A DNA stretch of 64,000 bases, taken from Leucobacter insecticola (lineage in GTDB: Bacteria > Actinomycetota > Actinomycetes > Actinomycetales > Microbacteriaceae). The number at the start of each line of letters is the position of its first letter. Position 1 is the stretch's first letter. Below, in pieces: positions 1 through 64,000 of this stretch. The stretch lies in contig NZ_CP049934.1 in NCBI RefSeq assembly GCF_011382965.1, positions 372,001-436,000 on the forward strand. The letters are read 5' to 3'. The notes under the pieces are model-generated. The model saw only the letters and a list, made by a program, of their open reading frames with translations, was not told the DNA's origin and did not search any database. Made by a program: the position numbers and the translations under genes.

Positions 1-818
1 TGCTGCTCGGGCTCGTGCGCCCCGACAGCGGCAGCGCCACCATCGGCGGAGTCCCTTACACGTCACTCGAACGGCCCGCGCTGACGGTCGGGGCCTCACT
101 CTCCGCAGATTTCCATGCTGCCCACACCGGCCGGGCACACCTCGATATTGTGCGCAGGGCGATCGGTGTGCCCGCCACCGCGGTCTCGGAAAAACTCGAC
201 CTCGTGGGATTGAGCGCTGCAGCGGACCGGAAAACCGGCGGATATTCGCTCGGCATGCGGCAGCGTCTCGCACTGGCCGCAGCGCTTCTCGGCGACCCGC
301 AGGTCCTAATACTCGACGAACCCATCAACGGCTTGGACCCTGAGGGGATCCACTGGATCAGATCTCTACTGAAGCATCTTGCAGCCGAGGGCAAAACCGT
401 GCTGTTGTCGTCGCACCTGCTCAGTGAGGTACAGCAGACCGTGGATGACGTCGTGGTGATCCGCCGCGGAGAGCTCGCCTTCGCTGGCCCACTATCGGAG
501 CTACAGCAGGGCAACAAGGAACGCACCGTCCTTGTTTCCGCCCTCGATCAGGCCGCCCTGGCGCGCGCCCTGGAACTCTCTGGCGGGCGAGTCCACGGGG
601 TCCGTGGTGACCTCATGCGCGTGGTCGGCCTTGCGCCCGAGGCCATCGGCCAAATGTCGCTCGAGACCGCGATCCCGCTGTCCCATCTGAGCGTCGAAGA
701 GAGCGAACTGGAGCAGAGCTTCCTCGAGCTCATCGAGGGGAGCGAACGACCGCACACCAGACGGGAAGGCGGCAGCGATCCCGACGCCCCGGCCGCGAAC
801 GAAGGGGGCGCAGCATGA
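1..818 (+). CDS. ABC transporter ATP-binding protein, 5' end outside window
   Basis: This is the ATPase subunit of an ABC exporter. The reading frame is already open at the first bases (LLGLVRPDSG, the segment that normally follows Walker A), so the N-terminus with Walker A lies upstream. Visible are the signature YSLGMRQRLALA (from about nt 244), Walker B VLILDEPINGLDP (about nt 304), and an H-loop SSHLLSE (about nt 409). The last 90 residues look like the accessory C-terminal region of antibiotic or bacteriocin exporters. The stop overlaps the next start as ATGA, so it is co-translated with the permease. The substrate cannot be told. Confidence 0.9.
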   Translation, partial: LLGLVRPDSGSATIGGVPYTSLERPALTVGASLSADFHAAHTGRAHLDIVRRAIGVPATAVSEKLDLVGLSAAADRKTGGYSLGMRQRLALAAALLGDPQVLILDEPINGLDPEGIHWIRSLLKHLAAEGKTVLLSSHLLSEVQQTVDDVVVIRRGELAFAGPLSELQQGNKERTVLVSALDQAALARALELSGGRVHGVRGDLMRVVGLAPEAIGQMSLETAIPLSHLSVEESELEQSFLELIEGSERPHTRREGGSDPDAPAANEGGAA

Positions 819-1648
819 GCCGGCTCACGCGCAGTATGTCCTCGGAACTACGCAAGGTACGCGCGACGAAGCTGTGGTGGATCCTCGCCCTGGTACTCGC
901 CGGATACTCGGCGATGATGGCCGCGACCTTCGCCTTTATCTTCAGCTCGATGGGTGAGGCGCTCGGTAGCACCGGGATCGAACTGCCAGCCCAGCAGACG
1001 GCCGGACTCGTTTATTCGTCCGTGACCGCGTTCGGGTATGTGATCCCGCTGCTGCTTGGTGCCCTGATGGTAACCGGCGAACTGCGCCACCGCACACTTG
1101 GGCTGACCTTCACGCTTGAGCCGCGACGGGGCGTTGTCCTCGTGAGCAAGTCGCTGGTTCTGCTGGCCGTCGGTCTGCTGCTCGGAGTTTTGGGATTGAT
1201 CGGTGCCGTGGCGGCCGGAGCGCCGGTACTCGTGGCAACCGAGGGCGATGCCCTACTCGACAGCTCCGAAACCTGGCTGCTCTTCGCTCGCATCGTCGCG
1301 GCCATGGCGATCTGGGCAATCATCGGTTTTGGCGTTGGGATCCTCGTTCGCAATCAAGCGTTCGCGATCGTGCTGGCGCTGGTGTTCACGCAGTTCCTGG
1401 AACCGGTACTGCGGGCCGCAGCACAGTTCTGGGAGTGGAGCGCCGAGGTCGCCAAGTATCTGCCCGGCGCCGCAAGCGACGCGTTTGTCGGTTCGAGCGC
1501 GATGAACGATCTCTCTTCCCTCGACCCCACCATGCCGACGGCATCTGGCGGGCTGGGAATGTGGGGTGGGCTCGCAATACTCCTCGCCTACGCCGTGGTC
1601 GCGGTCTGCGCGGGCTGGCTGGTGCGCTGGCGCCGCGACATCGGGTAG
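815..1648 (+). CDS. ABC-2 type transporter permease
   Basis: This 277-residue membrane protein is the partner of the ATPase it overlaps by four bases. The N-terminus SELRKVRATKLWW is typical of ABC-2 permeases, with a cytoplasmic basic helix just before the first membrane segment. About six hydrophobic segments follow, near residues 22-44, 66-87, 105-132, 155-190, and a C-terminal one ending in LVRWRRDIG. It resembles export permeases for lantibiotic immunity or multidrug ABC systems. The substrate is unknown. The gene ends before a large inverted repeat shared with the convergent methyltransferase gene. Confidence 0.88.
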   Translation: MSRLTRSMSSELRKVRATKLWWILALVLAGYSAMMAATFAFIFSSMGEALGSTGIELPAQQTAGLVYSSVTAFGYVIPLLLGALMVTGELRHRTLGLTFTLEPRRGVVLVSKSLVLLAVGLLLGVLGLIGAVAAGAPVLVATEGDALLDSSETWLLFARIVAAMAIWAIIGFGVGILVRNQAFAIVLALVFTQFLEPVLRAAAQFWEWSAEVAKYLPGAASDAFVGSSAMNDLSSLDPTMPTASGGLGMWGGLAILLAYAVVAVCAGWLVRWRRDIG

Positions 1649-1682
1649 CTGCTGCTCCCACTCCTCGCTCCTCAACGAGAAA

Positions 1683-1746
1683 CCACTATCTCGACGAGAA
1701 GGCACCCTACCGCCGCACGTGAACTGGCTTCTCGTCGAGATAGTGG
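1683..1746. repeat. Perfect 19-bp inverted repeat between convergent genes
   Basis: CCACTATCTCGACGAGAAG (1683-1701) is repeated exactly as its reverse complement at 1728-1746 with a 26-nt loop. Each arm contains its own small palindrome (CTCGACGAG). It lies between two genes that converge, so it could act as a two-way terminator, but there is no U-tract. The extended, self-palindromic arms also fit a dispersed palindromic element. Confidence 0.8.
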
Positions 1747-1773
1747 CCTGTCGTGAGGTGGTCGCCAACACCG

Positions 1774-2463
1774 CTAGCGCGGCGCGAGCGGTGAATGCTG
1801 CTGCACCCAGCTAAACATCGATACCGCGGCGGCAGCGGAAGCGTTGATGGAGCGTGTGGATCCGTACTGGGTGATCTCCACGACGGCCTCCGCGGCCGCA
1901 ATCGCTTCTGCGGTGAGGCCGGGTCCCTCCTGGCCGAAGAGCATGACGCACCGTTCGGGCCAGTCGAAGGTCTCCATCGGGACACAACCGGGAACGTTGT
2001 CGATAGCGATGATCGGAATCCCCTCTTCGCGGGCCCAGGCGGCAAGCGTCGCCACGTCTTCGCGATGCTCAACGTGCTGGTAGCGATCGGTCACCATGGC
2101 GCCGCGCTTGTTCCAGCGGCGGCGGCCCACGATGTGCACCGTGTCGGCGGCAAACGCGTTGGCGCTGCGGACGATCGACCCAATGTTCATGTCGTGCTGC
2201 CAGTTCTCGATAGCGACGTGGAAGGGGTGCCGGTGCTCGTCGAGATCCGCGACAATCGCCCGCATGCTCCAGTACCGGTAGCGGTCGATCACGTTGCGCG
2301 AATCACCGTGCTCAAGCAGTTCGGGATCGAAGTGTGCCTCGCTGGGCCACGCATCCCGGCCACCCGGCCACGGCCCGACACCGAAGGTGGTGCGTTCAGC
2401 ACTGGGTTCTGGTTCTGCTGAGTGGCTGGGCACGGTGGGTTCGGGATCGCGGGTTTCAGTCAC
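1774..2463 (-). CDS. TrmH/SpoU family RNA 2'-O-methyltransferase
   Basis: This is a SPOUT-class methyltransferase, predicted to methylate a ribose 2'-OH in tRNA or rRNA with S-adenosylmethionine. The three SpoU motifs are present: motif 1 around [12 protein letters not shown] (about residue 92), motif 2 [11 protein letters not shown] (about 172), and motif 3 [13 protein letters not shown] (about 205). They form the knotted cofactor site. The first 40 residues are a Pro/Glu-rich extension. It starts at GTG. The 229-residue length is normal. The exact RNA target cannot be told from sequence. Confidence 0.88.
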
Positions 2464-2518
2464 CCGTCGATTCTCTCACCGATTGGGCCCGCGCTGTTCG
2501 ATCGCCGCCGGGAGCAGA

Positions 2519-2689
2519 CCACGCCGAGTAACCGTCCGCGGTGTCAAGGAAGTTGCCCCCACCCGCCACGAAAGCGTCGAGAACGTCAAAGGAGGTGGGC
2601 TGATCCGCGGTTCAGCCAAACACGTTGCTGCCGAGAACGAGCGGGGCGATCCTGAGATCTGAGGTACCGATGCGTGTGAGTGAATTCAT
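2519..2689 (-). pseudogene. Aldo/keto reductase, 5' remnant with in-frame stop
   Basis: From an ATG at 2689 the minus strand reads MNSLTRIGTSDLRIAPLVLG then SNVFG, the usual start of an actinobacterial aldo/keto reductase. A TGA stop (2614-2612) follows exactly where the family has Trp in FGW. After the stop the same frame continues [14 protein letters not shown], then [14 protein letters not shown], which is the NADPH-binding and catalytic Asp region. Homology ends abruptly near 2519, and the remaining 85% of the gene is missing. The TGG-to-TGA change and the truncation show a genuine decayed gene. It lies directly downstream of clpB. Confidence 0.75.
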
Positions 2690-2699
2690 GGTCGCGATG

Positions 2700-4864
2700 C
2701 TACTCCCCCACCGTCGAAAGCGTGAGGGCTGAACCGTCTTCTGCGAGATCAACCAGCACCGTGTCGCCATCGCGTGCTTCACCAGAGAGAATCGCGCGCG
2801 CCAGCCGGTCATCGATCTCACGCTGCATCAGGCGACGCAGCGGGCGGGCACCGTAGATCGGATCGTAGCCGCGGGAGGCGAGCCAGCTGCGTGCCGCGGG
2901 CGTGACACCCACCGTGAGGCGACGATCCGCGAGACGAATCTGCAGCCGGTCGATCGACAGCTCCACGATCTGCGCGAGATCCACCTCGGTGAGCGGGCGG
3001 AAGATCACCATCTCGTCGAGTCGGTTGATGAACTCTGGCTTGAAGGCTCGGCGCACCGTCTCGCGCACCGCATCTTCCTTGGCATTCCAGGCCATCTCGG
3101 GGTCGATCAGGTACTGGCTTCCCAGGTTCGAAGTCAGGATCAGGATCACGTTGCGGAAATCGACGGTGCGACCCTGGCCGTCGGTCAGCCGCCCATCATC
3201 GAGCACCTGCAGCAGCACATCGAACACCTCGGGATGCGCCTTCTCGACCTCGTCGAGCAGCACCACCGAGTATGGGCGCCGCCGCACGGCCTCCGTCAGC
3301 TGGCCTCCCTGCTCGTAGCCCACGTATCCCGGGGCGCTCCAACAAGCCGCGAGACGGAGTGCTTCTCACCGTATTCCGACATGTCGATGCGAACCATCGC
3401 GTGTTCATCGTCAAAGAGGAATTCAGCGAGCGCCTTCGCGAGCTCGGTCTTGCCAACGCCCGTTGGGCCAAGGAACAGGAAGGAACCCGTGGGACGGTTG
3501 GGATCCGCGATCCCGGCCCGCGTGCGCCGCACGGCATCGGCAACGGCGCGCGTCGCATCGCCCTGACCGATGAGCCGCTTGCCCAGCTCGCCCTCCAGCG
3601 CCATCAATTTCTCGGTCTCGCCCTGCAGGAGACGCCCGACCGGGATCCCCGTCCACGCGGCAACGACGCCAGCGATCTCTTCGTCCGTGACCTGGTCGTT
3701 CACCATGCGCGGCTCGCCGTCGATGTCCTCGGAGAGTTCCGCGCGCTCGGCCTCCTGCAACTGCTTTTCGATGACGGGGATCTCGCCGTAGAGCAGCTTC
3801 GAGGCGCGTTCAAGGTTGCCCTCGCGCTGAGCACGCTCGGCGTCGATCCGCATCTGGTCGAGCTTCTCGCGAAGCTCACCGACACGGTTCAGCGACGCAC
3901 GCTCGCGCTCCCAGCGATCCTCGAGCACATCAAGCTCTGTTTGGCGCAGCGCGAGATCCTCCCGCAACTTGGCCAAGCGCTCCTTCGAAGCCTCGTCCTT
4001 TTCCTTCTTCAGCGCGAGCTCTTCAAGCTTCAGCCGGTCGACGGAACGGCGCAGCTCGTCGATCTCCATCGGCGCGGAGTCGATCTCCATGCGCAAGCGC
4101 GACGCGGCCTCGTCGATGAGGTCGATGGCTTTGTCGGGCAGCTGCCGCGCGGAGATGTAGCGATCGGAAAGAGAGGCCGCCGCGACCAGCGCGGAATCGG
4201 CGATCGTGACCTTGTGGTGCGCTTCGTAGCGTTCCTTCAGTCCGCGCAGGATCGCGATGGTGTCCTCCACCGATGGCTCCCCCACGTACACCTGCTGGAA
4301 CCGGCGTTCGAGGGCCGCATCCTTTTCGATGTATTCGCGGTATTCGTCGAGGGTGGTCGCGCCAATCAGACGGAGCTCTCCGCGCGCCAGCATCGGCTTC
4401 AGCATCTGCGATGCCGCGACGGAGGATTCCCCGCCGCCCGCGCCCATCAGCGTGTGCAGCTCATCAATGAAGGTGATGAATTTGCCGTCGGACTCCTTGA
4501 TCTCCTGCAGCACCGCCTTCATGCGTTCCTCGAACTCACCCCGGTATTTCGCACCGGCAATCAGCGCGGAGATATCGAGCGAGATGAGTTCCTTGTCTTT
4601 GAGGGACTCTGCGACGTCACCGGCGACGATCCGCTGGGCGAGGCCCTCCACCACCGCGGTCTTTCCGACACCGGGCTCCCCGATCAGCACCGGGTTGTTC
4701 TTGGTACGGCGCGTGAGCACCTGGCTCACCCGGCGAATCTCAGAGTCACGCCCAATCACCGGGTCGAGCTTGCCGGATCGCGCCACCTCGGTGAGGTTCA
4801 CGCCGAACTGTTCGAGTGCGCTCTGCTCGCCCTCTTCTTGGGCGGGCTGCCAATTGGCCTGCAT
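2700..4864 (-). pseudogene. clpB: ClpB-type AAA+ disaggregase, single-base frameshift
   Basis: ClpB disaggregates heat-damaged proteins together with DnaK. The ATG at 4864 ([12 protein letters not shown]) has AGGAGG six bases upstream. The protein has no N-terminal Clp_N domain and enters AAA-1 directly, with Walker A GEPGVGKT at residues 62-69, then the coiled-coil middle domain (about 300-400) and AAA-2 (Walker A GPTGVGKT). At the GYVG pore loop the frame breaks. GCGCCCC-GGGATAC has four C where five are needed (plus-strand GGGG 3331-3334). The second half ([16 protein letters not shown] onward, from 3323) continues in the other frame to TAG at 2700. Adding one base restores a 721-residue protein. 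Confidence 0.9.
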
Positions 4865-4895
4865 GTGATTCCTCCTGATCTTCACGTTGAAATTA

Positions 4896-4922
4896 AAACT
4901 TGAGTGAATATGACTCAAGTTT
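4896..4922 (-). promoter_or_regulatory. HspR-associated inverted repeat (HAIR) upstream of clpB
   Basis: CTTGAGT-N7-ACTCAAG is present without mismatch (4899-4919) and extends to 10-bp arms with flanking AAA/TTT. This is the established HAIR consensus bound by the repressor HspR, which controls dnaK and clpB regulons in actinobacteria. It sits 32 bases upstream of the clpB start codon, so clpB is expected to be repressed by HspR and induced on heat shock. Confidence 0.93.
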
Positions 4923-5075
4923 AGCGAAACCCCTCGATCCTCGCTAGTGTCCTGCGCCGTGGGACGATAAAGAGTTTGGCTCCGGCGCCGCAACTGCATC
5001 TCGTTCGCAGCTCATGCACTCCGTATGCCCACTACGCTGGGATTGGAATTCGCAGCCCGCTACAGAGAGAAACGC

Positions 5076-5846
5076 ATGTCGAAAATCGCCCTGGTTCGCA
5101 AGCCCAGCCCACTCCTCGACGACGGGATCGTTGACCACATCGAGAAGGTCACCGTCGACCTAGGCCGGGCGCAGGAGGAATGGCGTGGCTATGTCGCAGC
5201 GCTGCAGGCGCACGGTTGGGAGACCATCGAGGTGGATCCCGCAGACGACTGCCCCGACTCCGTGTTCATCGAGGACACCGTCGTGATGTTCCGCAATGTC
5301 GCCGTGATCAGCCGGCCCGGCGCAGACAGCCGCAAGCCCGAGGTCGACGGCACCCGCCGCGCCCTGCAAGCGCTCGGCTGCCCGATCGCCGAGATCCAGG
5401 CCCCTGGCACACTCGACGGCGGCGACGTGTTGAAGGTCGGTGACACCGTCTATGTTGGCCGCGGCGGACGCACCAACGCGGAGGGCATCGCGCAGTTGCG
5501 CCGGATCCTGGCCCCGCTGGGCGGCACCGTGGTGGCGGTTCCCGTCACGAAGGTGCTGCACCTGAAGACCGCCGTCACCGCGCTGCCCGACGGCACCGTG
5601 ATCGGTTACCCCGACTTCGTTGATCAGCCGGGGATCTTTCCCCGGTTCCTACCGGTTCCCGAACCGCACGGCACCGCGGTCGTGTGCCTGAGTGACTCGG
5701 AGCTGCTGATCTCGGCATCGGCCCCGAAGACGGCGGAGATGCTGCGGGATCTCGGCTACGCCGTCACCGAGGTTGCGATCGCCGAATACGAGAAACTTGA
5801 GGGCTGCCCCACGTGCCTATCCGTGCGTGTGCGCGCCCTCTGCTAA
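5076..5846 (+). CDS. Dimethylarginine dimethylaminohydrolase (DDAH) family
   Basis: DDAH enzymes hydrolyse N-methylated arginines to citrulline and methylamines. They belong to the pentein (arginine deiminase) fold. Visible are VFIEDTVVMF (about residue 68, substrate guanidine-binding acids), GTLDGGDVLKVGD (about 112), HLKTAVTALPDG with the catalytic His (about 165), and the C-terminal EGCPTCLSVRVR with the nucleophilic Cys. The ATG at 5076 follows AGAGAGA. A longer in-frame start 51 bases upstream is unlikely. The 256-residue length is normal. It is a single gene with no pathway neighbours. Confidence 0.88.
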   Translation: MSKIALVRKPSPLLDDGIVDHIEKVTVDLGRAQEEWRGYVAALQAHGWETIEVDPADDCPDSVFIEDTVVMFRNVAVISRPGADSRKPEVDGTRRALQALGCPIAEIQAPGTLDGGDVLKVGDTVYVGRGGRTNAEGIAQLRRILAPLGGTVVAVPVTKVLHLKTAVTALPDGTVIGYPDFVDQPGIFPRFLPVPEPHGTAVVCLSDSELLISASAPKTAEMLRDLGYAVTEVAIAEYEKLEGCPTCLSVRVRALC

Positions 5847-5927
5847 CGTGTCGCCTTTGGGGAACGCGTAGTGCCACACACGGCAGCTGCCTACAGAGCG
5901 AAGCGAGAGGTAGCGAGTCCTCCTCGA

Positions 5928-6356
5928 TTACACAGGGATCTGATGAACCCTTCCATTCACTCGCAGAGCAGCGGTCGAAATCCTCCGATCAAACGTGGCC
6001 AGCTCGGCACCGTGATAGTGGGCGAGCAGCGCAAGGTAAGTGTCTGTGACTAGGCCTGATCCACTGATCTGGCTCGGATCAATGTTGTCATCGAGCAGTG
6101 AGACGTCATCAGGAATGTGCTCGTGATTGCCGACCATGAGGAGACTACGGAGACTTTCGAGCACCGCTTGAGGCGGCTGGCTCCCGGGGTATTTCGCTAA
6201 GCTCAGGATCCGGACGGTACCGTTCTCCGTGATCGGGCATGTGAGCCAGCCGCGGATTCCTCTCTCATAGAACCAGCGACTCGCGGCTTCGTGGAACGTC
6301 TGCTCAGGGTCACACAGAGCTATGAGCACATTGGTGTCGAGTAAGTACCGGGTCAC
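5928..6356 (-). CDS. VapC-family PIN-domain ribonuclease toxin
   Basis: PIN-domain toxins cleave tRNA or rRNA using Mg2+ held by conserved acidic residues. Here these are Asp in YLLDTNVLIAL (residue 7), Glu in ITENGTVRIL (about 44), Asp in LVTDTYLALLA (about 105), and Asp in LATFDRRI (about 123). The 142-residue length is normal. It starts at GTG, overlapping the antitoxin stop as GTGA, so the two are translationally coupled. Phe-Asp-Arg-Arg near the C-terminus is typical of the FitB/VapC group. Confidence 0.9.
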   Translation of the reverse strand: MTRYLLDTNVLIALCDPEQTFHEAASRWFYERGIRGWLTCPITENGTVRILSLAKYPGSQPPQAVLESLRSLLMVGNHEHIPDDVSLLDDNIDPSQISGSGLVTDTYLALLAHYHGAELATFDRRISTAALRVNGRVHQIPV

Positions 6357-6625
6357 ACGAACTCATCGATCAAGGCTTGAGTTTCTTCAAAGGTCACAGT
6401 GCGTGCCCCCGGCCCCTTGTTCAGCAGCTTCACACCGTGGATTTCATGGAGCTTTTGAACGCTTGACGTCCCCTCGTATTCCACGGTCACACGATTCTCT
6501 GCTCGAATGCGGTCCACGAGAATCGCGCGCGCCTCAGCCTCCATGGAGCGGCCCTTCTCGCGAGCGAGCTCCCGCAACCCTTCTTTCACTTCGTCAGGCA
6601 ACTGGCGAATGAGTAGCTGCGCCAT
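6353..6625 (-). CDS. VapB/FitA-like ribbon-helix-helix antitoxin
   Basis: The N-terminus MAQLLIRQLPDEVKEGLRE is the ribbon-helix-helix DNA-binding domain of FitA-type antitoxins, followed by a Lys/Arg-rich helix and EAEARAILVDRI. The C-terminal half (about residues 50-90) should wrap and inhibit the toxin. The ATG at 6625 was chosen over the GTG three codons upstream because GGAGG is eight bases before the ATG but would run into the GTG. A 9-bp inverted repeat directly upstream is the likely autoregulatory operator. Confidence 0.88.
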   Translation of the reverse strand: MAQLLIRQLPDEVKEGLRELAREKGRSMEAEARAILVDRIRAENRVTVEYEGTSSVQKLHEIHGVKLLNKGPGARTVTFEETQALIDEFV

Positions 6626-6641
6626 CGAAACCACCTCCAGA

Positions 6642-6673
6642 GTGATATCAATCTATTTGGTCAATGATATCAC
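6642..6673 (-). promoter_or_regulatory. Inverted-repeat operator of the VapBC pair
   Basis: GTGATATCA (6642-6650) and TGATATCAC (6665-6673) form perfect 9-bp arms with a 14-bp spacer, ending 17 bases upstream of the antitoxin start. Each arm contains the palindrome TGATATCA, suiting two ribbon-helix-helix dimers. It is probably where the antitoxin or toxin-antitoxin complex represses its own promoter. Confidence 0.8.
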
Positions 6674-6754
6674 GGGCTGAATGCTGCGGTCAGCACCTCG
6701 GGATCCTCACCAGAAACGACCCTCGCAGACTGACAAGCAAGACGGGGGCACCCC

Positions 6755-7375
6755 CTAATCAAGCAGCGTGAACCCCGACTCGTTACGCGTCTTCCCGAGC
6801 GCCGACAATGCGATCTGCAGAAAACCCATCGCTTCAAGCTCGCGCGCACGCGTGAGCGGCCCGACGTCGATCGCCCGCATACCGGCACCCTCGACGAGCG
6901 CGGCGACGGCCATTTTCGCCTCAGCGTAGTCGCCCGCGAACAGGACGGTGGTGACGGTCGTGCCGTTGGTGCCTGCGGTGAGCGTGTCACCGAGATTGAC
7001 GTTGAACGCCTTCACGACGGCCGCACCTTCGGGGAGCTGCTTAACGAGCTCTGCGGCCGTTGAGGAGTCTGCCGGCACCATCAACTGATCGTAGGTCGTG
7101 AAATCGATGGGGTTGCTGATATCGACGACGACCTTCTCGCCGAGTTGCTCGCGATAGTGCGCAAGAATGCTTGGATACGCGACATAGGGGACGGCGAGCA
7201 CCACGAGGTCGCCGGTGAGGTCGTCCCCGATTGCACCGTAGGTGATATCGGGGTGATCCCCCGACGAACTCGTCGTGCTGCGCCGAAGAATCTGGATGCT
7301 CGCCCCGGCGCGTGTTGCGACCGCGGCAATCGCCGCGCTCATCTTTCCGCTTCCAATAATGCTGATCGAAGTCAT
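6755..7375 (-). CDS. NADP-binding oxidoreductase, F420-dependent NADP reductase family
   Basis: This 206-residue Rossmann protein has the dinucleotide motif IIGSGKMSAA at residues 5-14, a strand VVLAVPYVAY (about 57), VVVDISNPID (about 82), and AFNVNLGD (about 123). That is the layout of NADPH-dependent F420 reductases and their short relatives. True F420 use is not shown. Its start lies two bases after the stop of the monooxygenase, so both are transcribed together and it may process the product or supply reducing power. Confidence 0.8.
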   Translation of the reverse strand: MTSISIIGSGKMSAAIAAVATRAGASIQILRRSTTSSSGDHPDITYGAIGDDLTGDLVVLAVPYVAYPSILAHYREQLGEKVVVDISNPIDFTTYDQLMVPADSSTAAELVKQLPEGAAVVKAFNVNLGDTLTAGTNGTTVTTVLFAGDYAEAKMAVAALVEGAGMRAIDVGPLTRARELEAMGFLQIALSALGKTRNESGFTLLD

Positions 7376-7377
7376 GA

Positions 7378-8592
7378 TTACGCGATCCTCCTGAATCGGT
7401 TCAGTGCCCTTTCGGCGACTTTCTTTGCGTCGTAGTCGAACACGGCGCTGCGCCGGAAATCACGTCCGACTCGCAGGTCTGCATCGCGCTTCTTGAGGTC
7501 CGCAAATTCATACTGTGCATCAAACATTGCACCGGCTCTTCGTGAACCGTGCTGCAGGATCGCCGTACGCTGCATACGCACCGAGGTGTAACGCCTGAAT
7601 GCCTCAGGAATCTCGGCAACACTCTCTGCCGCCCGCAAGAACGTCGCGAGAGCCATGCTGTCCTCGATTGCCTGGTTCACACCCTGCCCCTGGTGGGGAA
7701 GCATCGTGTGCGCCGCATCACCGAGAAGCGCAATCGGCCCCTTCGACCAGTTGGTGAGAGGTTCGTGGTCAAACAGCCCCCACCAAAACGTCTCGTCGAT
7801 TTCTCGCATAAAGCGGTGCAGGCTTTGATCCCAACCGTCTCCCGCAAACTCGGCAGCGAGTTCACCCACCTCTGCAGGTCCAGACCATGGCCCCTGCAGT
7901 GGACGGTCGCTCGGCACACCGGCGACAAAGTTGAACAGCTTGCCCTGCTGCAGCGGGTAACACATGAAGTGACGTTTATTGCCCATCCACACCTGGCTGA
8001 TCCTGGGCCAGTCCTCGGGCAGACGGGACGCGTCAACGACGCCGCGGTAGACCATATATCCGGAATAGACGGGATCCGGGAACTGACCCACGGCCCCCCG
8101 CACCACCGAATGGATGCCGTCCGCTCCTACGACGGCGTCGAATACATCGCGCACGCCGTTCTCGAACTCGACATGTACTCCGGAGTCCTGCGCGCTGACA
8201 GACACCAGCTTGTGCCCAAGGCGGATGGTCTCCGGGTTCACCTCGCGCGCCAGCACGTCGATGAGGTCCGGCCGATACATCCCGATGTTCCGGTACTGCT
8301 TCGCCGAGTCCTCCCATGCGGCGTCGGTCACCAATCTGCCCATCGCGTCCTGATACACCCCGTGCCCCTCGGGGACGGCACCCGCGCGCTTCACCTGTTC
8401 GAGTACACCGAGCGTGTCGAGCACCCGCTGAGCGTTCGGGGCGACCGTGACACCTGCGCCCACCTCCCCCAGCTTGCTCGCTCGCTCGAACACGGTCACT
8501 TGAACTTCCGCGATCCTCGTCAACGCAATCGCCGCGGTCAGGCCTCCCATGCCCCCGCCGATGACCGCAATTCTGGTGGTCTGACTTACCAT
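7378..8592 (-). CDS. FAD-dependent aromatic-ring monooxygenase
   Basis: This is a class A flavoprotein monooxygenase, related to 3-hydroxybenzoate 6-hydroxylase and salicylate hydroxylase, which hydroxylate aromatic acids with NAD(P)H and O2. Motifs present are GxGxxG as VIGGGMGGLTAAI (about residue 10), the DG motif VVGADGIHSVV (about 155), and the FAD ribityl motif GDAAHTMLPHQGQG (about 290). The start at 8592 (MVSQTTRIAV) was preferred over 8610 because homology begins there. The neighbouring MHS transporter and the LysR regulator support uptake and breakdown of an aromatic acid. Confidence 0.88.
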   Translation of the reverse strand: MVSQTTRIAVIGGGMGGLTAAIALTRIAEVQVTVFERASKLGEVGAGVTVAPNAQRVLDTLGVLEQVKRAGAVPEGHGVYQDAMGRLVTDAAWEDSAKQYRNIGMYRPDLIDVLAREVNPETIRLGHKLVSVSAQDSGVHVEFENGVRDVFDAVVGADGIHSVVRGAVGQFPDPVYSGYMVYRGVVDASRLPEDWPRISQVWMGNKRHFMCYPLQQGKLFNFVAGVPSDRPLQGPWSGPAEVGELAAEFAGDGWDQSLHRFMREIDETFWWGLFDHEPLTNWSKGPIALLGDAAHTMLPHQGQGVNQAIEDSMALATFLRAAESVAEIPEAFRRYTSVRMQRTAILQHGSRRAGAMFDAQYEFADLKKRDADLRVGRDFRRSAVFDYDAKKVAERALNRFRRIA

Positions 8593-8630
8593 TGTTCTTC
8601 TTTCGCTCAATTGACAGGACAGGCCGCTTG

Positions 8631-10010
8631 CTACCGGGTCGCCGCGAGTTCAGGGGCGGCATGACGCGGCGCGAATACGCTTCCGCCGGCGGTCTGCTCG
8701 ACCTCGTGGTCGGGCCCGAGCGGAATACCCGGGCGATCCCGCAGGCACAGCGCCCCGATAGCCCCGAGCAGCGTCGCGAGCAGCAGATACGAGGAGATGG
8801 CCACCGTTGATCCCGTCGCCCCGAGAAGCATCTGTGCGATCATCGGCGCAAAGGCCCCGCCGAACACTGCCCCCAGTGCATAGGTAATCGACACCCCCGA
8901 GAAGCGGATCGACGCGGGGAACAGCTCCGCGTACCAGGTGGCCAACGGTCCGTACGTCAGACCGAGCCCGATCGAGATCAGGATGAGGGCGGCATAGAGC
9001 CCCGGTACTCCGCCATGATCGACGAGCCAGAAGATGGGGAACACCACCGCCGCCTGGACAGCGAAGCCGACAAGGAACGTGTTTTTCCTGCCGATGATGT
9101 CCGCGAGATACCCCGCGATGAGGGTCGAGAAAAACCACACCCCTGCCGCAACAGCCGCCGCCACAAGGACCACCGTGCGGTCAAGCCCCTGTTCGGTGAT
9201 GGCGTAGTTATTCAGGAAGCCGCCCGTGGTCATGTAGCCCAGGGTGCTGTTACCCACGAACACGAGTGCAGCCAGAATGACGAGGCGCCAGTGGTTTTTG
9301 AATAGGGCCACAATCGGCGCCCGGGTTTGCTTACCCCGTTTCGCAATTTCAGCGAACACCGGGCTCTCCGAGACCGAACGGCGGATCAAGAAGCCAACAA
9401 CGATCAAAACCACACTCACGAGGAACGGCACGCGCCAGCCCCACTGCAGAAAAGCGTCGCCGGGAGAGATCACGCCGGTCATCAGCGCAGTCATGCCTGA
9501 GGCGAGCAGAAAGCCAAGCGGAACCCCCAACTGGGGCCAGGATCCGGCACGTCCACGACGCCCTGCCGGGGCGTGCTCGACGGCCATCAGGGCAGCGCCG
9601 CCCCACTCGCCGCCGGCGGAGAGACCCTGCAGAATGCGCAGCAGCAACAGCAGAATCGGCGCCGCGATTCCGATCTGCGAGTAGGTGGGCAAGATTCCGA
9701 TGAGTGTTGTCGCCGCGCCCATGAGAATGAGCGTGATGACGAGCATCACCCGCCGCCCCAGGGCATCCCCGAAGTGGCCGGCGAGGAACGCCCCCAGCGG
9801 TCGGAAGAGAAAAGATATGCCCACTGTCGCGAAGGAGAGCAGGAGTGCAATGCTCTTGCCCGCCGGCTCGAAGAAGAGCTGCGCAAACACGAGGCTCGCG
9901 CTCGTCGCGTAAATGAAGAAATCGTACCATTCGATGGTGGTGCCGATGATCGTCGCGAAGGCGATTCGGCGCTGGGAGCTGGCGGTGCCAGCGGCAAGGG
10001 TGGTGCTCAT
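8631..10010 (-). CDS. MFS transporter, metabolite:H+ symporter (MHS) family
   Basis: This 459-residue protein has 12 predicted membrane segments and carries in organic acids with protons. Family marks are GTTIEWYDFFIYATSA at the start of helix 1, RPLGAFLAGHFGDALGRR in loop 2-3, and LQGLSAGGEWGGAALM in helix 5. The ATG at 10010 has AGGGA nearby. It is the first gene of a minus-strand unit with the monooxygenase and oxidoreductase, and is divergent from a LysR gene. The likely substrate is the aromatic acid used by the monooxygenase. Confidence 0.88.
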   Translation of the reverse strand: MSTTLAAGTASSQRRIAFATIIGTTIEWYDFFIYATSASLVFAQLFFEPAGKSIALLLSFATVGISFLFRPLGAFLAGHFGDALGRRVMLVITLILMGAATTLIGILPTYSQIGIAAPILLLLLRILQGLSAGGEWGGAALMAVEHAPAGRRGRAGSWPQLGVPLGFLLASGMTALMTGVISPGDAFLQWGWRVPFLVSVVLIVVGFLIRRSVSESPVFAEIAKRGKQTRAPIVALFKNHWRLVILAALVFVGNSTLGYMTTGGFLNNYAITEQGLDRTVVLVAAAVAAGVWFFSTLIAGYLADIIGRKNTFLVGFAVQAAVVFPIFWLVDHGGVPGLYAALILISIGLGLTYGPLATWYAELFPASIRFSGVSITYALGAVFGGAFAPMIAQMLLGATGSTVAISSYLLLATLLGAIGALCLRDRPGIPLGPDHEVEQTAGGSVFAPRHAAPELAATR

Positions 10011-10161
10011 CGTGTCCCTAACGTCGTTGTTTCTCCCCCCGTGAGGAAGAATGTGGGAGTGTGCCTTTCCAGTGTGGCGGGACCAACTCTGCATGTAAAT
10101 CGCAGTAAATTGAAGATATAGTTCGATCTAACTTAAGAATTTGCTCGAGGAAGAGGTGGCC

Positions 10162-11154
10162 GTGGCCGACGTAACTCTGCGCCAGCTCGAACTGTTCGCG
10201 GCACTCCCGAACTTCGCCACCCTCAGTGCTGCCGCAGCGCACCTTCACATCTCTGAATCCGCGTTGTCCCAAGCCATCACCTCCCTCGAACGGACGGTTG
10301 GCGAGCAACTGTGCGTGCGCCGCAAGGCGCGGGGTCTCACCCTGACGCCGACGGGTCAGCAATTCGCCAAACACGCACGCCAGATCGTTGTCGATACCCA
10401 GGAACTCGTTCTGGGTTCGCGTCAGGGCCCAGCGCTTCGAGGACCCGTGAAGCTCGGGTGCTATTCGAGCTTCGCTACGCACGTGCTTCCAGAACTTCTC
10501 GAGGGATTCCCCCGGGAACACCCCGAAGTTCAGATCGAGATCACCGTCGGCACCAACGAAGAACTGATCGCAGCCCTCCAAGCAGGCCACCTCGATGTCG
10601 CCCTGGTCTACGATGTGTCATTGCCCCTCGGGTACCACCGTCAAGAAATCTACGCCACCGAGCTTGAGGCACATCTGCACCAGGATCATCCACTCGCGAG
10701 CGCGGAAACCGTGGACATATCCGACCTCGCGGGAGATCCCTATATTCAGTTCGCGGCCACTCCAGGCACCCTCAATGTCATTGACGCGTTCACCGCACGC
10801 AGCCTCGAGCCGCAGATTAAGGCACGAGTCACCCAGATCAGCCTCGTCGAGGCGCTCGTCGGGCGCGGCCTGGGATACGGCCTGCTCATGTCACGCCCCA
10901 ATGCCTCGCATTCAAGTGTCGAGGGCCGTCCGGTCATTATCCGGCCGCTCGATCCCCCTATTACTGTGACACACGTGGTCGGTATCTGGCCCGAGGACCT
11001 GGTGCTCAGCAAGCGCGCCGCTGCCCTGCTCGACTTCGCAGCGATGAGGTTTGGAGGCTTTGGTCGATCCGCAGCCAACGTTGACCCGGTGCCACCCGGC
11101 GAACCCAAAGCGTCGTGTGCGACAACAGTCTCGCCCGCATCTGCGGAGGGTTGA
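10162..11154 (+). CDS. LysR-family transcriptional regulator
   Basis: The N-terminal winged helix-turn-helix (residues about 1-60: TLRQLELFAAL, then HISESALSQAITSLE and LTPTGQQFAKHA) is followed by a periplasmic-binding-like effector domain beginning LRGPVKLGCYSSFA (about residue 95). The GTG at 10162 was chosen because GAGGAAGAG lies just upstream; a GTG two codons earlier is possible. It is divergent from the MHS transporter over about 150 bases, the standard arrangement for a LysR activator of its neighbour. The shared interval contains CTGC-N9-GCAG (around 10091), a possible operator. Confidence 0.88.
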   Translation: MADVTLRQLELFAALPNFATLSAAAAHLHISESALSQAITSLERTVGEQLCVRRKARGLTLTPTGQQFAKHARQIVVDTQELVLGSRQGPALRGPVKLGCYSSFATHVLPELLEGFPREHPEVQIEITVGTNEELIAALQAGHLDVALVYDVSLPLGYHRQEIYATELEAHLHQDHPLASAETVDISDLAGDPYIQFAATPGTLNVIDAFTARSLEPQIKARVTQISLVEALVGRGLGYGLLMSRPNASHSSVEGRPVIIRPLDPPITVTHVVGIWPEDLVLSKRAAALLDFAAMRFGGFGRSAANVDPVPPGEPKASCATTVSPASAEG

Positions 11155-11230
11155 CGCTTCACGTTCAGTTTGGGGCACACCCGAGCTGCCCGCTATTGCG
11201 TCGCGCAGCGAGTACCGCGAGGATGGAGGC

Positions 11231-11983
11231 ATGAGCCGCTCAGAAGTGCCCACAATTCCTGCCCCAGCTTCTGCCATAAGCGAGGCGACGAGTCCCGTGG
11301 TTTTCACCCTCTTCGCCGTATTTCGCGTGAGTTCGAGTCATCCCCACGTCTTCGATGGGCGCGACGTTGAGGGCGTGGTGCGGGAATTCGAGGACGTCGT
11401 AGAGCTCATTGCAAACGAGCGGGTTGTTCTCCGTGGCTGCTACGACGTCAGTGGGTTGCGCTCCGATGCTGATGTGATGGTGTGGCTCCACGGCACTGCT
11501 GCCGAAGACCTGCAGTGGGCATTGCGTGAGCTCCGACGCACCGAATTACTTCGACCACTCGTGCGTGTCTGGAGTGCCGTCGGCATGCACCGCGAAGCAG
11601 CTTCGCATGAAGAAGCCGAGGTTGCGCCAACCCATACTCCCGGATTCGTCTCGGGAACCCCGGCAAAACAATGGCTTTCGGTGTACCCCTTCGAGCGTTC
11701 TCGCGAGTGGTTCCTGCTCGAGCCAGCCGAGCGCAGCCAGGAGGCTGCCGAGTACCGCCGAATTCACGCAGAGTTTCCGGGGGTTACGGCGCACACCGTA
11801 GAGATGTTTTCACTCGGCGATCACGAGTGGCTCTTGGCCCTCGAGTCCGATGGCCTCACCGAACTTGTCGACACGACGCGAGCGCTTCGGGCAATATCTG
11901 CTCACACCCACGTGCGGGCAGAGGCACCGTTCTTCACGGGTCGCCACATCGAGATCGCAGAACTCATTGAGGTCCTGCAGTAG
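11231..11983 (+). CDS. HemQ/ChdC-like chlorite dismutase family protein, proximal His absent
   Basis: Coproheme decarboxylases of this family perform the last step of heme synthesis in Gram-positive bacteria. The 250-residue protein aligns end to end with actinobacterial ChdC. It keeps LSVYPFERSREWF (about 149-161), a His in THTPGF (about 135) matching the distal His, FSLGDHEWLLALE (about 193-205), and EAPFFTGRH (about 231). At the proximal heme-ligand position, where the family has EHG, it reads EYR (Tyr175). A His lies four residues on at 179. The ATG follows GAGGATGGAGG. There are no heme genes nearby. Confidence 0.78.
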   Translation: MSRSEVPTIPAPASAISEATSPVVFTLFAVFRVSSSHPHVFDGRDVEGVVREFEDVVELIANERVVLRGCYDVSGLRSDADVMVWLHGTAAEDLQWALRELRRTELLRPLVRVWSAVGMHREAASHEEAEVAPTHTPGFVSGTPAKQWLSVYPFERSREWFLLEPAERSQEAAEYRRIHAEFPGVTAHTVEMFSLGDHEWLLALESDGLTELVDTTRALRAISAHTHVRAEAPFFTGRHIEIAELIEVLQ

Positions 11984-11997
11984 CCGACCCCTAGGAC

Positions 11998-13179
11998 CTA
12001 CAGCGCCCGCAGCACCACCGCGCTGCCCTGCCCGCCGCCGCCGCAGATGCCCACGGCGCCGAGGGATCCTGCGCCGAGTTCAGCGAGCTGCCTGGCGAGG
12101 GTTCCGACGATCCGCGCGCCGGATGCGCCGATGGGGTGCCCAAGAGCGATCGCTCCGCCGTGCACGTTGACGATCTCGGGATCGAGGCCCAGCTCCCGGG
12201 TGGACTGCACGCCAACGGCCGCAAACGCCTCGTTGATCTCGACGGCCCGAAGATCCGCCACGCCCGCACCGCCCGCGACCTTATCGAGGGCGGCAGCGAT
12301 CGCGCGCGCCGGCTGTGAGTGCAGGTGCACGTCAGGTCCGGCCACCAGAGCCGTCGCTTCAACCCGCGCGATCGCACGCAACCCCAGACGCGCCGCCGCG
12401 CTCTCACTCACCAGCACCAGTGCCGCGGCACCATCGGTGATCTGGGAAGCGTTGCCCGCGGTGATGGTGCCGTCCTTCGCAAACGCGGGACGCAATCCGG
12501 CCAGTGACGCGGCGGTCGTGTCCGCGCGAATCCCGTCATCGGCGCTCACCTCCGTCTCGCCGCGGCGCGAAGCAACAACGAACGGCGATATCTCCTCAGC
12601 AAAGAACGCCGATGATGCCGCAGCGCGTCGGTGCGATTCTGCGGCGAACGCGTCCTGCTCTTCTCGGGTCAGCCCGAGCGGAGTGTTGCCCTCTTCCGTG
12701 AGCTTGCCCATCGCTGTGCGCTCGAACGCATCGGTCAAGCCGTCGTGATCCACGGTGTCAACGAGCTGCGCGGTGCCGTATTTTGTGCCGGCACGCATCG
12801 GGATCACGTGGGGGGCGAGCGACATTGACTCCTGCCCCACAGCCACAACGATCTCTGCTTCTCCGGCCCGGATCAAACGGGCGGCCTGGGCAACCGCCTC
12901 GGTGCCCGACAGACACACCGCATTGAGCGTGATCGCGGGAACGCCCAGCGGGATCCCCGCCGCCACTGCAGTCTGTCGCGCCGGGTTTTGGCCCGCGCCG
13001 CCCTGCAGCACCTGCCCCGCAACGACCGCATCCACCTGCTCGGGTGCGATCCCGGCTCGCTGCAGCGCGGCCCGTACCGCGTGCCCGCCGAGCACTGTTG
13101 CTGGCTGGGCAGCAAGTTGGCCGGTGAACTTCGTGAACGGCGTGCGGGCATATCCTGCGATAACGGCAGATTCACTCAT
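11998..13179 (-). CDS. Acetyl-CoA acetyltransferase (thiolase)
   Basis: This type II thiolase cleaves acetoacetyl-CoA (or a similar 3-oxoacyl-CoA) to acetyl-CoA, or runs in reverse. The nucleophilic Cys lies in [14 protein letters not shown] (about residue 89), the catalytic His in [13 protein letters not shown] (about 348), and the second Cys in [11 protein letters not shown] (about 378). The ATG at 13179 overlaps the upstream CoA-transferase stop as ATGA. It completes the pathway 3-oxoacid to 3-oxoacyl-CoA to acetyl-CoA with the two CoA-transferase genes. It could be a PcaF-type enzyme if the substrate is 3-oxoadipate. Confidence 0.9.
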
Positions 13180-13823
13180 GAGATAGCGCCTTCCAATTCG
13201 ACTGTGAACGTGGCTCCGGTGCAAACCCGAATGTCGTCGACACTCAAACCCGGAGCAATGCGTGTGAGTACAAGCCCATTCTCTCGCACATCGAACACTG
13301 CGCGGTCCGTAATGATCCGGTCAACCACTCCGGCCCCCGTCAGTGGGAGGTCACACTCCGCCACCACCTTCGGCGCGCCGTCCTTCGCAACGTGGTCCGT
13401 GATGACGATGACGCGGGGAGTTCCAGCCACCAGATCCATGGCCCCGCCCATACCCTTCACGAGCTTGCCCGGGATCGTCCAGTTCGCCAAATCGCCGTTT
13501 CCCGCCACCTGCAACGCGCCAAGAATCGCGGTCTGCACGTGACCGCCACGGATCATGCCAAACGAGGTGGCCGAATCGAAGATTGATGCTCCGGGCACGA
13601 GCGCCACCGTCTGTTTCCCCGCGTTGATCAGATCGGCGTCCTCTTCACCGGCCATCGGGAAGGGACCCATTCCGAGGATCCCGTTTTCGCTCTGCAGCAT
13701 CACGCTGACCCCTTCGGGCAGATGGTTCGCGACGAGCGTGGGGATTCCGATCCCGAGGTTCACATATTGCCCATCGGTCAATTCGCTCGCGGCGATCGCA
13801 GCCATTTCATCACGTGTCCACAT
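13176..13823 (-). CDS. 3-oxoacid CoA-transferase subunit B
   Basis: This is the beta subunit of a SCOT-type enzyme, which moves CoA from succinyl-CoA to a 3-oxoacid. The family start [20 protein letters not shown] is clear. The catalytic Glu is in [13 protein letters not shown] (about residue 50), and GGAMDLVAG (about 127) is conserved. The ATG at 13823 begins one base after the subunit A stop, and its own stop overlaps the thiolase start, so all three are one operon. Acetoacetate and 3-oxoadipate are both possible substrates. Confidence 0.9.
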
Positions 13824-13824
13824 G

Positions 13825-14532
13825 TCATGCCTCCTGCGGCTCGCGCACCGTGCGCTGCTCAATATCTTTAGTGGTGTCTGTGGCTTCGACGAGCCGCTGC
13901 ACAAATACGCCCGGGGTGTCGATCCGCTCCGGATCGAGGAACGTCTCGCTCAAATGCTCGGTCTCAGCGAGGGTGACGCGCCCGCAACTGGCGACGAGCG
14001 GGTTAAAGTTTTGGGCCGTCAGTCGGTATCTGAGGTTGCCGGCCGCGTCGGCGGTGTGCGCACGCACCAGCGCGAGATCAGCAACGATGCCGCGCTCGAG
14101 GATCGCGCGTTGACTGTCGAATTCGGCCTCGGGTTTTCCCGCCGCGATCGGGGTGCCGACACCGGTGGGGGTGTAAAAGGCTGGGATCCCGGCCCCTCCC
14201 GCGCGCATCCGTTCGGCGAGCGTGCCCTGGGGCACAAACTCGACGTGCAGTTCGCCGCTCAAATACTGCTCGGCGAAGAGTCGGTTTTCGCCAACGTATG
14301 ACGCGAGCACCTTCGATACCTGCCGGTTTTCGAGCAGCAGGCCGAGGCCTTTCCCGTCGACGCCCATGTTGTTGGACACGATGGTCAGATCCCGCACACC
14401 GGTGTCCCGGAGTGCAGCGATGAGGTTACGCGGGATCCCGCACAACCCAAACCCGCCGACCGCAATAGTCATGCCGTCGTGCACCACGTCCGCGAGCGCC
14501 TCCGCGGCACTGCCCCAGTATTTCGATGCCAT
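13825..14532 (-). CDS. 3-oxoacid CoA-transferase subunit A
   Basis: This is the alpha subunit of the CoA-transferase. The glycine-rich [19 protein letters not shown] (about residue 26) is the CoA-binding signature of the family, with LTIVSNNMG (about 49) and [20 protein letters not shown] (about 100) following. The 235-residue length is standard for separate subunits. It is the first gene of the A-B-thiolase operon and is divergent from an IclR regulator, which probably controls it. Confidence 0.9.
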
Positions 14533-14664
14533 GCTCGTCCTCCTGCGTCCACACTGCGACCAACGCCGGTCCTGAGCTGATCGTATGCTGTCAGGTGTCT
14601 CGCGATCAATCGCACCGAATAGAATGCTCGACGAGTGGGCAATTCACGTGATAGCGTCCACAAT

Positions 14665-15465
14665 ATGAACAATGTCGCGTCGAGCATTGATCCCGCTGGA
14701 GCCAGCACTCCGGGTACGCAGGTGGTGGGCCGGGTCGCTGCTGTTCTGCGCTCACTCAGCACCACAATGCCGGGGGGTGCGAGCACCAGCGACATCGCAC
14801 GATCAACCGGGCTCTCGCGGCCCACAACCCACCGACTTCTGAGCGCCCTCGGCGAACACGGCTTTGTCGACCGCGATCCAGCGTCCGGTCGCTGGCTCCT
14901 CGGCCCGGAACTGTATCTCATGGGCACGGTCGCGGCGGAGCGATACGACATCACGGAGCTCGCCCGCGAGCACGTCCTGGCGCTCGCGGAGGCGACGGGT
15001 GAAAGCGCCTTCCTCTCCGCGCGACGCGGCGGTGAAACGATCTGCCTCCTGCGCCAAGATGGCAGCTTTCCCATCCGCTCGTTTGTGCTGACCGAGGGCA
15101 AACGGTTCCCGCTGGGCGTGGCATCCGCCGGGATCGCGATCCTGTCGTTTCTTCCCGATGACACGATCCGGCGGTACCTGTCAACGGCATCTCTCGCGCA
15201 GCAGTACGGCGACGCCCACAGCCCGACCGCGCTGCAGGAGCGTATTGCTGCGACGCGACGCACGGGATACGCGGAGAACCCCGGACTCATTGTCGAGGGC
15301 AGTTGGGGCATGGGCGCGGCCGTCTTCGATCCGGCCGGGAACCCCGCGTGGGCGCTCAGCCTGACCGGCGTGGAGACCCGCTTCTCGCCGGGCCGGCGCC
15401 CCGAGCTTGGTCGCCTGCTGCTTGAGCACGCGCATCGGCTGACGCAACGCCTCGCGCAGCGCTAG
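14665..15465 (+). CDS. IclR-family transcriptional regulator
   Basis: The protein has an N-terminal winged helix (GASTSDIARSTGLSRPTTHRL, about residues 42-62) and a C-terminal GAF-like effector domain (RFPLGVASAGIAILSFL about 145; GYAENPGLIVEG about 210), the standard IclR layout. Regulators of this family often control beta-ketoadipate or acetoacetate genes, which matches the divergent CoA-transferase/thiolase operon. A GTG ten codons upstream (14635) is an alternative start; neither has a strong ribosome binding site. Confidence 0.88.
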   Translation: MNNVASSIDPAGASTPGTQVVGRVAAVLRSLSTTMPGGASTSDIARSTGLSRPTTHRLLSALGEHGFVDRDPASGRWLLGPELYLMGTVAAERYDITELAREHVLALAEATGESAFLSARRGGETICLLRQDGSFPIRSFVLTEGKRFPLGVASAGIAILSFLPDDTIRRYLSTASLAQQYGDAHSPTALQERIAATRRTGYAENPGLIVEGSWGMGAAVFDPAGNPAWALSLTGVETRFSPGRRPELGRLLLEHAHRLTQRLAQR

Positions 15466-15504
15466 CTAGCGCCGACCGTCTCCCGTTGTTCACCGCTCCT
15501 TCGT

Positions 15505-15592
15505 CAATGGACCGCCTTTTCGCGGAAGGACCCATGATTCACACGCGATGCAACGCAACGGAGCGGTCTCCCGGCGAATGGGCGGTCCATTG
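15505..15592. repeat. 12-bp inverted repeat with an interleaved 8-bp pair
   Basis: CAATGGACCGCC (15505-15516) is matched exactly by GGCGGTCCATTG (15581-15592). A second pair, ACCGCTCC at 15492 and GGAGCGGT at 15561, interleaves with it rather than nesting. The block fills the gap between the IclR gene and the carboxypeptidase gene. Terminator, operator or RNA pseudoknot are all possible, and no U-tract follows. Confidence 0.65.
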
Positions 15593-15629
15593 GCCGGCCA
15601 GGATCAGGCCCGCGAGGAGCCGGTAAACT

Positions 15630-16955
15630 GTGCGGGTGACTCAACCGGCCAGCGCTCCCACGTCCCGGCCCGACAACTCCGGGTCATCGGCACGCAAGAT
15701 CGCGGCTGCGCGGAACACCGGGCGAAAAGTTGCCACCACTGCCCTCGCCGCGTCCGGGATCGTGGCGCTTCTCCTCGGGGGCTACACCGCCGCCGTGGCG
15801 CTGACACCGCTGCCCGAAGCGATCATTAGCATCGACGCAGCAGCAGCGACACAGACGCTAGACCCCGCGGCCGCCCAGGCGACCGTCGACGCACAGGACC
15901 TACCGACCGCGATCGGGTGGCTCGAAGGTGAGGAGGTCTGGACAAACGATCCCGAACCGCAACCGCTTGCGAGTCTGTCAAAAATGGTGACCGTGTTGGT
16001 GGGCCTTGAGCAGCGTCCACTCGAGGCCGGTAGCGACGGGTTCACGCATGTCTGGACCGCGGAGGACGCCAGGCAACAGGAAGAGTATCTCGCGATGGAT
16101 GGCGTCGCGTTTCCGATCCCGGTCGGCACGGAAGTAACGCAGCGTCAGATGCTGACGCTCATCTTCTTGCCGTCCGCCAACGATTTCGCCGCCGCCTATG
16201 CGGACTCGATTTTTGGCGACAACGCGTCGTACCTTTCTGCGGTCGAGGATTGGAAGGTACGACACGACCTCGACTCGCTCACCATGGCGGAGCCGACCGG
16301 CATGGATGAAGCCAATACGGCGAGCGCGGCAGACGTTCTGCGGATCGCCCGCCTCGTACTCAACAACCCGGCCGCCGCGGAATTCACCCAAATGTCTACC
16401 GCGGAGCTGCCGTGGGGAATCGGAGTCGTCGAGAACACGAATCCGCTCGTCGCCACCCTCCCAGGCGTGATCGGCGTGAAGACCGGGGCATCAAGTTCCG
16501 CCGGCTACAACCTCGCGGTCGCGCAACAGATTGACGTCTTGGGGCGGAACGTCACTCAGCTCGCGGTCACGCTGGGGCGCGCATCAAAAGAGGATCGTGC
16601 GCAGTCCGGGCGGGACGCGCTCCGCGCGATCGCGTTGCTCCCGCAGGAGACTGAGGTGGTCGCGGAGAACGAGGCTGTCGGCACGGTCACCACCGTGCAG
16701 GGGGACCGGATCCCGCTGCTCGCAGAACGCGGATCCAGTTCCGTGTTGCTCCCTGGAGAATCCGCAGAGCGCTCCGTCACTCTCCAGGCCACCACGCTCC
16801 CCGTCACCGCAACCGCAGGGACTCGGGTGGGCACGATCCCGATCGAGAGCCCGACCGGGCGAGATGACATCCCCGTCGTCACCGCGGAAACGCTCACGGC
16901 ACCAGACTTCTGGTGGCGTGTCACTCACCCGGTCGAGGTATTTGGCTGGGGCTGA
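15630..16955 (+). CDS. D-alanyl-D-alanine carboxypeptidase (S11 penicillin-binding protein)
   Basis: This enzyme trims the terminal D-Ala from peptidoglycan peptides outside the cell. The three active-site motifs are SxxK as LASLSKMV (about residue 114), SxN as LPSANDFA (about 179), and KTG as VKTGASSSAG (about 286). A membrane anchor or signal segment lies at residues 34-58 after a basic, low-complexity cytoplasmic tail. It starts at GTG 15630, with GAGGAG 11 bases upstream; a GTG two codons later is also possible. The region after the catalytic domain is long for this family. Confidence 0.88.
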   Translation: MRVTQPASAPTSRPDNSGSSARKIAAARNTGRKVATTALAASGIVALLLGGYTAAVALTPLPEAIISIDAAAATQTLDPAAAQATVDAQDLPTAIGWLEGEEVWTNDPEPQPLASLSKMVTVLVGLEQRPLEAGSDGFTHVWTAEDARQQEEYLAMDGVAFPIPVGTEVTQRQMLTLIFLPSANDFAAAYADSIFGDNASYLSAVEDWKVRHDLDSLTMAEPTGMDEANTASAADVLRIARLVLNNPAAAEFTQMSTAELPWGIGVVENTNPLVATLPGVIGVKTGASSSAGYNLAVAQQIDVLGRNVTQLAVTLGRASKEDRAQSGRDALRAIALLPQETEVVAENEAVGTVTTVQGDRIPLLAERGSSSVLLPGESAERSVTLQATTLPVTATAGTRVGTIPIESPTGRDDIPVVTAETLTAPDFWWRVTHPVEVFGWG

Positions 16956-17039
16956 TCCCGCATCACGCCAGCTTCGAATTCGCCGCGAGTATGCTGCTCT
17001 GGGAGCAGGATCCAAGCCTGCGTCCCTACGCTGAGCAAC

Positions 17040-17345
17040 ATGAACTGCCCCACAGATGGAACCACCCTGTTGATGAGTGAACGTCAGGGAATTGAGATCG
17101 ACTACTGCCCGGAGTGCCGCGGCGTCTGGCTCGACCGTGGCGAACTCGACAAAATGCTTGAGCGCGCCCAGGCCGAGTCTGAGGGAATGCCGCGATCCAC
17201 CCCCGAACCGCCGCGCCAGCAGCAGCGTCCTCAGCCGCGCTACGATGAGCCCCGCTACGACGGCCGCGGCTACGGTTCGCAGCAGGGCAGCTACCGCAAG
17301 AAGAAGAGCCCGTTCGAGTTCTTGGGCGACATCTTCGAGGGATAG
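17040..17345 (+). CDS. TFIIB-type zinc-finger protein
   Basis: This 101-residue protein carries one small zinc ribbon: MNCPTDG at the N-terminus and YCPECRGVWLDRGELDKML at residues 23-41. CPxC plus the N-terminal Cys are the predicted zinc ligands. The GVWLDRGELDK motif defines the zf-TFIIB family of unknown function, common in actinobacteria. The rest is Gln/Arg/Tyr-rich, ending in KKKSPFEFLGDIFEG. It is a single gene and no role can be assigned. Confidence 0.82.
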   Translation: MNCPTDGTTLLMSERQGIEIDYCPECRGVWLDRGELDKMLERAQAESEGMPRSTPEPPRQQQRPQPRYDEPRYDGRGYGSQQGSYRKKKSPFEFLGDIFEG

Positions 17346-17363
17346 CGTCGCGCGTTCGCGACC

Positions 17364-18098
17364 CTACGCCCGCCGCTTCAGCGCAACGCCCACGGCGACC
17401 AGCGCGGCAGCGGCCCACACCAGGAGCACAACAAGACTCCGGCCGGACATGCTGAACGCGGAGGTGTCGAGCGTCGCCCGTAACAGTTCCGCCATCGGCG
17501 CGATCGGGAGCCACTCGTGGGCGCGCTGCAGCCACTCGGGCATGCGGTCAGCCGGGTAACTGACGGGTGCAAACAGCAGCACCACAAACACCAGCGCCTG
17601 CGAGATCAGGTGCGCGACCGCTGGTTTCACGAGCACCGCGATGGCGTAACCGACGGCGGCCGCGGTCAGGGAGACGAGCAGCGCCGCCGGCACCACCCAC
17701 GGCGACACCGTCAGCTCCACATCAAACCGCCACGCACCGATGAACACCCCGAGCACCATGCCGGGCAGCGCGATGAGCGTCCACATCACCATGTCGGCGA
17801 TCAGAAACACCATGCGGGGAACGGGCAGCGTACGCATCCAGTCGAAGGTGCCCTCCGTTTTGGCCTGCACCACCTGCTGCGGGGTCATTACCAACCCCAC
17901 CATGATGAGGGTGACGGTTGGGGCACCGGTTGCGAGGTACAGTCCCATTTCGGGGCTGACGTCACCGATGAGCAACTTGTAGCCGAGCACGGTCGTCACC
18001 GCAAGAAACGCCTGCACGACGATCAACAGTGGGATCGACTCGAGGCTCCGGCGCAGCTGCCACCGCAGCATCAGTCCGGTCTGTGTCAGTGCGTTCAT
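17364..18098 (-). CDS. ABC-2 type transporter permease
   Basis: This 244-residue protein has about six membrane segments, beginning LMLRWQLRRSLESIPLLIVVQAFL, an ABC-2 permease start. It also has TEGTFDWMRTLPVPR (about residue 83), an intracellular coupling segment typical of daunorubicin-type exporters. The start lies two bases after the stop of the ATPase, so the pair is one operon. Expression is probably controlled by the divergent TetR. The substrate is unknown; a drug or lipid-like compound is a reasonable guess. Confidence 0.87.
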   Translation of the reverse strand: MNALTQTGLMLRWQLRRSLESIPLLIVVQAFLAVTTVLGYKLLIGDVSPEMGLYLATGAPTVTLIMVGLVMTPQQVVQAKTEGTFDWMRTLPVPRMVFLIADMVMWTLIALPGMVLGVFIGAWRFDVELTVSPWVVPAALLVSLTAAAVGYAIAVLVKPAVAHLISQALVFVVLLFAPVSYPADRMPEWLQRAHEWLPIAPMAELLRATLDTSAFSMSGRSLVVLLVWAAAALVAVGVALKRRA

Positions 18099-18100
18099 GG

Positions 18101-19117
18101 TTACTTCTCCTCCGTTGCGTGCTCAGTGTCGGCCGCAGGACCCACCACGTCGATGTACACATCCTCAAGCGAGATCGGTGCGATCGCGTATCGCAGCAGC
18201 GATCCCGCCCTGACCCGGTCTTCTGCCCAGCGAATCACGGCGTCCGCACTGGCCTGCGGGAGCGCGGCGACCTTGCGGTACGCGCTGTTCCGCAGCGGCG
18301 TCACGGCGTCGGGCCAGGCAACATCCTCGCCCGCGAGGTCGACCTCCACGACGAGGTGTCCGTTGAGGTCGCCGAGCACCTCGGCACGACTCCCCTCGCG
18401 CACGACGTGTCCGTGGTCCAGGATCACCGCACGATCGATCACGTGCTCCGCCTCGCGGACGTTGTGGGTGACGAGCAGCACGGCCGATCCCGCGTCAGCG
18501 ATCGCGCGGATCTGCGTCCACAGCAGTTGCCGCCGCACCGGATCAACGTCGTTCGTCGGCTCGTCCAGCACCACGAGCGCGCCCGGCGCGACGACGGCCA
18601 TTGCAAACGCGGTGAGTCGGGCGATACCGCCCGAGATCTTCTGCGCGGGAACGTTGGCCCAGGGGCCGAGGTCGAGGCCTTCGATGAGGGCGTCGGTGTT
18701 GGCGCTGGCCTCTGCGCGGCTCAGCCCGCGGATCTGACCGACCTGCGCGATGGCGCTGCGAGGAGTCAACCCGGTGATCGGCACGTTCGCCTGAGCCTGC
18801 ACGCAGCTCAGCGCCCGCGCCTTGCTCGGGTGCGCAATCGCGTCAATCCCCGCGAGGGTGACGCGGCCAGAATCGGGGCGCACCAGTCCAACGATCTGGT
18901 TCACAAGCGAGGTTTTGCCGGCACCGTTGTGACCGAGCAGGCCGACGATTTCACCCGCGTTCACACTCAGGTTAACGCCGGCGCTGGCGACCGCACCGTT
19001 TCTGCCGCGGTACCGCTTGTGCAGGTCTTCGATCCTGAGCACGGGATCGGCGGGGTGCCCCGCTGCATCCGCGGCTGACGCGCCGCGCGCTGCGCCCCGC
19101 GTGTCGTTCTTGATCAT
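18101..19117 (-). CDS. ABC transporter ATP-binding protein
   Basis: This is the ATPase of the exporter. Walker A is GHNGAGKTS (about residue 62), the signature is ISGGIARL rather than LSGGQ (about 157), Walker B is ALVVLDEPTNDVDP (about 175), and the H-loop is LLVTHNVREAE. The last 100 residues form the extra domain of DrrA-like drug exporters. The ATG at 19117 (MIKNDTRG) has AAAGGG upstream. The Q-loop and signature deviations are modest and activity is expected. Confidence 0.87.
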   Translation of the reverse strand: MIKNDTRGAARGASAADAAGHPADPVLRIEDLHKRYRGRNGAVASAGVNLSVNAGEIVGLLGHNGAGKTSLVNQIVGLVRPDSGRVTLAGIDAIAHPSKARALSCVQAQANVPITGLTPRSAIAQVGQIRGLSRAEASANTDALIEGLDLGPWANVPAQKISGGIARLTAFAMAVVAPGALVVLDEPTNDVDPVRRQLLWTQIRAIADAGSAVLLVTHNVREAEHVIDRAVILDHGHVVREGSRAEVLGDLNGHLVVEVDLAGEDVAWPDAVTPLRNSAYRKVAALPQASADAVIRWAEDRVRAGSLLRYAIAPISLEDVYIDVVGPAADTEHATEEK

Positions 19118-19159
19118 CTTCGTGTGCCCTTTCGATCGCGATCTCATTCCCGAGTGAAT

Positions 19160-19209
19160 ATACCCAACGGTATCACATTCCAAATGGCATGAAATACCGA
19201 TCGGTATTT
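19160..19209. promoter_or_regulatory. Two matching TetR operators between exporter and regulator
   Basis: AAATACCGATCGGTATTT (19192-19209) is a perfect 18-bp palindrome 14 bases upstream of the TetR start. A second site with the same half-sites and the same 4-bp spacer, ATACC-CAAC-GGTAT, lies at 19160-19173. The centres are 34 bp apart. Both are between the divergent exporter operon and the TetR gene, so the regulator very likely represses both directions. Confidence 0.85.
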
Positions 19210-19223
19210 GCTAGACTCAGCGC

Positions 19224-20162
19224 ATGAGCACCGACGGTCAACGCAGCGAAAACACCGGCAACCCCGAATCGCTCTCTGTCGCAGCGAAGGCGCTCGCGAA
19301 AGCTACCTCCCAACTCGCGAAGGCGATGAGCGAACAGGCCGCGGACCTCGTCCCTGAGATCAAGTCGGGCATAGCCAGCAGCTTAAAGGAAGCGTCGGAG
19401 ACCCTCAGCCGTGCCGCCGAGCGCGCGCAATCGCAGCCGAACGAAACATCAGCTCAGAGCTCTAAAGCCGCGCGCACCCGAGCAGAGATCATCCACGCTG
19501 CGCGCGAGGTGTTCGCGACGCAGGGTATCGAGCGCGCCTCGATGGTGGATATCGCAAAGGCGGCAGGTTTCACGAAGGGTGCCATCTATGCCAACTTCGC
19601 GTCGAAGCAGGATCTCATTCTCGCGGTTGCGCGGTCAACCAATGCGACGGCAAACGACGCCGCCGCAGCGGAGGCCAGTCCGTGCGGCGCGGATTCCGCC
19701 GCAGACACCGGCAGCGACTCCGGCCACTCCGTGCTCGGCACTCCCGAGGGTGACATCGATACGCATACCCTGACCGAGTGGCTCCGCGCGTCACTGCAAA
19801 ACACCCGAATGCTCCTCGCACTCGAACTCATTGCGTACGGCATCCGCCACCCCGAGCTGCGAGATGAATTCGCCGACTATCTGGGCGACGGCCTGACCTC
19901 CCTCACCCAGCAGGTCGCGAACCTCCGCCGCACCCGAGCGCAGCGATCCGGAACACCACCGCGCACCGCCGCGCCCGCGGGGACCCCCACCCTGCCCGAC
20001 TGCGCCCCCGATCAGGGCGACACCGACACTGCTGTCGCCGTGATGTCGGTAGCTAACCAAACCGGCCTACTCCACATGTTTGCGGCGGAGCCCGCCACCG
20101 CGCCCGAGGCCGGCGCGCGGATCATCGCCGCGCTGCTCTCCGCAAACGACCGCGGCGCCTAG
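19224..20162 (+). CDS. TetR-family repressor with an 80-residue helical N-terminal extension
   Basis: The helix-turn-helix domain is at about residues 85-135 (ARTRAEIIHAAREVFATQG, then FTKGAIYANFASKQDL). Ligand-binding helices follow. Unusually, 80 residues precede it, rich in Ala, Lys, Ser and Glu with a heptad-like pattern (VAAKALAKATSQLAKAMSEQ). This looks like an amphipathic or coiled-coil extension. The ATG at 19224 follows the perfect operator palindrome. It should sense the substrate of the divergent ABC exporter. Its stop overlaps the convergent peptidase stop in a shared CTAG. Confidence 0.87.
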   Translation: MSTDGQRSENTGNPESLSVAAKALAKATSQLAKAMSEQAADLVPEIKSGIASSLKEASETLSRAAERAQSQPNETSAQSSKAARTRAEIIHAAREVFATQGIERASMVDIAKAAGFTKGAIYANFASKQDLILAVARSTNATANDAAAAEASPCGADSAADTGSDSGHSVLGTPEGDIDTHTLTEWLRASLQNTRMLLALELIAYGIRHPELRDEFADYLGDGLTSLTQQVANLRRTRAQRSGTPPRTAAPAGTPTLPDCAPDQGDTDTAVAVMSVANQTGLLHMFAAEPATAPEAGARIIAALLSANDRGA

Positions 20163-21499
20163 CCCAACGACCCCACACGCTCGGCGACAATCCGGCGCAG
20201 TGCAGCCACCGTCAGCTCAATCGACTCGAGGTCAATGCGCTCGTCGTTGCCGTGCATCCCCTCACGGTAACGCTCGTACGTCCACTCCGGCCCGAGCAGA
20301 CCGAAGCCGTAGGCGGGGATCCCGAGCTCACGCAAGACGCGCGCGTCGGATCCGCCGGCGGCCATGATCGGCACCACCGGCGCTCCCGCAATCGTCTCAA
20401 CGGCGCTCGCGATCGCGGCGAACAGCGGCGTCTGCGCGCTTGAGGCTGTCGCTGCCCAGCCGCGCAAGTGCTCGATCCGCGCGCCCTCCGCGAGCGGCCC
20501 CAGCACCGCTGCAAGTAGCTGATCCACCTCGTCATCACCAACACCCGGCAGCGTTCGAATGTCGAGGTCAACACTCGCCGAGCCCGGGATCACATTGTGC
20601 AGCGATCCCGCCCGCACCACCGTCGGTGAGATTGTGATCCGCGATACGGCATGCGCGTACCCCGCGATCCCGCCCAGCTTCGGCAGCGCAGCGTCGAGAC
20701 GAACAGGATCGCGCAGACGCTCGGCAAGATCCGGATCTTCGATGCGGGCCGCAACGAAGCCGTCCCACAGTTCCCCGATCTCTGCCGCCGGCACCGCTTC
20801 ACCGAGGCGCTGCAGAATCTCTCCGAGCCGCAGCGCAGCATTTTCGGCGCCGTAGGGGACCGAGGCGTGCCCGGGTCGTCCGGTGACCGTCAGCCGCCGC
20901 CCGGCCGATCCCTTCTCCGCGACCTCAATCGCCACGTGTCGCCCCATGCGCATGCCGCCCGATTCCGACAGCGCCTCGTCAACACGAGCGATTGCAGCGT
21001 GCTCACGCATCAGCCAGTGGATGCCATACTCGCCCCCGGCCTCCTCGTCGGCAACAGCCAACAACACCAGGTCGCCGCGGGGCTTCTCGGGCGCGAGCGC
21101 AACCTCTCGCAACACACACGCAAACGCCGCCGTCAGATAGAGCATGTCCACGGCACCACGTCCCCAGACCTCGCCGTCAATGAGCTCTCCACCGAAGGGA
21201 TTGTGCGTCCAGCCGTCAGGATCGACCGGCACCACGTCGAGATGCCCCAGCAATCCGAGCGCGGGCGCGCTTGGATCAGTCCCCTTCACCCGCGCGACCA
21301 GTGAAGCCCGCCCGGGAGCCGATTCGAGCACGTGTGTCTCAAGCGCACCGGCCGCAACGGCTTCGGCGAGGAAACGCTGCAGCACACGCACGTTGCGGAT
21401 CTCCTGACCCGACTCGGGTGTGCCGTCATTGACACACGCCTCGCGAATCAGCTCGCGCAACAAAGCGACGGCCGCGCTCTCCACACCCAGCCCGGTCAC
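20159..21499 (-). CDS. M20-family metallopeptidase
   Basis: M20 enzymes are dizinc exopeptidases or dipeptidases. Metal ligands and catalytic residues are visible: His and Asp in LLGHLDVVPVDPDGW (about residue 85), Asp in WGRGAVDML (about 113), Glu-Glu in AVADEEAGGEYG (about 149), and the C-terminal His in MHGNDERIDLES. TGRPGHASVPYGAENA marks the dimerisation domain. It starts at GTG 21499, overlapping the stop of the frame-restored TetR gene. The partner TetR and acyl-CoA ligase suggest a hydrolase for an acylated amino acid or peptide; this is inference. Confidence 0.87.
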   Translation of the reverse strand: MTGLGVESAAVALLRELIREACVNDGTPESGQEIRNVRVLQRFLAEAVAAGALETHVLESAPGRASLVARVKGTDPSAPALGLLGHLDVVPVDPDGWTHNPFGGELIDGEVWGRGAVDMLYLTAAFACVLREVALAPEKPRGDLVLLAVADEEAGGEYGIHWLMREHAAIARVDEALSESGGMRMGRHVAIEVAEKGSAGRRLTVTGRPGHASVPYGAENAALRLGEILQRLGEAVPAAEIGELWDGFVAARIEDPDLAERLRDPVRLDAALPKLGGIAGYAHAVSRITISPTVVRAGSLHNVIPGSASVDLDIRTLPGVGDDEVDQLLAAVLGPLAEGARIEHLRGWAATASSAQTPLFAAIASAVETIAGAPVVPIMAAGGSDARVLRELGIPAYGFGLLGPEWTYERYREGMHGNDERIDLESIELTVAALRRIVAERVGSLG

Positions 21500-22187
21500 C
21501 GCCGCTCACCGCCGTCTCGCACCGCGGCGGAACGCTCAAGCGAATCGAGGATCGCGGCCACACCAGCCCGATACACCGTGAGGCCGTCGATCGTAAGCAG
21601 CGCCTCCCGGTGCTCGCGCACCAGCGGGTAGGGGGAAAGGTCCACAGCGCCAAAAGTACTGATCCACGGCGTCGATCCGTCGCGGGCCGCAGCCCCAAGC
21701 GCATCACCTCGTGTGCGAGAGCAGCCCCCTGCGACACCGCAAAACCAGACACCGCAGCGTACCCGCGAATCAGCGCCTCCCCCGCAAGCCCGCCCTCACT
21801 CAGAAGGCCGAGGATCAGCTCGTCGGCGGAGACGTCACCGGGCCCAACAGGATCAAGCACCGCGCCCTCAATAGCGACCGAGGGAAACTCGAGGCTGAGC
21901 TCCGCGGCCCGCTCCAGGTAGGCTTCGAGCCGCTCGCGCCAGGATCCTTCTGCGGCGAGCGCACACTCCACGGCGGTCGACTGCAGACGATCCAGAGCCG
22001 CCCGGATCAGCTCGTCGCGATTGCGAAAGTGTCGATACATCGCTGTCGCATCAACCCCCAAAGCTTCGCCGAGCCGTTTGAAGGTGGGGCGCAGCTTCGG
22101 CTCATCCCGCGCAAGCTCAAGGAGTGCATCGACGATCATTCGTTGGTCGAGGCGAGCGCGCTTTGAAGTCACCGCTGATGGTTTCAC
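21496..22187 (-). pseudogene. TetR-family regulator, single-base frameshift
   Basis: The first 168 residues are a normal TetR (helix-turn-helix KRLGEALGVDATAMYRHFRNRD). After HEVMRLG the frame turns into Arg/Trp/Cys-rich nonsense. Reading one extra G in CTTGGGG (plus-strand CCCC, 21693-21696) restores AAARDGSTPWISTFGAVDL and LTVYRAGVAAILDSLERSAA to a TGA at 21496-21498. That stop overlaps the M20 GTG start as GTGA. The healed protein is 230 residues, a normal length, so this is more likely an assembly error than a dead gene. It lies nine bases after the ligase stop, in the same operon. Confidence 0.85.
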
Positions 22188-22196
22188 CTGGGTACC

Positions 22197-23915
22197 TTAC
22201 TCGTCTTCGACCTCGGCGCGAACGGCATGGCGGTTCGCGAGCAGCGTGTCCCGCACACGGCGACGCAGCACCTTGCCAATCAGCGACTTCGGCAGTTCTT
22301 CCCAGACCAGGTACGTGCTCGGTCGCTTGTACTCGGCCAGGTGTTCGCGCGCGGCCTCACGAGCGGCCTCTTCATCAAAGCTCGCACCGGGTTCCAGGAT
22401 CAAGGCCACCGTCACAACCTCCGCGCCGCCGCCGCGCGGGATCCCCACCACCGCCGACTCGGCAACACCGGGCACACCGTTCACCACCCGCTCAACCTCG
22501 CTCGGCGAAACGTTGAACCCGCCGGTGATGATGAGTTCCTTCTTGCGGTCGACGACGGTCACAAATCCGTCCTCATCCTGCACCACCAGGTCACCCGTGC
22601 GCAGCCAACCGCCGTCGAGCAGCGTCGCCGCGGTGTCTTCCGGCCGTTTCCAATATCCCTTAAACACCTGGGGGCCGTGGATCAACAGCTCACCCACCTC
22701 GCCGAGTTCGACCTCGCGCGTCGGTTCATCCGGATCGACGACACGAATGTCGGTCGACGGGAAAGGCAGCCCAATCGCGCCGATCTTACGCGCGTCGCTG
22801 AACGGATTTGCGAGCGCAACCGGGCTGGTCTCGGTGAGCCCGTAGCCCTCGTTCAGCATGCTCCCGGCGAGGTCTTCCCAGCGCTTCACCACGGCGGGGG
22901 TCAGCGTCATCGCGCCCGAGATCGCGTACACAACCTGATCGAGATCCAGCTGGCCGTCGCGCGCGACACGAGCGAGCCGGTCAAACATGGGCGGCACCGC
23001 GGGCACAAAGGTCGGCGGAAACTTCTTTGCGGCCTGCGAGACGAGCGCGGGATCGAAGGTCGGAAACAGCACCGCGCGCGATCCCGTCTCGACCGAGTAA
23101 ATCACTGAGAGCAGCAACCCGAAGGCGTGAAACATTGGCAGCAGGCCATAGATGCTGCCCTCGCCGCGCGTGAACTCCGGCATCCACGCCGCGCCCTGGC
23201 GGGCGTTGGCCCAGAGGTTACCGTGAGTGATAATCGCACCCTTGGGGACGCCCGTCGTGCCCGAGGTGTATTGCAAGCAGGCGATGTCGTCTTTGGTGGG
23301 GCGCGGGTGGGCGTTCGGGATCGGCGCCTCACGCTCGAGCTTGTCGAAGGCGATGGTGCCCGTGGTCGGTATCGTCAGCTTCTCGCGTAACTCGCGCGCT
23401 TTCTTGATCGGTAGGCTCAGGGCGAGCCGCGTCGCGAACGGCATCGCGCGGGTGACGTCGACGGAGATAATCGTGTCAATGCGCAGATCAGTGGGCAGGC
23501 TTTGGATCGTGTCCACCACCTTGCTCCACGCGATCACTACGGTAGCGCCGTGATCCCGAAACTGCGTTTCGAGTTCATCGCGGGTGTACAGCGGATTGTG
23601 CTCAACAACGACAGCGCCGAGCCTGAGCACCGCGTAAAAGGCGATGACGTGCTGCGGGGCGTTGGGCATGATGAGCGCGACGCGATCTCCACCCTTCACC
23701 CCGAGCCGTCTCAGGGCGTTCGCAACGCGCGCTACCTTGTCGCCGAGATCGCGGTAGGTGGTTGTCGCGCCAAAGAACGCGATCGCGTCGCGGTCCGCCC
23801 ACTGCGTGCAACGCTCGTCAAGCAGATCCATCAGTGAACCGGTAACGGGCTCGATATCCACAGGGGTGCCGGGCGCGTAAAAGCGGTTCCAGGCGCGCGT
23901 CTCGTTCATGTGCAT
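22197..23915 (-). CDS. Long-chain fatty-acid--CoA ligase (AMP-forming)
   Basis: The enzyme activates fatty acids to acyl-CoA through an acyl-AMP intermediate. The AMP-binding P-loop is YTSGTTGVPKGAI (about residue 220), the A5 motif is NEGYGLTETSPVA (about 365), GWLRTGDLV (about 452) carries the ribose-binding Asp, and the C-terminal catalytic Lys is in LPKSLIGKVLRR. The 572-residue length is standard. Start ATG 23915, or ATG 23909 two codons later. It heads an operon with a TetR and an M20 peptidase. Confidence 0.9.
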   Translation of the reverse strand: MHMNETRAWNRFYAPGTPVDIEPVTGSLMDLLDERCTQWADRDAIAFFGATTTYRDLGDKVARVANALRRLGVKGGDRVALIMPNAPQHVIAFYAVLRLGAVVVEHNPLYTRDELETQFRDHGATVVIAWSKVVDTIQSLPTDLRIDTIISVDVTRAMPFATRLALSLPIKKARELREKLTIPTTGTIAFDKLEREAPIPNAHPRPTKDDIACLQYTSGTTGVPKGAIITHGNLWANARQGAAWMPEFTRGEGSIYGLLPMFHAFGLLLSVIYSVETGSRAVLFPTFDPALVSQAAKKFPPTFVPAVPPMFDRLARVARDGQLDLDQVVYAISGAMTLTPAVVKRWEDLAGSMLNEGYGLTETSPVALANPFSDARKIGAIGLPFPSTDIRVVDPDEPTREVELGEVGELLIHGPQVFKGYWKRPEDTAATLLDGGWLRTGDLVVQDEDGFVTVVDRKKELIITGGFNVSPSEVERVVNGVPGVAESAVVGIPRGGGAEVVTVALILEPGASFDEEAAREAAREHLAEYKRPSTYLVWEELPKSLIGKVLRRRVRDTLLANRHAVRAEVEDE

Positions 23916-23960
23916 AGTTCGAGGGTACCGGGGATCGCCACTTCAACGAGGCGAGACGGC

Positions 23961-23996
23961 CTCACGCGGAATGCAGAAGGGGCGGCCCCAGGAGCA
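23961..23996. repeat. Left copy of 36-bp direct repeat flanking the citAB-tctCBA cassette
   Basis: This segment matches 29488-29523 at 34 of 36 positions. On the minus strand it could encode LLLGPPLLHSA and a stop, the same tail as the DUF3817 protein at 29489 (LLLLGPPVPHSA). No gene body is attached here. It ends four bases before the response-regulator stop codon. Confidence 0.8.
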
Positions 23997-24000
23997 GCCC

Positions 24001-24753
24001 CTACCCGGCCGCAAGCCGATAGAGCACCTCGGGGCGGCCGCGCCGCCCATACCTGTGAGATACGTCAGCCCGCCCACGATCAACCAAATATTCGAGATAC
24101 CGCCTCGCAGTCGGACGGGATATCTCGCAGGCCTCTGCGAGCTGCAACACCGACACCGGGGTAACCGAGTCCAGCTGGTCCAACACGCGCGCAAGCGTCT
24201 GCGGCGCAAGGCCCTTCGGCAGGCCACCAGCATCGGATTCGAGCTGCCACGATCGCGCGACGGACCCAGCATTCACGGCGGGACCGGTGTGAGCATCACC
24301 CCGGTTCAGCATACGATCGATCTCGCTCTGTGCGAGCGGACGCGGGCGTTCCGCCGGGATCATGGGAGCAAAGCTGCTGCGGAACTCACGCAGACGTTCG
24401 CGCAGGACCTCCGCCGTGAATGGCTTCACCAGGTAACCCACCACACGCGCAGACAGGGCCTGCCGCACCGTGACCGCATCACGAGCCGAACTGAGCACAA
24501 TCACACTTGGCGGGTGTGGCATGAGCCGATAAAGCTGCTGGAGCACCTCAACACCGCTGATACCAGGCAATTGCATATCAAGAAGCATCAGGTCGATGTC
24601 TCCCTGAGCTGCCCGAGCCACTGCGGCCTCCCCTGTATCAACTGAAGCAGCAACCACAAAACCGGGAGTCTCAGCCAGGTAACGCCCGTGCAGAGTGCGC
24701 ACCGCCCGCTCATCGTCAACAACCATAACCCTGATCGGTGAATCACTCAGCAC
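24001..24753 (-). CDS. Response regulator, CitB/DcuR family
   Basis: The receiver domain (residues about 5-120) has the acidic pocket in MVVDDERAV, the phospho-acceptor Asp in LMLLDMQLPGISG (about 54), and Lys in YLVKPFTAEVL. The C-terminal DNA-binding domain has LAEACEISRPTARRYLEYLV. The GTG at 24753 was chosen because GGAGGAAG lies just upstream and it overlaps the kinase stop; a start six codons earlier is possible. With its sensor it should regulate the divergent tctCBA tricarboxylate transporter. Confidence 0.88.
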   Translation of the reverse strand: MLSDSPIRVMVVDDERAVRTLHGRYLAETPGFVVAASVDTGEAAVARAAQGDIDLMLLDMQLPGISGVEVLQQLYRLMPHPPSVIVLSSARDAVTVRQALSARVVGYLVKPFTAEVLRERLREFRSSFAPMIPAERPRPLAQSEIDRMLNRGDAHTGPAVNAGSVARSWQLESDAGGLPKGLAPQTLARVLDQLDSVTPVSVLQLAEACEISRPTARRYLEYLVDRGRADVSHRYGRRGRPEVLYRLAAG

Positions 24754-26072
24754 AGCGCTTCCTCCGGCCATTCAAACGAAAACCGCGCACCCGACGCGCG
24801 GCTCGCACCAATCTCGATGCTGCCGCGTCGAGACGTGACCGCTTGCAGCACCAGGTCCAGGCCAACACCTCGCCCCAGACCCCCTACATCGGGCTTTGAT
24901 GAGTATCCGCGCGAAAAGACCTTGCGGGCGAGCTTCTGAGGGATACCCGGCCCATCATCTTCAACCACACCACGAACCATGCCATCGCGCGATTCCAGTG
25001 TCAACCACACGCTTCGTGCGCCTGACTCACTGGCATTGATGCACAGGTTAGATACAACCACGACAAGTTGGTCGTCAGGCACAATACCAGCGCCCACATC
25101 CGCATGGAGCGTCACTCGCCTCGCGCGCAGCTCCGCAGTCAGGCTCTCAACCACAGCGCGCAGCAGGGGGTGCACGGCAGGCAGAACCGACACGGGCTTT
25201 GATGCATCAGTGATTGCCCCCGAATCGCCAGGGAACGCTGTGTGTAGCGGCACAACTTGGGCAATGTAGTCCAGAGCCTGGGTGAATTCCCCCTGACTCA
25301 CTAAACCGTGCACCACGTGCATACGGGTGTGAAACTCGTGGGTTTGCTCCCGCAAGATGGCAGCCGTGCGCTGCTGCTGCTCGGACTCGGCGGCCACGGC
25401 TTCGAGCCGCCGCAGACGTCGATTGAGTGCCGCTCCTAACAGCGAACTTAAGACAGTGCCCACGACAAGCGCTACCGCCGCCCAGGGCACCATCTGCACG
25501 AGTGCCTCGTTAAGATCCTCGGCGATTTTTGCCTCCAGTACCCCCACTGAGACAACGCCGACGACCCCATCTTCACCGCGCACAGGCACCTTTGCACGAA
25601 GCGTTGGCCCGAGCGTTCCGACTTCGGTACCAACGAACTCGCGACCCTGCAGGACAGCAGAATGGTCGGTCGATACGTGTTCGCCGCGTCTCGCTTCATC
25701 CGGGTGGGTGAGACGCACACCCTCAATGTCGGCCACCACCACGTAGTCAACTCCCGCGGCGCGTTCGGTCAAATCGGCGACCTCCTGCAACTCCGCGATA
25801 AGCACCTCGGACGCGATCCGGCCAGGATCGCTCACATCTCCGCTCGCCGCCACCCCCACAAGCCCTGAGCCTTGCAAGACCGCCCGAACTTGCTCCAGAC
25901 GAGCGACGCTCGAGGCGACATCATAAACCTGCTCGGCCGCACGGTCACGAATGCTCCGCTCCTGCACCGCCACGGCGACGCTCAACGTGCCGCCCACACA
26001 GAGCGAGACGATCACCGTCGGCAGCATAACTATCAAGATGCGCATCAACGCGCCAGACTTCTGCAAGAACAT
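24747..26072 (-). CDS. Sensor histidine kinase, CitA/DcuS family
   Basis: The sensor has a membrane segment at about residues 10-36, an extracellular single-Cache ligand domain (about 40-185, with DYVVVADIEGVRLTHPD, then GREFVGTEVGTLGPTLRAKVPV), a second membrane segment (about 193-217), and an H-box THEFHTRMHVVHGLV with the phospho-His. The ATPase domain has VVVVSNLCINASESGA (N-box), EDDGPGIP (G1) and GRGVGLDLV. Such kinases sense citrate or C4-dicarboxylates directly. It is divergent from tctC, whose product may also feed ligand to it. Confidence 0.88.
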   Translation of the reverse strand: MFLQKSGALMRILIVMLPTVIVSLCVGGTLSVAVAVQERSIRDRAAEQVYDVASSVARLEQVRAVLQGSGLVGVAASGDVSDPGRIASEVLIAELQEVADLTERAAGVDYVVVADIEGVRLTHPDEARRGEHVSTDHSAVLQGREFVGTEVGTLGPTLRAKVPVRGEDGVVGVVSVGVLEAKIAEDLNEALVQMVPWAAVALVVGTVLSSLLGAALNRRLRRLEAVAAESEQQQRTAAILREQTHEFHTRMHVVHGLVSQGEFTQALDYIAQVVPLHTAFPGDSGAITDASKPVSVLPAVHPLLRAVVESLTAELRARRVTLHADVGAGIVPDDQLVVVVSNLCINASESGARSVWLTLESRDGMVRGVVEDDGPGIPQKLARKVFSRGYSSKPDVGGLGRGVGLDLVLQAVTSRRGSIEIGASRASGARFSFEWPEEALC

Positions 26073-26251
26073 CCGGGTTGATCTTCTCCTCTGCAGTTTA
26101 CGGCGCCAACGGCATCGCCACCGACGATCCCACTCTCCACGAACGTGAGCATTTAAGAACTCAATTCAATGTCAGGTCTGTCGCTGCCGCAACCACTGCC
26201 ACACTAGTGGAGATTGTGCATCAACAACGTCGTTTGCGCGAAGGAGAAACT

Positions 26252-27232
26252 ATGCGCCGGAAGATCTTCTATGCCGGTCTCGGCCTCGTCTCAGCCGCTG
26301 TCTTCTTGACTGCGGCAGTCAATTCAAGCGCGGCTGGCGGCTCGGACGGCCCACGATCCAAACTCACGATCGTTGCTCCTGCCGCGCCCGGAGGCGGCTG
26401 GGACGGCTTTGCACGCGAGGGGCAACAAGGACTGCGTGCGACCGGCATCGTCGGCAGCGTGCAAGTGGTCAACATACCGGGTGCGGCGGGCACCATCGGG
26501 CTGAGCCAGGTGGCCGGTATGGACGGACGTGAAGACATTTTGTTGGTCACCGGCGGTGTGATGGTTGGCGGGATCATCATCAACGATTCAGCGGTCACGC
26601 TCGAAGACATGGTTCCGATCGCGCGCCTTGCGGACGACTACAACGTTCTTGTTGTGCCAGCTGATTCGCCGTTCAAAACTCTCGATGATTTTATGGCGGC
26701 ACTCAAAGAAAATCCTGGTGGAACTGCGATCGCTGGCGGTTCGCTCGGCGCCATCGATCACATCATGGCCGGTATGCTCACCGCTGAGGCGGGCGTCTCG
26801 CCGCGTGACATGAACTACATTGCCTACCCTGGCGGCGGCGAGGTCGTTTCTTCCATGCTCTCCCACACTGCAAAAGCGGGCCTCTCTGGGTACAACGAGT
26901 TTCGCGACCAAATCGAGGCAGGCAACATCCGCGCCTTGGCGTTGTCAGCCGCAAAACCCGTCGACGACATTCCCGTCCCGACATTCACCGAACAGGGTGT
27001 CGACGTTGCCATGTCAAACTGGCGCGGCTACGTTGCCCCGGCAGGCATCTCCGACGAGGTTCGCGCCGAACTCATCGCGATCGTCTCTGAACTGCGTGAG
27101 AGCGACTCCTGGCAAGACACCCTCAAACGAAACAACTGGGTCGACAGCTATTTGACGGGCGACGATTTTGGCGCATTCATTGTGGAAGAGACCCGCCGCA
27201 CCGCTGAGGTAGTAAAGGAGATCGGACTGTGA
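26252..27232 (+). CDS. tctC: Tripartite tricarboxylate transporter, substrate-binding protein TctC
   Basis: This is the extracytoplasmic solute-binding protein of a TTT-family transporter. It has a signal sequence (MRRKIFYAGLGLVSAAVFLT...) and the family motif IVAPAAPGGGWDGFAR at about residues 38-53, followed by NIPGAAGTIGLSQVAG. No lipobox Cys is evident, so it may be membrane-tethered or released. The ATG at 26252 has AAGGAGA at the right distance. The typical substrate is citrate or a related carboxylate. The gene is first of tctCBA. Confidence 0.92.
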   Translation: MRRKIFYAGLGLVSAAVFLTAAVNSSAAGGSDGPRSKLTIVAPAAPGGGWDGFAREGQQGLRATGIVGSVQVVNIPGAAGTIGLSQVAGMDGREDILLVTGGVMVGGIIINDSAVTLEDMVPIARLADDYNVLVVPADSPFKTLDDFMAALKENPGGTAIAGGSLGAIDHIMAGMLTAEAGVSPRDMNYIAYPGGGEVVSSMLSHTAKAGLSGYNEFRDQIEAGNIRALALSAAKPVDDIPVPTFTEQGVDVAMSNWRGYVAPAGISDEVRAELIAIVSELRESDSWQDTLKRNNWVDSYLTGDDFGAFIVEETRRTAEVVKEIGL

Positions 27233-27936
27233 CCACGTCAACACAGCTCAACACCGAGGCCATACGGGTGCAGCGCACCCCTCGCTGGTACACCGGCCGC
27301 AGCGAGCTCATCGTCGCTGCGGGAGTGTTCGCATTGGCTGGCCTACTCGGCTACGGCACGGCAACGATGGAGGTGCCCGAGGGCACTTCTTGGCCCGGGC
27401 CACAGTTCTTTCCGACGATTGTGACAGCGTTCCTGGCGGTGACCGCGATAGCGCTCGCAGTAGAGGTGCTGCGTTCGTCTCGTCGGCTCCACTCCGCCGC
27501 CGACGCGACCGAACTCTCTGACGCGATGCTCCACGATCTTGGGCAGATCGATGCCACCAGTGAGTTGCGTGTAATCTCGCCAGAGATGACCGTGCAGCGA
27601 GAGACGGGCGACGGTCAGCCCGGTACCACCTCGGTCGGCATAGCGCAGCCAGGCAATACCGAACCGAGCGCAGAGCAGCGCAGCGACACCACAACCGTAT
27701 TGGTTGTCCTCGGCATGCTCGCTGGGTTCATCGTCGTCATGCCGTTCGCCGGTTGGCTGGTGTCGTCGGCGGCACTGTTTTGGGGTCTCGCGTGGGCTTT
27801 TGGGAGCAAGCGCGGGCTCTTTGACGTGGCGTTGGCGGCGCTGATCGCTGGTGCCATACAGCTTGCATTCTCTGCGGGTCTTGGCCTAAACCTGCCTGCG
27901 GGCATCTTGGAGGGAGTCTTCTCATGGATCAACTAG
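27229..27936 (+). CDS. tctB: Tripartite tricarboxylate transporter small membrane subunit TctB
   Basis: This small subunit usually has four membrane segments. Here two lie near the N-terminus (residues about 24-42 and 58-78) and two after a hydrophilic stretch (about 140-165 and 195-215). The central loop of about 65 residues is longer and more polar than usual. GTG start overlaps the tctC stop as GTGA. Its end overlaps the tctA start by 13 bases. Confidence 0.88.
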   Translation: MTTSTQLNTEAIRVQRTPRWYTGRSELIVAAGVFALAGLLGYGTATMEVPEGTSWPGPQFFPTIVTAFLAVTAIALAVEVLRSSRRLHSAADATELSDAMLHDLGQIDATSELRVISPEMTVQRETGDGQPGTTSVGIAQPGNTEPSAEQRSDTTTVLVVLGMLAGFIVVMPFAGWLVSSAALFWGLAWAFGSKRGLFDVALAALIAGAIQLAFSAGLGLNLPAGILEGVFSWIN

Positions 27937-29450
27937 CAAGCTTGCTCGAAGGGTTCACGGTTGTTTTCACCCCCGCGAACCTGCTGTTTCTTGTCATCGG
28001 TGCCGTGCTCGGTACCGCAGTTGGCGTGCTGCCCGGCCTCGGGTCAGCGATGGCTGTCGCCTTGCTCCTCCCCGTCACATTCAGCCTGGATCCGACGGGC
28101 GCGTTCATCATGTTTGCGAGCATCTACTTCGGTGGCCTCTTCGGCGACTCGACGGCGGGCATTCTGCTGAACACCCCCGGCAACTCTTCGGCCATTGCGA
28201 CCACATTCGAAGGCCACCGCATGGCAAAATCCGGACGAGCGGCGAAGGCACTCGGCACCGCCGCTATCGGTGCCTTCATCGGTGGACTGATCGCCTGCAC
28301 CCTGGTTGTGTTCTTCTCGCCCTACATCGTGGAACTCGCGAAGGTGTTTGGTCCGGCAGAGTACTTCGCGCTCGCGGCGTTTGCGTTTGTTGCTATCTCC
28401 GCGGTGGTTGCTGACTCGATCGTGCGCGGCATCGTGGCGCTCGGGATCGGCTTCGCTCTGGCACTCGTAGGCATTGACGGTATTAGCGGCGCTGAACGCT
28501 TCACCTTCGGATCGCCCGTGCTCTTCGACGGAATCTCGATCATTATCATCACGGTCGGGCTCTTGGCACTCGGAGAGGTGCTCCACGTCGCCTCTTACAT
28601 CAAGCGTGGCGGCGGTGTTGAAGTGCCGATGCATTCAGATGGTTCCCCGTTCCTCCGCCGTAAAGACTGGCGCAAGGCCCTGCCCGCGTTTCTTCGTGGC
28701 ACCGCATTCGGTATTCCATTTGGGGCAATTCCCGTCGGCGGCTCCGAAGTTCCCACGTTCCTGGCCTACGGCACAGAAAAGCGGCTTGCCCGGCGACGCA
28801 ACGATCCCGACTTTGGCACGCGAGGCGCGATTCAAGGTGTAGCAGCCCCAGAGGCTGCCGGCAATTCCACCGCAGGCACCGCCATGGGCGCGCTCCTCGC
28901 GCTTGGTATCCCGACCTCTGCGACCGCGGCAATGATGCTCGCTGCATTCCAGCAGTACGGCATGCAGCCAGGGCCGTTGCTCTTCGAGCGCAGTGGGGAC
29001 CTCGTGTGGCCGCTGATGGCGAGCTTCTTCATCGGGCTCGTGATCCTGCTCATCATCAACCTGCCGTTTGCGGCGGTCTGGGCAAAGCTTCTGCTGATTC
29101 CTCGCCACTATTTGTACGCCTCGATCACGCTAATCGCGATGCTGGGTGTCTACGCGGTCGCGTCACGTGTTGTCGACATGTGGATCGCGCTTGGCATCGG
29201 CGTGCTCGGCTTTGTGATGCGGCGGTACGCGATTCCAGTCGCCCCCGTGCTCATCGCAGCCATTCTCGGCCCGCTCGCCGAAACCCAGCTGAGGCGTACC
29301 CTTGCTATCTCCGAAGGTGACCCTGCCGCGCTCGTGTCGACGCCAGTGCCTATCGTGCTCTACGCGATTCTCTTCGTGTTTGTAACAGTCAGCGTCGTTC
29401 AGCACCTACGCAATCGAGCCGCGACACGGCGGGAACGCGTCACCGCCTAA
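27924..29450 (+). CDS. tctA: Tripartite tricarboxylate transporter large membrane subunit TctA
   Basis: This 508-residue channel subunit has about 12 membrane segments. The family hallmarks are GVLPGLGSAMAVALLLPVTF (about residue 33), FGGLFGDSTAGILLNTPGNS (about 71), and a second repeat-like stretch GVAAPEAAGNSTAGTAMG and LGIPTSATAAMMLAAFQQYG (about 310-350). Operon position tctC-tctB-tctA with overlaps is typical. A strong hairpin terminator follows nine bases after the stop. Confidence 0.93.
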   Translation: MDQLASLLEGFTVVFTPANLLFLVIGAVLGTAVGVLPGLGSAMAVALLLPVTFSLDPTGAFIMFASIYFGGLFGDSTAGILLNTPGNSSAIATTFEGHRMAKSGRAAKALGTAAIGAFIGGLIACTLVVFFSPYIVELAKVFGPAEYFALAAFAFVAISAVVADSIVRGIVALGIGFALALVGIDGISGAERFTFGSPVLFDGISIIIITVGLLALGEVLHVASYIKRGGGVEVPMHSDGSPFLRRKDWRKALPAFLRGTAFGIPFGAIPVGGSEVPTFLAYGTEKRLARRRNDPDFGTRGAIQGVAAPEAAGNSTAGTAMGALLALGIPTSATAAMMLAAFQQYGMQPGPLLFERSGDLVWPLMASFFIGLVILLIINLPFAAVWAKLLLIPRHYLYASITLIAMLGVYAVASRVVDMWIALGIGVLGFVMRRYAIPVAPVLIAAILGPLAETQLRRTLAISEGDPAALVSTPVPIVLYAILFVFVTVSVVQHLRNRAATRRERVTA

Positions 29451-29458
29451 AAGAACAT

Positions 29459-29485
29459 ACGGGCGGGCCGATCGAGCCCGCCCGT
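29459..29485 (+). terminator. Terminator after tctCBA
   Basis: ACGGGCGGGC (29459-29468) pairs fully with GCCCGCCCGT (29476-29485) around a 7-nt loop. It lies between the tctA stop and the convergent DUF3817 stop and could serve both. No clear U-tract follows on either strand. Confidence 0.78.
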
Positions 29486-29487
29486 CG

Positions 29488-29523
29488 CTCACGCGGAATG
29501 CGGAACGGGCGGCCCCAGGAGCA
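29488..29523. repeat. Right copy of 36-bp direct repeat; 3' end of the DUF3817 gene
   Basis: It is nearly identical (34/36) to 23961-23996 and in the same orientation. Here it forms the last codons of the DUF3817 gene (LLLLGPPVPHSA-stop on the minus strand). It starts two bases after the tctCBA terminator, so the citAB-tctCBA cassette sits exactly between the two copies. Confidence 0.8.
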
Positions 29524-29944
29524 ACAGCACCACAAACACCAGCGTCACGGTGACAACCAGCAGCACGATCGCGAGCACAAGATGGCGCAGCACCCAAGCT
29601 TGAACGTGCTCAATGAGGCCTTGTGGCGCATCGCCACCGGGAGCAAGACGCCAGGTGCCGGTGAGGAGGCCGCGACGATCCGCCACCAGCTCAAAGGGCA
29701 GCGTGGCGAACGGCACCACTGACAACACGAGCGCAAGCGCCCCCGTGCCGGTACGCCACTTCTGATTCACCCACACGAACACGGTCGTCACGCAGTAGGA
29801 CAGAAACACGAAACCGTGGATTCCGCCAGCGACACTGACGATATCGGCGCTGCCGGTCGCCCGGAGAATCAGCGCGGTGATGAGTCCAGCCCAGGTGACC
29901 ACCTCGGCGGTTGCGAACGTGCGAAAGAGAAGACGCGGTGACAT
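29489..29944 (-). CDS. DUF3817-family membrane protein
   Basis: This small protein has four predicted membrane helices. The N-terminal motif FRTFATAEVVTWAGLITALI and IHGFVFLSYC (about residue 42) are characteristic of DUF3817, a family found mostly in actinobacteria with no known function. The ATG at 29944 (MSPRLLFRT) is preferred over one three codons upstream. The 3' end coincides with one copy of a 36-bp repeat. Confidence 0.82.
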   Translation of the reverse strand: MSPRLLFRTFATAEVVTWAGLITALILRATGSADIVSVAGGIHGFVFLSYCVTTVFVWVNQKWRTGTGALALVLSVVPFATLPFELVADRRGLLTGTWRLAPGGDAPQGLIEHVQAWVLRHLVLAIVLLVVTVTLVFVVLLLLGPPVPHSA

Positions 29945-29995
29945 GACTTCCACCGTAGCGGGCGGGCGCTGGGAGAACAGTCTACTGCCTGACCC

Positions 29996-32139
29996 CTACT
30001 TCGAACGCAGGAGCGCAGCAAGTTGCCGCGCGGACACGGTGGGAAGGTAGCAACGCCCGAGCGCCAGGCCAATGGCGGGCAGGGCGAGCGGGTCACGATA
30101 CGCAAGATACATCGGTTCAGAGTTCGCGGAGAACTTGGCCTTGAAGCGCGCCAGCGACCGAAACCCGTACGCGGGCTCTAGGCCGCGGCTGAGGAGCTGC
30201 ATCAGGCGGTCGAGCGTTGAATCGGCCGCATCGGTGGTGTGCGCGAGCGGGGATCCAGACAGGCTGACCCGAGCTAGCCCCTCCTCCGCAAAATGCTGGA
30301 TCGCGGAAGTGATCAAGTACTCCATCGTGCCGTTGGGCACCGTGCCGCGTCTGCGCATCACGTCGAGGGTGCGCCCGGCGATGGTCCCGTCGCTGAAGAA
30401 CGGCAGCCAGCTCGTGACCGCCAGCACGCTGTCTTCGTCATCAAGCACGATCGCGAGCAGCACGTCTTTCTCCTGCATCTCGTCGAGGCCTCCCAGGGTG
30501 AACGACAGCTCGGGGAGGTCCTTATTCGCCACCCACTCCTCAGAGATGTTCGTGATCTGTGTGGTGATCCGCAGCGGAAGCTCACTCCATGAGGCGATCC
30601 GCGTGCGCAGCCCCGTGCGGTTGGCCCGGTTCACCGCGGTGCGCAGATCCTGCGCCCTCTTCCCGCTCAGGGTGAAGTTCGCCGGGTCGAAGATTGTCTC
30701 CTCGGCCACCGTGAGGGTAGACCAGCCCGCCTCGCGAAGGTGTTGCGCCGCGGCATCATGAATGCTGTAGAACACCGGCTGCAGCGCGACCCGGTCACAG
30801 TAGGCGATAAATTCTTCGATCGTCGCCCGCGAACCCGTCGACATGTCACCGGCGCCAAAGGGGTCAGAGACCGTGATCGCGAACCCACCCACAGCCCGGA
30901 AGGCGACAGCATTGCGGCGGTCGGCAGTGACAAAGGTCTGGTTACCGGACCACCCCGCCATCCAGCTGAGACTCGTGCCGTTGAGGCGAAGCAGCTCTGC
31001 CCGCTTCCGCGTCTGGGCGGTATCGCCTGACCGTGGCCGCGGCGGAAACGCCCGCCGCTGCCAGATGAGAACGGCAGCGAGCGCGAGCGGGATCAGGGCA
31101 CCGGAGATTTGCCACATGAGGGCTTCCGGCCCGTGCGAAGCGGGGAAGGTCTTGGCGGGCGTCGAAGTGAGTAGCCGCACCGCAACGGCGATCCCGGCAG
31201 CTCCCGAGATGGCGACCGTAGCCCACAGGGCCACGCGCTTGCCGAGCAACAGCCCCCACGCGCACAGCAGCAGGAAGAGGGAGACGAGCACCTGTGCGCC
31301 AATGAGCGCAGGGCCGTGATCCCAGTGCAGGGTATCCGCGCAGCGGAGGGAGGCTTCCCCGAGCTGGCAAGGGCTCACCGCGCCCGGCGCAGCCGAAAAG
31401 TCACCAAAGAGGGCTTGCCCGAGCGCGAAGACCTGATGATGCGGTGAGGACAAAACACGGAAGAGCGGACCCACTGCAAATACCGCCGTAACGGCCGCAA
31501 GTAGGCCCCGAACTTCGTGTCGCGAGCTTGAGAAGGTGGAGCGTTCCGGACGCCCAGCGCCGATCCTGCCCCCAGCAGACCGATACCCACGGCGATCGCG
31601 AGGTACAGATACGCGGGCGAGCTGCGGTAGAGCAGCAACGTCGCCGCGATCCCCACGATAAGCACCCGCACACGTCGTCTCCAGAGCGGCGAGGCTGATG
31701 CGCTCGCCCAGGCAATCGTTCCAGCGAGCGGGGTCAGGGGATCAAGCGTATCGACGTGGCGTACCGAGATCGCCCAAATCTCATCCAGGTCCGCATACAG
31801 CAGTTGCAGCCCGAGCCCGATGAGGGTCGCCGCCGTTCCTGTGACAAGAAACGTGACGATTGTGCGGAGGCTCCCGATCCGTCCTTCCGCCCATCCGAGA
31901 CCAGCGAGCATCGCCACCACGGTCACCAGCAGGTTGAGCCAGCCGACGACAAACAACTGCGATGTCACGAACGTCCACCACTGCCGGTCGGTGATGCTGC
32001 TCGGATCGACCGTCAACAGGTGAAGTCTGGCGTGCGGGCCGAGCGCGAGAAGCACCGCACCGCCCAAGAGAATGATCGCCGTGATACTGAGCGTCACCGG
32101 GCGGTCACGGAGCCACCCACGCATCTTCCGGCGCATCAT
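29996..32139 (-). pseudogene. MprF-like aminoacyl-lipid synthase (DUF2156), single-base frameshift
   Basis: MprF-type enzymes transfer an amino acid from aminoacyl-tRNA to phosphatidylglycerol or diacylglycerol. The first frame (from 32139) gives a rhomboid-like membrane domain of about six helices. The second frame ends with the GNAT-like DUF2156 domain (FRAVGGFAITVSDPFG, PNGTMEYLITSAI, YGFRSLARFKAKF). They join if GCGCTGGGC is read with one more G (plus-strand CCC, 31553-31555), giving ALGRPERSTFSSSRHEVRG and a 714-residue protein. The ATG overlaps the esterase stop as ATGA. Confidence 0.82.
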
Positions 32140-33440
32140 TGCCCAGGTCCTACGCCGAAGTGATTGAGGATCGGCTCAAGTGAGTGCCGCATCACCCACT
32201 GCACGGTCTGCCAATTGTGCGCGGTATCCGGCGACACCACTCGGGTCACCTGCATGCCTGCCTGCCGTGCGGCCTCAGCGACCGTGTCGATTCTTGGACC
32301 GTAGCGGTCGTCGAGCGATCCTGAGCCAAATACGGCGACAGTGTTTTTATAGGGGGCATTCTTTTCGAGCAGTGTGAGAGGCAGGGCCGCGCTGTAGGAT
32401 TCTTCGCTCCCGCCGAATCCGAGCTTGACGGTGTTGGCGCGGGATCCACTTGAGGGCTCAAGCTGGCCGGAGACGTCAAGGATCGCGGAGAAGATTTCGG
32501 GGTGTGCGCTCCCCAGCTGAATCGCACAGGTACCGCCCTGTGAAAAGCCGCCAATCCCCCAGTTTTCGGGGCCGGTACGCACGCCAAGGTTCGCCTCGAT
32601 CCAGTTGGGCACGTCCACAGTGAGGTACGTGGCAGAGTTGCCGAGCTTCGAATCCACACACATGGGATTAGATTCGGGATCCCCCAACTGATCCGGCACG
32701 ACGACGATGGGTGCGCGACCGTGATCCTGCTCCGCCCAGCCATCCATCACCTCGCGCAGGGCTCCGGCCTGAACCACATTCTCGGGGCCACCAGGTTGCC
32801 CCGAGAGCATGATCAGCACGGGCATTCGCTCGGGGTGCGGGCCGAGGGCCGCGGGAGGCAAATACACGTATGCGTCTCGTGCAGGAAACTGTGACTCCGA
32901 GGCCGGGATCGTCACCTTGGAGACGAGCCCACGGTTTGCTGGATGTACCGTTTCTTCGCCGGGGTCACTGCTTGTCGTCGCGCTCGCCTTGGGTGCCAGG
33001 TTGCGCTGCATGGCCGCCACCGATGCCGGCATCCTCTCCGCAACGGGCGCGGCAGACAGGGACCCGATCGTGGGGTACTGCCCAAACTGCGCGTTCATCC
33101 CGAATGCGGCAGAGAACAGGACGAACGGGATCGCGATTCCCGCAAGCACACGGCGCTTCGCCCCGCCACGGAACAATGCCACGATCATTGCGCCAATCGC
33201 GGCAAACGCCGCGCAGATCCAGGCGCTAGCGATCGGATCGAGGACCGTGTCAAAGCCGTTCGGGCCCTCCGCAACCGGCACGAGGGCCAGGCCGAGACCT
33301 GCCCCTGCGAGCGCCGCCGCGGCTGTCACGATGATCCAGCGTCTCGAGATCTTGCCAATCAGCGCAAGTACGACGAGCATCCCGGCCACAGCACACACGG
33401 AGATCGGCAGCCACCCGTCCACGATGCTGACATCGTTCAT
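32136..33440 (-). CDS. Membrane-anchored alpha/beta-hydrolase esterase (FrmB/antigen 85-like)
   Basis: Four N-terminal membrane helices (residues about 8-28, 34-54, 70-90, 98-116) are followed by an extracellular esterase domain. The nucleophile elbow is GIGGFSQGGTC (about residue 290), and the C-terminal His is in SPDTAHNWQTVQW. The fold resembles mycolyltransferase and S-formylglutathione hydrolase relatives. The ATG at 33440 has AAAGGGAGAG upstream. It is co-translated with the MprF-like gene, which suggests it hydrolyses or transfers the aminoacyl-lipid made by its partner. Confidence 0.85.
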   Translation of the reverse strand: MNDVSIVDGWLPISVCAVAGMLVVLALIGKISRRWIIVTAAAALAGAGLGLALVPVAEGPNGFDTVLDPIASAWICAAFAAIGAMIVALFRGGAKRRVLAGIAIPFVLFSAAFGMNAQFGQYPTIGSLSAAPVAERMPASVAAMQRNLAPKASATTSSDPGEETVHPANRGLVSKVTIPASESQFPARDAYVYLPPAALGPHPERMPVLIMLSGQPGGPENVVQAGALREVMDGWAEQDHGRAPIVVVPDQLGDPESNPMCVDSKLGNSATYLTVDVPNWIEANLGVRTGPENWGIGGFSQGGTCAIQLGSAHPEIFSAILDVSGQLEPSSGSRANTVKLGFGGSEESYSAALPLTLLEKNAPYKNTVAVFGSGSLDDRYGPRIDTVAEAARQAGMQVTRVVSPDTAHNWQTVQWVMRHSLEPILNHFGVGPGQ

Positions 33441-33540
33441 GTGCGCTCTCCCTTTCACGTCGATCTCTGATCGCTGATCCGGCCTCCATCATTCTGGGAC
33501 CTGTTGCTATGAGATCGCCGTGCGGCGCCCGCGTATGTCT

Positions 33541-33579
33541 CCGGGGCCTTTCAGCTTGCGGGAAGCGGGCTTGCCCCGG
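33541..33579 (-). terminator. Nested hairpin downstream of the DUF4352 gene
   Basis: CCGGGGC (33541-33547) pairs with GCCCCGG (33573-33579), with an inner GCTT/AAGC hairpin. It lies after the stop of the minus-strand DUF4352 gene and before the promoter of the esterase operon. No U-tract is seen, so terminator function is only likely. Confidence 0.5.
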
Positions 33580-33604
33580 CAGCGGTTGCAGAGGAAATAT
33601 TCCG

Positions 33605-34285
33605 CTACCCAGCGATGTTGATCTCTTCGGATCCCGAGAAACCGCCGCCGCTCACCTTCAGCGTCGTGGCCACGGCATCGGCGGGAAGGTCGAAGATAAT
33701 GCCACCCTCGATCGCGTTGCCCGGGTTGATTTCAGTGATCCAGACGTCGGAATTGGACTGGTCATAGAGCGTCGCGGTCGTGTCGGCGTTAAAGGATCGT
33801 CCCTTCTCATCAACGAGGGTGAGCGCATTCGTGAAGAAATACTTGGGCGAGTCACCAATGTTGGCGACGTTCACCGTGACGCGGACAAAGCGGCCCTGCG
33901 CAGCGGTCTGAAAATACTCCCCTCCGACCTCAGCGCCGGCCTCTTCAACGCTGATCACCGTAAACGCAAAGCCGCCGCTCTCCACGGCAGTGCCAATCCC
34001 CGGTGCGCCCGAAGCTGCCGGCTTTTCGGCTTCGCTCGGTGCATTTTCGGATGTCGTCGTGGTTTCGGAAGCACCGCCCGCACCCGCCTCGTCCGATCCT
34101 TTGTCACCGCCACCCGCGGCGACCGAGATGACGATGATCAGAACTATCGCACCGCCCAGGCCGGTCAACACCTTGTGCCGCGCGAACCAAGATTTCTTTT
34201 TCTCGGGAGCACCTGATCCCTGTGCAGGAAAGGTCATCTGTCCAGGCTGCTCCGGGGGCATCTGCTGCGTCATGAATTGGCTCAT
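33605..34285 (-). CDS. DUF4352-domain membrane-anchored protein
   Basis: The protein has a cytoplasmic tail with a Pro/Gln-rich start, a basic KKKSWFARHK followed by one membrane segment (about residues 38-57), then a Ser/Thr/Glu-rich linker (about 60-95) and an extracellular beta-sandwich domain. That domain has FVRVTVNVANIGDSPKYFFT (about 133) and is the DUF4352 type. The function is unknown; proteins of this kind are common in Gram-positive secretomes. It ends with GGGFSGSEEINIAG. No partner gene is adjacent. Confidence 0.8.
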   Translation of the reverse strand: MSQFMTQQMPPEQPGQMTFPAQGSGAPEKKKSWFARHKVLTGLGGAIVLIIVISVAAGGGDKGSDEAGAGGASETTTTSENAPSEAEKPAASGAPGIGTAVESGGFAFTVISVEEAGAEVGGEYFQTAAQGRFVRVTVNVANIGDSPKYFFTNALTLVDEKGRSFNADTTATLYDQSNSDVWITEINPGNAIEGGIIFDLPADAVATTLKVSGGGFSGSEEINIAG

Positions 34286-34465
34286 TTCTTAAGGTGTCGA
34301 TGGAGTAAAGCACGGTTCTTCCGCGCTCACCTCAGTCCATCCCGTTTGGCATTCCCCGCGCAGCCCTCATTCGGTCATTCACTCGGATCGAACGGTCATC
34401 TCCTAGATAGATATCGAGTTCGTTTGGGTGCCGCGCAAGCCTCCAACTCTTCGTAGGATTGGGCT

Positions 34466-35800
34466 ATGACCATCGCCCCTCCACCCGCACCGAAACGGAG
34501 TTGGGCCTCCCGCGTACTCGCTATCGGGCTCAACGTCGTCATCGTGACCGTGGGCATTTTCCTGTCGTTCCTCCCGATCAGTTACCACACGCTCGCCGAG
34601 GAGTTTGGGGTTGCTTACTATCTCTCAATCCTCAGCATTTTCGTCTTTGCATCACTCTCGATATTGCTGATCTGGAGAAACACCATCGCGGTACCATTGA
34701 CCATCGCGGCGAGCATTGCGGCGATGGTGTTGCCGGGCATCCCGCTGCCCGCGCTCATCGCGCTCGTCACCGTCTTCAAGCAGCGGTCCTGGCGGACGGT
34801 GATCTGGCTGACGCTACTTGTGCTCACCGCGACTATCACCGCGGGGCTTTGGGATGTTTCGCTTGGGTCACACTCCATTCTGGCGACTTTCTCACAATCG
34901 GAGCCCCCGCCCACAACAGCAGAGCTCCTCAGCCAGTTTGGGTGGATCCTTCCCATCGGCGTCATAGTGTGGATGTGGCCGTTTGTCACTTGGGGGCTCA
35001 TCGCCCGCACGCTCACCGACCGGGATCGGGCGCGCAGCGGCGAGTGGCGTGCCGAGCACGTCGCACAGGAACTGCGTGACGCAGCCTCGACACAAGCGGC
35101 ACGGCAGGAAGTCGCCCGCGAACTGCACGACACGATCGCGGCCAAGCTCAGCACCGTATCCTTGCACGCCGGAGCGCTTGAGGCGCAGGCGGCCCAGAAC
35201 CCCGAACTCCTTGATTCGGCGCGGGTGGTGCGGGAGGCGGTGCAGGACTCCATCGAAGATCTGCGCTACGTCGTCTCGCAGTTGCGCGATCCCGATCCGG
35301 AGGCCAGCTCCCGGCAACACCGCTACTCGCTGAACGATCTTGACGAACTCATCGAGGAGGCCCATCGTTCTGGCGAGCGGGTGCGATCCCGCATCAGTCT
35401 TTCCGACTTCAGCCACTGCGACCCTGCAATCGCACACGCCAGTTACCGGATCGTGCAGGAGTCGCTCACGAACGCCCGCAAACACGCAGCCGGGGCACCG
35501 CTCTCGGTGACGGTGCAGGGCAGTGCCGCAAACGGGATCTTCATCAAGGTACACACGGAAGCACTTGAGTTCGGAGCAGCGGCTTCCCCCAGTGGACCCT
35601 CTCGATTCGAGGATCCCGCGCAGGGATCTTCAGCCAGGCCGGCTGCGAGCCCAGGCCACGGACTGATCGGCATGCGGGAGCGAGCCCAGCAACTCGGTGG
35701 AACCCTCAACGCTCAACTGGCCCCGGAGGGCGGTTTTCACGTCGACGGCTGGCTGCCGTGGATCTCCAGCGAGCCGCGGTCAGGACCCTCAGCGGCGTAG
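34466..35800 (+). CDS. Sensor histidine kinase, NarL-partner (HisKA_3) type
   Basis: The first half (residues about 20-185) holds five or six membrane helices with almost no extracellular loops, typical of intramembrane-sensing kinases. The dimerisation helix has EVARELHDTIAAKLS with the phospho-His (about residue 224). The ATPase domain has IVQESLTNARKHAAGAP (N-box, about 330) and GHGLIGMRERAQQLGG (about 395). A 35-residue Ser/Pro insert lies just before the latter. Ten bases separate it from the response regulator. The stimulus is unknown. Confidence 0.88.
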   Translation: MTIAPPPAPKRSWASRVLAIGLNVVIVTVGIFLSFLPISYHTLAEEFGVAYYLSILSIFVFASLSILLIWRNTIAVPLTIAASIAAMVLPGIPLPALIALVTVFKQRSWRTVIWLTLLVLTATITAGLWDVSLGSHSILATFSQSEPPPTTAELLSQFGWILPIGVIVWMWPFVTWGLIARTLTDRDRARSGEWRAEHVAQELRDAASTQAARQEVARELHDTIAAKLSTVSLHAGALEAQAAQNPELLDSARVVREAVQDSIEDLRYVVSQLRDPDPEASSRQHRYSLNDLDELIEEAHRSGERVRSRISLSDFSHCDPAIAHASYRIVQESLTNARKHAAGAPLSVTVQGSAANGIFIKVHTEALEFGAAASPSGPSRFEDPAQGSSARPAASPGHGLIGMRERAQQLGGTLNAQLAPEGGFHVDGWLPWISSEPRSGPSAA

Positions 35801-35809
35801 ACTGAAACG

Positions 35810-36535
35810 GTGACCCTCGCACAGGAATCCATGGAAGCGGTTCTTCGAGAGACCGCGAACGCCCCTTTGCCTGCGACGACGATTCGCCTCGCGATCATTG
35901 ATGATGACGCGCTCGTGCGGGCCGGGTTTCGCGCGCTCCTCACGGCCTCGGAAGATCTGCAGGTCGTTGGCGAAGGGGAAAGCGGCCTCGACGTATCACG
36001 CATCATTCGCGATCAACGGCCAGACGTCGTGCTGATAGACGTGCGTATGCCCGGCATGAATGGCATCGACGCAGTGCGCGCAGCACGAGGATTCGCCGAC
36101 GGCACCCCGGCGTTTCTGATGATGACCGCCTTCGACGAAGACGGCACCGTACTCGAAGCGATCCTTGCGGGGGCCGACGGGTTCTTGCTCAAAGACGAGG
36201 GGCCGGAAGAAATCGTGCGCGCGATCCGGCACGTCGCTCGTGGCGAGGCAAGCTTTTCACCCCGCAGCGCCCGCCAACTGCGCGACTGGGTTGCGCGATC
36301 CCCATCTCTTGCGGCTCAGCGGCACGCCGAGGATCTCCTCACCCAGCTAACCGAGCGCGAACGCGATGTGGCGGTTGCGATCGCCTCGGGTGCGTCGGAC
36401 CGCGACGTTGGCGCGCGGCTCTTTGTCGCGGAATCAACCGTGAAATCGAGCCTGCGCGCCATCAACGTGAAATGGGGAACCGAGAATCGCGTCCAGGTTG
36501 CGGTGGTCGTCGCCCGGGCCGGGTTGGGACTGTAG
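35810..36535 (+). CDS. Response regulator, NarL/LuxR family
   Basis: The receiver domain (about residues 24-145) has acidic residues in LAIIDDDALVRAGF, the phospho-Asp in VVLIDVRMPGMNG (about 76), and the conserved Lys in GFLLKDEGPEEI (about 126). The C-terminal LuxR helix-turn-helix is LTERERDVAVAIASGASDRD, then VAESTVKSSLRAINVKWG (about 180-222). It starts at GTG with a 23-residue N-terminal extension. It is the partner of the preceding kinase. A hairpin terminator follows within nine bases. Confidence 0.9.
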   Translation: MTLAQESMEAVLRETANAPLPATTIRLAIIDDDALVRAGFRALLTASEDLQVVGEGESGLDVSRIIRDQRPDVVLIDVRMPGMNGIDAVRAARGFADGTPAFLMMTAFDEDGTVLEAILAGADGFLLKDEGPEEIVRAIRHVARGEASFSPRSARQLRDWVARSPSLAAQRHAEDLLTQLTERERDVAVAIASGASDRDVGARLFVAESTVKSSLRAINVKWGTENRVQVAVVVARAGLGL

Positions 36536-36543
36536 ACGCCCCG

Positions 36544-36564
36544 CGCGCCTTGAATCAAGGCGCG
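36544..36564 (+). terminator. Terminator after the NarL-type two-component genes
   Basis: CGCGCCTT (36544-36551) pairs with AAGGCGCG (36557-36564) around the loop GAATC, eight bases after the response-regulator stop. It is directly followed by the promoter of the small RNA. Confidence 0.75.
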
Positions 36565-36593
36565 TTGCCGCTTTGGCTCCGATCCGGTAGTCT
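36565..36593 (+). promoter_or_regulatory. Predicted sigma-70-type promoter of the DUF3800-linked RNA
   Basis: TTGCCG (36565-36570) and TAGTCT (36588-36593) are separated by exactly 17 bp. Transcription would start near 36600, just upstream of the structured leader. Confidence 0.55.
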
Positions 36594-36599
36594 GAACTC

Positions 36600-36674
36600 G
36601 GTAGCGGAGGTTGAGGGCAACCAATAGGATCTCCACGCGCCGGTCCAAAAACCCACGCGAAAGCGTGGGTTTTT
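36600..36674 (+). ncRNA. Structured leader or small RNA ending in an intrinsic terminator, upstream of DUF3800
   Basis: A hairpin GTTG/CAAC (36610-36621) sits inside a GGAG (36606-36609)/CTCC (36631-36634) stem. Then comes a canonical terminator: AAAAACCCACGC (36647-36658), tetraloop GAAA, GCGTGGGTTTTT (36663-36674). The RNA ends 24 bases before the DUF3800 start codon, so the gene is reached only by read-through. Conserved RNA motifs upstream of DUF3800 genes are known from published comparative-genomics work. Whether this matches one of those has not been tested. Confidence 0.65.
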
Positions 36675-36698
36675 GCGGTTCGCGGTAAAGTCGTATCC

Positions 36699-38584
<1,886 letters not shown>

Positions 38585-38604
38585 TCAATCAGAGTGGGGG
38601 TGCG

Positions 38605-40746
38605 CTACAGCATGCAGCTGACGCACTCTTCCATGTCCGTGCCCTCAAGGGCGAGCTGGCGCAGACGGATGTAGTAGATCGTCTTGATGCCCTTGCGCCA
38701 CGCATAAATCTGCGCGCGGTTGATGTCGCGTGTCGTTGCCGTGTCCTTGAAGAACAGCGTCAGCGACAACCCCTGGTCAACGTGCTGCGTCGCAACAGCG
38801 TAGGTGTCAATGATCTTCTCGGGCCCGATCTCGTAGGCATCCTCGTAGTATTCGAGGTTGTCGTTCGTGAGGAACGGCGCCGGGTAGTAGACACGACCCA
38901 GCTTGCCTTCCTTACGAATCTCGATCTTCGAAGCGATCGGGTGGATCGAAGAGGTCGAGTTGTTGATGTAGGAGATGGATCCTGTCGGAGGCACTGCCTG
39001 CAGGTTCTGGTTGTAGATCCCGTGCTCCATAACACTGGCCTTGAGTGCCTGCCAGTCTTCCTGCGTCGGGATCTCGACTCCCGCCTGCGCGAACATCTCG
39101 CGCACCCGGGGTGTTGCCGGCTCCCACAGCTGATCCGTGTACTTGTTGAAAAACTCACCGGAAGCGTACTTCGAATCCTCGAAGCCACCGAAGGTCTTGC
39201 CACGCTCGATGGCGAGCCTGTTCGAAGCCTTCAGGGCGTGGAACAGCACGGTGTAGAAGTAGATGTTCGTGAAGTCGATGCCCTCTTCGCTGCCGTAGTG
39301 CACGCGCTCGCGGGCGAGGTAGCCGTGCAGGTTCATCTGGCCAAGGCCGATGGCGTGCGACTGGTCGTTGCCGTCTTCGATTGAACGCACCGAGCTGATG
39401 TGACTCATGTCGCTCACCGCAGTGAGGGCGCGGATCGCAAGATCGACGCTGCCACCGAAGTCGCCGCCGTCCATCATCATCGCGATGTTCATCGAGCCCA
39501 GGTTGCAGGAGATGTCTTTGCCGATCTCCTTGTAGCTAAGATCCTCGTTGTACGTGGTCGGAGTGTTGACCTGCAGGATCTCGGAGCACAGGTTGGACAT
39601 GTTGATGCGGCCCTTGATCGGATTCTCGCGGTTCACCGTGTCTTCGAACACGATGTAGGGGTAGCCCGATTCAAACTGTAGCTCTGCGATCGTTTGGAAG
39701 AAGTGGCGCGCATTGATCTTTGTCTTGCTGATGCGCGCGTCATCGACCATCTCGTGGTACTTCTCCGAGACCGAAATGTCGCCGAAGGGGACACCGTACA
39801 CCTTTTCGACGTCGTACGGTGAGAACAGGTACATGTCCTCGCCCTTCTTCGCGAGTTCAAAGGTGATGTCGGGCACCACAACACCGAGCGAAAGTGTCTT
39901 AATACGGATCTTCTCGTCGGCATTCTCGCGCTTCGTGTCAAGGAAGCGCATGATGTCGGGGTGGTGTGCGGAGAGATAGACCGCGCCCGCACCCTGACGC
40001 GCACCAAGCTGATTTGCGTAGCTGAAGCTGTCTTCGAGGAGCTTCATGACGGGGATGATGCCGGAGGACTGGTTCTCAATCTTCTTGATCGGGGCACCCG
40101 ACTCACGAATATTAGAGAGGGACAGTGCCACGCCACCGCCGCGCTTGGAGAGCTGCAGCGAGGAGTTGATCCCTCGCGAAATCGACTCCATATTGTCTTC
40201 GATACGCAGAAGGAAGCAGGAAACAAGCTCACCGCGCTGCGCCTTGCCCAGGTTCAAGAACGTGGGCGTTGCCGGTTGGAACCGGCCCGAGATGATCTCA
40301 CGCATGAGGCCGCGCGCGAGCTCCTGATCACCCTGCGCGAGTCCGAGCGCAACCATGACCACACGATCCTCAAAGCGCTCAAGATAGCGCTTGCCGTCAA
40401 ACGTCTTCAGCGCGTACGAGGTGAAGAACTTGAAGGCCCCGAGGAAGGTCGGGAAGCGGAACTTCATCTTGTAGGCCTCGTCGGTGAGGCTCTCAACGAA
40501 CTCGTGAGGATACTGCTCGAGCAGTTCCTTCTCGTAGTACTCGTTATCTATGAGGTAGCGCATCCGCTCCTCGAAGTTGTGGAAGAACACCATATTTTGG
40601 TTCACGTGCTGCAGGAAGTACTGGCGCGCGGCTTCGCGATCCTTGTCGAACTGGATCTTGCCGTTGGCGTCGTACAGATTGAGCATCGCGTTCAGCGAGT
40701 GGAAATCCATCTCACTCACCTTCGATGAGTCGAGACCCGGCTCCAT
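38605..40746 (-). CDS. nrdE: Class Ib ribonucleoside-diphosphate reductase alpha subunit
   Basis: NrdE reduces ribonucleoside diphosphates. Active-site features are the Cys in [22 protein letters not shown] and [10 protein letters not shown] with the radical Cys region, [12 protein letters not shown], and the C-terminal redox pair CVSCML that is re-reduced by NrdH. The ATG at 40746 was chosen because it overlaps the nrdI stop (ATGA) and starts near the family's [17 protein letters not shown] 14 codons upstream is less likely. The product has about 713 residues. Confidence 0.95.
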
Positions 40747-41174
40747 CACGACGCCCGTTGCGTCAGCGGCTGTTGCTGTTGAGACCAAAACTGTTCCAAT
40801 CCTTCTTGGACGGCGGTAACGTCGTCCGGGGTTCCAAATAATTCAAGTCGATACAGGTGCGGCACCTGGCACTTGTAAGCGATAATGTCGCCCGCGATAC
40901 CATATGCTGCGCCGAAGTTCGTGTTGCCAGTCGCGATTACACCTCGGATCAATTTCCGATTTCGCTCGTCATTGAGGAACCGGATCACTTGCTTGGGCAC
41001 CGCCCGTTTCACCGGGCCGCCCCCGTACGTGGGGACAATCAGCACGTACGGTTCGGTCACAATGAGCGGCTCGTCCTTGGCGTAGAGCGGGATCCGCAAC
41101 GCGGGTATACCGAGCTTTTCCACAAACCTGCGGGTGTTCTCGGAGACGCTGGAAAAGTAGACCAGATCAGACAT
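40746..41174 (-). CDS. nrdI: Class Ib RNR flavodoxin-like assembly protein
   Basis: NrdI is a small flavodoxin that supplies oxidant to load the Mn-tyrosyl radical in NrdF. It binds FMN through [18 protein letters not shown] (residues 4-21), TYGGG (about 48) and [12 protein letters not shown] (about 80). The ATG at 41174 is preceded by GGAGGAG. A tight 9-bp hairpin lies directly upstream of that ribosome binding site. Confidence 0.94.
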
Positions 41175-41189
41175 CACGTACGCTCCTCC

Positions 41190-41212
41190 CTGCACACCTG
41201 ACTGGTGTGCAG
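41190..41212 (-). other. Stem-loop immediately 5' of the nrdI ribosome binding site
   Basis: CTGCACACC and GGTGTGCAG form a perfect 9-bp stem around the loop TGACT, touching the GGAGGAG ribosome binding site of nrdI. It may act in mRNA processing, attenuation between nrdH and nrdIEF, or protection of the downstream message. Confidence 0.6.
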
Positions 41213-41341
41213 AATGCCCGCAGTGATTCAAAGGCGCGAGGCCTGAGCATCCGCTGCGGGCCGGGCTTCGCTCCGTGTGCTGATATTGCTGCCGCTCGAT
41301 TTCGTGGGCGCTAGAAGCCCCCGCGAAACCCAGTGTCCGAA

Positions 41342-41578
41342 CTAATCGGCGAGTCGACTCGCGAGCTCGGAGATCTTGTCGGGGCGAAAACCGGACCAGT
41401 GTTCATCTTCAGTCACAACAACCGGAGCCTGAAGGTAGCCGAGCTCCTTGACCGTTTTGAGCGCACCCTCATCAGCCGAAAGGTCGAGGATGTTGTACTC
41501 AATCCCCTTCTTGTCGAGCTCTCGGTAGGTCATGTTGCACTGCACGCACGACGGCTTGGTGTACACCGTAATGGCCAT
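41342..41578 (-). CDS. nrdH: Glutaredoxin-like electron donor NrdH
   Basis: NrdH is a 78-residue thioredoxin-fold protein that re-reduces NrdE. The redox pair is CVQC at residues 11-14 ([13 protein letters not shown]), followed by the family's [23 protein letters not shown]. It is first in nrdHIEF. The 167-base gap to nrdI contains the hairpin at 41190 and no other gene. Confidence 0.95.
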
Positions 41579-41618
41579 TTCACGCCCTTCTGTAAAAACT
41601 GCCGCACCTCACCCGAGG

Positions 41619-41664
41619 CACTACATATAGTGAACCATACTGCGAGCAACCACAACATGCAGTA
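41619..41664 (-). promoter_or_regulatory. Pair of NrdR boxes upstream of nrdH
   Basis: CACTACATATAGTG (41619-41632) fits the NrdR box well. A weaker second copy, CACAACATGCAGTA (41651-41664), begins 32 bp further away, about three helical turns, matching the usual paired spacing. NrdR represses nrd operons when dATP is high. The first box lies 41 bases upstream of the nrdH start codon. Confidence 0.85.
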
Positions 41665-41755
41665 GTTACACCAATGTAGTTTTCCACCAGATTTCCACCG
41701 AGGTACAGGCCAACTTGGGGACAACTTTCGGCGGAATCCTGTCCCTTCGCAGAGG

Positions 41756-41764
41756 TTATCCACA
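41756..41764 (+). promoter_or_regulatory. Consensus DnaA box in the nrdH upstream region
   Basis: TTATCCACA matches the strict DnaA box. Looser TTTCCACC sites are nearby at about 41682 and 41692. It lies about 180 bases upstream of nrdH, which suggests DnaA-linked control of dNTP supply. A single box does not make an origin. Confidence 0.65.
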
Positions 41765-41828
41765 GCCTTACCCGGGCCAAAGAATTTTCCTCCACACCCT
41801 CGGCCCGGCGTGTCGCCACAAATGGAGA

Positions 41829-42227
41829 CTAAAGCGAAATTGGCCATAGCAATTCCGTTCCGTCGGACTGAAACCAACGCATCACCAGCATCGCATCGGG
41901 GGCACTCCGGCTCCATTCTGCATCTCGACCCCGCACCACCACCCGCAAGCGTTCACCGGGCAACACGGAGCGCGGAAGCGAGAGGCCGAGGAGCCCACCC
42001 CCGGCAAGCGCGAATCGCACGGAGTGCAGCGGTGCGCCGCCGCAGTTCTCCACTTCAATGACTCCGGTGTCCGATCGCTTGACGATCCGCCAGGGCACCG
42101 GCACGGGCGCGCCAGCAGGAGCAGGCTCCTTCGTCGGGTTCGGCACAGCCGTGACTACGCGCGCCGACCCTCGGCGCACCAAACGAGGCGATGTTTGCAA
42201 TCGCGTCGTGAGTCGAAACTGGTTCAT
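41829..42227 (-). CDS. Conserved hypothetical protein, about 132 residues
   Basis: From the ATG at 42227 the protein begins MNQFRLTTRLQTSPRLVRRG. It has an Arg/Pro-rich first 45 residues, then a beta-rich stretch (VIEVENCGGAPLHSVRFALAG; PGERLRVVVRGRDA; MLVMRWFQSDGTELLWPISL) that looks like a small immunoglobulin-like domain. No signal peptide or catalytic motif is visible. A longer frame to 42395 overlaps rlmH and is unlikely. The family is not recognised; the position after rlmH suggests co-transcription. Confidence 0.6.
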   Translation of the reverse strand: MNQFRLTTRLQTSPRLVRRGSARVVTAVPNPTKEPAPAGAPVPVPWRIVKRSDTGVIEVENCGGAPLHSVRFALAGGGLLGLSLPRSVLPGERLRVVVRGRDAEWSRSAPDAMLVMRWFQSDGTELLWPISL

Positions 42228-42283
42228 AGCGGCAGGGTACTGGTGGCCTCGGACATTCACGGAAGACACCGGCTCGAAGGCCC

Positions 42284-42742
42284 CTATGTGTGGTGGTACG
42301 GCCTGTTCCCAGCGATCTCCTGCGCGCGATAGAGCTGCTCCGCGAGGATCAACCGCACCAACTGGTGCGGAAACACCAGCTTCGACAGGCTCCACACAAA
42401 GTCGGCGCGATCCCGCACGCGATCCTCAACCCCATAAGCCCCACCGATGATCACTACAACCGCGCGACCCGCGTCGAACGCTCCCTGCATGGTTGCGGCG
42501 AGCGCGGGTGAATCGATGTTGCGGCCGCGCTCGTCAAGCAGGATTACAAACGCCCCGCGATCCAGCTTGGCGAGGATTCGCTCAGACTCCTCGGCACGAG
42601 CCGCATCCCCTTCACGAGATGAATGCGGCAGCAGTTGCCAGGAGACGTCAAACGGTTTGCGCAGGCGCTTCTCGTAGCGCGCGATGCCGTCGGTGACCCA
42701 GTTCTCATGCTTCTTACCGATGGCGAGGATCCGAACGGTCAT
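42284..42742 (-). CDS. rlmH: 23S rRNA (pseudouridine1915-N3)-methyltransferase
   Basis: RlmH is a SPOUT enzyme that methylates pseudouridine 1915 on the assembled ribosome. The 152-residue protein has the whole family pattern: MTVRILAIGKKHENWVTDGI, FVILLDERGRNIDSP (about 68), VIIGGAYGVEDRV (about 97), and the C-terminal LSKLVFPHQLVRLILAEQLY (about 119-138) that forms the knot. A copy of its first 13 codons lies 128 bases upstream. Confidence 0.94.
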   Translation of the reverse strand: MTVRILAIGKKHENWVTDGIARYEKRLRKPFDVSWQLLPHSSREGDAARAEESERILAKLDRGAFVILLDERGRNIDSPALAATMQGAFDAGRAVVVIIGGAYGVEDRVRDRADFVWSLSKLVFPHQLVRLILAEQLYRAQEIAGNRPYHHT

Positions 42743-42759
42743 ACACTCCCACCCCCTAC

Positions 42760-42780
42760 CCGAGGCCGAGACGGCCTCGG
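42760..42780. terminator. Hairpin upstream of rlmH
   Basis: CCGAGGCC (42760-42767) pairs with GGCCTCGG (42773-42780) around the loop GAGAC. It sits between the rlmH start and the duplicated rlmH fragment. A similar GAGGC/GCCTC hairpin with the same GAGACG core is at 23948-23963. There is no U-tract. Confidence 0.45.
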
Positions 42781-42833
42781 CGCTGGCGTCGCGGAAGAGA
42801 CCAGAAATGGCCTCTTCTCAAAGCTCCAGCGCG

Positions 42834-42870
42834 CATGCTTCTTAGCGATGGCGAGGATCCGCACGGTCAT
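42834..42870 (-). pseudogene. Duplicated 5' fragment of rlmH
   Basis: The minus strand from 42870 reads MTVRILAIAKKHA, repeating the rlmH start with one residue changed (Gly9 to Ala), then diverges. It is a 37-bp scrap, 128 bases upstream of the true start. It indicates a tandem partial duplication followed by loss. Confidence 0.75.
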
Positions 42871-42930
42871 GGTGCCAGCGCCAGTCGACTGAGTCTCTCG
42901 CAAGTAGCTAAAAAGAAGCGGCTAAACCAG

Positions 42931-42965
42931 CGAAAATATGGCGGCGTAAGTGACGAAAATATGGC
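42931..42965. repeat. Tandem-like 12-bp direct repeat
   Basis: CGAAAATATGGC occurs at 42931-42942 and again at 42954-42965, 23 bp apart, in an AT-richer patch between the rlmH fragment and the aminotransferase stop. Its meaning is unknown. Confidence 0.6.
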
Positions 42966-42973
42966 CGTCGCGC

Positions 42974-44200
42974 TCATGAGACCCGCACCCGGTCAAGGTA
43001 ATCGGCGATGCGGCCAATTGCCTCGGTGAGCTGGGGAACCGCCGGCAACGTCACGAAGCGCAGGTGATCCGGCGTCGCGAGATTGAAGCCGCGGCCGTTG
43101 GTGACGAGCACGCGGGTGGCGCGCAGCAGCTCGATCACAAACGCCTGATCGTCGTCGATACGATACCGCTCGGGATCGAGCCGCGGGAACAGATACATCG
43201 CACCGCCGGGCAGTTCGCAGCTAATGCCCGGGATCTCGGTGAGGAGGCGATGGGCGGTGTCTCGTTGCTCGCGCAGCCGGCCGCCAGGCGCGCACAGTTC
43301 GCCGATCCCCAAGCCTTTGGAGGCTGGATCCAGCGCCACCGGGATCGCGTGCTGTGCCGGCACGTTTGAACACATCCGCATGTTGGTGAGCAGCGTCAAG
43401 CCCTCGAGAAAATCCGCGGCGCGCTCGCGATTGCCGGAGATCGCGAGCCAGCCTGCACGATAGCCCGCCACCCGCTGCGCCTTCGACAGACCGCTGAAGG
43501 TGAGGCAGAGTGTGTCGCGCACGTGGCGGGCGGCGTGCTCGTGGACGGCACCGTCGTAGAGGATCTTCTCGTAGATCTCGTCTGCCATCAGCACAAGACC
43601 GTGCCGCTCGGCGAGCTCCGCAAAGCCTTTCACCAACTCTTTCGAGTACACCGCCCCCGTCGGGTTATTGGGGTTGATGAGCACGATCCCCTTCGTGCGC
43701 GGAGTGATGAGTGCCTCGATGGCCGCGAGGTCGGGCATCCAGCCACTGGATTCGTCACAGGGATAATGCACGGCGCGGCCGCCGGCAAGGGTGACCTGCG
43801 CGGTCCAGAGTGGGTAGTCCGGTGATGGAACGAGGATCTCGTCGCCGTCGTCAACAAGCGCCTGCAGCACGAGGGAGATGAGTTCACTGACACCGTTGCC
43901 CAGAATCACATCGTCTGGGCGGATCCCGGTCACGCCCTCGTCAGCGTAGAAGCGCGAGACTGCCTCGCGCGCGGGCAGGATCCCCCGCGAGTCGCTGTAT
44001 CCCTGCGCGCTGGTGAGGGCGCGGCTGATGGCCTCGACGATTTCGGGCGGCGCTTCGAAGCCGAACGGTGCCGGGTTGCCGATGTTGAGTTTGAGGATCT
44101 GATGCCCCTCGCGCTCAAGCCGCTCGGCTTCTTGCAGGATCGGGCCGCGCACGTCGTAGCGCACCCCGCTCAGCTTCTGGGACTGGGTGATGAGGCGCAC
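42974..44200 (-). CDS. Pyridoxal-phosphate aminotransferase, class I/II (alanine/aspartate type)
   Basis: The 408-residue protein resembles AlaA-type alanine aminotransferases, which interconvert pyruvate/glutamate and alanine/2-oxoglutarate. The PLP Lys is in FSGLSKAQRVAGYRAGW (about residue 239). Other marks are LNIGNPAPFGFEAP (about 38), LINPNNPTGAVYS (about 174, the Asn binding PLP), and MADEIYEKILYDG (about 205). It starts at GTG 44200. The N-terminus LSGVRYDVRGPILQEA matches this subgroup closely. Confidence 0.9.
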   Translation of the reverse strand: MRLITQSQKLSGVRYDVRGPILQEAERLEREGHQILKLNIGNPAPFGFEAPPEIVEAISRALTSAQGYSDSRGILPAREAVSRFYADEGVTGIRPDDVILGNGVSELISLVLQALVDDGDEILVPSPDYPLWTAQVTLAGGRAVHYPCDESSGWMPDLAAIEALITPRTKGIVLINPNNPTGAVYSKELVKGFAELAERHGLVLMADEIYEKILYDGAVHEHAARHVRDTLCLTFSGLSKAQRVAGYRAGWLAISGNRERAADFLEGLTLLTNMRMCSNVPAQHAIPVALDPASKGLGIGELCAPGGRLREQRDTAHRLLTEIPGISCELPGGAMYLFPRLDPERYRIDDDQAFVIELLRATRVLVTNGRGFNLATPDHLRFVTLPAVPQLTEAIGRIADYLDRVRVS

Positions 44201-44267
44201 AAGGGGATTATTTCACGGCTTAGGTATTCGTGTGGATCGGCAGCGCCCCCTGGACGTTCGCAGACAC

Positions 44268-45272
44268 TCACTTCCGCAATGAGTCCGTCAAGGATTCGAC
44301 GAAACTCAGGGATGCTTCAGAGATCTGTTCGCGGGCGTTGGCATCGCTCAGCAGGGGCTCGTTGTCGCCGCGCTGCGAGCCGTAGCTGCCGAACTGCGCG
44401 TGAGAGGCGCCTTCGATCACCGTGAAGATCGCATCTGCGGGCAGCATCTTCCGGGATGCCGCGATCTTTTGCGGGGTCGCAAGCCCATCGAGACTGGCTG
44501 AAATTGATGCGACTGGCACCGACAGGGTCTCGCTGATGTCATTTGCGGGGTATGAGGCGTACAACAGGAGTCCGACCACACTGGGGTTTTCGTCGGCAGT
44601 GCTCTGCTCGGCGGCCTCTATGGCCGCGACCGTGCCTCCCAGCGAGTGCCCGGCGACCACCCACTCCGAGATGTCGGGGTGCGAGGCTTTCGCGCTGTCA
44701 AAAGCGGGGAGCGCGAGAAACGCGATCCCCAGCGGCTGTTTTGCAATGACCACGGTGTGGCCGGCCTCCGCGAGGGGGCGCAGAACCGCGGCATACGCGT
44801 GGGCGTCGACCAAGGCTCCCGGCTGAAAGAACACTCCAGTATCACCGTTCGTGGTCACCGGGCGAAGCTCAATACTGGTCGCTGTCTCGGTGACGGTGAC
44901 GGTGGAATCCGACTGCATCGCTGCGAGGGCGGGTTCGATCGCGGTGTACGGGCGCAGCCAGGCGAGGGCCGCGATCCAGCCCGCACCCAGCACGATCAGC
45001 AGGCCGCGCCACACGATCCCCCACACACCGAAGCGATGTGCTTGCGCCTGAAGGCCGTTGCTGAGGTGCCCAATGCGGCGCGGGGCCCGCCAGCCGAGCA
45101 GGAGTGCGGCGAGCGCCGACACTCCCAGGACGATTGCGTACGCGGGATGGCCGTGGACCACAGCACCCCAAGCTGTCGTACACGCCCAGAGCACGACGCC
45201 GAGGGTTGCGGTTGCCAACAACAAAGCGGCCCATGCAGGCCATGCAGCGGGGCGCGGGGTATCTGAAGTCAC
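44268..45272 (-). CDS. Membrane-anchored alpha/beta hydrolase
   Basis: Three membrane helices (residues about 12-34, 42-60 and 86-107) precede a hydrolase domain like dienelactone hydrolases. The nucleophile is in VVAGHSLGGTVAA (about residue 211), GVFFQPGALVDAHAY (about 147) forms the oxyanion region, and the His is in IEGASHAQFGSYG (about 293). The domain should face outward or the membrane surface. The substrate is unknown. It starts at GTG. It stands alone upstream of the aminotransferase. Confidence 0.83.
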   Translation of the reverse strand: MTSDTPRPAAWPAWAALLLATATLGVVLWACTTAWGAVVHGHPAYAIVLGVSALAALLLGWRAPRRIGHLSNGLQAQAHRFGVWGIVWRGLLIVLGAGWIAALAWLRPYTAIEPALAAMQSDSTVTVTETATSIELRPVTTNGDTGVFFQPGALVDAHAYAAVLRPLAEAGHTVVIAKQPLGIAFLALPAFDSAKASHPDISEWVVAGHSLGGTVAAIEAAEQSTADENPSVVGLLLYASYPANDISETLSVPVASISASLDGLATPQKIAASRKMLPADAIFTVIEGASHAQFGSYGSQRGDNEPLLSDANAREQISEASLSFVESLTDSLRK

Positions 45273-45323
45273 ATGTCAATCATGCACGAGATCTGCTGGC
45301 GCACCGGAATTCTTGCTGCGTGT

Positions 45324-46235
45324 TCACCTCCCCCACGTTCGCGTCTCCGGATCCCAGGCCATGCCTTTCACCGAGCCCCCAAGCACGGGATCCAGAAACC
45401 TCGACATGAAAGCACGCGCTTGCTCGACCGTTGGGAAATCCTCGCAAGCTGGCACCGTTTTGGCCTCCTTTGCGTAGCGTCGTCCCCATGACACCGGAAC
45501 CTGAAACGTCTGCGGCATGTCGATGCCCCGGGCTTTGCACTCTCGCGCGATCGCATGACGCAGCCGATCCGAGTCGACCGGCTGCGTCGCAGCCAGGAGC
45601 ACGAGGTCGACCAGGTCCCATTCACGGCTTGAGGACCGCCCGCTGTACAGCGCGAGCGTTGCGCTGACCTTATCCGCGATCTGATCGACAACGGGATAGA
45701 GGCGATATTCATTGCTCATGAGCTTCGAGAGTTCAAGGCCGTTCGCAGGGCGAAGAACCGTCGGCTCATCGGTGACGATCACATTCACGACGAGGTCAAC
45801 ATTGAGTCGGCCGCGGGCGTTTGCACCGATGTAGACGGCAAATTCGACCTGACACCCGTCTGTGTGCTGCTGGCTCGCACCCCCTACCCCATCGTGGTGC
45901 GTGACGTACTCAAAGCGGAAAAAGTCACCCAGGTCGATGGACGCGGCGCGTTTCAGATCTTCGAGCGCTGCCGCGACAGAACGCTGGTCTCTGAAAAGGT
46001 CGACATCAGTCGTGGCGCGTGCTGATCCGACGCGAGCGAGGAGTCCAGTTCCGCCCTTGAGTAGCCAATCTGTATCGGTGGGATCAAAGAACACTCGGCT
46101 CAAGAAGCGCCGGAAGTACTCTTGCCGGATCCGATCGCCCGTCGACATCGAGGGATCCGCCGCTGCCGCCTTTTTCGCCGCAGAACGTATCGCTGCCTCA
46201 ACAGCGCTTGGGCTCGCATAGCGTTCTGCTGTCAC
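45324..46235 (-). CDS. abiEii: AbiEii-type nucleotidyltransferase toxin
   Basis: This is the toxin of the type IV AbiE system, a nucleotidyltransferase that gives abortive infection against phage. The motif LLKGGTGLLARVGSARATTDVDLF (starting at about residue 58) is the GS/GG...DVD catalytic core. KLMSNEYRLYPVVDQIADKVSA (starting at about 171) is the second conserved block. It starts at GTG overlapping the antitoxin stop. The 303-residue length fits the DUF1814 family. Confidence 0.88.
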   Translation of the reverse strand: MTAERYASPSAVEAAIRSAAKKAAAADPSMSTGDRIRQEYFRRFLSRVFFDPTDTDWLLKGGTGLLARVGSARATTDVDLFRDQRSVAAALEDLKRAASIDLGDFFRFEYVTHHDGVGGASQQHTDGCQVEFAVYIGANARGRLNVDLVVNVIVTDEPTVLRPANGLELSKLMSNEYRLYPVVDQIADKVSATLALYSGRSSSREWDLVDLVLLAATQPVDSDRLRHAIARECKARGIDMPQTFQVPVSWGRRYAKEAKTVPACEDFPTVEQARAFMSRFLDPVLGGSVKGMAWDPETRTWGR

Positions 46236-47077
46236 GTTGACCTTTCAGATGTGTTCGCCGGAGCGAGCTGGCTGAGACGCTCGACGAACCTCACCAGATC
46301 AGCGATGTCCGCCGATTCCGACTGTGCCGCCGCTCGCCGCTTCAGCTCTTGCGCTTCCGTGGGTGAAACGACCTCCATTGGCAGGAGGCGGCGCGTAGCG
46401 CGTGTCAGCTGTTTGATCAGGCTTTGCTGGTCAAGCCCAACAGTAGCGAGCAACTGCTGCAGGAGATCCCGGCCGTCTTCCTTGCGGTGCCCGTTCCGCG
46501 CTGCAAGTGGGGCAAGGAGTGCGGTGAGGCGATCCACATCGACAGACTCGCGCCGCATCGCGTCACGCAATGCGCGGGCAACATGCTCAAGTTGCGCACG
46601 TGATTCCACCAAGTCCGCAATCGTGCGTTCAATACTCGTCACGGGCAGGCCCTCGCGCACGGTCACATCGGGGTCGGCAAGAGCTCTCGTACGAAACCGC
46701 ACATCGGGTCGCTGAGTTTGCCTGCGGCGCGGGACCGTGAACTCGTGACGTATGGCACGGAAATCGCCGATCCCGAGCAGTCTTGCCGCGGATTCACCGG
46801 AGACTGTCGCGCCCTCCGGACGGTCTTGAATACGCTCCCACGCGAAACGAGCGGGCTCAATGCTCAGCCAAGCTGACCGCAGTTCCTCATGCTCGCTGGT
46901 GGGTGCGCCCGCGTCGCGATACACGCCATGAGCCAGCCGCACGAGGTCACCGGCGTCCGCTAGGCGGGCGAGCATCAGGTGGCTGACTCCCCGCGCGCCC
47001 GCTTGCGCCGCAGTCACGAGACCCCACTGGGACGCAGCAACCTCGGCAAGGAGCCTGAGTGCGACGGATCGTTTCAT
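46232..47077 (-). CDS. abiEi: AbiEi-type antitoxin with N-terminal winged helix
   Basis: AbiEi binds inverted repeats in its own promoter and neutralises AbiEii without direct contact (type IV). The N-terminal winged helix spans about residues 1-55 (SQWGLVTAAQAGARGVSHLMLARLA in pieces). RLAHGVYRDAGAP is the characteristic wing end, and the C-terminal antitoxin domain has VTSIERTIADLVES (about 150). The ATG at 47077 has no ribosome binding site and lies inside one arm of the operator, so a leaderless mRNA is probable. Confidence 0.88.
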   Translation of the reverse strand: MKRSVALRLLAEVAASQWGLVTAAQAGARGVSHLMLARLADAGDLVRLAHGVYRDAGAPTSEHEELRSAWLSIEPARFAWERIQDRPEGATVSGESAARLLGIGDFRAIRHEFTVPRRRQTQRPDVRFRTRALADPDVTVREGLPVTSIERTIADLVESRAQLEHVARALRDAMRRESVDVDRLTALLAPLAARNGHRKEDGRDLLQQLLATVGLDQQSLIKQLTRATRRLLPMEVVSPTEAQELKRRAAAQSESADIADLVRFVERLSQLAPANTSERST

Positions 47078-47116
47078 GCTTGAAAAGTATCATCTAGAGT
47101 GAAAGTTTTCAAGCAT
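47076..47116 (-). promoter_or_regulatory. AbiE operator overlapping promoter and start codon
   Basis: ATGCTTGAAAA (47076-47086) and TTTTCAAGCAT (47106-47116) are perfect 11-bp arms, 19 bp apart. On the minus strand a TTGAAA -35-like and a GATACT -10-like element fall between and within the arms, and the abiEi ATG begins in the last arm. Occupancy by AbiEi would block transcription completely. Confidence 0.82.
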
Positions 47117-47201
47117 TCTCTTGGAGCATGAGATCTGGATGCAGACTCAGTACCGGATCATTGCGCCAGCAAAACGAGCCGCCCTCTGCCACAATGACGG
47201 T

Positions 47202-48131
47202 ATGAGCGTGCGGTTTACCCTGGTGCAGCTCCGCTACTTCGTGACCGTGGCGCGGCTCGAGCACATGACCGCGGCGGCCGCTGAACTCAATGTGACACAG
47301 TCCACGCTGTCAAGTGCGATCGCACAGTTGGAAGCGGAGCTCGGGGTGCCGCTGTTCGTGCGGTTGCCGCGCCGCGGGCTGCGTCTCACGCCTGCCGGGC
47401 ACACCCTGCTTGCCCGCAGCGATGCCCTCCTTGAGGAGGCCGAACTCATCTCACGTTCCGTGCACGAAGCGGACCCCGTGCTCACCGGCGATCTTGTCGT
47501 CGGTATCTACGCGCCTCTCGCACCGTTTCGAGCGCCCGCACTGCTGCAGCAGTTCGAGCGGCTGCACCCAGGGGTGAACCTCGTGTTTCTCGAGGGCGAC
47601 CAGGGCACCCTTCAGCAGGCTCTTCTCGACGGCCGGTGTGAAGTAGCGCTGATGTACGATCTGGGAGTTGGCGAGCAGTTTGCGCGGCGCGTGATCGAGA
47701 CGATCCCGCCGCACATCATCGTCTCAGAGCGCCACCCGATCGCGGTCTCGGGGAGGCACGAAGTGAGCCTGTCTGAGTTTGCCGACGAACCCCTGATCCT
47801 CCTCAACCTGCCCCACACCCGCGAGTACTACCTGGGGCTGTTCAAGCTGCTCGGCATCACTCCAAGACTGCGGCACGTGTCACTCGGCTACGAGACGGTG
47901 CGTTCCTTCGTCGCCCTCGGGCACGGGTATTCGGTGCTCAACCACTGGGTGGATCACGGCATGACGTACGCGGGAGAACACGTGGTGCCGATCCGCTTAT
48001 CTGAATCGCTGCCGCCAACGGAAGCCTCGCTCGTGCGTTTGAAGAATCTCCGTCCCACGCAGAAGTCGCTGGCGTTCGAGTCAGTGTGCCTGGGGATGGT
48101 GGGCGACACTGCAGCAGCGTCAAGCTCCTGA
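47202..48131 (+). CDS. LysR-family transcriptional regulator
   Basis: The helix-turn-helix is at residues 1-60 (FTLVQLRYFVTVARLEHMTA, then LNVTQSTLSSAIAQLE and LRLTPAGHTLLA). The effector domain starts LTGDLVVGIYAPLAPF (about residue 90). The ATG at 47202 was chosen because the conserved domain starts there; 27 codons upstream are open but poor. It precedes, on the same strand, an MHS transporter, carbamoylase and amidase operon, which it probably controls. Confidence 0.88.
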   Translation: MSVRFTLVQLRYFVTVARLEHMTAAAAELNVTQSTLSSAIAQLEAELGVPLFVRLPRRGLRLTPAGHTLLARSDALLEEAELISRSVHEADPVLTGDLVVGIYAPLAPFRAPALLQQFERLHPGVNLVFLEGDQGTLQQALLDGRCEVALMYDLGVGEQFARRVIETIPPHIIVSERHPIAVSGRHEVSLSEFADEPLILLNLPHTREYYLGLFKLLGITPRLRHVSLGYETVRSFVALGHGYSVLNHWVDHGMTYAGEHVVPIRLSESLPPTEASLVRLKNLRPTQKSLAFESVCLGMVGDTAAASSS

Positions 48132-48280
48132 CTTTGCATCGATTCCGTCGATCGCAAGCAACGAGTTTTTTCATTCGACTGATGCGACGTTGCGCATGAT
48201 GATGAGGATGTGTCGCACGTTCCGGGAGCAGCACCGTCGCTGCCTCCCCGACACAGCAGCCAGCCACTGAGGAGGACGCA

Positions 48281-49672
48281 ATGACGCTTCAATCCGATCC
48301 ACCGCGCGAGGCCAAACCGGCCACCGACCCCGTCAATATCCTCACGGGCCCCCTGCCCGTCGCCGAGCGCCACGCGCTTGACCGCACAAAACGCCGCGTG
48401 TTGCTTGCGGGCAGCGTCGGCCAGTTCATCGAGTTCTACGATTTCAGTCTCTACGGACTCTCGGCCATCACACTCTCGCAACTCTTCTTCCCGGGCGAAA
48501 GCCCCGTCGCCGCGCTGCTTGCGACATTCGCGACCTTCGGAGTCGCGTTCCTCATTCGGCCCCTCGGCGGCCTGTTCTTTGGTGCGCTCGGAGATCGCTA
48601 CGGGCGGCGGCCCGTGCTGTACGCGACGCTCCTCACCATCGGCGGAGCAACGGCAGCTATCGGACTGCTGCCCACCTTCGCCCAAATCGGCGTGTTCGCA
48701 CCGATCCTGCTGGTCCTCTGCCGACTTCTCCAGGGTTTCTCCGCGGGTGGCGAATCCGTCGGCGCCCCCGCATTCGTCTTCGAGCACGCACCCAAGAACC
48801 GGCGCGGATTCTGGCTCAACATCACCCTCGCGGCCACCGCGCTGCCGTCGGTTGTTGGCGGCACGCTGATCCTGGTGCTGTCCTCAAACATGGACGCAGA
48901 TGCCTTCCAAAGCTGGGGCTGGCGGGTGCCGTTCCTGCTCGCGCTGCCACTAGCGCTGTTCGGGTTGTGGATCCGATCCCGCACCGAGGAATCCGAGGCG
49001 TTCAAGCAGGTGCAAGCTAGCCGCGCAGGTGAGGTCCACACCCCGATCCGCGACGCCTTCCGCGAAAACTGGCTGAAGATGCTGCAGGTCATCATGGTTA
49101 TGGGGCTCACCGCGATGGGCTTCTACTTCCTCACCGGCTACTTCGTCTCCTACGTCCAGACCGCGGGCGAGCTCAGCCGCGAACAATCGCTGCTGATCAA
49201 CGCCGCAGCCATGATGCTGTACGCGCTGGTGCTACCCGTCGGCGGGATCCTGGGCGACCGGGTTGGCCGCAAGCCCATGCTCATCGCGGGGTCGCTCGTG
49301 ATCGCGGTGCTCGCGGTGCCCGCGTTCATGCTCGTGACCTCCGGCTCGCTCATGCTCGCTCTGCTCGGTCAGTTCCTCTTTGTGCTGTGCCTGTGCACCT
49401 ATGGCGGTGGCTGCTACACCTTCTTCGTGGAGATCTTCACCACCCGCACTCGATTCACCTCCGCCGCCGTGAGCTACAACGTCGGCTACGCGCTCTTTGG
49501 GGGTACCGCCCCGTTCATCGGCACCTGGCTCGTTGATGCGACGAAGCTCAACGCCAGCCCGGGAATCTACGTGGCCATCGCTGCGGCGATCGTCTTCCTC
49601 GTTCTCGTCTTCACCAATGTCCCCGAAACTCACCCGCTGAAACGGCGGGCCACGCAAGGAGTACACGCATGA
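48281..49672 (+). CDS. MFS transporter, metabolite:H+ symporter (MHS) family
   Basis: This 463-residue, 12-helix permease has the MHS marks GSVGQFIEFYDFSLYGLSA in helix 1, RPLGGLFFGALGDRYGRRPVL in loop 2-3 (two segments), and LLQGFSAGGESVGAPAF in helix 5. It likely imports the substrate of the two hydrolases that follow. GGAGGA stands before the ATG (48281). Its stop overlaps the carbamoylase start as ATGA. An imperfect TGCGAC/GTCGCA repeat at 48183-48217 may be the regulator site. Confidence 0.88.
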   Translation: MTLQSDPPREAKPATDPVNILTGPLPVAERHALDRTKRRVLLAGSVGQFIEFYDFSLYGLSAITLSQLFFPGESPVAALLATFATFGVAFLIRPLGGLFFGALGDRYGRRPVLYATLLTIGGATAAIGLLPTFAQIGVFAPILLVLCRLLQGFSAGGESVGAPAFVFEHAPKNRRGFWLNITLAATALPSVVGGTLILVLSSNMDADAFQSWGWRVPFLLALPLALFGLWIRSRTEESEAFKQVQASRAGEVHTPIRDAFRENWLKMLQVIMVMGLTAMGFYFLTGYFVSYVQTAGELSREQSLLINAAAMMLYALVLPVGGILGDRVGRKPMLIAGSLVIAVLAVPAFMLVTSGSLMLALLGQFLFVLCLCTYGGGCYTFFVEIFTTRTRFTSAAVSYNVGYALFGGTAPFIGTWLVDATKLNASPGIYVAIAAAIVFLVLVFTNVPETHPLKRRATQGVHA

Positions 49673-50964
49673 CCGCCACGCTGCCATCCTCTGCCGACGC
49701 GGCGAAGTTTCTCGCCGATTTTCACGAGGTTGCCAAGATTGGCGCGACCCCCAACGGCGGCGTCGATCGGCAAGCAGCCACGGCAGAAGACCGTCTCACC
49801 CGTGAATGGTTTCGTGGGTTTGCCGAGGCTCGCGGGTGGGAGGTGCGTGTCGACGGTATCGGCAACCAGTTTGCGCTGCTCGAGTTTGTTCCGGGGGCAC
49901 CCCACATCCTGCTCGGCTCACACCTCGACTCTCAGCCACTCGGGGGCCGCTTCGACGGCGCCTACGGTGTCATTGCTGCCCTCCACGCCGCCGACAGGAT
50001 CGCGAACCGCGTCGCCGCCGGTGAGCCGCGTCCGACGGTAAATCTTGCGGTGGTCAACTGGTTCAACGAGGAGGGCGGCCGCTTCGCCCCGTCAATCATG
50101 GGCAGTTCAGTGTTCGCTGGCCTGATGGACGAGAAGCAGATGCTTGCGGTGCAGGATCTCGCCGGCGTCACCGTCAAGGACGCCCTCACGGCGATTGGTT
50201 ACCTCGGACGAGACGCCCGCCCCGAGATTTCCGGCTACGCCGAGATCCACATTGAGCAGGGTCGCATTCTCGAGCGCGAAGCGACACCTATCGGCGCGGT
50301 CGACTACAGCTGGTACACGCAGAAACTCGACATTGAGGTGTTGGGCGAACAGTCACACACCGGCGCGACGGCGATGGCGGACCGTCACGACGCGCTGGTG
50401 GGTGCCGCGAAGGTGATCCTGAAGGTGCACGAGGTCACCGAGCACTTTGAGCCAGAGACGCTCGTGTCCTCCGTCGGCCAGCTCACCCTCGAACCCAACT
50501 CCCCGATCGTTGTAGCGCGCCGAGTGCACCTTGTGGCCGACCTCCGCGCGGCGGACAAGGCGGTGGTGCTCACTGCGCGCGACCGCCTGCGGGCCGAGAT
50601 GGCGGAGATCGCGGCGGCGACAGGGCTCACCATCAACGCACGCGACTTCGATGTGCGCGACAATCAGCACTACCCCGAGGCCGGTCTCGCGCTTGCGGAG
50701 CGTGTCGCGCAGGAGCTCGGTCTCGGTGCGCGGCGCATCCGGACGATGGCGGGGCACGATTCCGTCGCAATAAACCGGATCGCGCCGACCGTGATGATGT
50801 TCATTCCGTCGATTGACGGTGTGAGCCACTGCGAGCGCGAGTTCAGCCGCGATGACGACATGGTCGCCGGTGTGTCGATGCTCACCGAGGTCGCCTGGAA
50901 CATGCTGCACGGGGCGCTGGATCACGCGCACTCCGAGCCTGCACTGCAGGCGGCGGGATCGTGA
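49669..50964 (+). CDS. M20-family amidase/carbamoylase (Zn-dependent hydantoinase type)
   Basis: These enzymes hydrolyse N-carbamoyl-L-amino acids, ureidoglycine/allantoate or similar amides with two metal ions. Ligands are seen in LLGSHLDSQPLGGRFDGAYGV (His and Asp, about residue 82, in two parts), NWFNEEGGRF (Glu-Glu, about 127), EIHIEQGRILE (His, about 200), and MAGHDSVAINRIAPTVMMF with GVSHCE near the C-terminus. GEQSHTGATAMADR is the dimer-domain His. It overlaps both neighbours by four bases, so uptake and hydrolysis are one unit. Confidence 0.88.
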   Translation: MTATLPSSADAAKFLADFHEVAKIGATPNGGVDRQAATAEDRLTREWFRGFAEARGWEVRVDGIGNQFALLEFVPGAPHILLGSHLDSQPLGGRFDGAYGVIAALHAADRIANRVAAGEPRPTVNLAVVNWFNEEGGRFAPSIMGSSVFAGLMDEKQMLAVQDLAGVTVKDALTAIGYLGRDARPEISGYAEIHIEQGRILEREATPIGAVDYSWYTQKLDIEVLGEQSHTGATAMADRHDALVGAAKVILKVHEVTEHFEPETLVSSVGQLTLEPNSPIVVARRVHLVADLRAADKAVVLTARDRLRAEMAEIAAATGLTINARDFDVRDNQHYPEAGLALAERVAQELGLGARRIRTMAGHDSVAINRIAPTVMMFIPSIDGVSHCEREFSRDDDMVAGVSMLTEVAWNMLHGALDHAHSEPALQAAGS

Positions 50965-52457
50965 CCGCGACCGCCGCGTCGGTTCCGCTGACGCTGGCAG
51001 GCACACACGACGAGGTCCTGTCGCTCAGCGCGACCGCGGCCCTCGCGGAATTTCGGGCGGGCACGCTCGCGCCGAGCGATCTGCTGCGCGCGACCGTTGC
51101 GCGGATCGAGGCGGTGAACGGTGATCGGGTAAGCGGAATTAACGCGTTCACCGAGACGATGTTTGAGACGGCGAGCGCGGCCGCAGCTGCCGCCGATGAC
51201 GCCTACGTGCTGGCGCGACGCGACGGCTCTCACACGCCGGCGCTGTTGGGGATCCCCGTTGCCACCAAAGAGAAGCACGGGATTGCCGGGCACACTCTCG
51301 AACAGGGACTCGCTGCGTGTCGCGGCGAGATCGCGGAGTCGAACCACCCCGTTGTGGATCGTGTACTCGCCGCTGGCGGCATCATTCACGCCCGGACAAC
51401 CTCGCCTGAGTTTTCGTGCGCGACGGTCACGCACTCTGCCGCATGGGGCATCACTCGGAACCCTTGGAATCTGGCGGCCTCGCCCGGGGGCTCCTCCGGC
51501 GGTGCCGGTGCGGCACTCGCCTCGGGCATGACCACCCTCGCAACGGCGTCAGATATTGCGGGCAGCACCAGGGTGCCCGCCGGCTTCACCGGCACCGTGG
51601 GCTACAAAGCGCCGTTCGGCCGCATTCCGGGCATGCCCCCGCTCGCGGCTGACTGGTATCGGGGCGATGGACCGATGGCCCGGACCGTGGCCGACACCGC
51701 CCTATTAGCCGGCGTGATGAGCGGCCGCCACCCCCTCGATCACGGCTCGTGGGGCCCGCACGGGATCCGCCCCGACGCGGCACAGGCCACAGGCCCTGAG
51801 GCGGTCGCGGGCCTGCGGATCGGTCTGGATCTGACGCTTGGCGACTATCCCGTCGCGCCGAGCATCCGCGCGAACACCGAACGGGTTGCGCGACTGCTCG
51901 AGGCGGCGGGCGCCGAGATCGTGCCGGTCTCTCTGCCCTGGAGCACCGAGCAGATCAGCCGCACGATATTTGCGCACTTCGGCCACATCCTTGGCCCGGC
52001 GATGGCCGCGCTGACGGCGGGCACCGAGGCGCAGCTTGCGCCATACACCCGGCAGTTCATCGCGGATGCGGCCGCCGCAGCAGCGAATGTCTCGCTGCCA
52101 GAGTCCCTCGCCCTCGATGCGGCCGTGCAAAAGGATCTCGCGCACGCGATGTCCGGTATCGATGCGCTCCTCACTCCGACACAGGCTGTTGAGATGCTCG
52201 CGGCCGACGGCAACTATCTCGACGGCATCGACGTGACCGACGCCGAAGGCGGCGTGTGGCATCTCGGCCACTACTGGGAGGGTCACATGACCAGCCCGTT
52301 CAACATCGCCAACCGCTGCCCGGTACTGGCGGTCCCCAGCGGCATGTCAGGTGTAGGGGTGCCGACCGGCGTGCAGATCGTCGGTCACCCTTTCGACGAG
52401 GGCATGGTCTTCCGCGTCGGCGCGGCGATCGAGGCGCTCGGGGCGGGTACTCCTTGA
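50961..52457 (+). CDS. Amidase-signature family enzyme
   Basis: This is a Ser-cisSer-Lys hydrolase. The Lys is in GIPVATKEKHGIAG (about residue 103), the cis-Ser is in SPGGSSGGAGAALASG (about 180), and the nucleophilic Ser is in ASDIAGSTRVPAGFTG (about 201). The family's usual GTDIGGSIR is changed to ASDIAGSTR but the Ser is kept. It may release ammonia from the product of the carbamoylase or act on a second amide. It is the last gene of the operon and of the high-GC core; composition drops after it. Confidence 0.88.
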   Translation: MTATAASVPLTLAGTHDEVLSLSATAALAEFRAGTLAPSDLLRATVARIEAVNGDRVSGINAFTETMFETASAAAAAADDAYVLARRDGSHTPALLGIPVATKEKHGIAGHTLEQGLAACRGEIAESNHPVVDRVLAAGGIIHARTTSPEFSCATVTHSAAWGITRNPWNLAASPGGSSGGAGAALASGMTTLATASDIAGSTRVPAGFTGTVGYKAPFGRIPGMPPLAADWYRGDGPMARTVADTALLAGVMSGRHPLDHGSWGPHGIRPDAAQATGPEAVAGLRIGLDLTLGDYPVAPSIRANTERVARLLEAAGAEIVPVSLPWSTEQISRTIFAHFGHILGPAMAALTAGTEAQLAPYTRQFIADAAAAAANVSLPESLALDAAVQKDLAHAMSGIDALLTPTQAVEMLAADGNYLDGIDVTDAEGGVWHLGHYWEGHMTSPFNIANRCPVLAVPSGMSGVGVPTGVQIVGHPFDEGMVFRVGAAIEALGAGTP

Positions 52458-52670
52458 GTGCGCCGTGACCGACGGCTGAACCGGATGGCCACCTTCCTGG
52501 CGAACCACTGCTTTGGAGTTGACATGTAAGGGATATAGAGCCGAAAGGCACACTGAGCGTCTTCGCGTGGAATCACTGAGCATGGCACACAGAATAGTCC
52601 GGTCCGCGGCCGTAGACTATGAACCCCCAGACTCTCAACAACCATCACCTCTTGTATCCTGGAGCAACCT

Positions 52671-53258
52671 TTGGCCCTTGAATTGACACCACTGATCACA
52701 GGCTTCGTTGGAGCGATTACCGCCGGAGGCCTGAACGTCGTAGTCCTCCGCTTGCAATCAAAAGCGAACCTAAAAGCACTTGAAGTACAACTGTCTGCTC
52801 AAGCCAGGGAAGGGACCCTGCATCGGGCATCCCAACTGAAGATCGAACGGGAACGTCATCAAAGACAGCGTATTGAGGAAGCTCACGAGCAGCTTATGCT
52901 TTGGTGCTACCAGCTTGAGGTGACCATGGATGACATTTGGCACGGGATTCATTCCAGTGACGCGGAAACGGTTTCCAATACTCAACATCTTCTGGACGAA
53001 TGGCCTTGGGAAACCCTGAGAAGGCCTGCTCCTGCTGCTGCTCTTAGCTACTACTGGTCAGAAAAGACCGTTCGCCTAATCTATGACGTTGAGGCTGAAT
53101 CCGCCCACTTCTCAACGAACGCCCGCATGGCAAATGGACTCAGCGCCTTGTCGAGCGAGAAGGACGATCGCATTTTGCGCACGAATAAGGTGTGGGAGAA
53201 CCGTGGAAGAGTGCGTTCAGCAATAGAAAAATTAGGCAAAACATCAGCAGTGAGTTGA
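52671..53258 (+). CDS. Hypothetical membrane-anchored helical protein
   Basis: The 195-residue protein has one N-terminal membrane segment (LTPLITGFVGAITAGGLNVV, residues 5-24), then a basic amphipathic helix (about 30-75, rich in Gln, Glu, Arg, His). It is followed by a globular, Trp-containing part (about 75-195). No family is recognised. It starts at TTG with GGAG ten bases before. The region is noticeably less GC-rich than the genes to its left, marking the edge of an acquired segment. The 213 bases before it hold no recognisable gene. Confidence 0.6.
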   Translation: MALELTPLITGFVGAITAGGLNVVVLRLQSKANLKALEVQLSAQAREGTLHRASQLKIERERHQRQRIEEAHEQLMLWCYQLEVTMDDIWHGIHSSDAETVSNTQHLLDEWPWETLRRPAPAAALSYYWSEKTVRLIYDVEAESAHFSTNARMANGLSALSSEKDDRILRTNKVWENRGRVRSAIEKLGKTSAVS

Positions 53259-53605
53259 ACAGCAGTTCAATGTAGCGTCGACCTTTCATCTGATTGCGGA
53301 ATCACGGAAGGGATCGCCAAATGAAGCAAGGGACAGCCCCATCGATAGCAACATAGCCCTAGCCATTAAACTCATCGATTAGGGTCTCGCGCGAAAAGCA
53401 CCAGCACGAACCGGAGCAGCGCCAAGGTCAAGTTCGAACTAACGGCCCTCAACAAGGCGAAGAAGAACATCTGTGCAGAGGAGCCTCCCAGCAGCGTTCG
53501 CTCCGGGTGCCCGCGCCATTTCTGTGACCTCTGGCAAAGCCTCCGTGGCACAGTCATTTGCGGACGGTTGGCACGAGATCAGACCGCACGTTTACCTGGG
53601 CTCGC
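53259..53605. other. Gene-free stretch at the edge of the defence island
   Basis: No start, motif or repeat worth calling was found. One plus-strand frame (about 53397-53530) reads like a short piece of coding sequence (KVKFELTALNKAKKNI) but matches nothing known to me and lacks a start. It may be debris from a former mobile element. Confidence 0.4.
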
Positions 53606-55582
53606 TCAGGAGGTTAGCCTACTTGGGAGATGAACACCGATGTAGCCAATATAAAGTCGCCCGTTGAGCGGAGTGGCATCGTGAATGTGCATTCGCATGG
53701 CTTTGCCATTGTCCTGAGTGAGACGAAAGTGCGTGCCCATAAACACAAGGCCCCCTTCTTGGACTTCTTCGGGGACAGGGAAGCATCTGGGAGCGGAGAA
53801 CTTCTTGCGAGATTTGACACTACTTGATTCATCAGCGGCGAACTGCGCGGGTGTCACACTAATGCTGCGTTCCTGGATATACTTTCCAAGCCCCTGGACG
53901 CCATCTTCGTTCCCAAATTGCCGAGCATACCGCTCAAGTTCGCACGCAATCGTCCAGGCATCCCGAAGAATCAGGTCTCGAAGCTTGGCATCAGTTATAG
54001 TGCTAGCAGCCTTTCTGTCGCCTGTAAATGAAACATGCTCAAGGCTCTCAATCTGTTCAAAAAGATCATGAACCGTCTCGGGCACCGCGATAGCCAATAG
54101 GTCGTCAGCATAGCTATCGTTTGGCAAGTCCCAGTCGACTTCAGACGTTTGAAGGGCCGAGAGTTTCGCAAGTTCATTTGCGTAGTGGCTTGCGCGTTGA
54201 GCTTCGCGAGCAGCTGCATCGCGCTGTTGCCGCAAGATCTCGCCAACTTCACGGGCTTCTTCATCCTGCACAGCCAAGAGCTCATTCAGCTCGTCGTTCT
54301 CGCGTTCCAATTCAGTCTTTGCGTCGACAAGGCTTTCAAGTTGGCGACTCACGTTCTCAATGGCTTGCTTCTGCTGCTGGCTGTTTACCACCTCACTCAA
54401 GCGCCGCCGAGCGGCTTGGAACACGCTCTTTAGGCGCTCCCCAAGAGGAGTATTCCGCGAAATCCTGACTCCGAAGTCCGTAGCCGCCTGCTCGACAATA
54501 TGCTCGATTTCTTCCGGATGCACCGAATACCGGGAGGGCGAATCCTCGACGCTCTCTGACGACTCACCCTCATCAACTCGCAATAGCGTCGTCGTCAGAG
54601 GCGGAAGGGGAGGTGTGGCTTTTTCCGCCTTCCGCTTTGACATCACTACGTCGAAGAATTCGAGAGCGCGACGAGATTCAGCACGCTCAAACTCCTCATT
54701 CAGGGTTTGCAGAGCCTTCGGAAGAGCAATCTGGGCACCACTCCGCATTGCTTCGAGGTGTAACCGCCGACTGAGGTCCTTTGAAGACGACTGCCTCACT
54801 TCAGCAGCGCTAAACCACCAGTGTCTGCGAGCGTCCAAGTCGTCATTAGTGTCGAGTCCAAAATGGTAGGAATGTACGCTGCCGGGATACACACGATACC
54901 CTGGCCTAACCAAGGAATTGAATTCAGTGAATGCCTCGGGATCGAGCTTCCAGAATGTCGCAAGCCCATATAAGGGTTCAAACGACTTTTCTACGTGATC
55001 TTCGTCTTGGGCCGTCCAGGAAGTTCCGCCGGAAATGAGTGCGGGGACGACGCGGTCTTCGGCTTCAATCACCTCGTCCAAAAATTGCCCAAGATCGCCT
55101 ATTCTAACGACTCTTAGTCCCTCAGTAAACCCACTTATCCGATCCCGCGGTTCCGCCTTCAAGGCTTTGGTAAGCCGCAAAGTAAGCTTCGGCGGGCTAA
55201 AATGAGAATCATCGCGACCAGATTCGACGTCATACCAAAGCCAATTGTCTCCCCCACCTTTGCTGACAAGAACCGTGATGGTTGAAAGGTATGTGTGAGG
55301 GGCTTTTCCGGCAAGCACCCTCCATCGCGCGACATGTGAGTCGTCTAGCTCTAGCCGCTGAAACGATGCCCTGAAGTCCCCGCCAATAGCAACGAGCCTT
55401 GCCCCAAGGTCAGTAGGCAACCGCGGGGCCTCCCGGCGAGTATCCAACCACCCTTGCAAGGCTGCCCGGGCCAGTTCAAATGTCGCTTCTGGTACCCGAT
55501 CCCCTGCATCGAATCTTTGAACCACGCGGTGCTTCAGCGCCATTGACCATACCCATCTATCAGTGCCGATCCGTTGGGGCAT
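53606..55582 (-). CDS. Large coiled-coil protein of unknown function in the BREX island
   Basis: The 658-residue protein is not recognised. The N-terminal half (about residues 1-300) is globular, with LSTITVLVSKGG and WLWYDVESGRDDSHFSPPK. A charged Pro/Ser linker (about 318-345) is followed by a long coiled coil (about 385-465, with SRQLESLVDAKTELEREND). The C-terminal domain has LRDLILRDAWTIACELERYA (about 540) and ends GLVFMGTHFRLTQDNG, MHIHDATPLNGRLYIGYIGV, a small beta barrel. The ribosome binding site at 55582 is weak. It is the last gene on the BREX strand. Confidence 0.7.
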   Translation of the reverse strand: MPQRIGTDRWVWSMALKHRVVQRFDAGDRVPEATFELARAALQGWLDTRREAPRLPTDLGARLVAIGGDFRASFQRLELDDSHVARWRVLAGKAPHTYLSTITVLVSKGGGDNWLWYDVESGRDDSHFSPPKLTLRLTKALKAEPRDRISGFTEGLRVVRIGDLGQFLDEVIEAEDRVVPALISGGTSWTAQDEDHVEKSFEPLYGLATFWKLDPEAFTEFNSLVRPGYRVYPGSVHSYHFGLDTNDDLDARRHWWFSAAEVRQSSSKDLSRRLHLEAMRSGAQIALPKALQTLNEEFERAESRRALEFFDVVMSKRKAEKATPPLPPLTTTLLRVDEGESSESVEDSPSRYSVHPEEIEHIVEQAATDFGVRISRNTPLGERLKSVFQAARRRLSEVVNSQQQKQAIENVSRQLESLVDAKTELERENDELNELLAVQDEEAREVGEILRQQRDAAAREAQRASHYANELAKLSALQTSEVDWDLPNDSYADDLLAIAVPETVHDLFEQIESLEHVSFTGDRKAASTITDAKLRDLILRDAWTIACELERYARQFGNEDGVQGLGKYIQERSISVTPAQFAADESSSVKSRKKFSAPRCFPVPEEVQEGGLVFMGTHFRLTQDNGKAMRMHIHDATPLNGRLYIGYIGVHLPSRLTS

Positions 55583-55653
55583 TGAGAACCCATAAGAATC
55601 CTAGCGCCAAACCACACAGTCGGAGCCTAATGGCCCGGTCACCGAACGCCCAA

Positions 55654-55992
55654 TCATCCGCCGCATCTGCGGAAACTCTCTCGCCGTTCGTCAAGGGCCT
55701 TATCTCGAACCACCAGCAAAAATTCGCGGCTACCTAAAATAATCTCTGGGCGTTTGAGGAGTTGTTCGTTTTCTCGAGCCATGTTGCCAGACCTCCAACA
55801 TTTTCCTCTTGTCTGTGCGTGCGCATCGTCACACACACCAACAGCCTGCTCGGCATATTCGCGCTTGACTTCAAATTCGACGAGCGCGCCGTCAATACGG
55901 GCCTCGACGCCTTGCCAAGCTTTCTCCCGCGCCGAATACCAATTCCCCCTCTTCCGCTCGGCACCTGCGGAGGCAGCAACAGCTGCCCCCAT
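55654..55992 (-). CDS. Small hypothetical ORF after brxL, start uncertain
   Basis: The frame has good coding character (GAAVAASAGAERKRGNWYSA; GVEARIDGALVEFEVKREYA) and stays open upstream of the ATG at 55992 right back to the brxL stop, but has no usable start codon or ribosome binding site there. If the AAAA run at 56054-56057 (TTTT in the gene) had one more base, brxL would read straight into it. It may therefore be a C-terminal extension of BrxL, a coupled small gene, or a remnant. Confidence 0.4.
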   Translation of the reverse strand: MGAAVAASAGAERKRGNWYSAREKAWQGVEARIDGALVEFEVKREYAEQAVGVCDDAHAQTRGKCWRSGNMARENEQLLKRPEIILGSREFLLVVRDKALDERRESFRRCGG

Positions 55993-56051
55993 TGAGGCAA
56001 GAGCTTTTGGGTGTGCCCTCGCAAGTTTCTGGACGGCGTGTAGCTCCAGAT

Positions 56052-58223
56052 CTAAAATCGCGCAGCATCGTTTTCGCGAATATATGTAACGCCGAATGCG
56101 CGCACTTGCCGAAATTCTTGTCGAGTCGTGGCAAAATCCATCCAGCCCCCCTCGAATTTCTGAAATATGTCGAGGCCACGACCCAAATTAATGCGCCATC
56201 CCGTGTCTGCCGTGATCCAGCGATCATGCGCGGAGGGGTCGAATGACACCTTCAATTCAATACCGTATTGTACAGAACGGTCGTGGATATCTTTGAGCAT
56301 CTCGAGTTGCCTACCCTTAAACACCGGGTCGGGGTCTTGGCTGGTGACAAGCACAAACGTGATGTTGTCAGCGGGGTCTTTGGCTCCGGCGAGCATCGCC
56401 AGCAGCTCAACAAGGTTCCGCCCTTGGTGCGGCTGTCGCAAGTAAGGATCTCGGAGACTAATCTCGGTAGCACCCGCGAGATATGGCATCAGCAACGTTT
56501 CGAAGCTAACACCGCGCTGGTTTTCGGAGTAGTCACGTTGCCCAGCAAAAAGCGATTCGGAATCGTCTGCTTTGGTCGTGCTAGTTGCCTCGGCCACGGA
56601 AGCTACGGCCCCCAAGCGTGGTGCGCCAGTAGACGGCGCGCGATCCACTCCGCCTTCATCAGCTTGATCCCCTGCTGCCACACCAGTCGAACGATAGTAG
56701 TGCTGCGGGTATTCGTCCTCTTCGAGCGTAGTGACTGCGCACCATTCACCCGTGTTCGTTTCGTAGCCGAACTTCACCTGGGCCATGGTGTCGTCAATGC
56801 GGAGGATCTGGTCCTTAACTCGTTTGCGGCCCTCGACCGCGAACCGCAAAATCTCTTCAATTTCTTCGGGCGCCGCCTGCTCGTGAGGGTAGAGCAACTT
56901 CATAAGCCCCGAGAAGGTCTTGTGAATCGCATCGCGATCCCGAGTCGAAATATCCTTCCCGAGCGTGAAGTGTTGCTGGTAGCGGTCGGAGTAGTCGACA
57001 TTGCGCATCGACTTGAGCACCTCGGCGATGTAGTCGACGACAAAGCCGTAACCCTCGGAAAACATCTCGCCGCGTATTGTGTCGACCTCCCACCCCGGAA
57101 TGTAGAAGTGCAGGCGGTCAAGGTATGCGGGGTCGTGGTAGCTTTCGGGCAGCTCATCGAAGAGGTCTGAGTGCTTCAGCATGTACGGCACGGTGTGCGA
57201 GGTGTTGCCGACGAACACCATCGACGCTTCTGCCCCGAGCGTTTCGACACCTCGCGAGAATGACTTGTTCGCCATGTAGTTTTTCATGATGTCTACGAGG
57301 GCCTTGTCGGTGCGCTTCTTCTTGCCCGCGAACTCGTCGAAGGCGACGACGTCCCAGTACCCGACGAGACCGATGCGCCCGTTGGTGTTGTTGACGAACA
57401 GCTTCGGTACGGTCACTTCGCCGCCCGAGATGAGCATGCCGTGCGGCGAGAACTCGGAGTAAATGTGTGACTTGCCGGTGCCCTTGGGGCCGAGTTCGAC
57501 GAGGTTGTAGTTGCGTTCAACGAACGGAATCAGGCGCACAAGCTGCAGCAGCTTGGCGCGCCTGCCAAACATCTCGGGGTTGAAGCCGATCGACTGAATG
57601 AGCAGGTCGAGCCATTCGTCGGTGGTGAACTCGTAGCGCGCTGCGAGATAGCCGGCGAAATTGAAACTCGACATCTGAATGGGCTTGAGCGATGCGAGAA
57701 CCCACGGCGCGGCCTTTGGCTCGTCTGTGTGGAGGTACTCAATGTCACACAGGCACCACACCCCGCCGACAAGCAGCTTTTGGTGCGCATTCACCGTGCC
57801 GGAGTCAACGACAACACCCTTGATACCGAGGTTCACGAACTCGGCTTGGTAGACATCGTCCTTCTCGTTGAGGGTGACGCTCACGCGATCAATGATGCGG
57901 TAGCGACCCTTCTCTTTGATCTTCGACTTGACGAGCTCTGACTGGTTACGGTGTACGTAGTGCTCGGCAAGAATCAAGCGAACGGTGTCGATGCCGCTCT
58001 GGATCGTGGCCTCTTCATCTGACGCCGCATACTGCCCGAGCAGATACTCGAGTACATACGAGGGCACGATGGCGTTGCCCTTGACTGCCTTGACAAGATC
58101 CTTCCGCACGACCATCCCGGCGAAGTGCTCGTTGATTTTGCGGTCGAGTGGGGTTTGGTTTGGCTGCTGCGCTTCGACTGCCTCTTGTGCCGTCTGCCCC
58201 TGTGTTGCTTCGTCGCTGTGCAT
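56052..58223 (-). CDS. brxL: BREX protein BrxL (AAA+ ATPase), no Lon protease domain seen
   Basis: BrxL is a hexameric AAA+ protein needed for BREX phage defence. The N-terminal DNA-binding region (about 25-110) is followed by the AAA+ core: Walker A LGPKGTGKSHIYSEFSP (about residue 245), Walker B VVAFDEFAGKKK (about 300), and sensor-like VFVGNTSHTVPYML (about 342). After a linker (about 530-580) comes a phospholipase-D-like region (ISLRDPYLRQPHQGRNLVEL; GLDIFQKFEGG), similar to MIT_C, where other BrxL proteins carry a Lon domain. Starts at ATG 58223 or GTG 58229. Confidence 0.88.
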   Translation of the reverse strand: MHSDEATQGQTAQEAVEAQQPNQTPLDRKINEHFAGMVVRKDLVKAVKGNAIVPSYVLEYLLGQYAASDEEATIQSGIDTVRLILAEHYVHRNQSELVKSKIKEKGRYRIIDRVSVTLNEKDDVYQAEFVNLGIKGVVVDSGTVNAHQKLLVGGVWCLCDIEYLHTDEPKAAPWVLASLKPIQMSSFNFAGYLAARYEFTTDEWLDLLIQSIGFNPEMFGRRAKLLQLVRLIPFVERNYNLVELGPKGTGKSHIYSEFSPHGMLISGGEVTVPKLFVNNTNGRIGLVGYWDVVAFDEFAGKKKRTDKALVDIMKNYMANKSFSRGVETLGAEASMVFVGNTSHTVPYMLKHSDLFDELPESYHDPAYLDRLHFYIPGWEVDTIRGEMFSEGYGFVVDYIAEVLKSMRNVDYSDRYQQHFTLGKDISTRDRDAIHKTFSGLMKLLYPHEQAAPEEIEEILRFAVEGRKRVKDQILRIDDTMAQVKFGYETNTGEWCAVTTLEEDEYPQHYYRSTGVAAGDQADEGGVDRAPSTGAPRLGAVASVAEATSTTKADDSESLFAGQRDYSENQRGVSFETLLMPYLAGATEISLRDPYLRQPHQGRNLVELLAMLAGAKDPADNITFVLVTSQDPDPVFKGRQLEMLKDIHDRSVQYGIELKVSFDPSAHDRWITADTGWRINLGRGLDIFQKFEGGWMDFATTRQEFRQVRAFGVTYIRENDAARF

Positions 58224-58350
58224 CGTCACTTCACCCTTTCGCTGCTCCCTCGATTATGACAGCTCAACCGTTTCACAGGCCTCCGACATCGTGGCACGAC
58301 ACCTCAGCTGTAGCCGGAAGCTCGGGCGACACCTGGGCATAAACGCACTG

Positions 58351-58552
58351 AAGATCAGAGAGGCATTGTTCGCCCTCGATCATCAAGAGCGCGCCGCGGT
58401 GATTCATGAGGCCTTACAAAGCCTTGATGGCGCCCTCATTGAGCACATAACCAAGACGAGGTTGATGCGGCCGAGACACTGAGTTGCGGAGCCGCATCGA
58501 TAGTGTTGAGGGCGGCAAGTCTGAGGCGACCGAATCAATGACACCCGACTAG
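58351..58552 (+). pseudogene. Decayed addiction-module antitoxin relic
   Basis: IREALFALDHQERAAVIHEALQSLDGA reads like the conserved LxxxERxxLxxxLLxSLD region of TIGR02574-type antitoxins (quoted in two overlapping parts). After two frame changes ELRSRIDSVEGGKSEATES follows, matching the family's C-terminal RRIDxVExGxxxP region. No intact frame or start remains. It lies opposite and upstream of brxL. Confidence 0.6.
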
Positions 58553-58767
58553 CCTGTATCGGGCAGATACTTCCCGGGATGAATCAGGCACCCCTGGTGC
58601 GCAGAATGGGCGTGAGCAAGTTTCCGTTTCGAGTTGTCGGCTGCGTCGCTGAAGAAAGCCTTGTCGTGCTCGCCTACGCGCGCGCGAGACGCGAACCAGG
58701 CTACTGGGATACTCGACGCACTGACTACTTTCTAGCCTGCAGCTTATGGCGAAGGAGTGGGCGTTAA
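58531..58767 (+). pseudogene. Decayed ParE/RelE-superfamily toxin, C-terminal relic
   Basis: The frame gives APLVRRMGVSKFPFRVVGCV and LVVLAYARARREPGYW, the last two strands of a ParE/RelE toxin (family form: RRFPYxVxYRVExDxIVVLAVxHxxRxPxxW). The N-terminal half is missing or broken by stops. It directly follows the antitoxin relic in the same orientation and overlaps the 3' end of the convergent membrane-protein gene. Confidence 0.65.
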
Positions 58768-59604
58768 TGACGAAGACGGAAATAGGGTGGATACCTGGTG
58801 AATGAATGCTTCCCCCAAATCGAATGCGAGACCACTCGTAAATGCGAGCGCAAGGAGCCCCACAAAGGCGGCGACGATCCAGACACGCAAGCCAGTGGCC
58901 CATTTGTTCAGCCAGAACAGCGCAAGCCAGAACCAGCGCGGACGGCCGCCGGAAGCGATATTGACGGCCGAAATCGCCGCCAAGCAAAGCGCCATGAAGA
59001 CCAGCAGCATCAACATGCACAAACCTGCACCAATCATCTGATTCGCGACCTGCTGAAACTCCCCGTGTTTCGACTGGAGAAATGAACCTATTGCACCGTG
59101 TTTTGCGACATAAGCTCGCATTACTTCCACGGCCTCACCGTGGATTGGAGCGTTCTGCAGCCAGTAGGCATTGAACAGGCCAGCGGTCCAGAGAGCCGAG
59201 CTCAACAAGATCCGCCAAACGACAGATCTGCCATCCACGCACTTCTTCACCCAGAAGACGAGAAAAGCGACAACAGTGGCCAGGAACACAAGCGCGGAGA
59301 AGACCACCAGCCACACGGTAATTTCGCCAACGTACTCGGAGTATCTTGCAACCGCAACAATGGTGGCGATGACCAAGAGAACAATGACCCACTTTTCGTT
59401 CTCGTCGGCGATCCGCAACACCGGGAGTCGCGCATTGAGCCGCCACGGAGTTGCCCGCCTCGCGATGAGGATAGCATCGTTGAGGGAACGGTTAGTCCCT
59501 GTCCGCTTGGGCGCAGCGGCATCCGCGAACGCGGAACCCATAATGACACCGGGGACGATAAGGGCAGCACTAAGCCAGATAGAAAACAGTGTCGGTGGAT
59601 TCAC
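58744..59604 (-). CDS. Multi-pass membrane protein of unknown function
   Basis: This 286-residue protein has a signal-like first segment (residues 5-28), membrane helices at about 72-90, 93-117, 132-150, 190-215 and 235-262, and a soluble loop at about 150-188. No family is recognised. It starts at GTG, overlapping the stop of the 40-residue membrane peptide (GTGA), so it is translated with that peptide after HerA. A membrane partner would be unusual for a SIR2-HerA module and might be an effector or a sensor. Confidence 0.65.
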   Translation of the reverse strand: MNPPTLFSIWLSAALIVPGVIMGSAFADAAAPKRTGTNRSLNDAILIARRATPWRLNARLPVLRIADENEKWVIVLLVIATIVAVARYSEYVGEITVWLVVFSALVFLATVVAFLVFWVKKCVDGRSVVWRILLSSALWTAGLFNAYWLQNAPIHGEAVEVMRAYVAKHGAIGSFLQSKHGEFQQVANQMIGAGLCMLMLLVFMALCLAAISAVNIASGGRPRWFWLALFWLNKWATGLRVWIVAAFVGLLALAFTSGLAFDLGEAFIHQVSTLFPSSSLTPTPSP

Positions 59605-59723
59605 CAGTCGTCACCGCGCCCGCGTGGAACGTTGTTCAGCAAATAAGTAACGACGATGCTAACAACCATCGAAACAACACCTATGACGATGTCCCACGTA
59701 TGTTCAGAAAGAAATTCGCTCAT
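59601..59723 (-). CDS. 40-residue single-pass membrane peptide
   Basis: MSEFLSEHTWDIVIGVVSMV continues IVVTYLLNNVPRGRGDDW: one membrane helix flanked by an acidic N-terminus and a basic C-terminus. The same frame is open to a GTG at 59816 that overlaps the herA stop (GTGA), giving a 71-residue alternative. The ATG version is preferred because the extension is polar and lacks a ribosome binding site. It overlaps the next gene by four bases. Confidence 0.55.
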   Translation of the reverse strand: MSEFLSEHTWDIVIGVVSMVVSIVVTYLLNNVPRGRGDDW

Positions 59724-59812
59724 GCGCACCAGCCTGTCGTTCGGGTCTCTATATCTGTCACCGAGCACCACATCTTCTCCTACTACCTGTACTGCCTGTA
59801 ATGCTTGCCGCG

Positions 59813-61992
59813 TCACTCATCTGCATAACTGCCTTCGCCTGAATTATCTTCTCCGCCTGTCCATACAGCTTCAGCGTCGAAGCTGTCGTGTTGTCCCTGA
59901 TCGGGTTCGTGAGCGGTGGCATTTGCGAAGCCTTGCCAATCGTCAGCGATAGCCTTCCAATCCACGGTCCGCTCCACGAGCTCGTCGTTGTCATTTTTAC
60001 CTGACCAGACGTTCCAGAAGTCTGGGTCATCTGATTGAGGGCGTTGCTCTTGATTGAGCATACGCATTTCCACCGACACTGGCAGTTCTGAAGCCCAGCC
60101 AAGCAATATCGCGTTTCGTGAGGGCAACGTTGGTAGATCACGCAGAAGCCCACGAAGGTTGTCAGGAACAAGTCGCTGCACCAGGTCTTGGTCCGTGTGG
60201 TTACTTAGCCTGTGAAGCAAGAAGCTGTTGCACTGCGACAACACTGTCGGCGAGAGCTCGCTTGGTCTCTGGGAGGAGAGAACCAACCCGAGTCCGAACT
60301 TCCTGCCCTCCCGCGCGATCTTTTCGAAAATGGCGCTGCATGCATCCTGCGCACCTTGTATATCACCGTCCGCAGATCGACGTTTGATAAATGTGTGGGC
60401 CTCTTCCATAACAAGCACGGTCGGGAGGACAGCGCCGTCATTGAGTTTGCGGTAACGTTGGAGCGCTTCAAGGGTCATACGGGCGATGACTGCGGTGATG
60501 ACATGAACCGACTCTGCTGGGAGAAGTGAAAGGTCTAGTACGGTGATTACCGCACTGTCCTCCCGCGTTTCACTCCCGAAGTGATTCTCGAGCCAGCTCG
60601 CAAGAGTTAACTCCATGTCATCCCCGGCAATTTGCCGCAACTGAACATTTGATATGAGCGATCGGATCCTGGTCACCAAGAAGTCGGTAAATTGTGACAC
60701 CTTTTCCTCGACACCGAGTTGTTCAAAGTGGTCCGCGAGCGTCTCAATTCGAAATGGAAGCGGTGCGTCTTCGGAAACGCAGTCCGTAGCGATCGAACCT
60801 CCGAACTCATTGGCAATCTCGGCCAAGCACGTAATCGTGTACTTCAGATCGTTCAGCTTAAACGCTCGGAAGTACTCTCCTTTACCGCCTTCCAAGGTGT
60901 TCGCCTGCTCGTCTAAATATTTCCCTAGTCGGCCTGCCAGTATAGAGAGATTGTCCCCTTCTTCGGCGTAGTAATTGAGATCTTCGACAACTGTTCGCAT
61001 GTACTTGCCAACCATCGTCGCTTTGTCTTTGTAAAGATTCTCGGAAATATATCTCCCAAGCAGTACCATCTGGGAAGTGAGATAGCGGCGAACCTCGCGG
61101 CTACGTAACTCTGCGGTTTCAGTTCCCCCCGAGAGGCCGCTCCTGACATCTCGCAACGCTCGCTTCAACAAAGGGCGCTGTGTCGCCGCGCTCGCTTGAG
61201 CGATGGCGGCCCATTCGTCACTATTCCACAACCACGTTGGCACAACCATTTGCTGAGCGCCATCACGTGGCTCAACAGAAAATACTCGGGCGCCAAGGTC
61301 ATTGAAAGTCTTCGAGTACTCGCCGTTGGGGTCGAGCACGATAAACCGTGCATTCGGGTCTGAACCGGACTTCTTCCTAGCCGCTTCAAGTGACCACCGA
61401 ATAAGCCCCGCCACGGAACATGATTTGCCGCTGCCCGTGTTGCCAAGAACTGCCAAGTGGCGTCCAAACAATCGATCCGGGTCAATCATCACATTGGCGT
61501 CTGCGGCGAGCGGACTCGTGCCAATCTTCACGTGACGATTGTCGCCCGATTCGACTATCGCACGCAGCTGCGCCACTGTTGGTAAGACTGCAGGGTCGCC
61601 GACAGTGGGAAAGGTCAGCACCCCGCGCTTGAACGAATACGACTCATCCCCGTTTTTCCCTGTGCCAACACGCGTCAACTCGCCGAGCGGGCTCAGGCTA
61701 AGTTTGCGCATCGGGTATGGAACATCGAGCAGACCAAAGTCTTGCATCCCCTTACGCAGGGGTACCGCGACCGCTCCACAGTTACCCATTCGACTTGCCC
61801 AACAACGAAACCGACATCTGAGGGAAGAAGCAGATAGCTATTAATACGAGGAAACGTGCGTGGCATTCCTGTGTTCATTGCGATCGAATCAGGTGCCTCA
61901 ATATCGAGCATGACCTCAATCTTGTCCGGCGCCAGAAATTCGACTGATCCAATGCGCAACGAGTCCGCAAACGCCATAGGGGTGTATGTCAT
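59813..61992 (-). pseudogene. herA: HerA-type DUF87 ATPase/translocase, single-base frameshift
   Basis: HerA forms hexameric DNA translocases and assembles with SIR2 in defence complexes. The true N-terminus starts at ATG 61992 (MTYTPMAFADSLRIGSVEFL), a HAS-barrel. At CGGTACCCC-TGCG the frame breaks (plus-strand GGGG 61759-61762); one more C gives YPLRKGMQDFGLLDVPYP and a 726-residue protein. The second frame holds Walker A VLGNTGSGKSCS, LVMEEAHTFIKRR (Walker B), and SSQRPSELSPTVLSQCNSF. It starts two bases after the SIR2 stop. Confidence 0.85.
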
Positions 61993-61994
61993 GA

Positions 61995-63362
61995 TCAAGC
62001 ACCACCTTTGGTGCTCTTGCCGTTTTCATCCGTGCGAGGGTTTGGTCCGATTCGCTGCCTAAGTAGATCAGCCATCCTCCTGGAAGCAGTGTCGATCGAC
62101 GCCTTCGGCAGGTAGTGAGAGGTGAGAGGTTCAATACCCGCCAATTCTGGCCCAATCATCAGGGAGATCTGCGCCTGGCGGCCCCAATTCTCGTAAGCGT
62201 CCATAATCCGGCCAAGTTTGTCATCATGCGAAATGATCACCAAGTGCGTTGACGGAATCGTGAGCGCATCACGAATAACGCGGTTGATGTGTTCATCACC
62301 AAAACTGTACCCGTAGGTCACGAGGGTGCTATTCGGGCGAGCGACCGCCGCTGCTAGGTCCCGAAACAGCTCGACATAGGGGTACTCCGCAGTCTCCCTG
62401 TCCTTGGTTGAATTTGGGTAGATGATGAGACTATTTGCATCGGCACCTTCAAGACCTGGAGCATCGAGATACGGGGCGATGTCGCGAGCGCCGAAAGGAA
62501 GCCCCATACGTCGTATCGACTCGTCGACGTTTACCCAGTCAAGTGAACCGTGCAATTTGGTGAGTCGCGCAACTCCTTCCACAAAACGAGGTTCACCGCG
62601 AATACCCGGTGGGTTGTAGTGGAGGTCGAGATCCATGCGAGACGAACGAAAGATTGGAGCCAGTGAACCGACAAACCGGTCGAGCAAATGCAAGCCCGCG
62701 AGTTCCGCTCCAATTTCGAGCACGCGATCATAATTGGTAGTGAAGATACTCAAACGGTCGCGGCTACCAGTGCGGCTGGCAAAGCTCATCAGGAACGACA
62801 CAAGCGCATTGAAAGCCTCCGCCCTTTTGTCGTGTTCCGCCGTCGCTAGAGCCCTTTCGCCGTCAAGAACTGACTGCGCGAACTCGCGCAGCACCCCCTC
62901 CAGCTCGGTTCGCAGTCCGTCTGCACGATCGTCTTCGAGGATCTCGAGACCGCGAAGAAGCTGAGTGGCCACCCGAACCTGATCCTCAATGTTTGGCTGC
63001 TCCCGACCGGCAGCTTCGGCTGATACTTGAGCTTGAGGCTCAATCAAATTATTGAACTGAGGGAAGTCACCACCGGCCATCCCCGAGTTCGAATTTGCCT
63101 CGGCAAGGTAACTAAGCCCGACAGTGAGCCCCGAGCCAACCAAAAGATTGAGATGATCTGACTGCAACAACGCAGTCAGCCAGGGCTCAACACGTTCGCG
63201 CAAATCTCTCTTGTGAACCCTTGCGTCACTGTCATCACACCAATCCGGATTTACCGTTCCGTTGGCAGGAGTAACGTACCCTCCATCCTCCAATGTGAAC
63301 ACAAATGGTTTCGCGTCATCCCGTACCTTGAGTATGTTCACCGGTGGTGTTGAGTCGGCCAT
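61995..63362 (-). CDS. SIR2-family NADase-like defence protein
   Basis: SIR2 defence proteins degrade NAD+ when a phage is sensed. The 455-residue protein has LNLLVGSGLTVGLS (about residue 71, NAD-binding glycines), IFTTNYDRVLE (about 206, with the conserved Asn and Asp), KLHGSLDW with the catalytic His (271), and LVTYGYSFGDEHINRVI (about 347). A long helical insert lies between the first and second blocks. The ATG has AAGGAG nine bases upstream. It is 15 bases after the pglZ stop and directly before herA, so it is part of the BREX transcript. Confidence 0.88.
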   Translation of the reverse strand: MADSTPPVNILKVRDDAKPFVFTLEDGGYVTPANGTVNPDWCDDSDARVHKRDLRERVEPWLTALLQSDHLNLLVGSGLTVGLSYLAEANSNSGMAGGDFPQFNNLIEPQAQVSAEAAGREQPNIEDQVRVATQLLRGLEILEDDRADGLRTELEGVLREFAQSVLDGERALATAEHDKRAEAFNALVSFLMSFASRTGSRDRLSIFTTNYDRVLEIGAELAGLHLLDRFVGSLAPIFRSSRMDLDLHYNPPGIRGEPRFVEGVARLTKLHGSLDWVNVDESIRRMGLPFGARDIAPYLDAPGLEGADANSLIIYPNSTKDRETAEYPYVELFRDLAAAVARPNSTLVTYGYSFGDEHINRVIRDALTIPSTHLVIISHDDKLGRIMDAYENWGRQAQISLMIGPELAGIEPLTSHYLPKASIDTASRRMADLLRQRIGPNPRTDENGKSTKGGA

Positions 63363-63377
63363 TTCTAACTCCTTCGT

Positions 63378-64000
63378 CTAGAAATCAAAGTCCGTGCCGA
63401 ACGCGCGCCTCAGGGTGTAGTGCACACTCTTGTAAGTTTTCCACACCTCGGTGCCCGTGATCGGTTCTTCAAGGCGCAGCTCGACGCGCTTCTCGTTCGC
63501 CGCGTCTGCTTCTTGGGCAAGCAGCAAACGCACACTTTGAAAGCGGTCTCGGGGTTCTTCGCTACTCTGGTCAAAGACCAGTTCGACCCGGTTCGAGACC
63601 AGCTCGTCGCCGAAGTAGAGCCCCGCCCGCAGCTTCCGCTCGGGGCGCTGCGCGGTCACGGCCGCGGTTTGGTACAACTTCACAACCATCTGTCCGGTCG
63701 TGATCTTGTCGCTCTCGGGGTGTATGTCGACGTCAACAGGTGAGACGGTATCGGCGCGCACCTTCCTGATCGATACGACCGGCACGACGATCTCTTGCAG
63801 CATGGCACCCCCGTGCACAAATCGTGAGCCGGCACCCTGCTTCGCGATGCGGTGAATGGAGTTCGGGGTCAGCACATCCAAGTCACTCTCAAGCCCCACC
63901 TCAGCTGATGTGAACTTTCGAAACGCCTGGTCCTTCTTCAGTCCGCGTCCAAGCACGTAGCGCCGGTTCTTCAGCAAGATCTCATCGCCGTGTGGCTCGG
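63378..64000 (-). CDS. pglZ: BREX alkaline-phosphatase-fold protein PglZ, 3' end only
   Basis: Only the last 206 codons are in the window; the frame is open to its right edge (EPHGDEILLKNRRYVLGRGL). The core motif GSRFVHGGAMLQEIVVPVV (about nt 63782-63838) is the diagnostic end of the PglZ catalytic domain. A beta-sandwich tail (YQTAAVTAQRPERKLRAGLY; VHYTLRRAFGTDFDF) follows. PglZ works with PglX and BrxC in BREX. The upstream BREX genes (brxA, brxB, brxC, pglX) should lie beyond 64 kb. Confidence 0.85.
   Translation of the reverse strand, partial: EPHGDEILLKNRRYVLGRGLKKDQAFRKFTSAEVGLESDLDVLTPNSIHRIAKQGAGSRFVHGGAMLQEIVVPVVSIRKVRADTVSPVDVDIHPESDKITTGQMVVKLYQTAAVTAQRPERKLRAGLYFGDELVSNRVELVFDQSSEEPRDRFQSVRLLLAQEADAANEKRVELRLEEPITGTEVWKTYKSVHYTLRRAFGTDFDF

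Follow-up and report, generated by a model that had tools for sequence, protein, structure and literature searches.

The BREX operon of Leucobacter insecticola raises the question of why a SIR2-HerA pair and two genes for membrane proteins stand between its pglZ and brxL genes, and whether all of these genes form a single system. The DNA that we analyzed, here referred to as the window, is a stretch of 64,000 nucleotides (G000:C1:372001-436000) from a genome that consists of a single contig of 2,916,402 bases. The features with which this question is concerned are the following.

63378..63998, minus strand: C-terminal part of pglZ (PADLOC PglZ, 1.4e-65 for this piece)
L003:11378-13873: whole pglZ gene, 831 codons (NCBIfam BREX-1 PglZ type A, 692.8 bits against a cut-off of 270.35)
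61995..63362, minus strand: SIR2, 455 codons, a single open frame (PADLOC SIR2 [PDLC04079], 1.2e-155; Pfam SIR2_2, 4e-09)
59813..61992, minus strand: herA, split over two frames (N-terminal barrel beginning with the ATG at 61992, ATPase part as ORF 61789-59813)
59601..59723, minus strand: p40, a 40-residue single-span membrane peptide (L005 homologue, 57% over 37 residues)
58744..59604, minus strand: TM6, an orphan-family membrane protein of 286 residues that starts with GTG (family alignment)
58230..58743: relic between TM6 and brxL, in which six-frame reading shows no intact gene
56052..58229, minus strand: brxL, 725 codons from a GTG (Pfam BrxL_ATPase, 2.3e-128, BrxL_N and MIT_C; PADLOC BrxL, 1106.7 bits)

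A type 1 BREX operon and its surroundings

The gene order given in the preliminary description, with pglZ, SIR2, herA, p40, TM6, the relic and brxL following each other on the minus strand, was borne out. The spacing of 15 bases or less that it had claimed was found between pglZ and SIR2 (15 bases) and between SIR2 and herA (2 bases), but 89 bases separate the herA stop codon from the p40 ATG. The remaining genes of type 1 BREX, brxA, brxB, brxC and pglX, were to be looked for past 64 kb and are indeed present there. In the direction of transcription, this part of the operon comprises a 231-codon gene, brxA, brxB, brxC, pglX, a RhuM-family gene and a type A pglZ. One operon thus holds the type 1 gene set of brxA, brxB, brxC, pglX, pglZ (type A) and brxL, with pglX split into two frames, and the brxL product bears a C-terminal phospholipase-D-like (HKD) domain. 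The G+C content of the operon genes and the insert is 0.48 to 0.61 (0.64 for the 231-codon gene), compared with 0.633 for the window up to 52.5 kb. A scan for promoters and terminators returned sites that were no more numerous than in shuffled sequences.

Several neighboring elements were also inspected. The 231-codon gene (L004:3301-3996), which opens the BREX operon, had no match in PADLOC, NCBIfam or Pfam. Two fragments of the relic between TM6 and brxL had no match in Pfam; judged by eye from a motif, this relic may be a decayed toxin-antitoxin pair on the plus strand. On the other side of brxL, window positions 55583-56051 resemble another relic, inside which a 112-codon ORF lacks a Pfam match, and the adjoining 658-codon gene (53606-55582) showed a weak PADLOC match to NsnC (1.7e-06) and none in Pfam or NCBIfam.

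The pglZ-brxL junction in relatives

A PglZ search of 398 genomes of the family matched 21 at E ≤ 0.001, and 17 of these, the window's genome included, were kept at E < 1e-150. Four genomes with weak pglZ matches (G300, G187, G188 and G375) were excluded, as was a second weak match in G227; G222, among the 17 kept, matches PglZ in part. A second search, covering 198 genomes of the order in a sample that overlaps the first, yielded 10 matches at E ≤ 1e-100: 8 new genomes and 2 (G000 and G355) that had already been counted.

That pglZ normally lies next to brxL in type 1 BREX, as the preliminary description had stated, was confirmed for all 16 other BREX loci of the 398-genome sample, where at most 14 bases separate the two genes. 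The brxL start codon follows the pglZ stop by 6 to 14 bases in 14 of the 16; in L063, candidate brxL starts lie at or before the pglZ stop, and in L067, for which no start codon was found, the BrxL alignment begins 7 bases past it. Among the order-level loci, the PglZ and BrxL alignments are 9 to 105 bases apart in all six that were judged. No brxL was found in two of the eight new loci at this level, one of them being L095, whose sequence stops 122 bases beyond the match to pglZ. The window departs from this layout: its pglZ and brxL are separated by 5,148 bases, filled by SIR2, herA, p40, TM6 and the relic, and it is alone among the 23 loci judged in having a filled junction. Since the junction is closed in all other loci judged, we conclude that the 5,148 bases were truly inserted into a junction that is otherwise conserved.

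The SIR2-HerA pair and the frame breaks

The SIR2 motifs GSG, TTNYD and KLHGS are all present in the aligned window protein, which matches the SIR2 chain of PDB group 8j4u/8uaf (2.1e-26) and has the same catalytic N, Y, D and H residues as are named in the passages on SIR2 in PMC11263360. HerA matches the 8j4u/8uaf complex as well. Its ATPase part matches PADLOC HerA (PDLC04098; 3.6e-227) from profile position 75 and Pfam DUF87, and its N-terminal piece matches the HerA of five other loci. The pair therefore resembles SIR2-HerA (Nezha) in its two adjacent proteins, their order, the catalytic SIR2 motifs and the structural match, and it differs from such pairs elsewhere without BREX in that it lies within BREX and its herA is split in the assembly. 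Where PMC12198126 and PMC11263360 treat SIR2-HerA, it is a two-part complex with NADase activity, and Nezha is stated in PMC12409358, in the part that deals with it, to deplete NAD+.

Although it adjoins SIR2, herA is not a single open frame: in this assembly it stands in two frames, with the change placed at about 61,773 by the frame model, and single-frame homologues occur in G377 and L038-L040. A split is also seen in pglX, whose two overlapping frames (L003:18450-16432 and 16555-14864) both match PglX strongly. These breaks, together with the relic at 58230-58743, might mean that the defense island is decaying, with herA and pglX truly broken, the relic a dead gene pair and little or no protection left today. 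We regard this as unlikely, given that both halves of herA and of pglX still match their families strongly, and that a codon-based frame model run over 92 kb flagged four candidate in-gene breaks, two of them outside BREX (at 21,704 and 31,547), which makes a general cause in sequencing or assembly possible. With two of the four breaks outside BREX, the breaks may be either damage or sequencing error. Run-length errors were considered as the cause of the breaks and set aside: all four have a run of at least 4 equal bases no more than 60 bases away, yet such runs also occur in 63% of random 120-base stretches, so that proximity to a run is uninformative. Because herA and pglX both occupy two frames as assembled, the activity of both systems in this strain is uncertain.

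SIR2-HerA pairs beside BREX and elsewhere

Among the 16 other BREX loci of the family, four (G020, G366, G233 and G134) have a SIR2-HerA pair directly after brxL, with a 4-base overlap between the brxL stop and the SIR2 start in every one of them. The SIR2 proteins of these loci are 26 to 29% identical to that of the window over the aligned parts. Those of G020, G366 and G233 are 71 to 79% alike, and that of G134 is a singleton. Including the window, the BREX-linked SIR2s thus make up three subfamilies in two positions, at the pglZ-brxL junction and after brxL.

Relatives of these proteins were also found outside BREX. In a plasmid search that listed 20 of 475 matching records, four were examined; the window SIR2 is 52 to 60% identical to plasmid SIR2s of Proteus, Vibrio, Klebsiella and Xanthomonas. 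In all four records herA follows SIR2, and in the Xanthomonas plasmid record (L037) an annotated transposase gene separates two pieces of it. SIR2-HerA pairs without BREX were seen in L038, L039, L040, G377 and G461, and two relatives of the three-member SIR2 group, in G461 (81%) and G143 (59%), had no BREX match in the 19.9 kb examined. Since the SIR2 subfamilies differ and their relatives also stand alone, several kinds of SIR2-HerA have joined BREX. The pair of G377 (L079:2431-10663) is flanked by two putative relaxase/helicase-like ORFs, as judged by eye from the translation. Elsewhere, the hotspots listed in a study of ICEs (PMC7251087) include HS4 with a HerA gene and HS5 with BREX.

Counted by genome, SIR2 matches were present in 5 of the 17 BREX genomes versus 21 of the 381 others (p 0.003), and in 4 of 16 BREX genomes when the window genome was removed (p 0.013), both p values being rough, given the small counts and the relatedness of the genomes. 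SIR2-HerA of the three subfamilies was found in none of the eight new order-level BREX loci, where L094 and L097 cover little past brxL. A SIR2 search of 394 genomes of the class (E ≤ 1e-20) returned the window and G461 only, and G461 is not beside BREX.

SIR2-HerA is one of several additions to these operons. The pglX-pglZ interval holds RhuM in the window operon and YhcG/DUF1016, Shedu SduA and Schlafen AlbA_2 in three relatives, and a GmrSD gene, a GTPase, an Eco57I-like methylase or a protein kinase lies after brxL in others (L065, L067, L069 and L076). Such diverse add-ons (RhuM, YhcG/DUF1016, Shedu, Schlafen, GmrSD and kinase), as well as the occurrence of SIR2-HerA pairs without BREX, agree with a chance neighborhood, in which unrelated systems would lie side by side in a defense island with no functional link. 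This explanation appears improbable to us in view of the 4-base overlap of SIR2 with brxL in four of four relatives and of the repeated pairing with BREX by three SIR2 subfamilies. As a separate observation, L075, L076 and L077 have a similar gene right after brxL, with a 4-base overlap in two of them; the gene of L076 matches a protein kinase in Pfam, and those of L075 and L077 are similar to it at their sequence starts.

The diversity of add-ons fits the picture of auxiliary and backup effectors drawn in the relevant sections of PMC12839542. The type 1 BREX treated there has the same full gene set, extra effectors within the operon and a C-terminal HKD domain in BrxL. The auxiliary or back-up effectors that those sections name are nucleases (HNH, HKD, PD-(D/E)XK, TOPRIM/OLD, HEPN, PIN and Schlafen), whereas the add-on of the window is SIR2-HerA, sited at the pglZ-brxL junction; sir2, sirtuin, NADase and NAD gave no match in the main text of that paper. 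Searches of the open papers in PubMed Central revealed no description of SIR2-HerA as belonging to a BREX operon.

p40 and TM6, a probably separate pair

The preliminary description had proposed that the two membrane genes behind herA add a membrane-acting effector or sensor to SIR2-HerA, which would make the insert one integrated system. In its favor, the genes lie closely packed on the same strand, and one of the 4-base overlaps said to couple them to herA is real, namely, that between p40, whose stop ends at 59601, and TM6, whose GTG lies at 59604. The p40 ATG at 59723, however, is 89 bases past the herA stop, and a 4-base overlap between herA and p40 arises only if the in-frame GTG at 59816 is used as the start of a 71-codon p40. 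The frame model scores the stretch from this GTG as coding; the Microbacterium azadirachtae homologue matches only the short form of p40 (37 residues).

That homologue belongs to a second locus (L005), in which the same p40 and TM6 genes share the same 4-base overlap. Unlike in the window, their neighbors are metabolic genes on one side and a DUF4041-T5orf172 gene on the other, and queries with SIR2, HerA, PglX, PglZ and BrxL had no match within 10 kb (20.8 kb searched, E ≤ 1e-3). The p40/TM6 pair therefore exists apart from both systems. By tblastn (E ≤ 1e-3), it was detected in 1 of 34 loci, L005 itself, and thus in none of 13 other SIR2-HerA loci (the four BREX-linked ones, G377, G461, G175, G143, G023 and four plasmids, with L064 extending only about 650 bases past herA) and in none of 24 other BREX loci, four loci belonging to both groups. 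Since the pair is absent from the other SIR2-HerA loci and present in L005 without either system, a membrane effector of SIR2-HerA is not supported. SIR2-HerA is, moreover, presented as a two-component system in the passages devoted to it in PMC12198126 and PMC12409358, and we consider the integrated system very unlikely.

As had been stated beforehand, p40 and TM6 match no described family of SIR2-HerA or BREX. The window TM6 had no match in PADLOC or Pfam, and some other members showed weak matches to PHROGs or Pfam, the best at 0.0083. The six helices ascribed to TM6 are plausible, with hydropathy indicating five segments in the window protein and five or six in 11 aligned members. A TM6 profile recovered 13 proteins, the window's own among them, in the best 7,997 candidates from 5.8 billion sequences, and a single-sequence search of the same kind recovered 12. 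The profile matched only the window in the 398 family genomes, a scan of GTDB contigs, which works by short motifs, revealed one other TM6 locus, and no relatives were found in plasmids or viral contigs. Far from being widespread without SIR2-HerA, the membrane genes thus form a very rare family. When the profile was searched against solved structures, the only match, at chance level (E 0.17), was to a chain of 30 residues. An AlphaFold2 model built from 11 sequences (mean pLDDT 59.2, pTM 0.43) was too poor for a fold search, and the one match in a 198-genome genus search around G106 (49 codons, 9.7e-4) was taken as noise. G106 is a putative Microbacterium, for which the best piece in each of five handles compared showed 71 to 72% identity.

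Judged by these sequence comparisons, with one readable second locus behind the independence, p40 and TM6 would constitute a very rare two-gene cassette that is independent of SIR2-HerA. Our best guess for its role is a separate small defense or toxin-like membrane unit.

A possible back-up layer behind BREX

We consider it likely that the locus is a type 1 BREX operon with a horizontally acquired SIR2-HerA pair of the Nezha type at the pglZ-brxL junction, serving as a back-up layer, and with p40/TM6 as an independent cassette. The SIR2-HerA pair would have moved horizontally into the junction, and its placement there suggests that it is probably transcribed together with BREX. Going by the protein families, BREX would methylate the host DNA and block unmodified phage DNA; should it fail, HerA-bound SIR2 may split NAD+ and stop the infected cell, acting as a suicidal back-up. 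p40 and TM6 may have joined the same site as an independent two-gene membrane cassette. We infer that the locus is most simply read as BREX backed up by a suicide layer.

According to the results on PglZ inhibition in PMC12839542, type 1 BREX is weakened by such inhibition yet still gives some protection, and this residual protection raises the question of back-up layers. SIR2-HerA overlapping brxL by 4 bases offers a testable back-up candidate that differs in kind from the nucleases listed in the effector sections of that paper, and the p40/TM6 family is small and would lend itself as a clean target to functional screening. More tentatively, the type 1 BREX systems of the bacterial family to which the window belongs may have repeatedly adopted SIR2-HerA as a fail-safe, so that restriction would be followed by NAD+ depletion, and p40/TM6 may be an undescribed membrane module that travels by itself.
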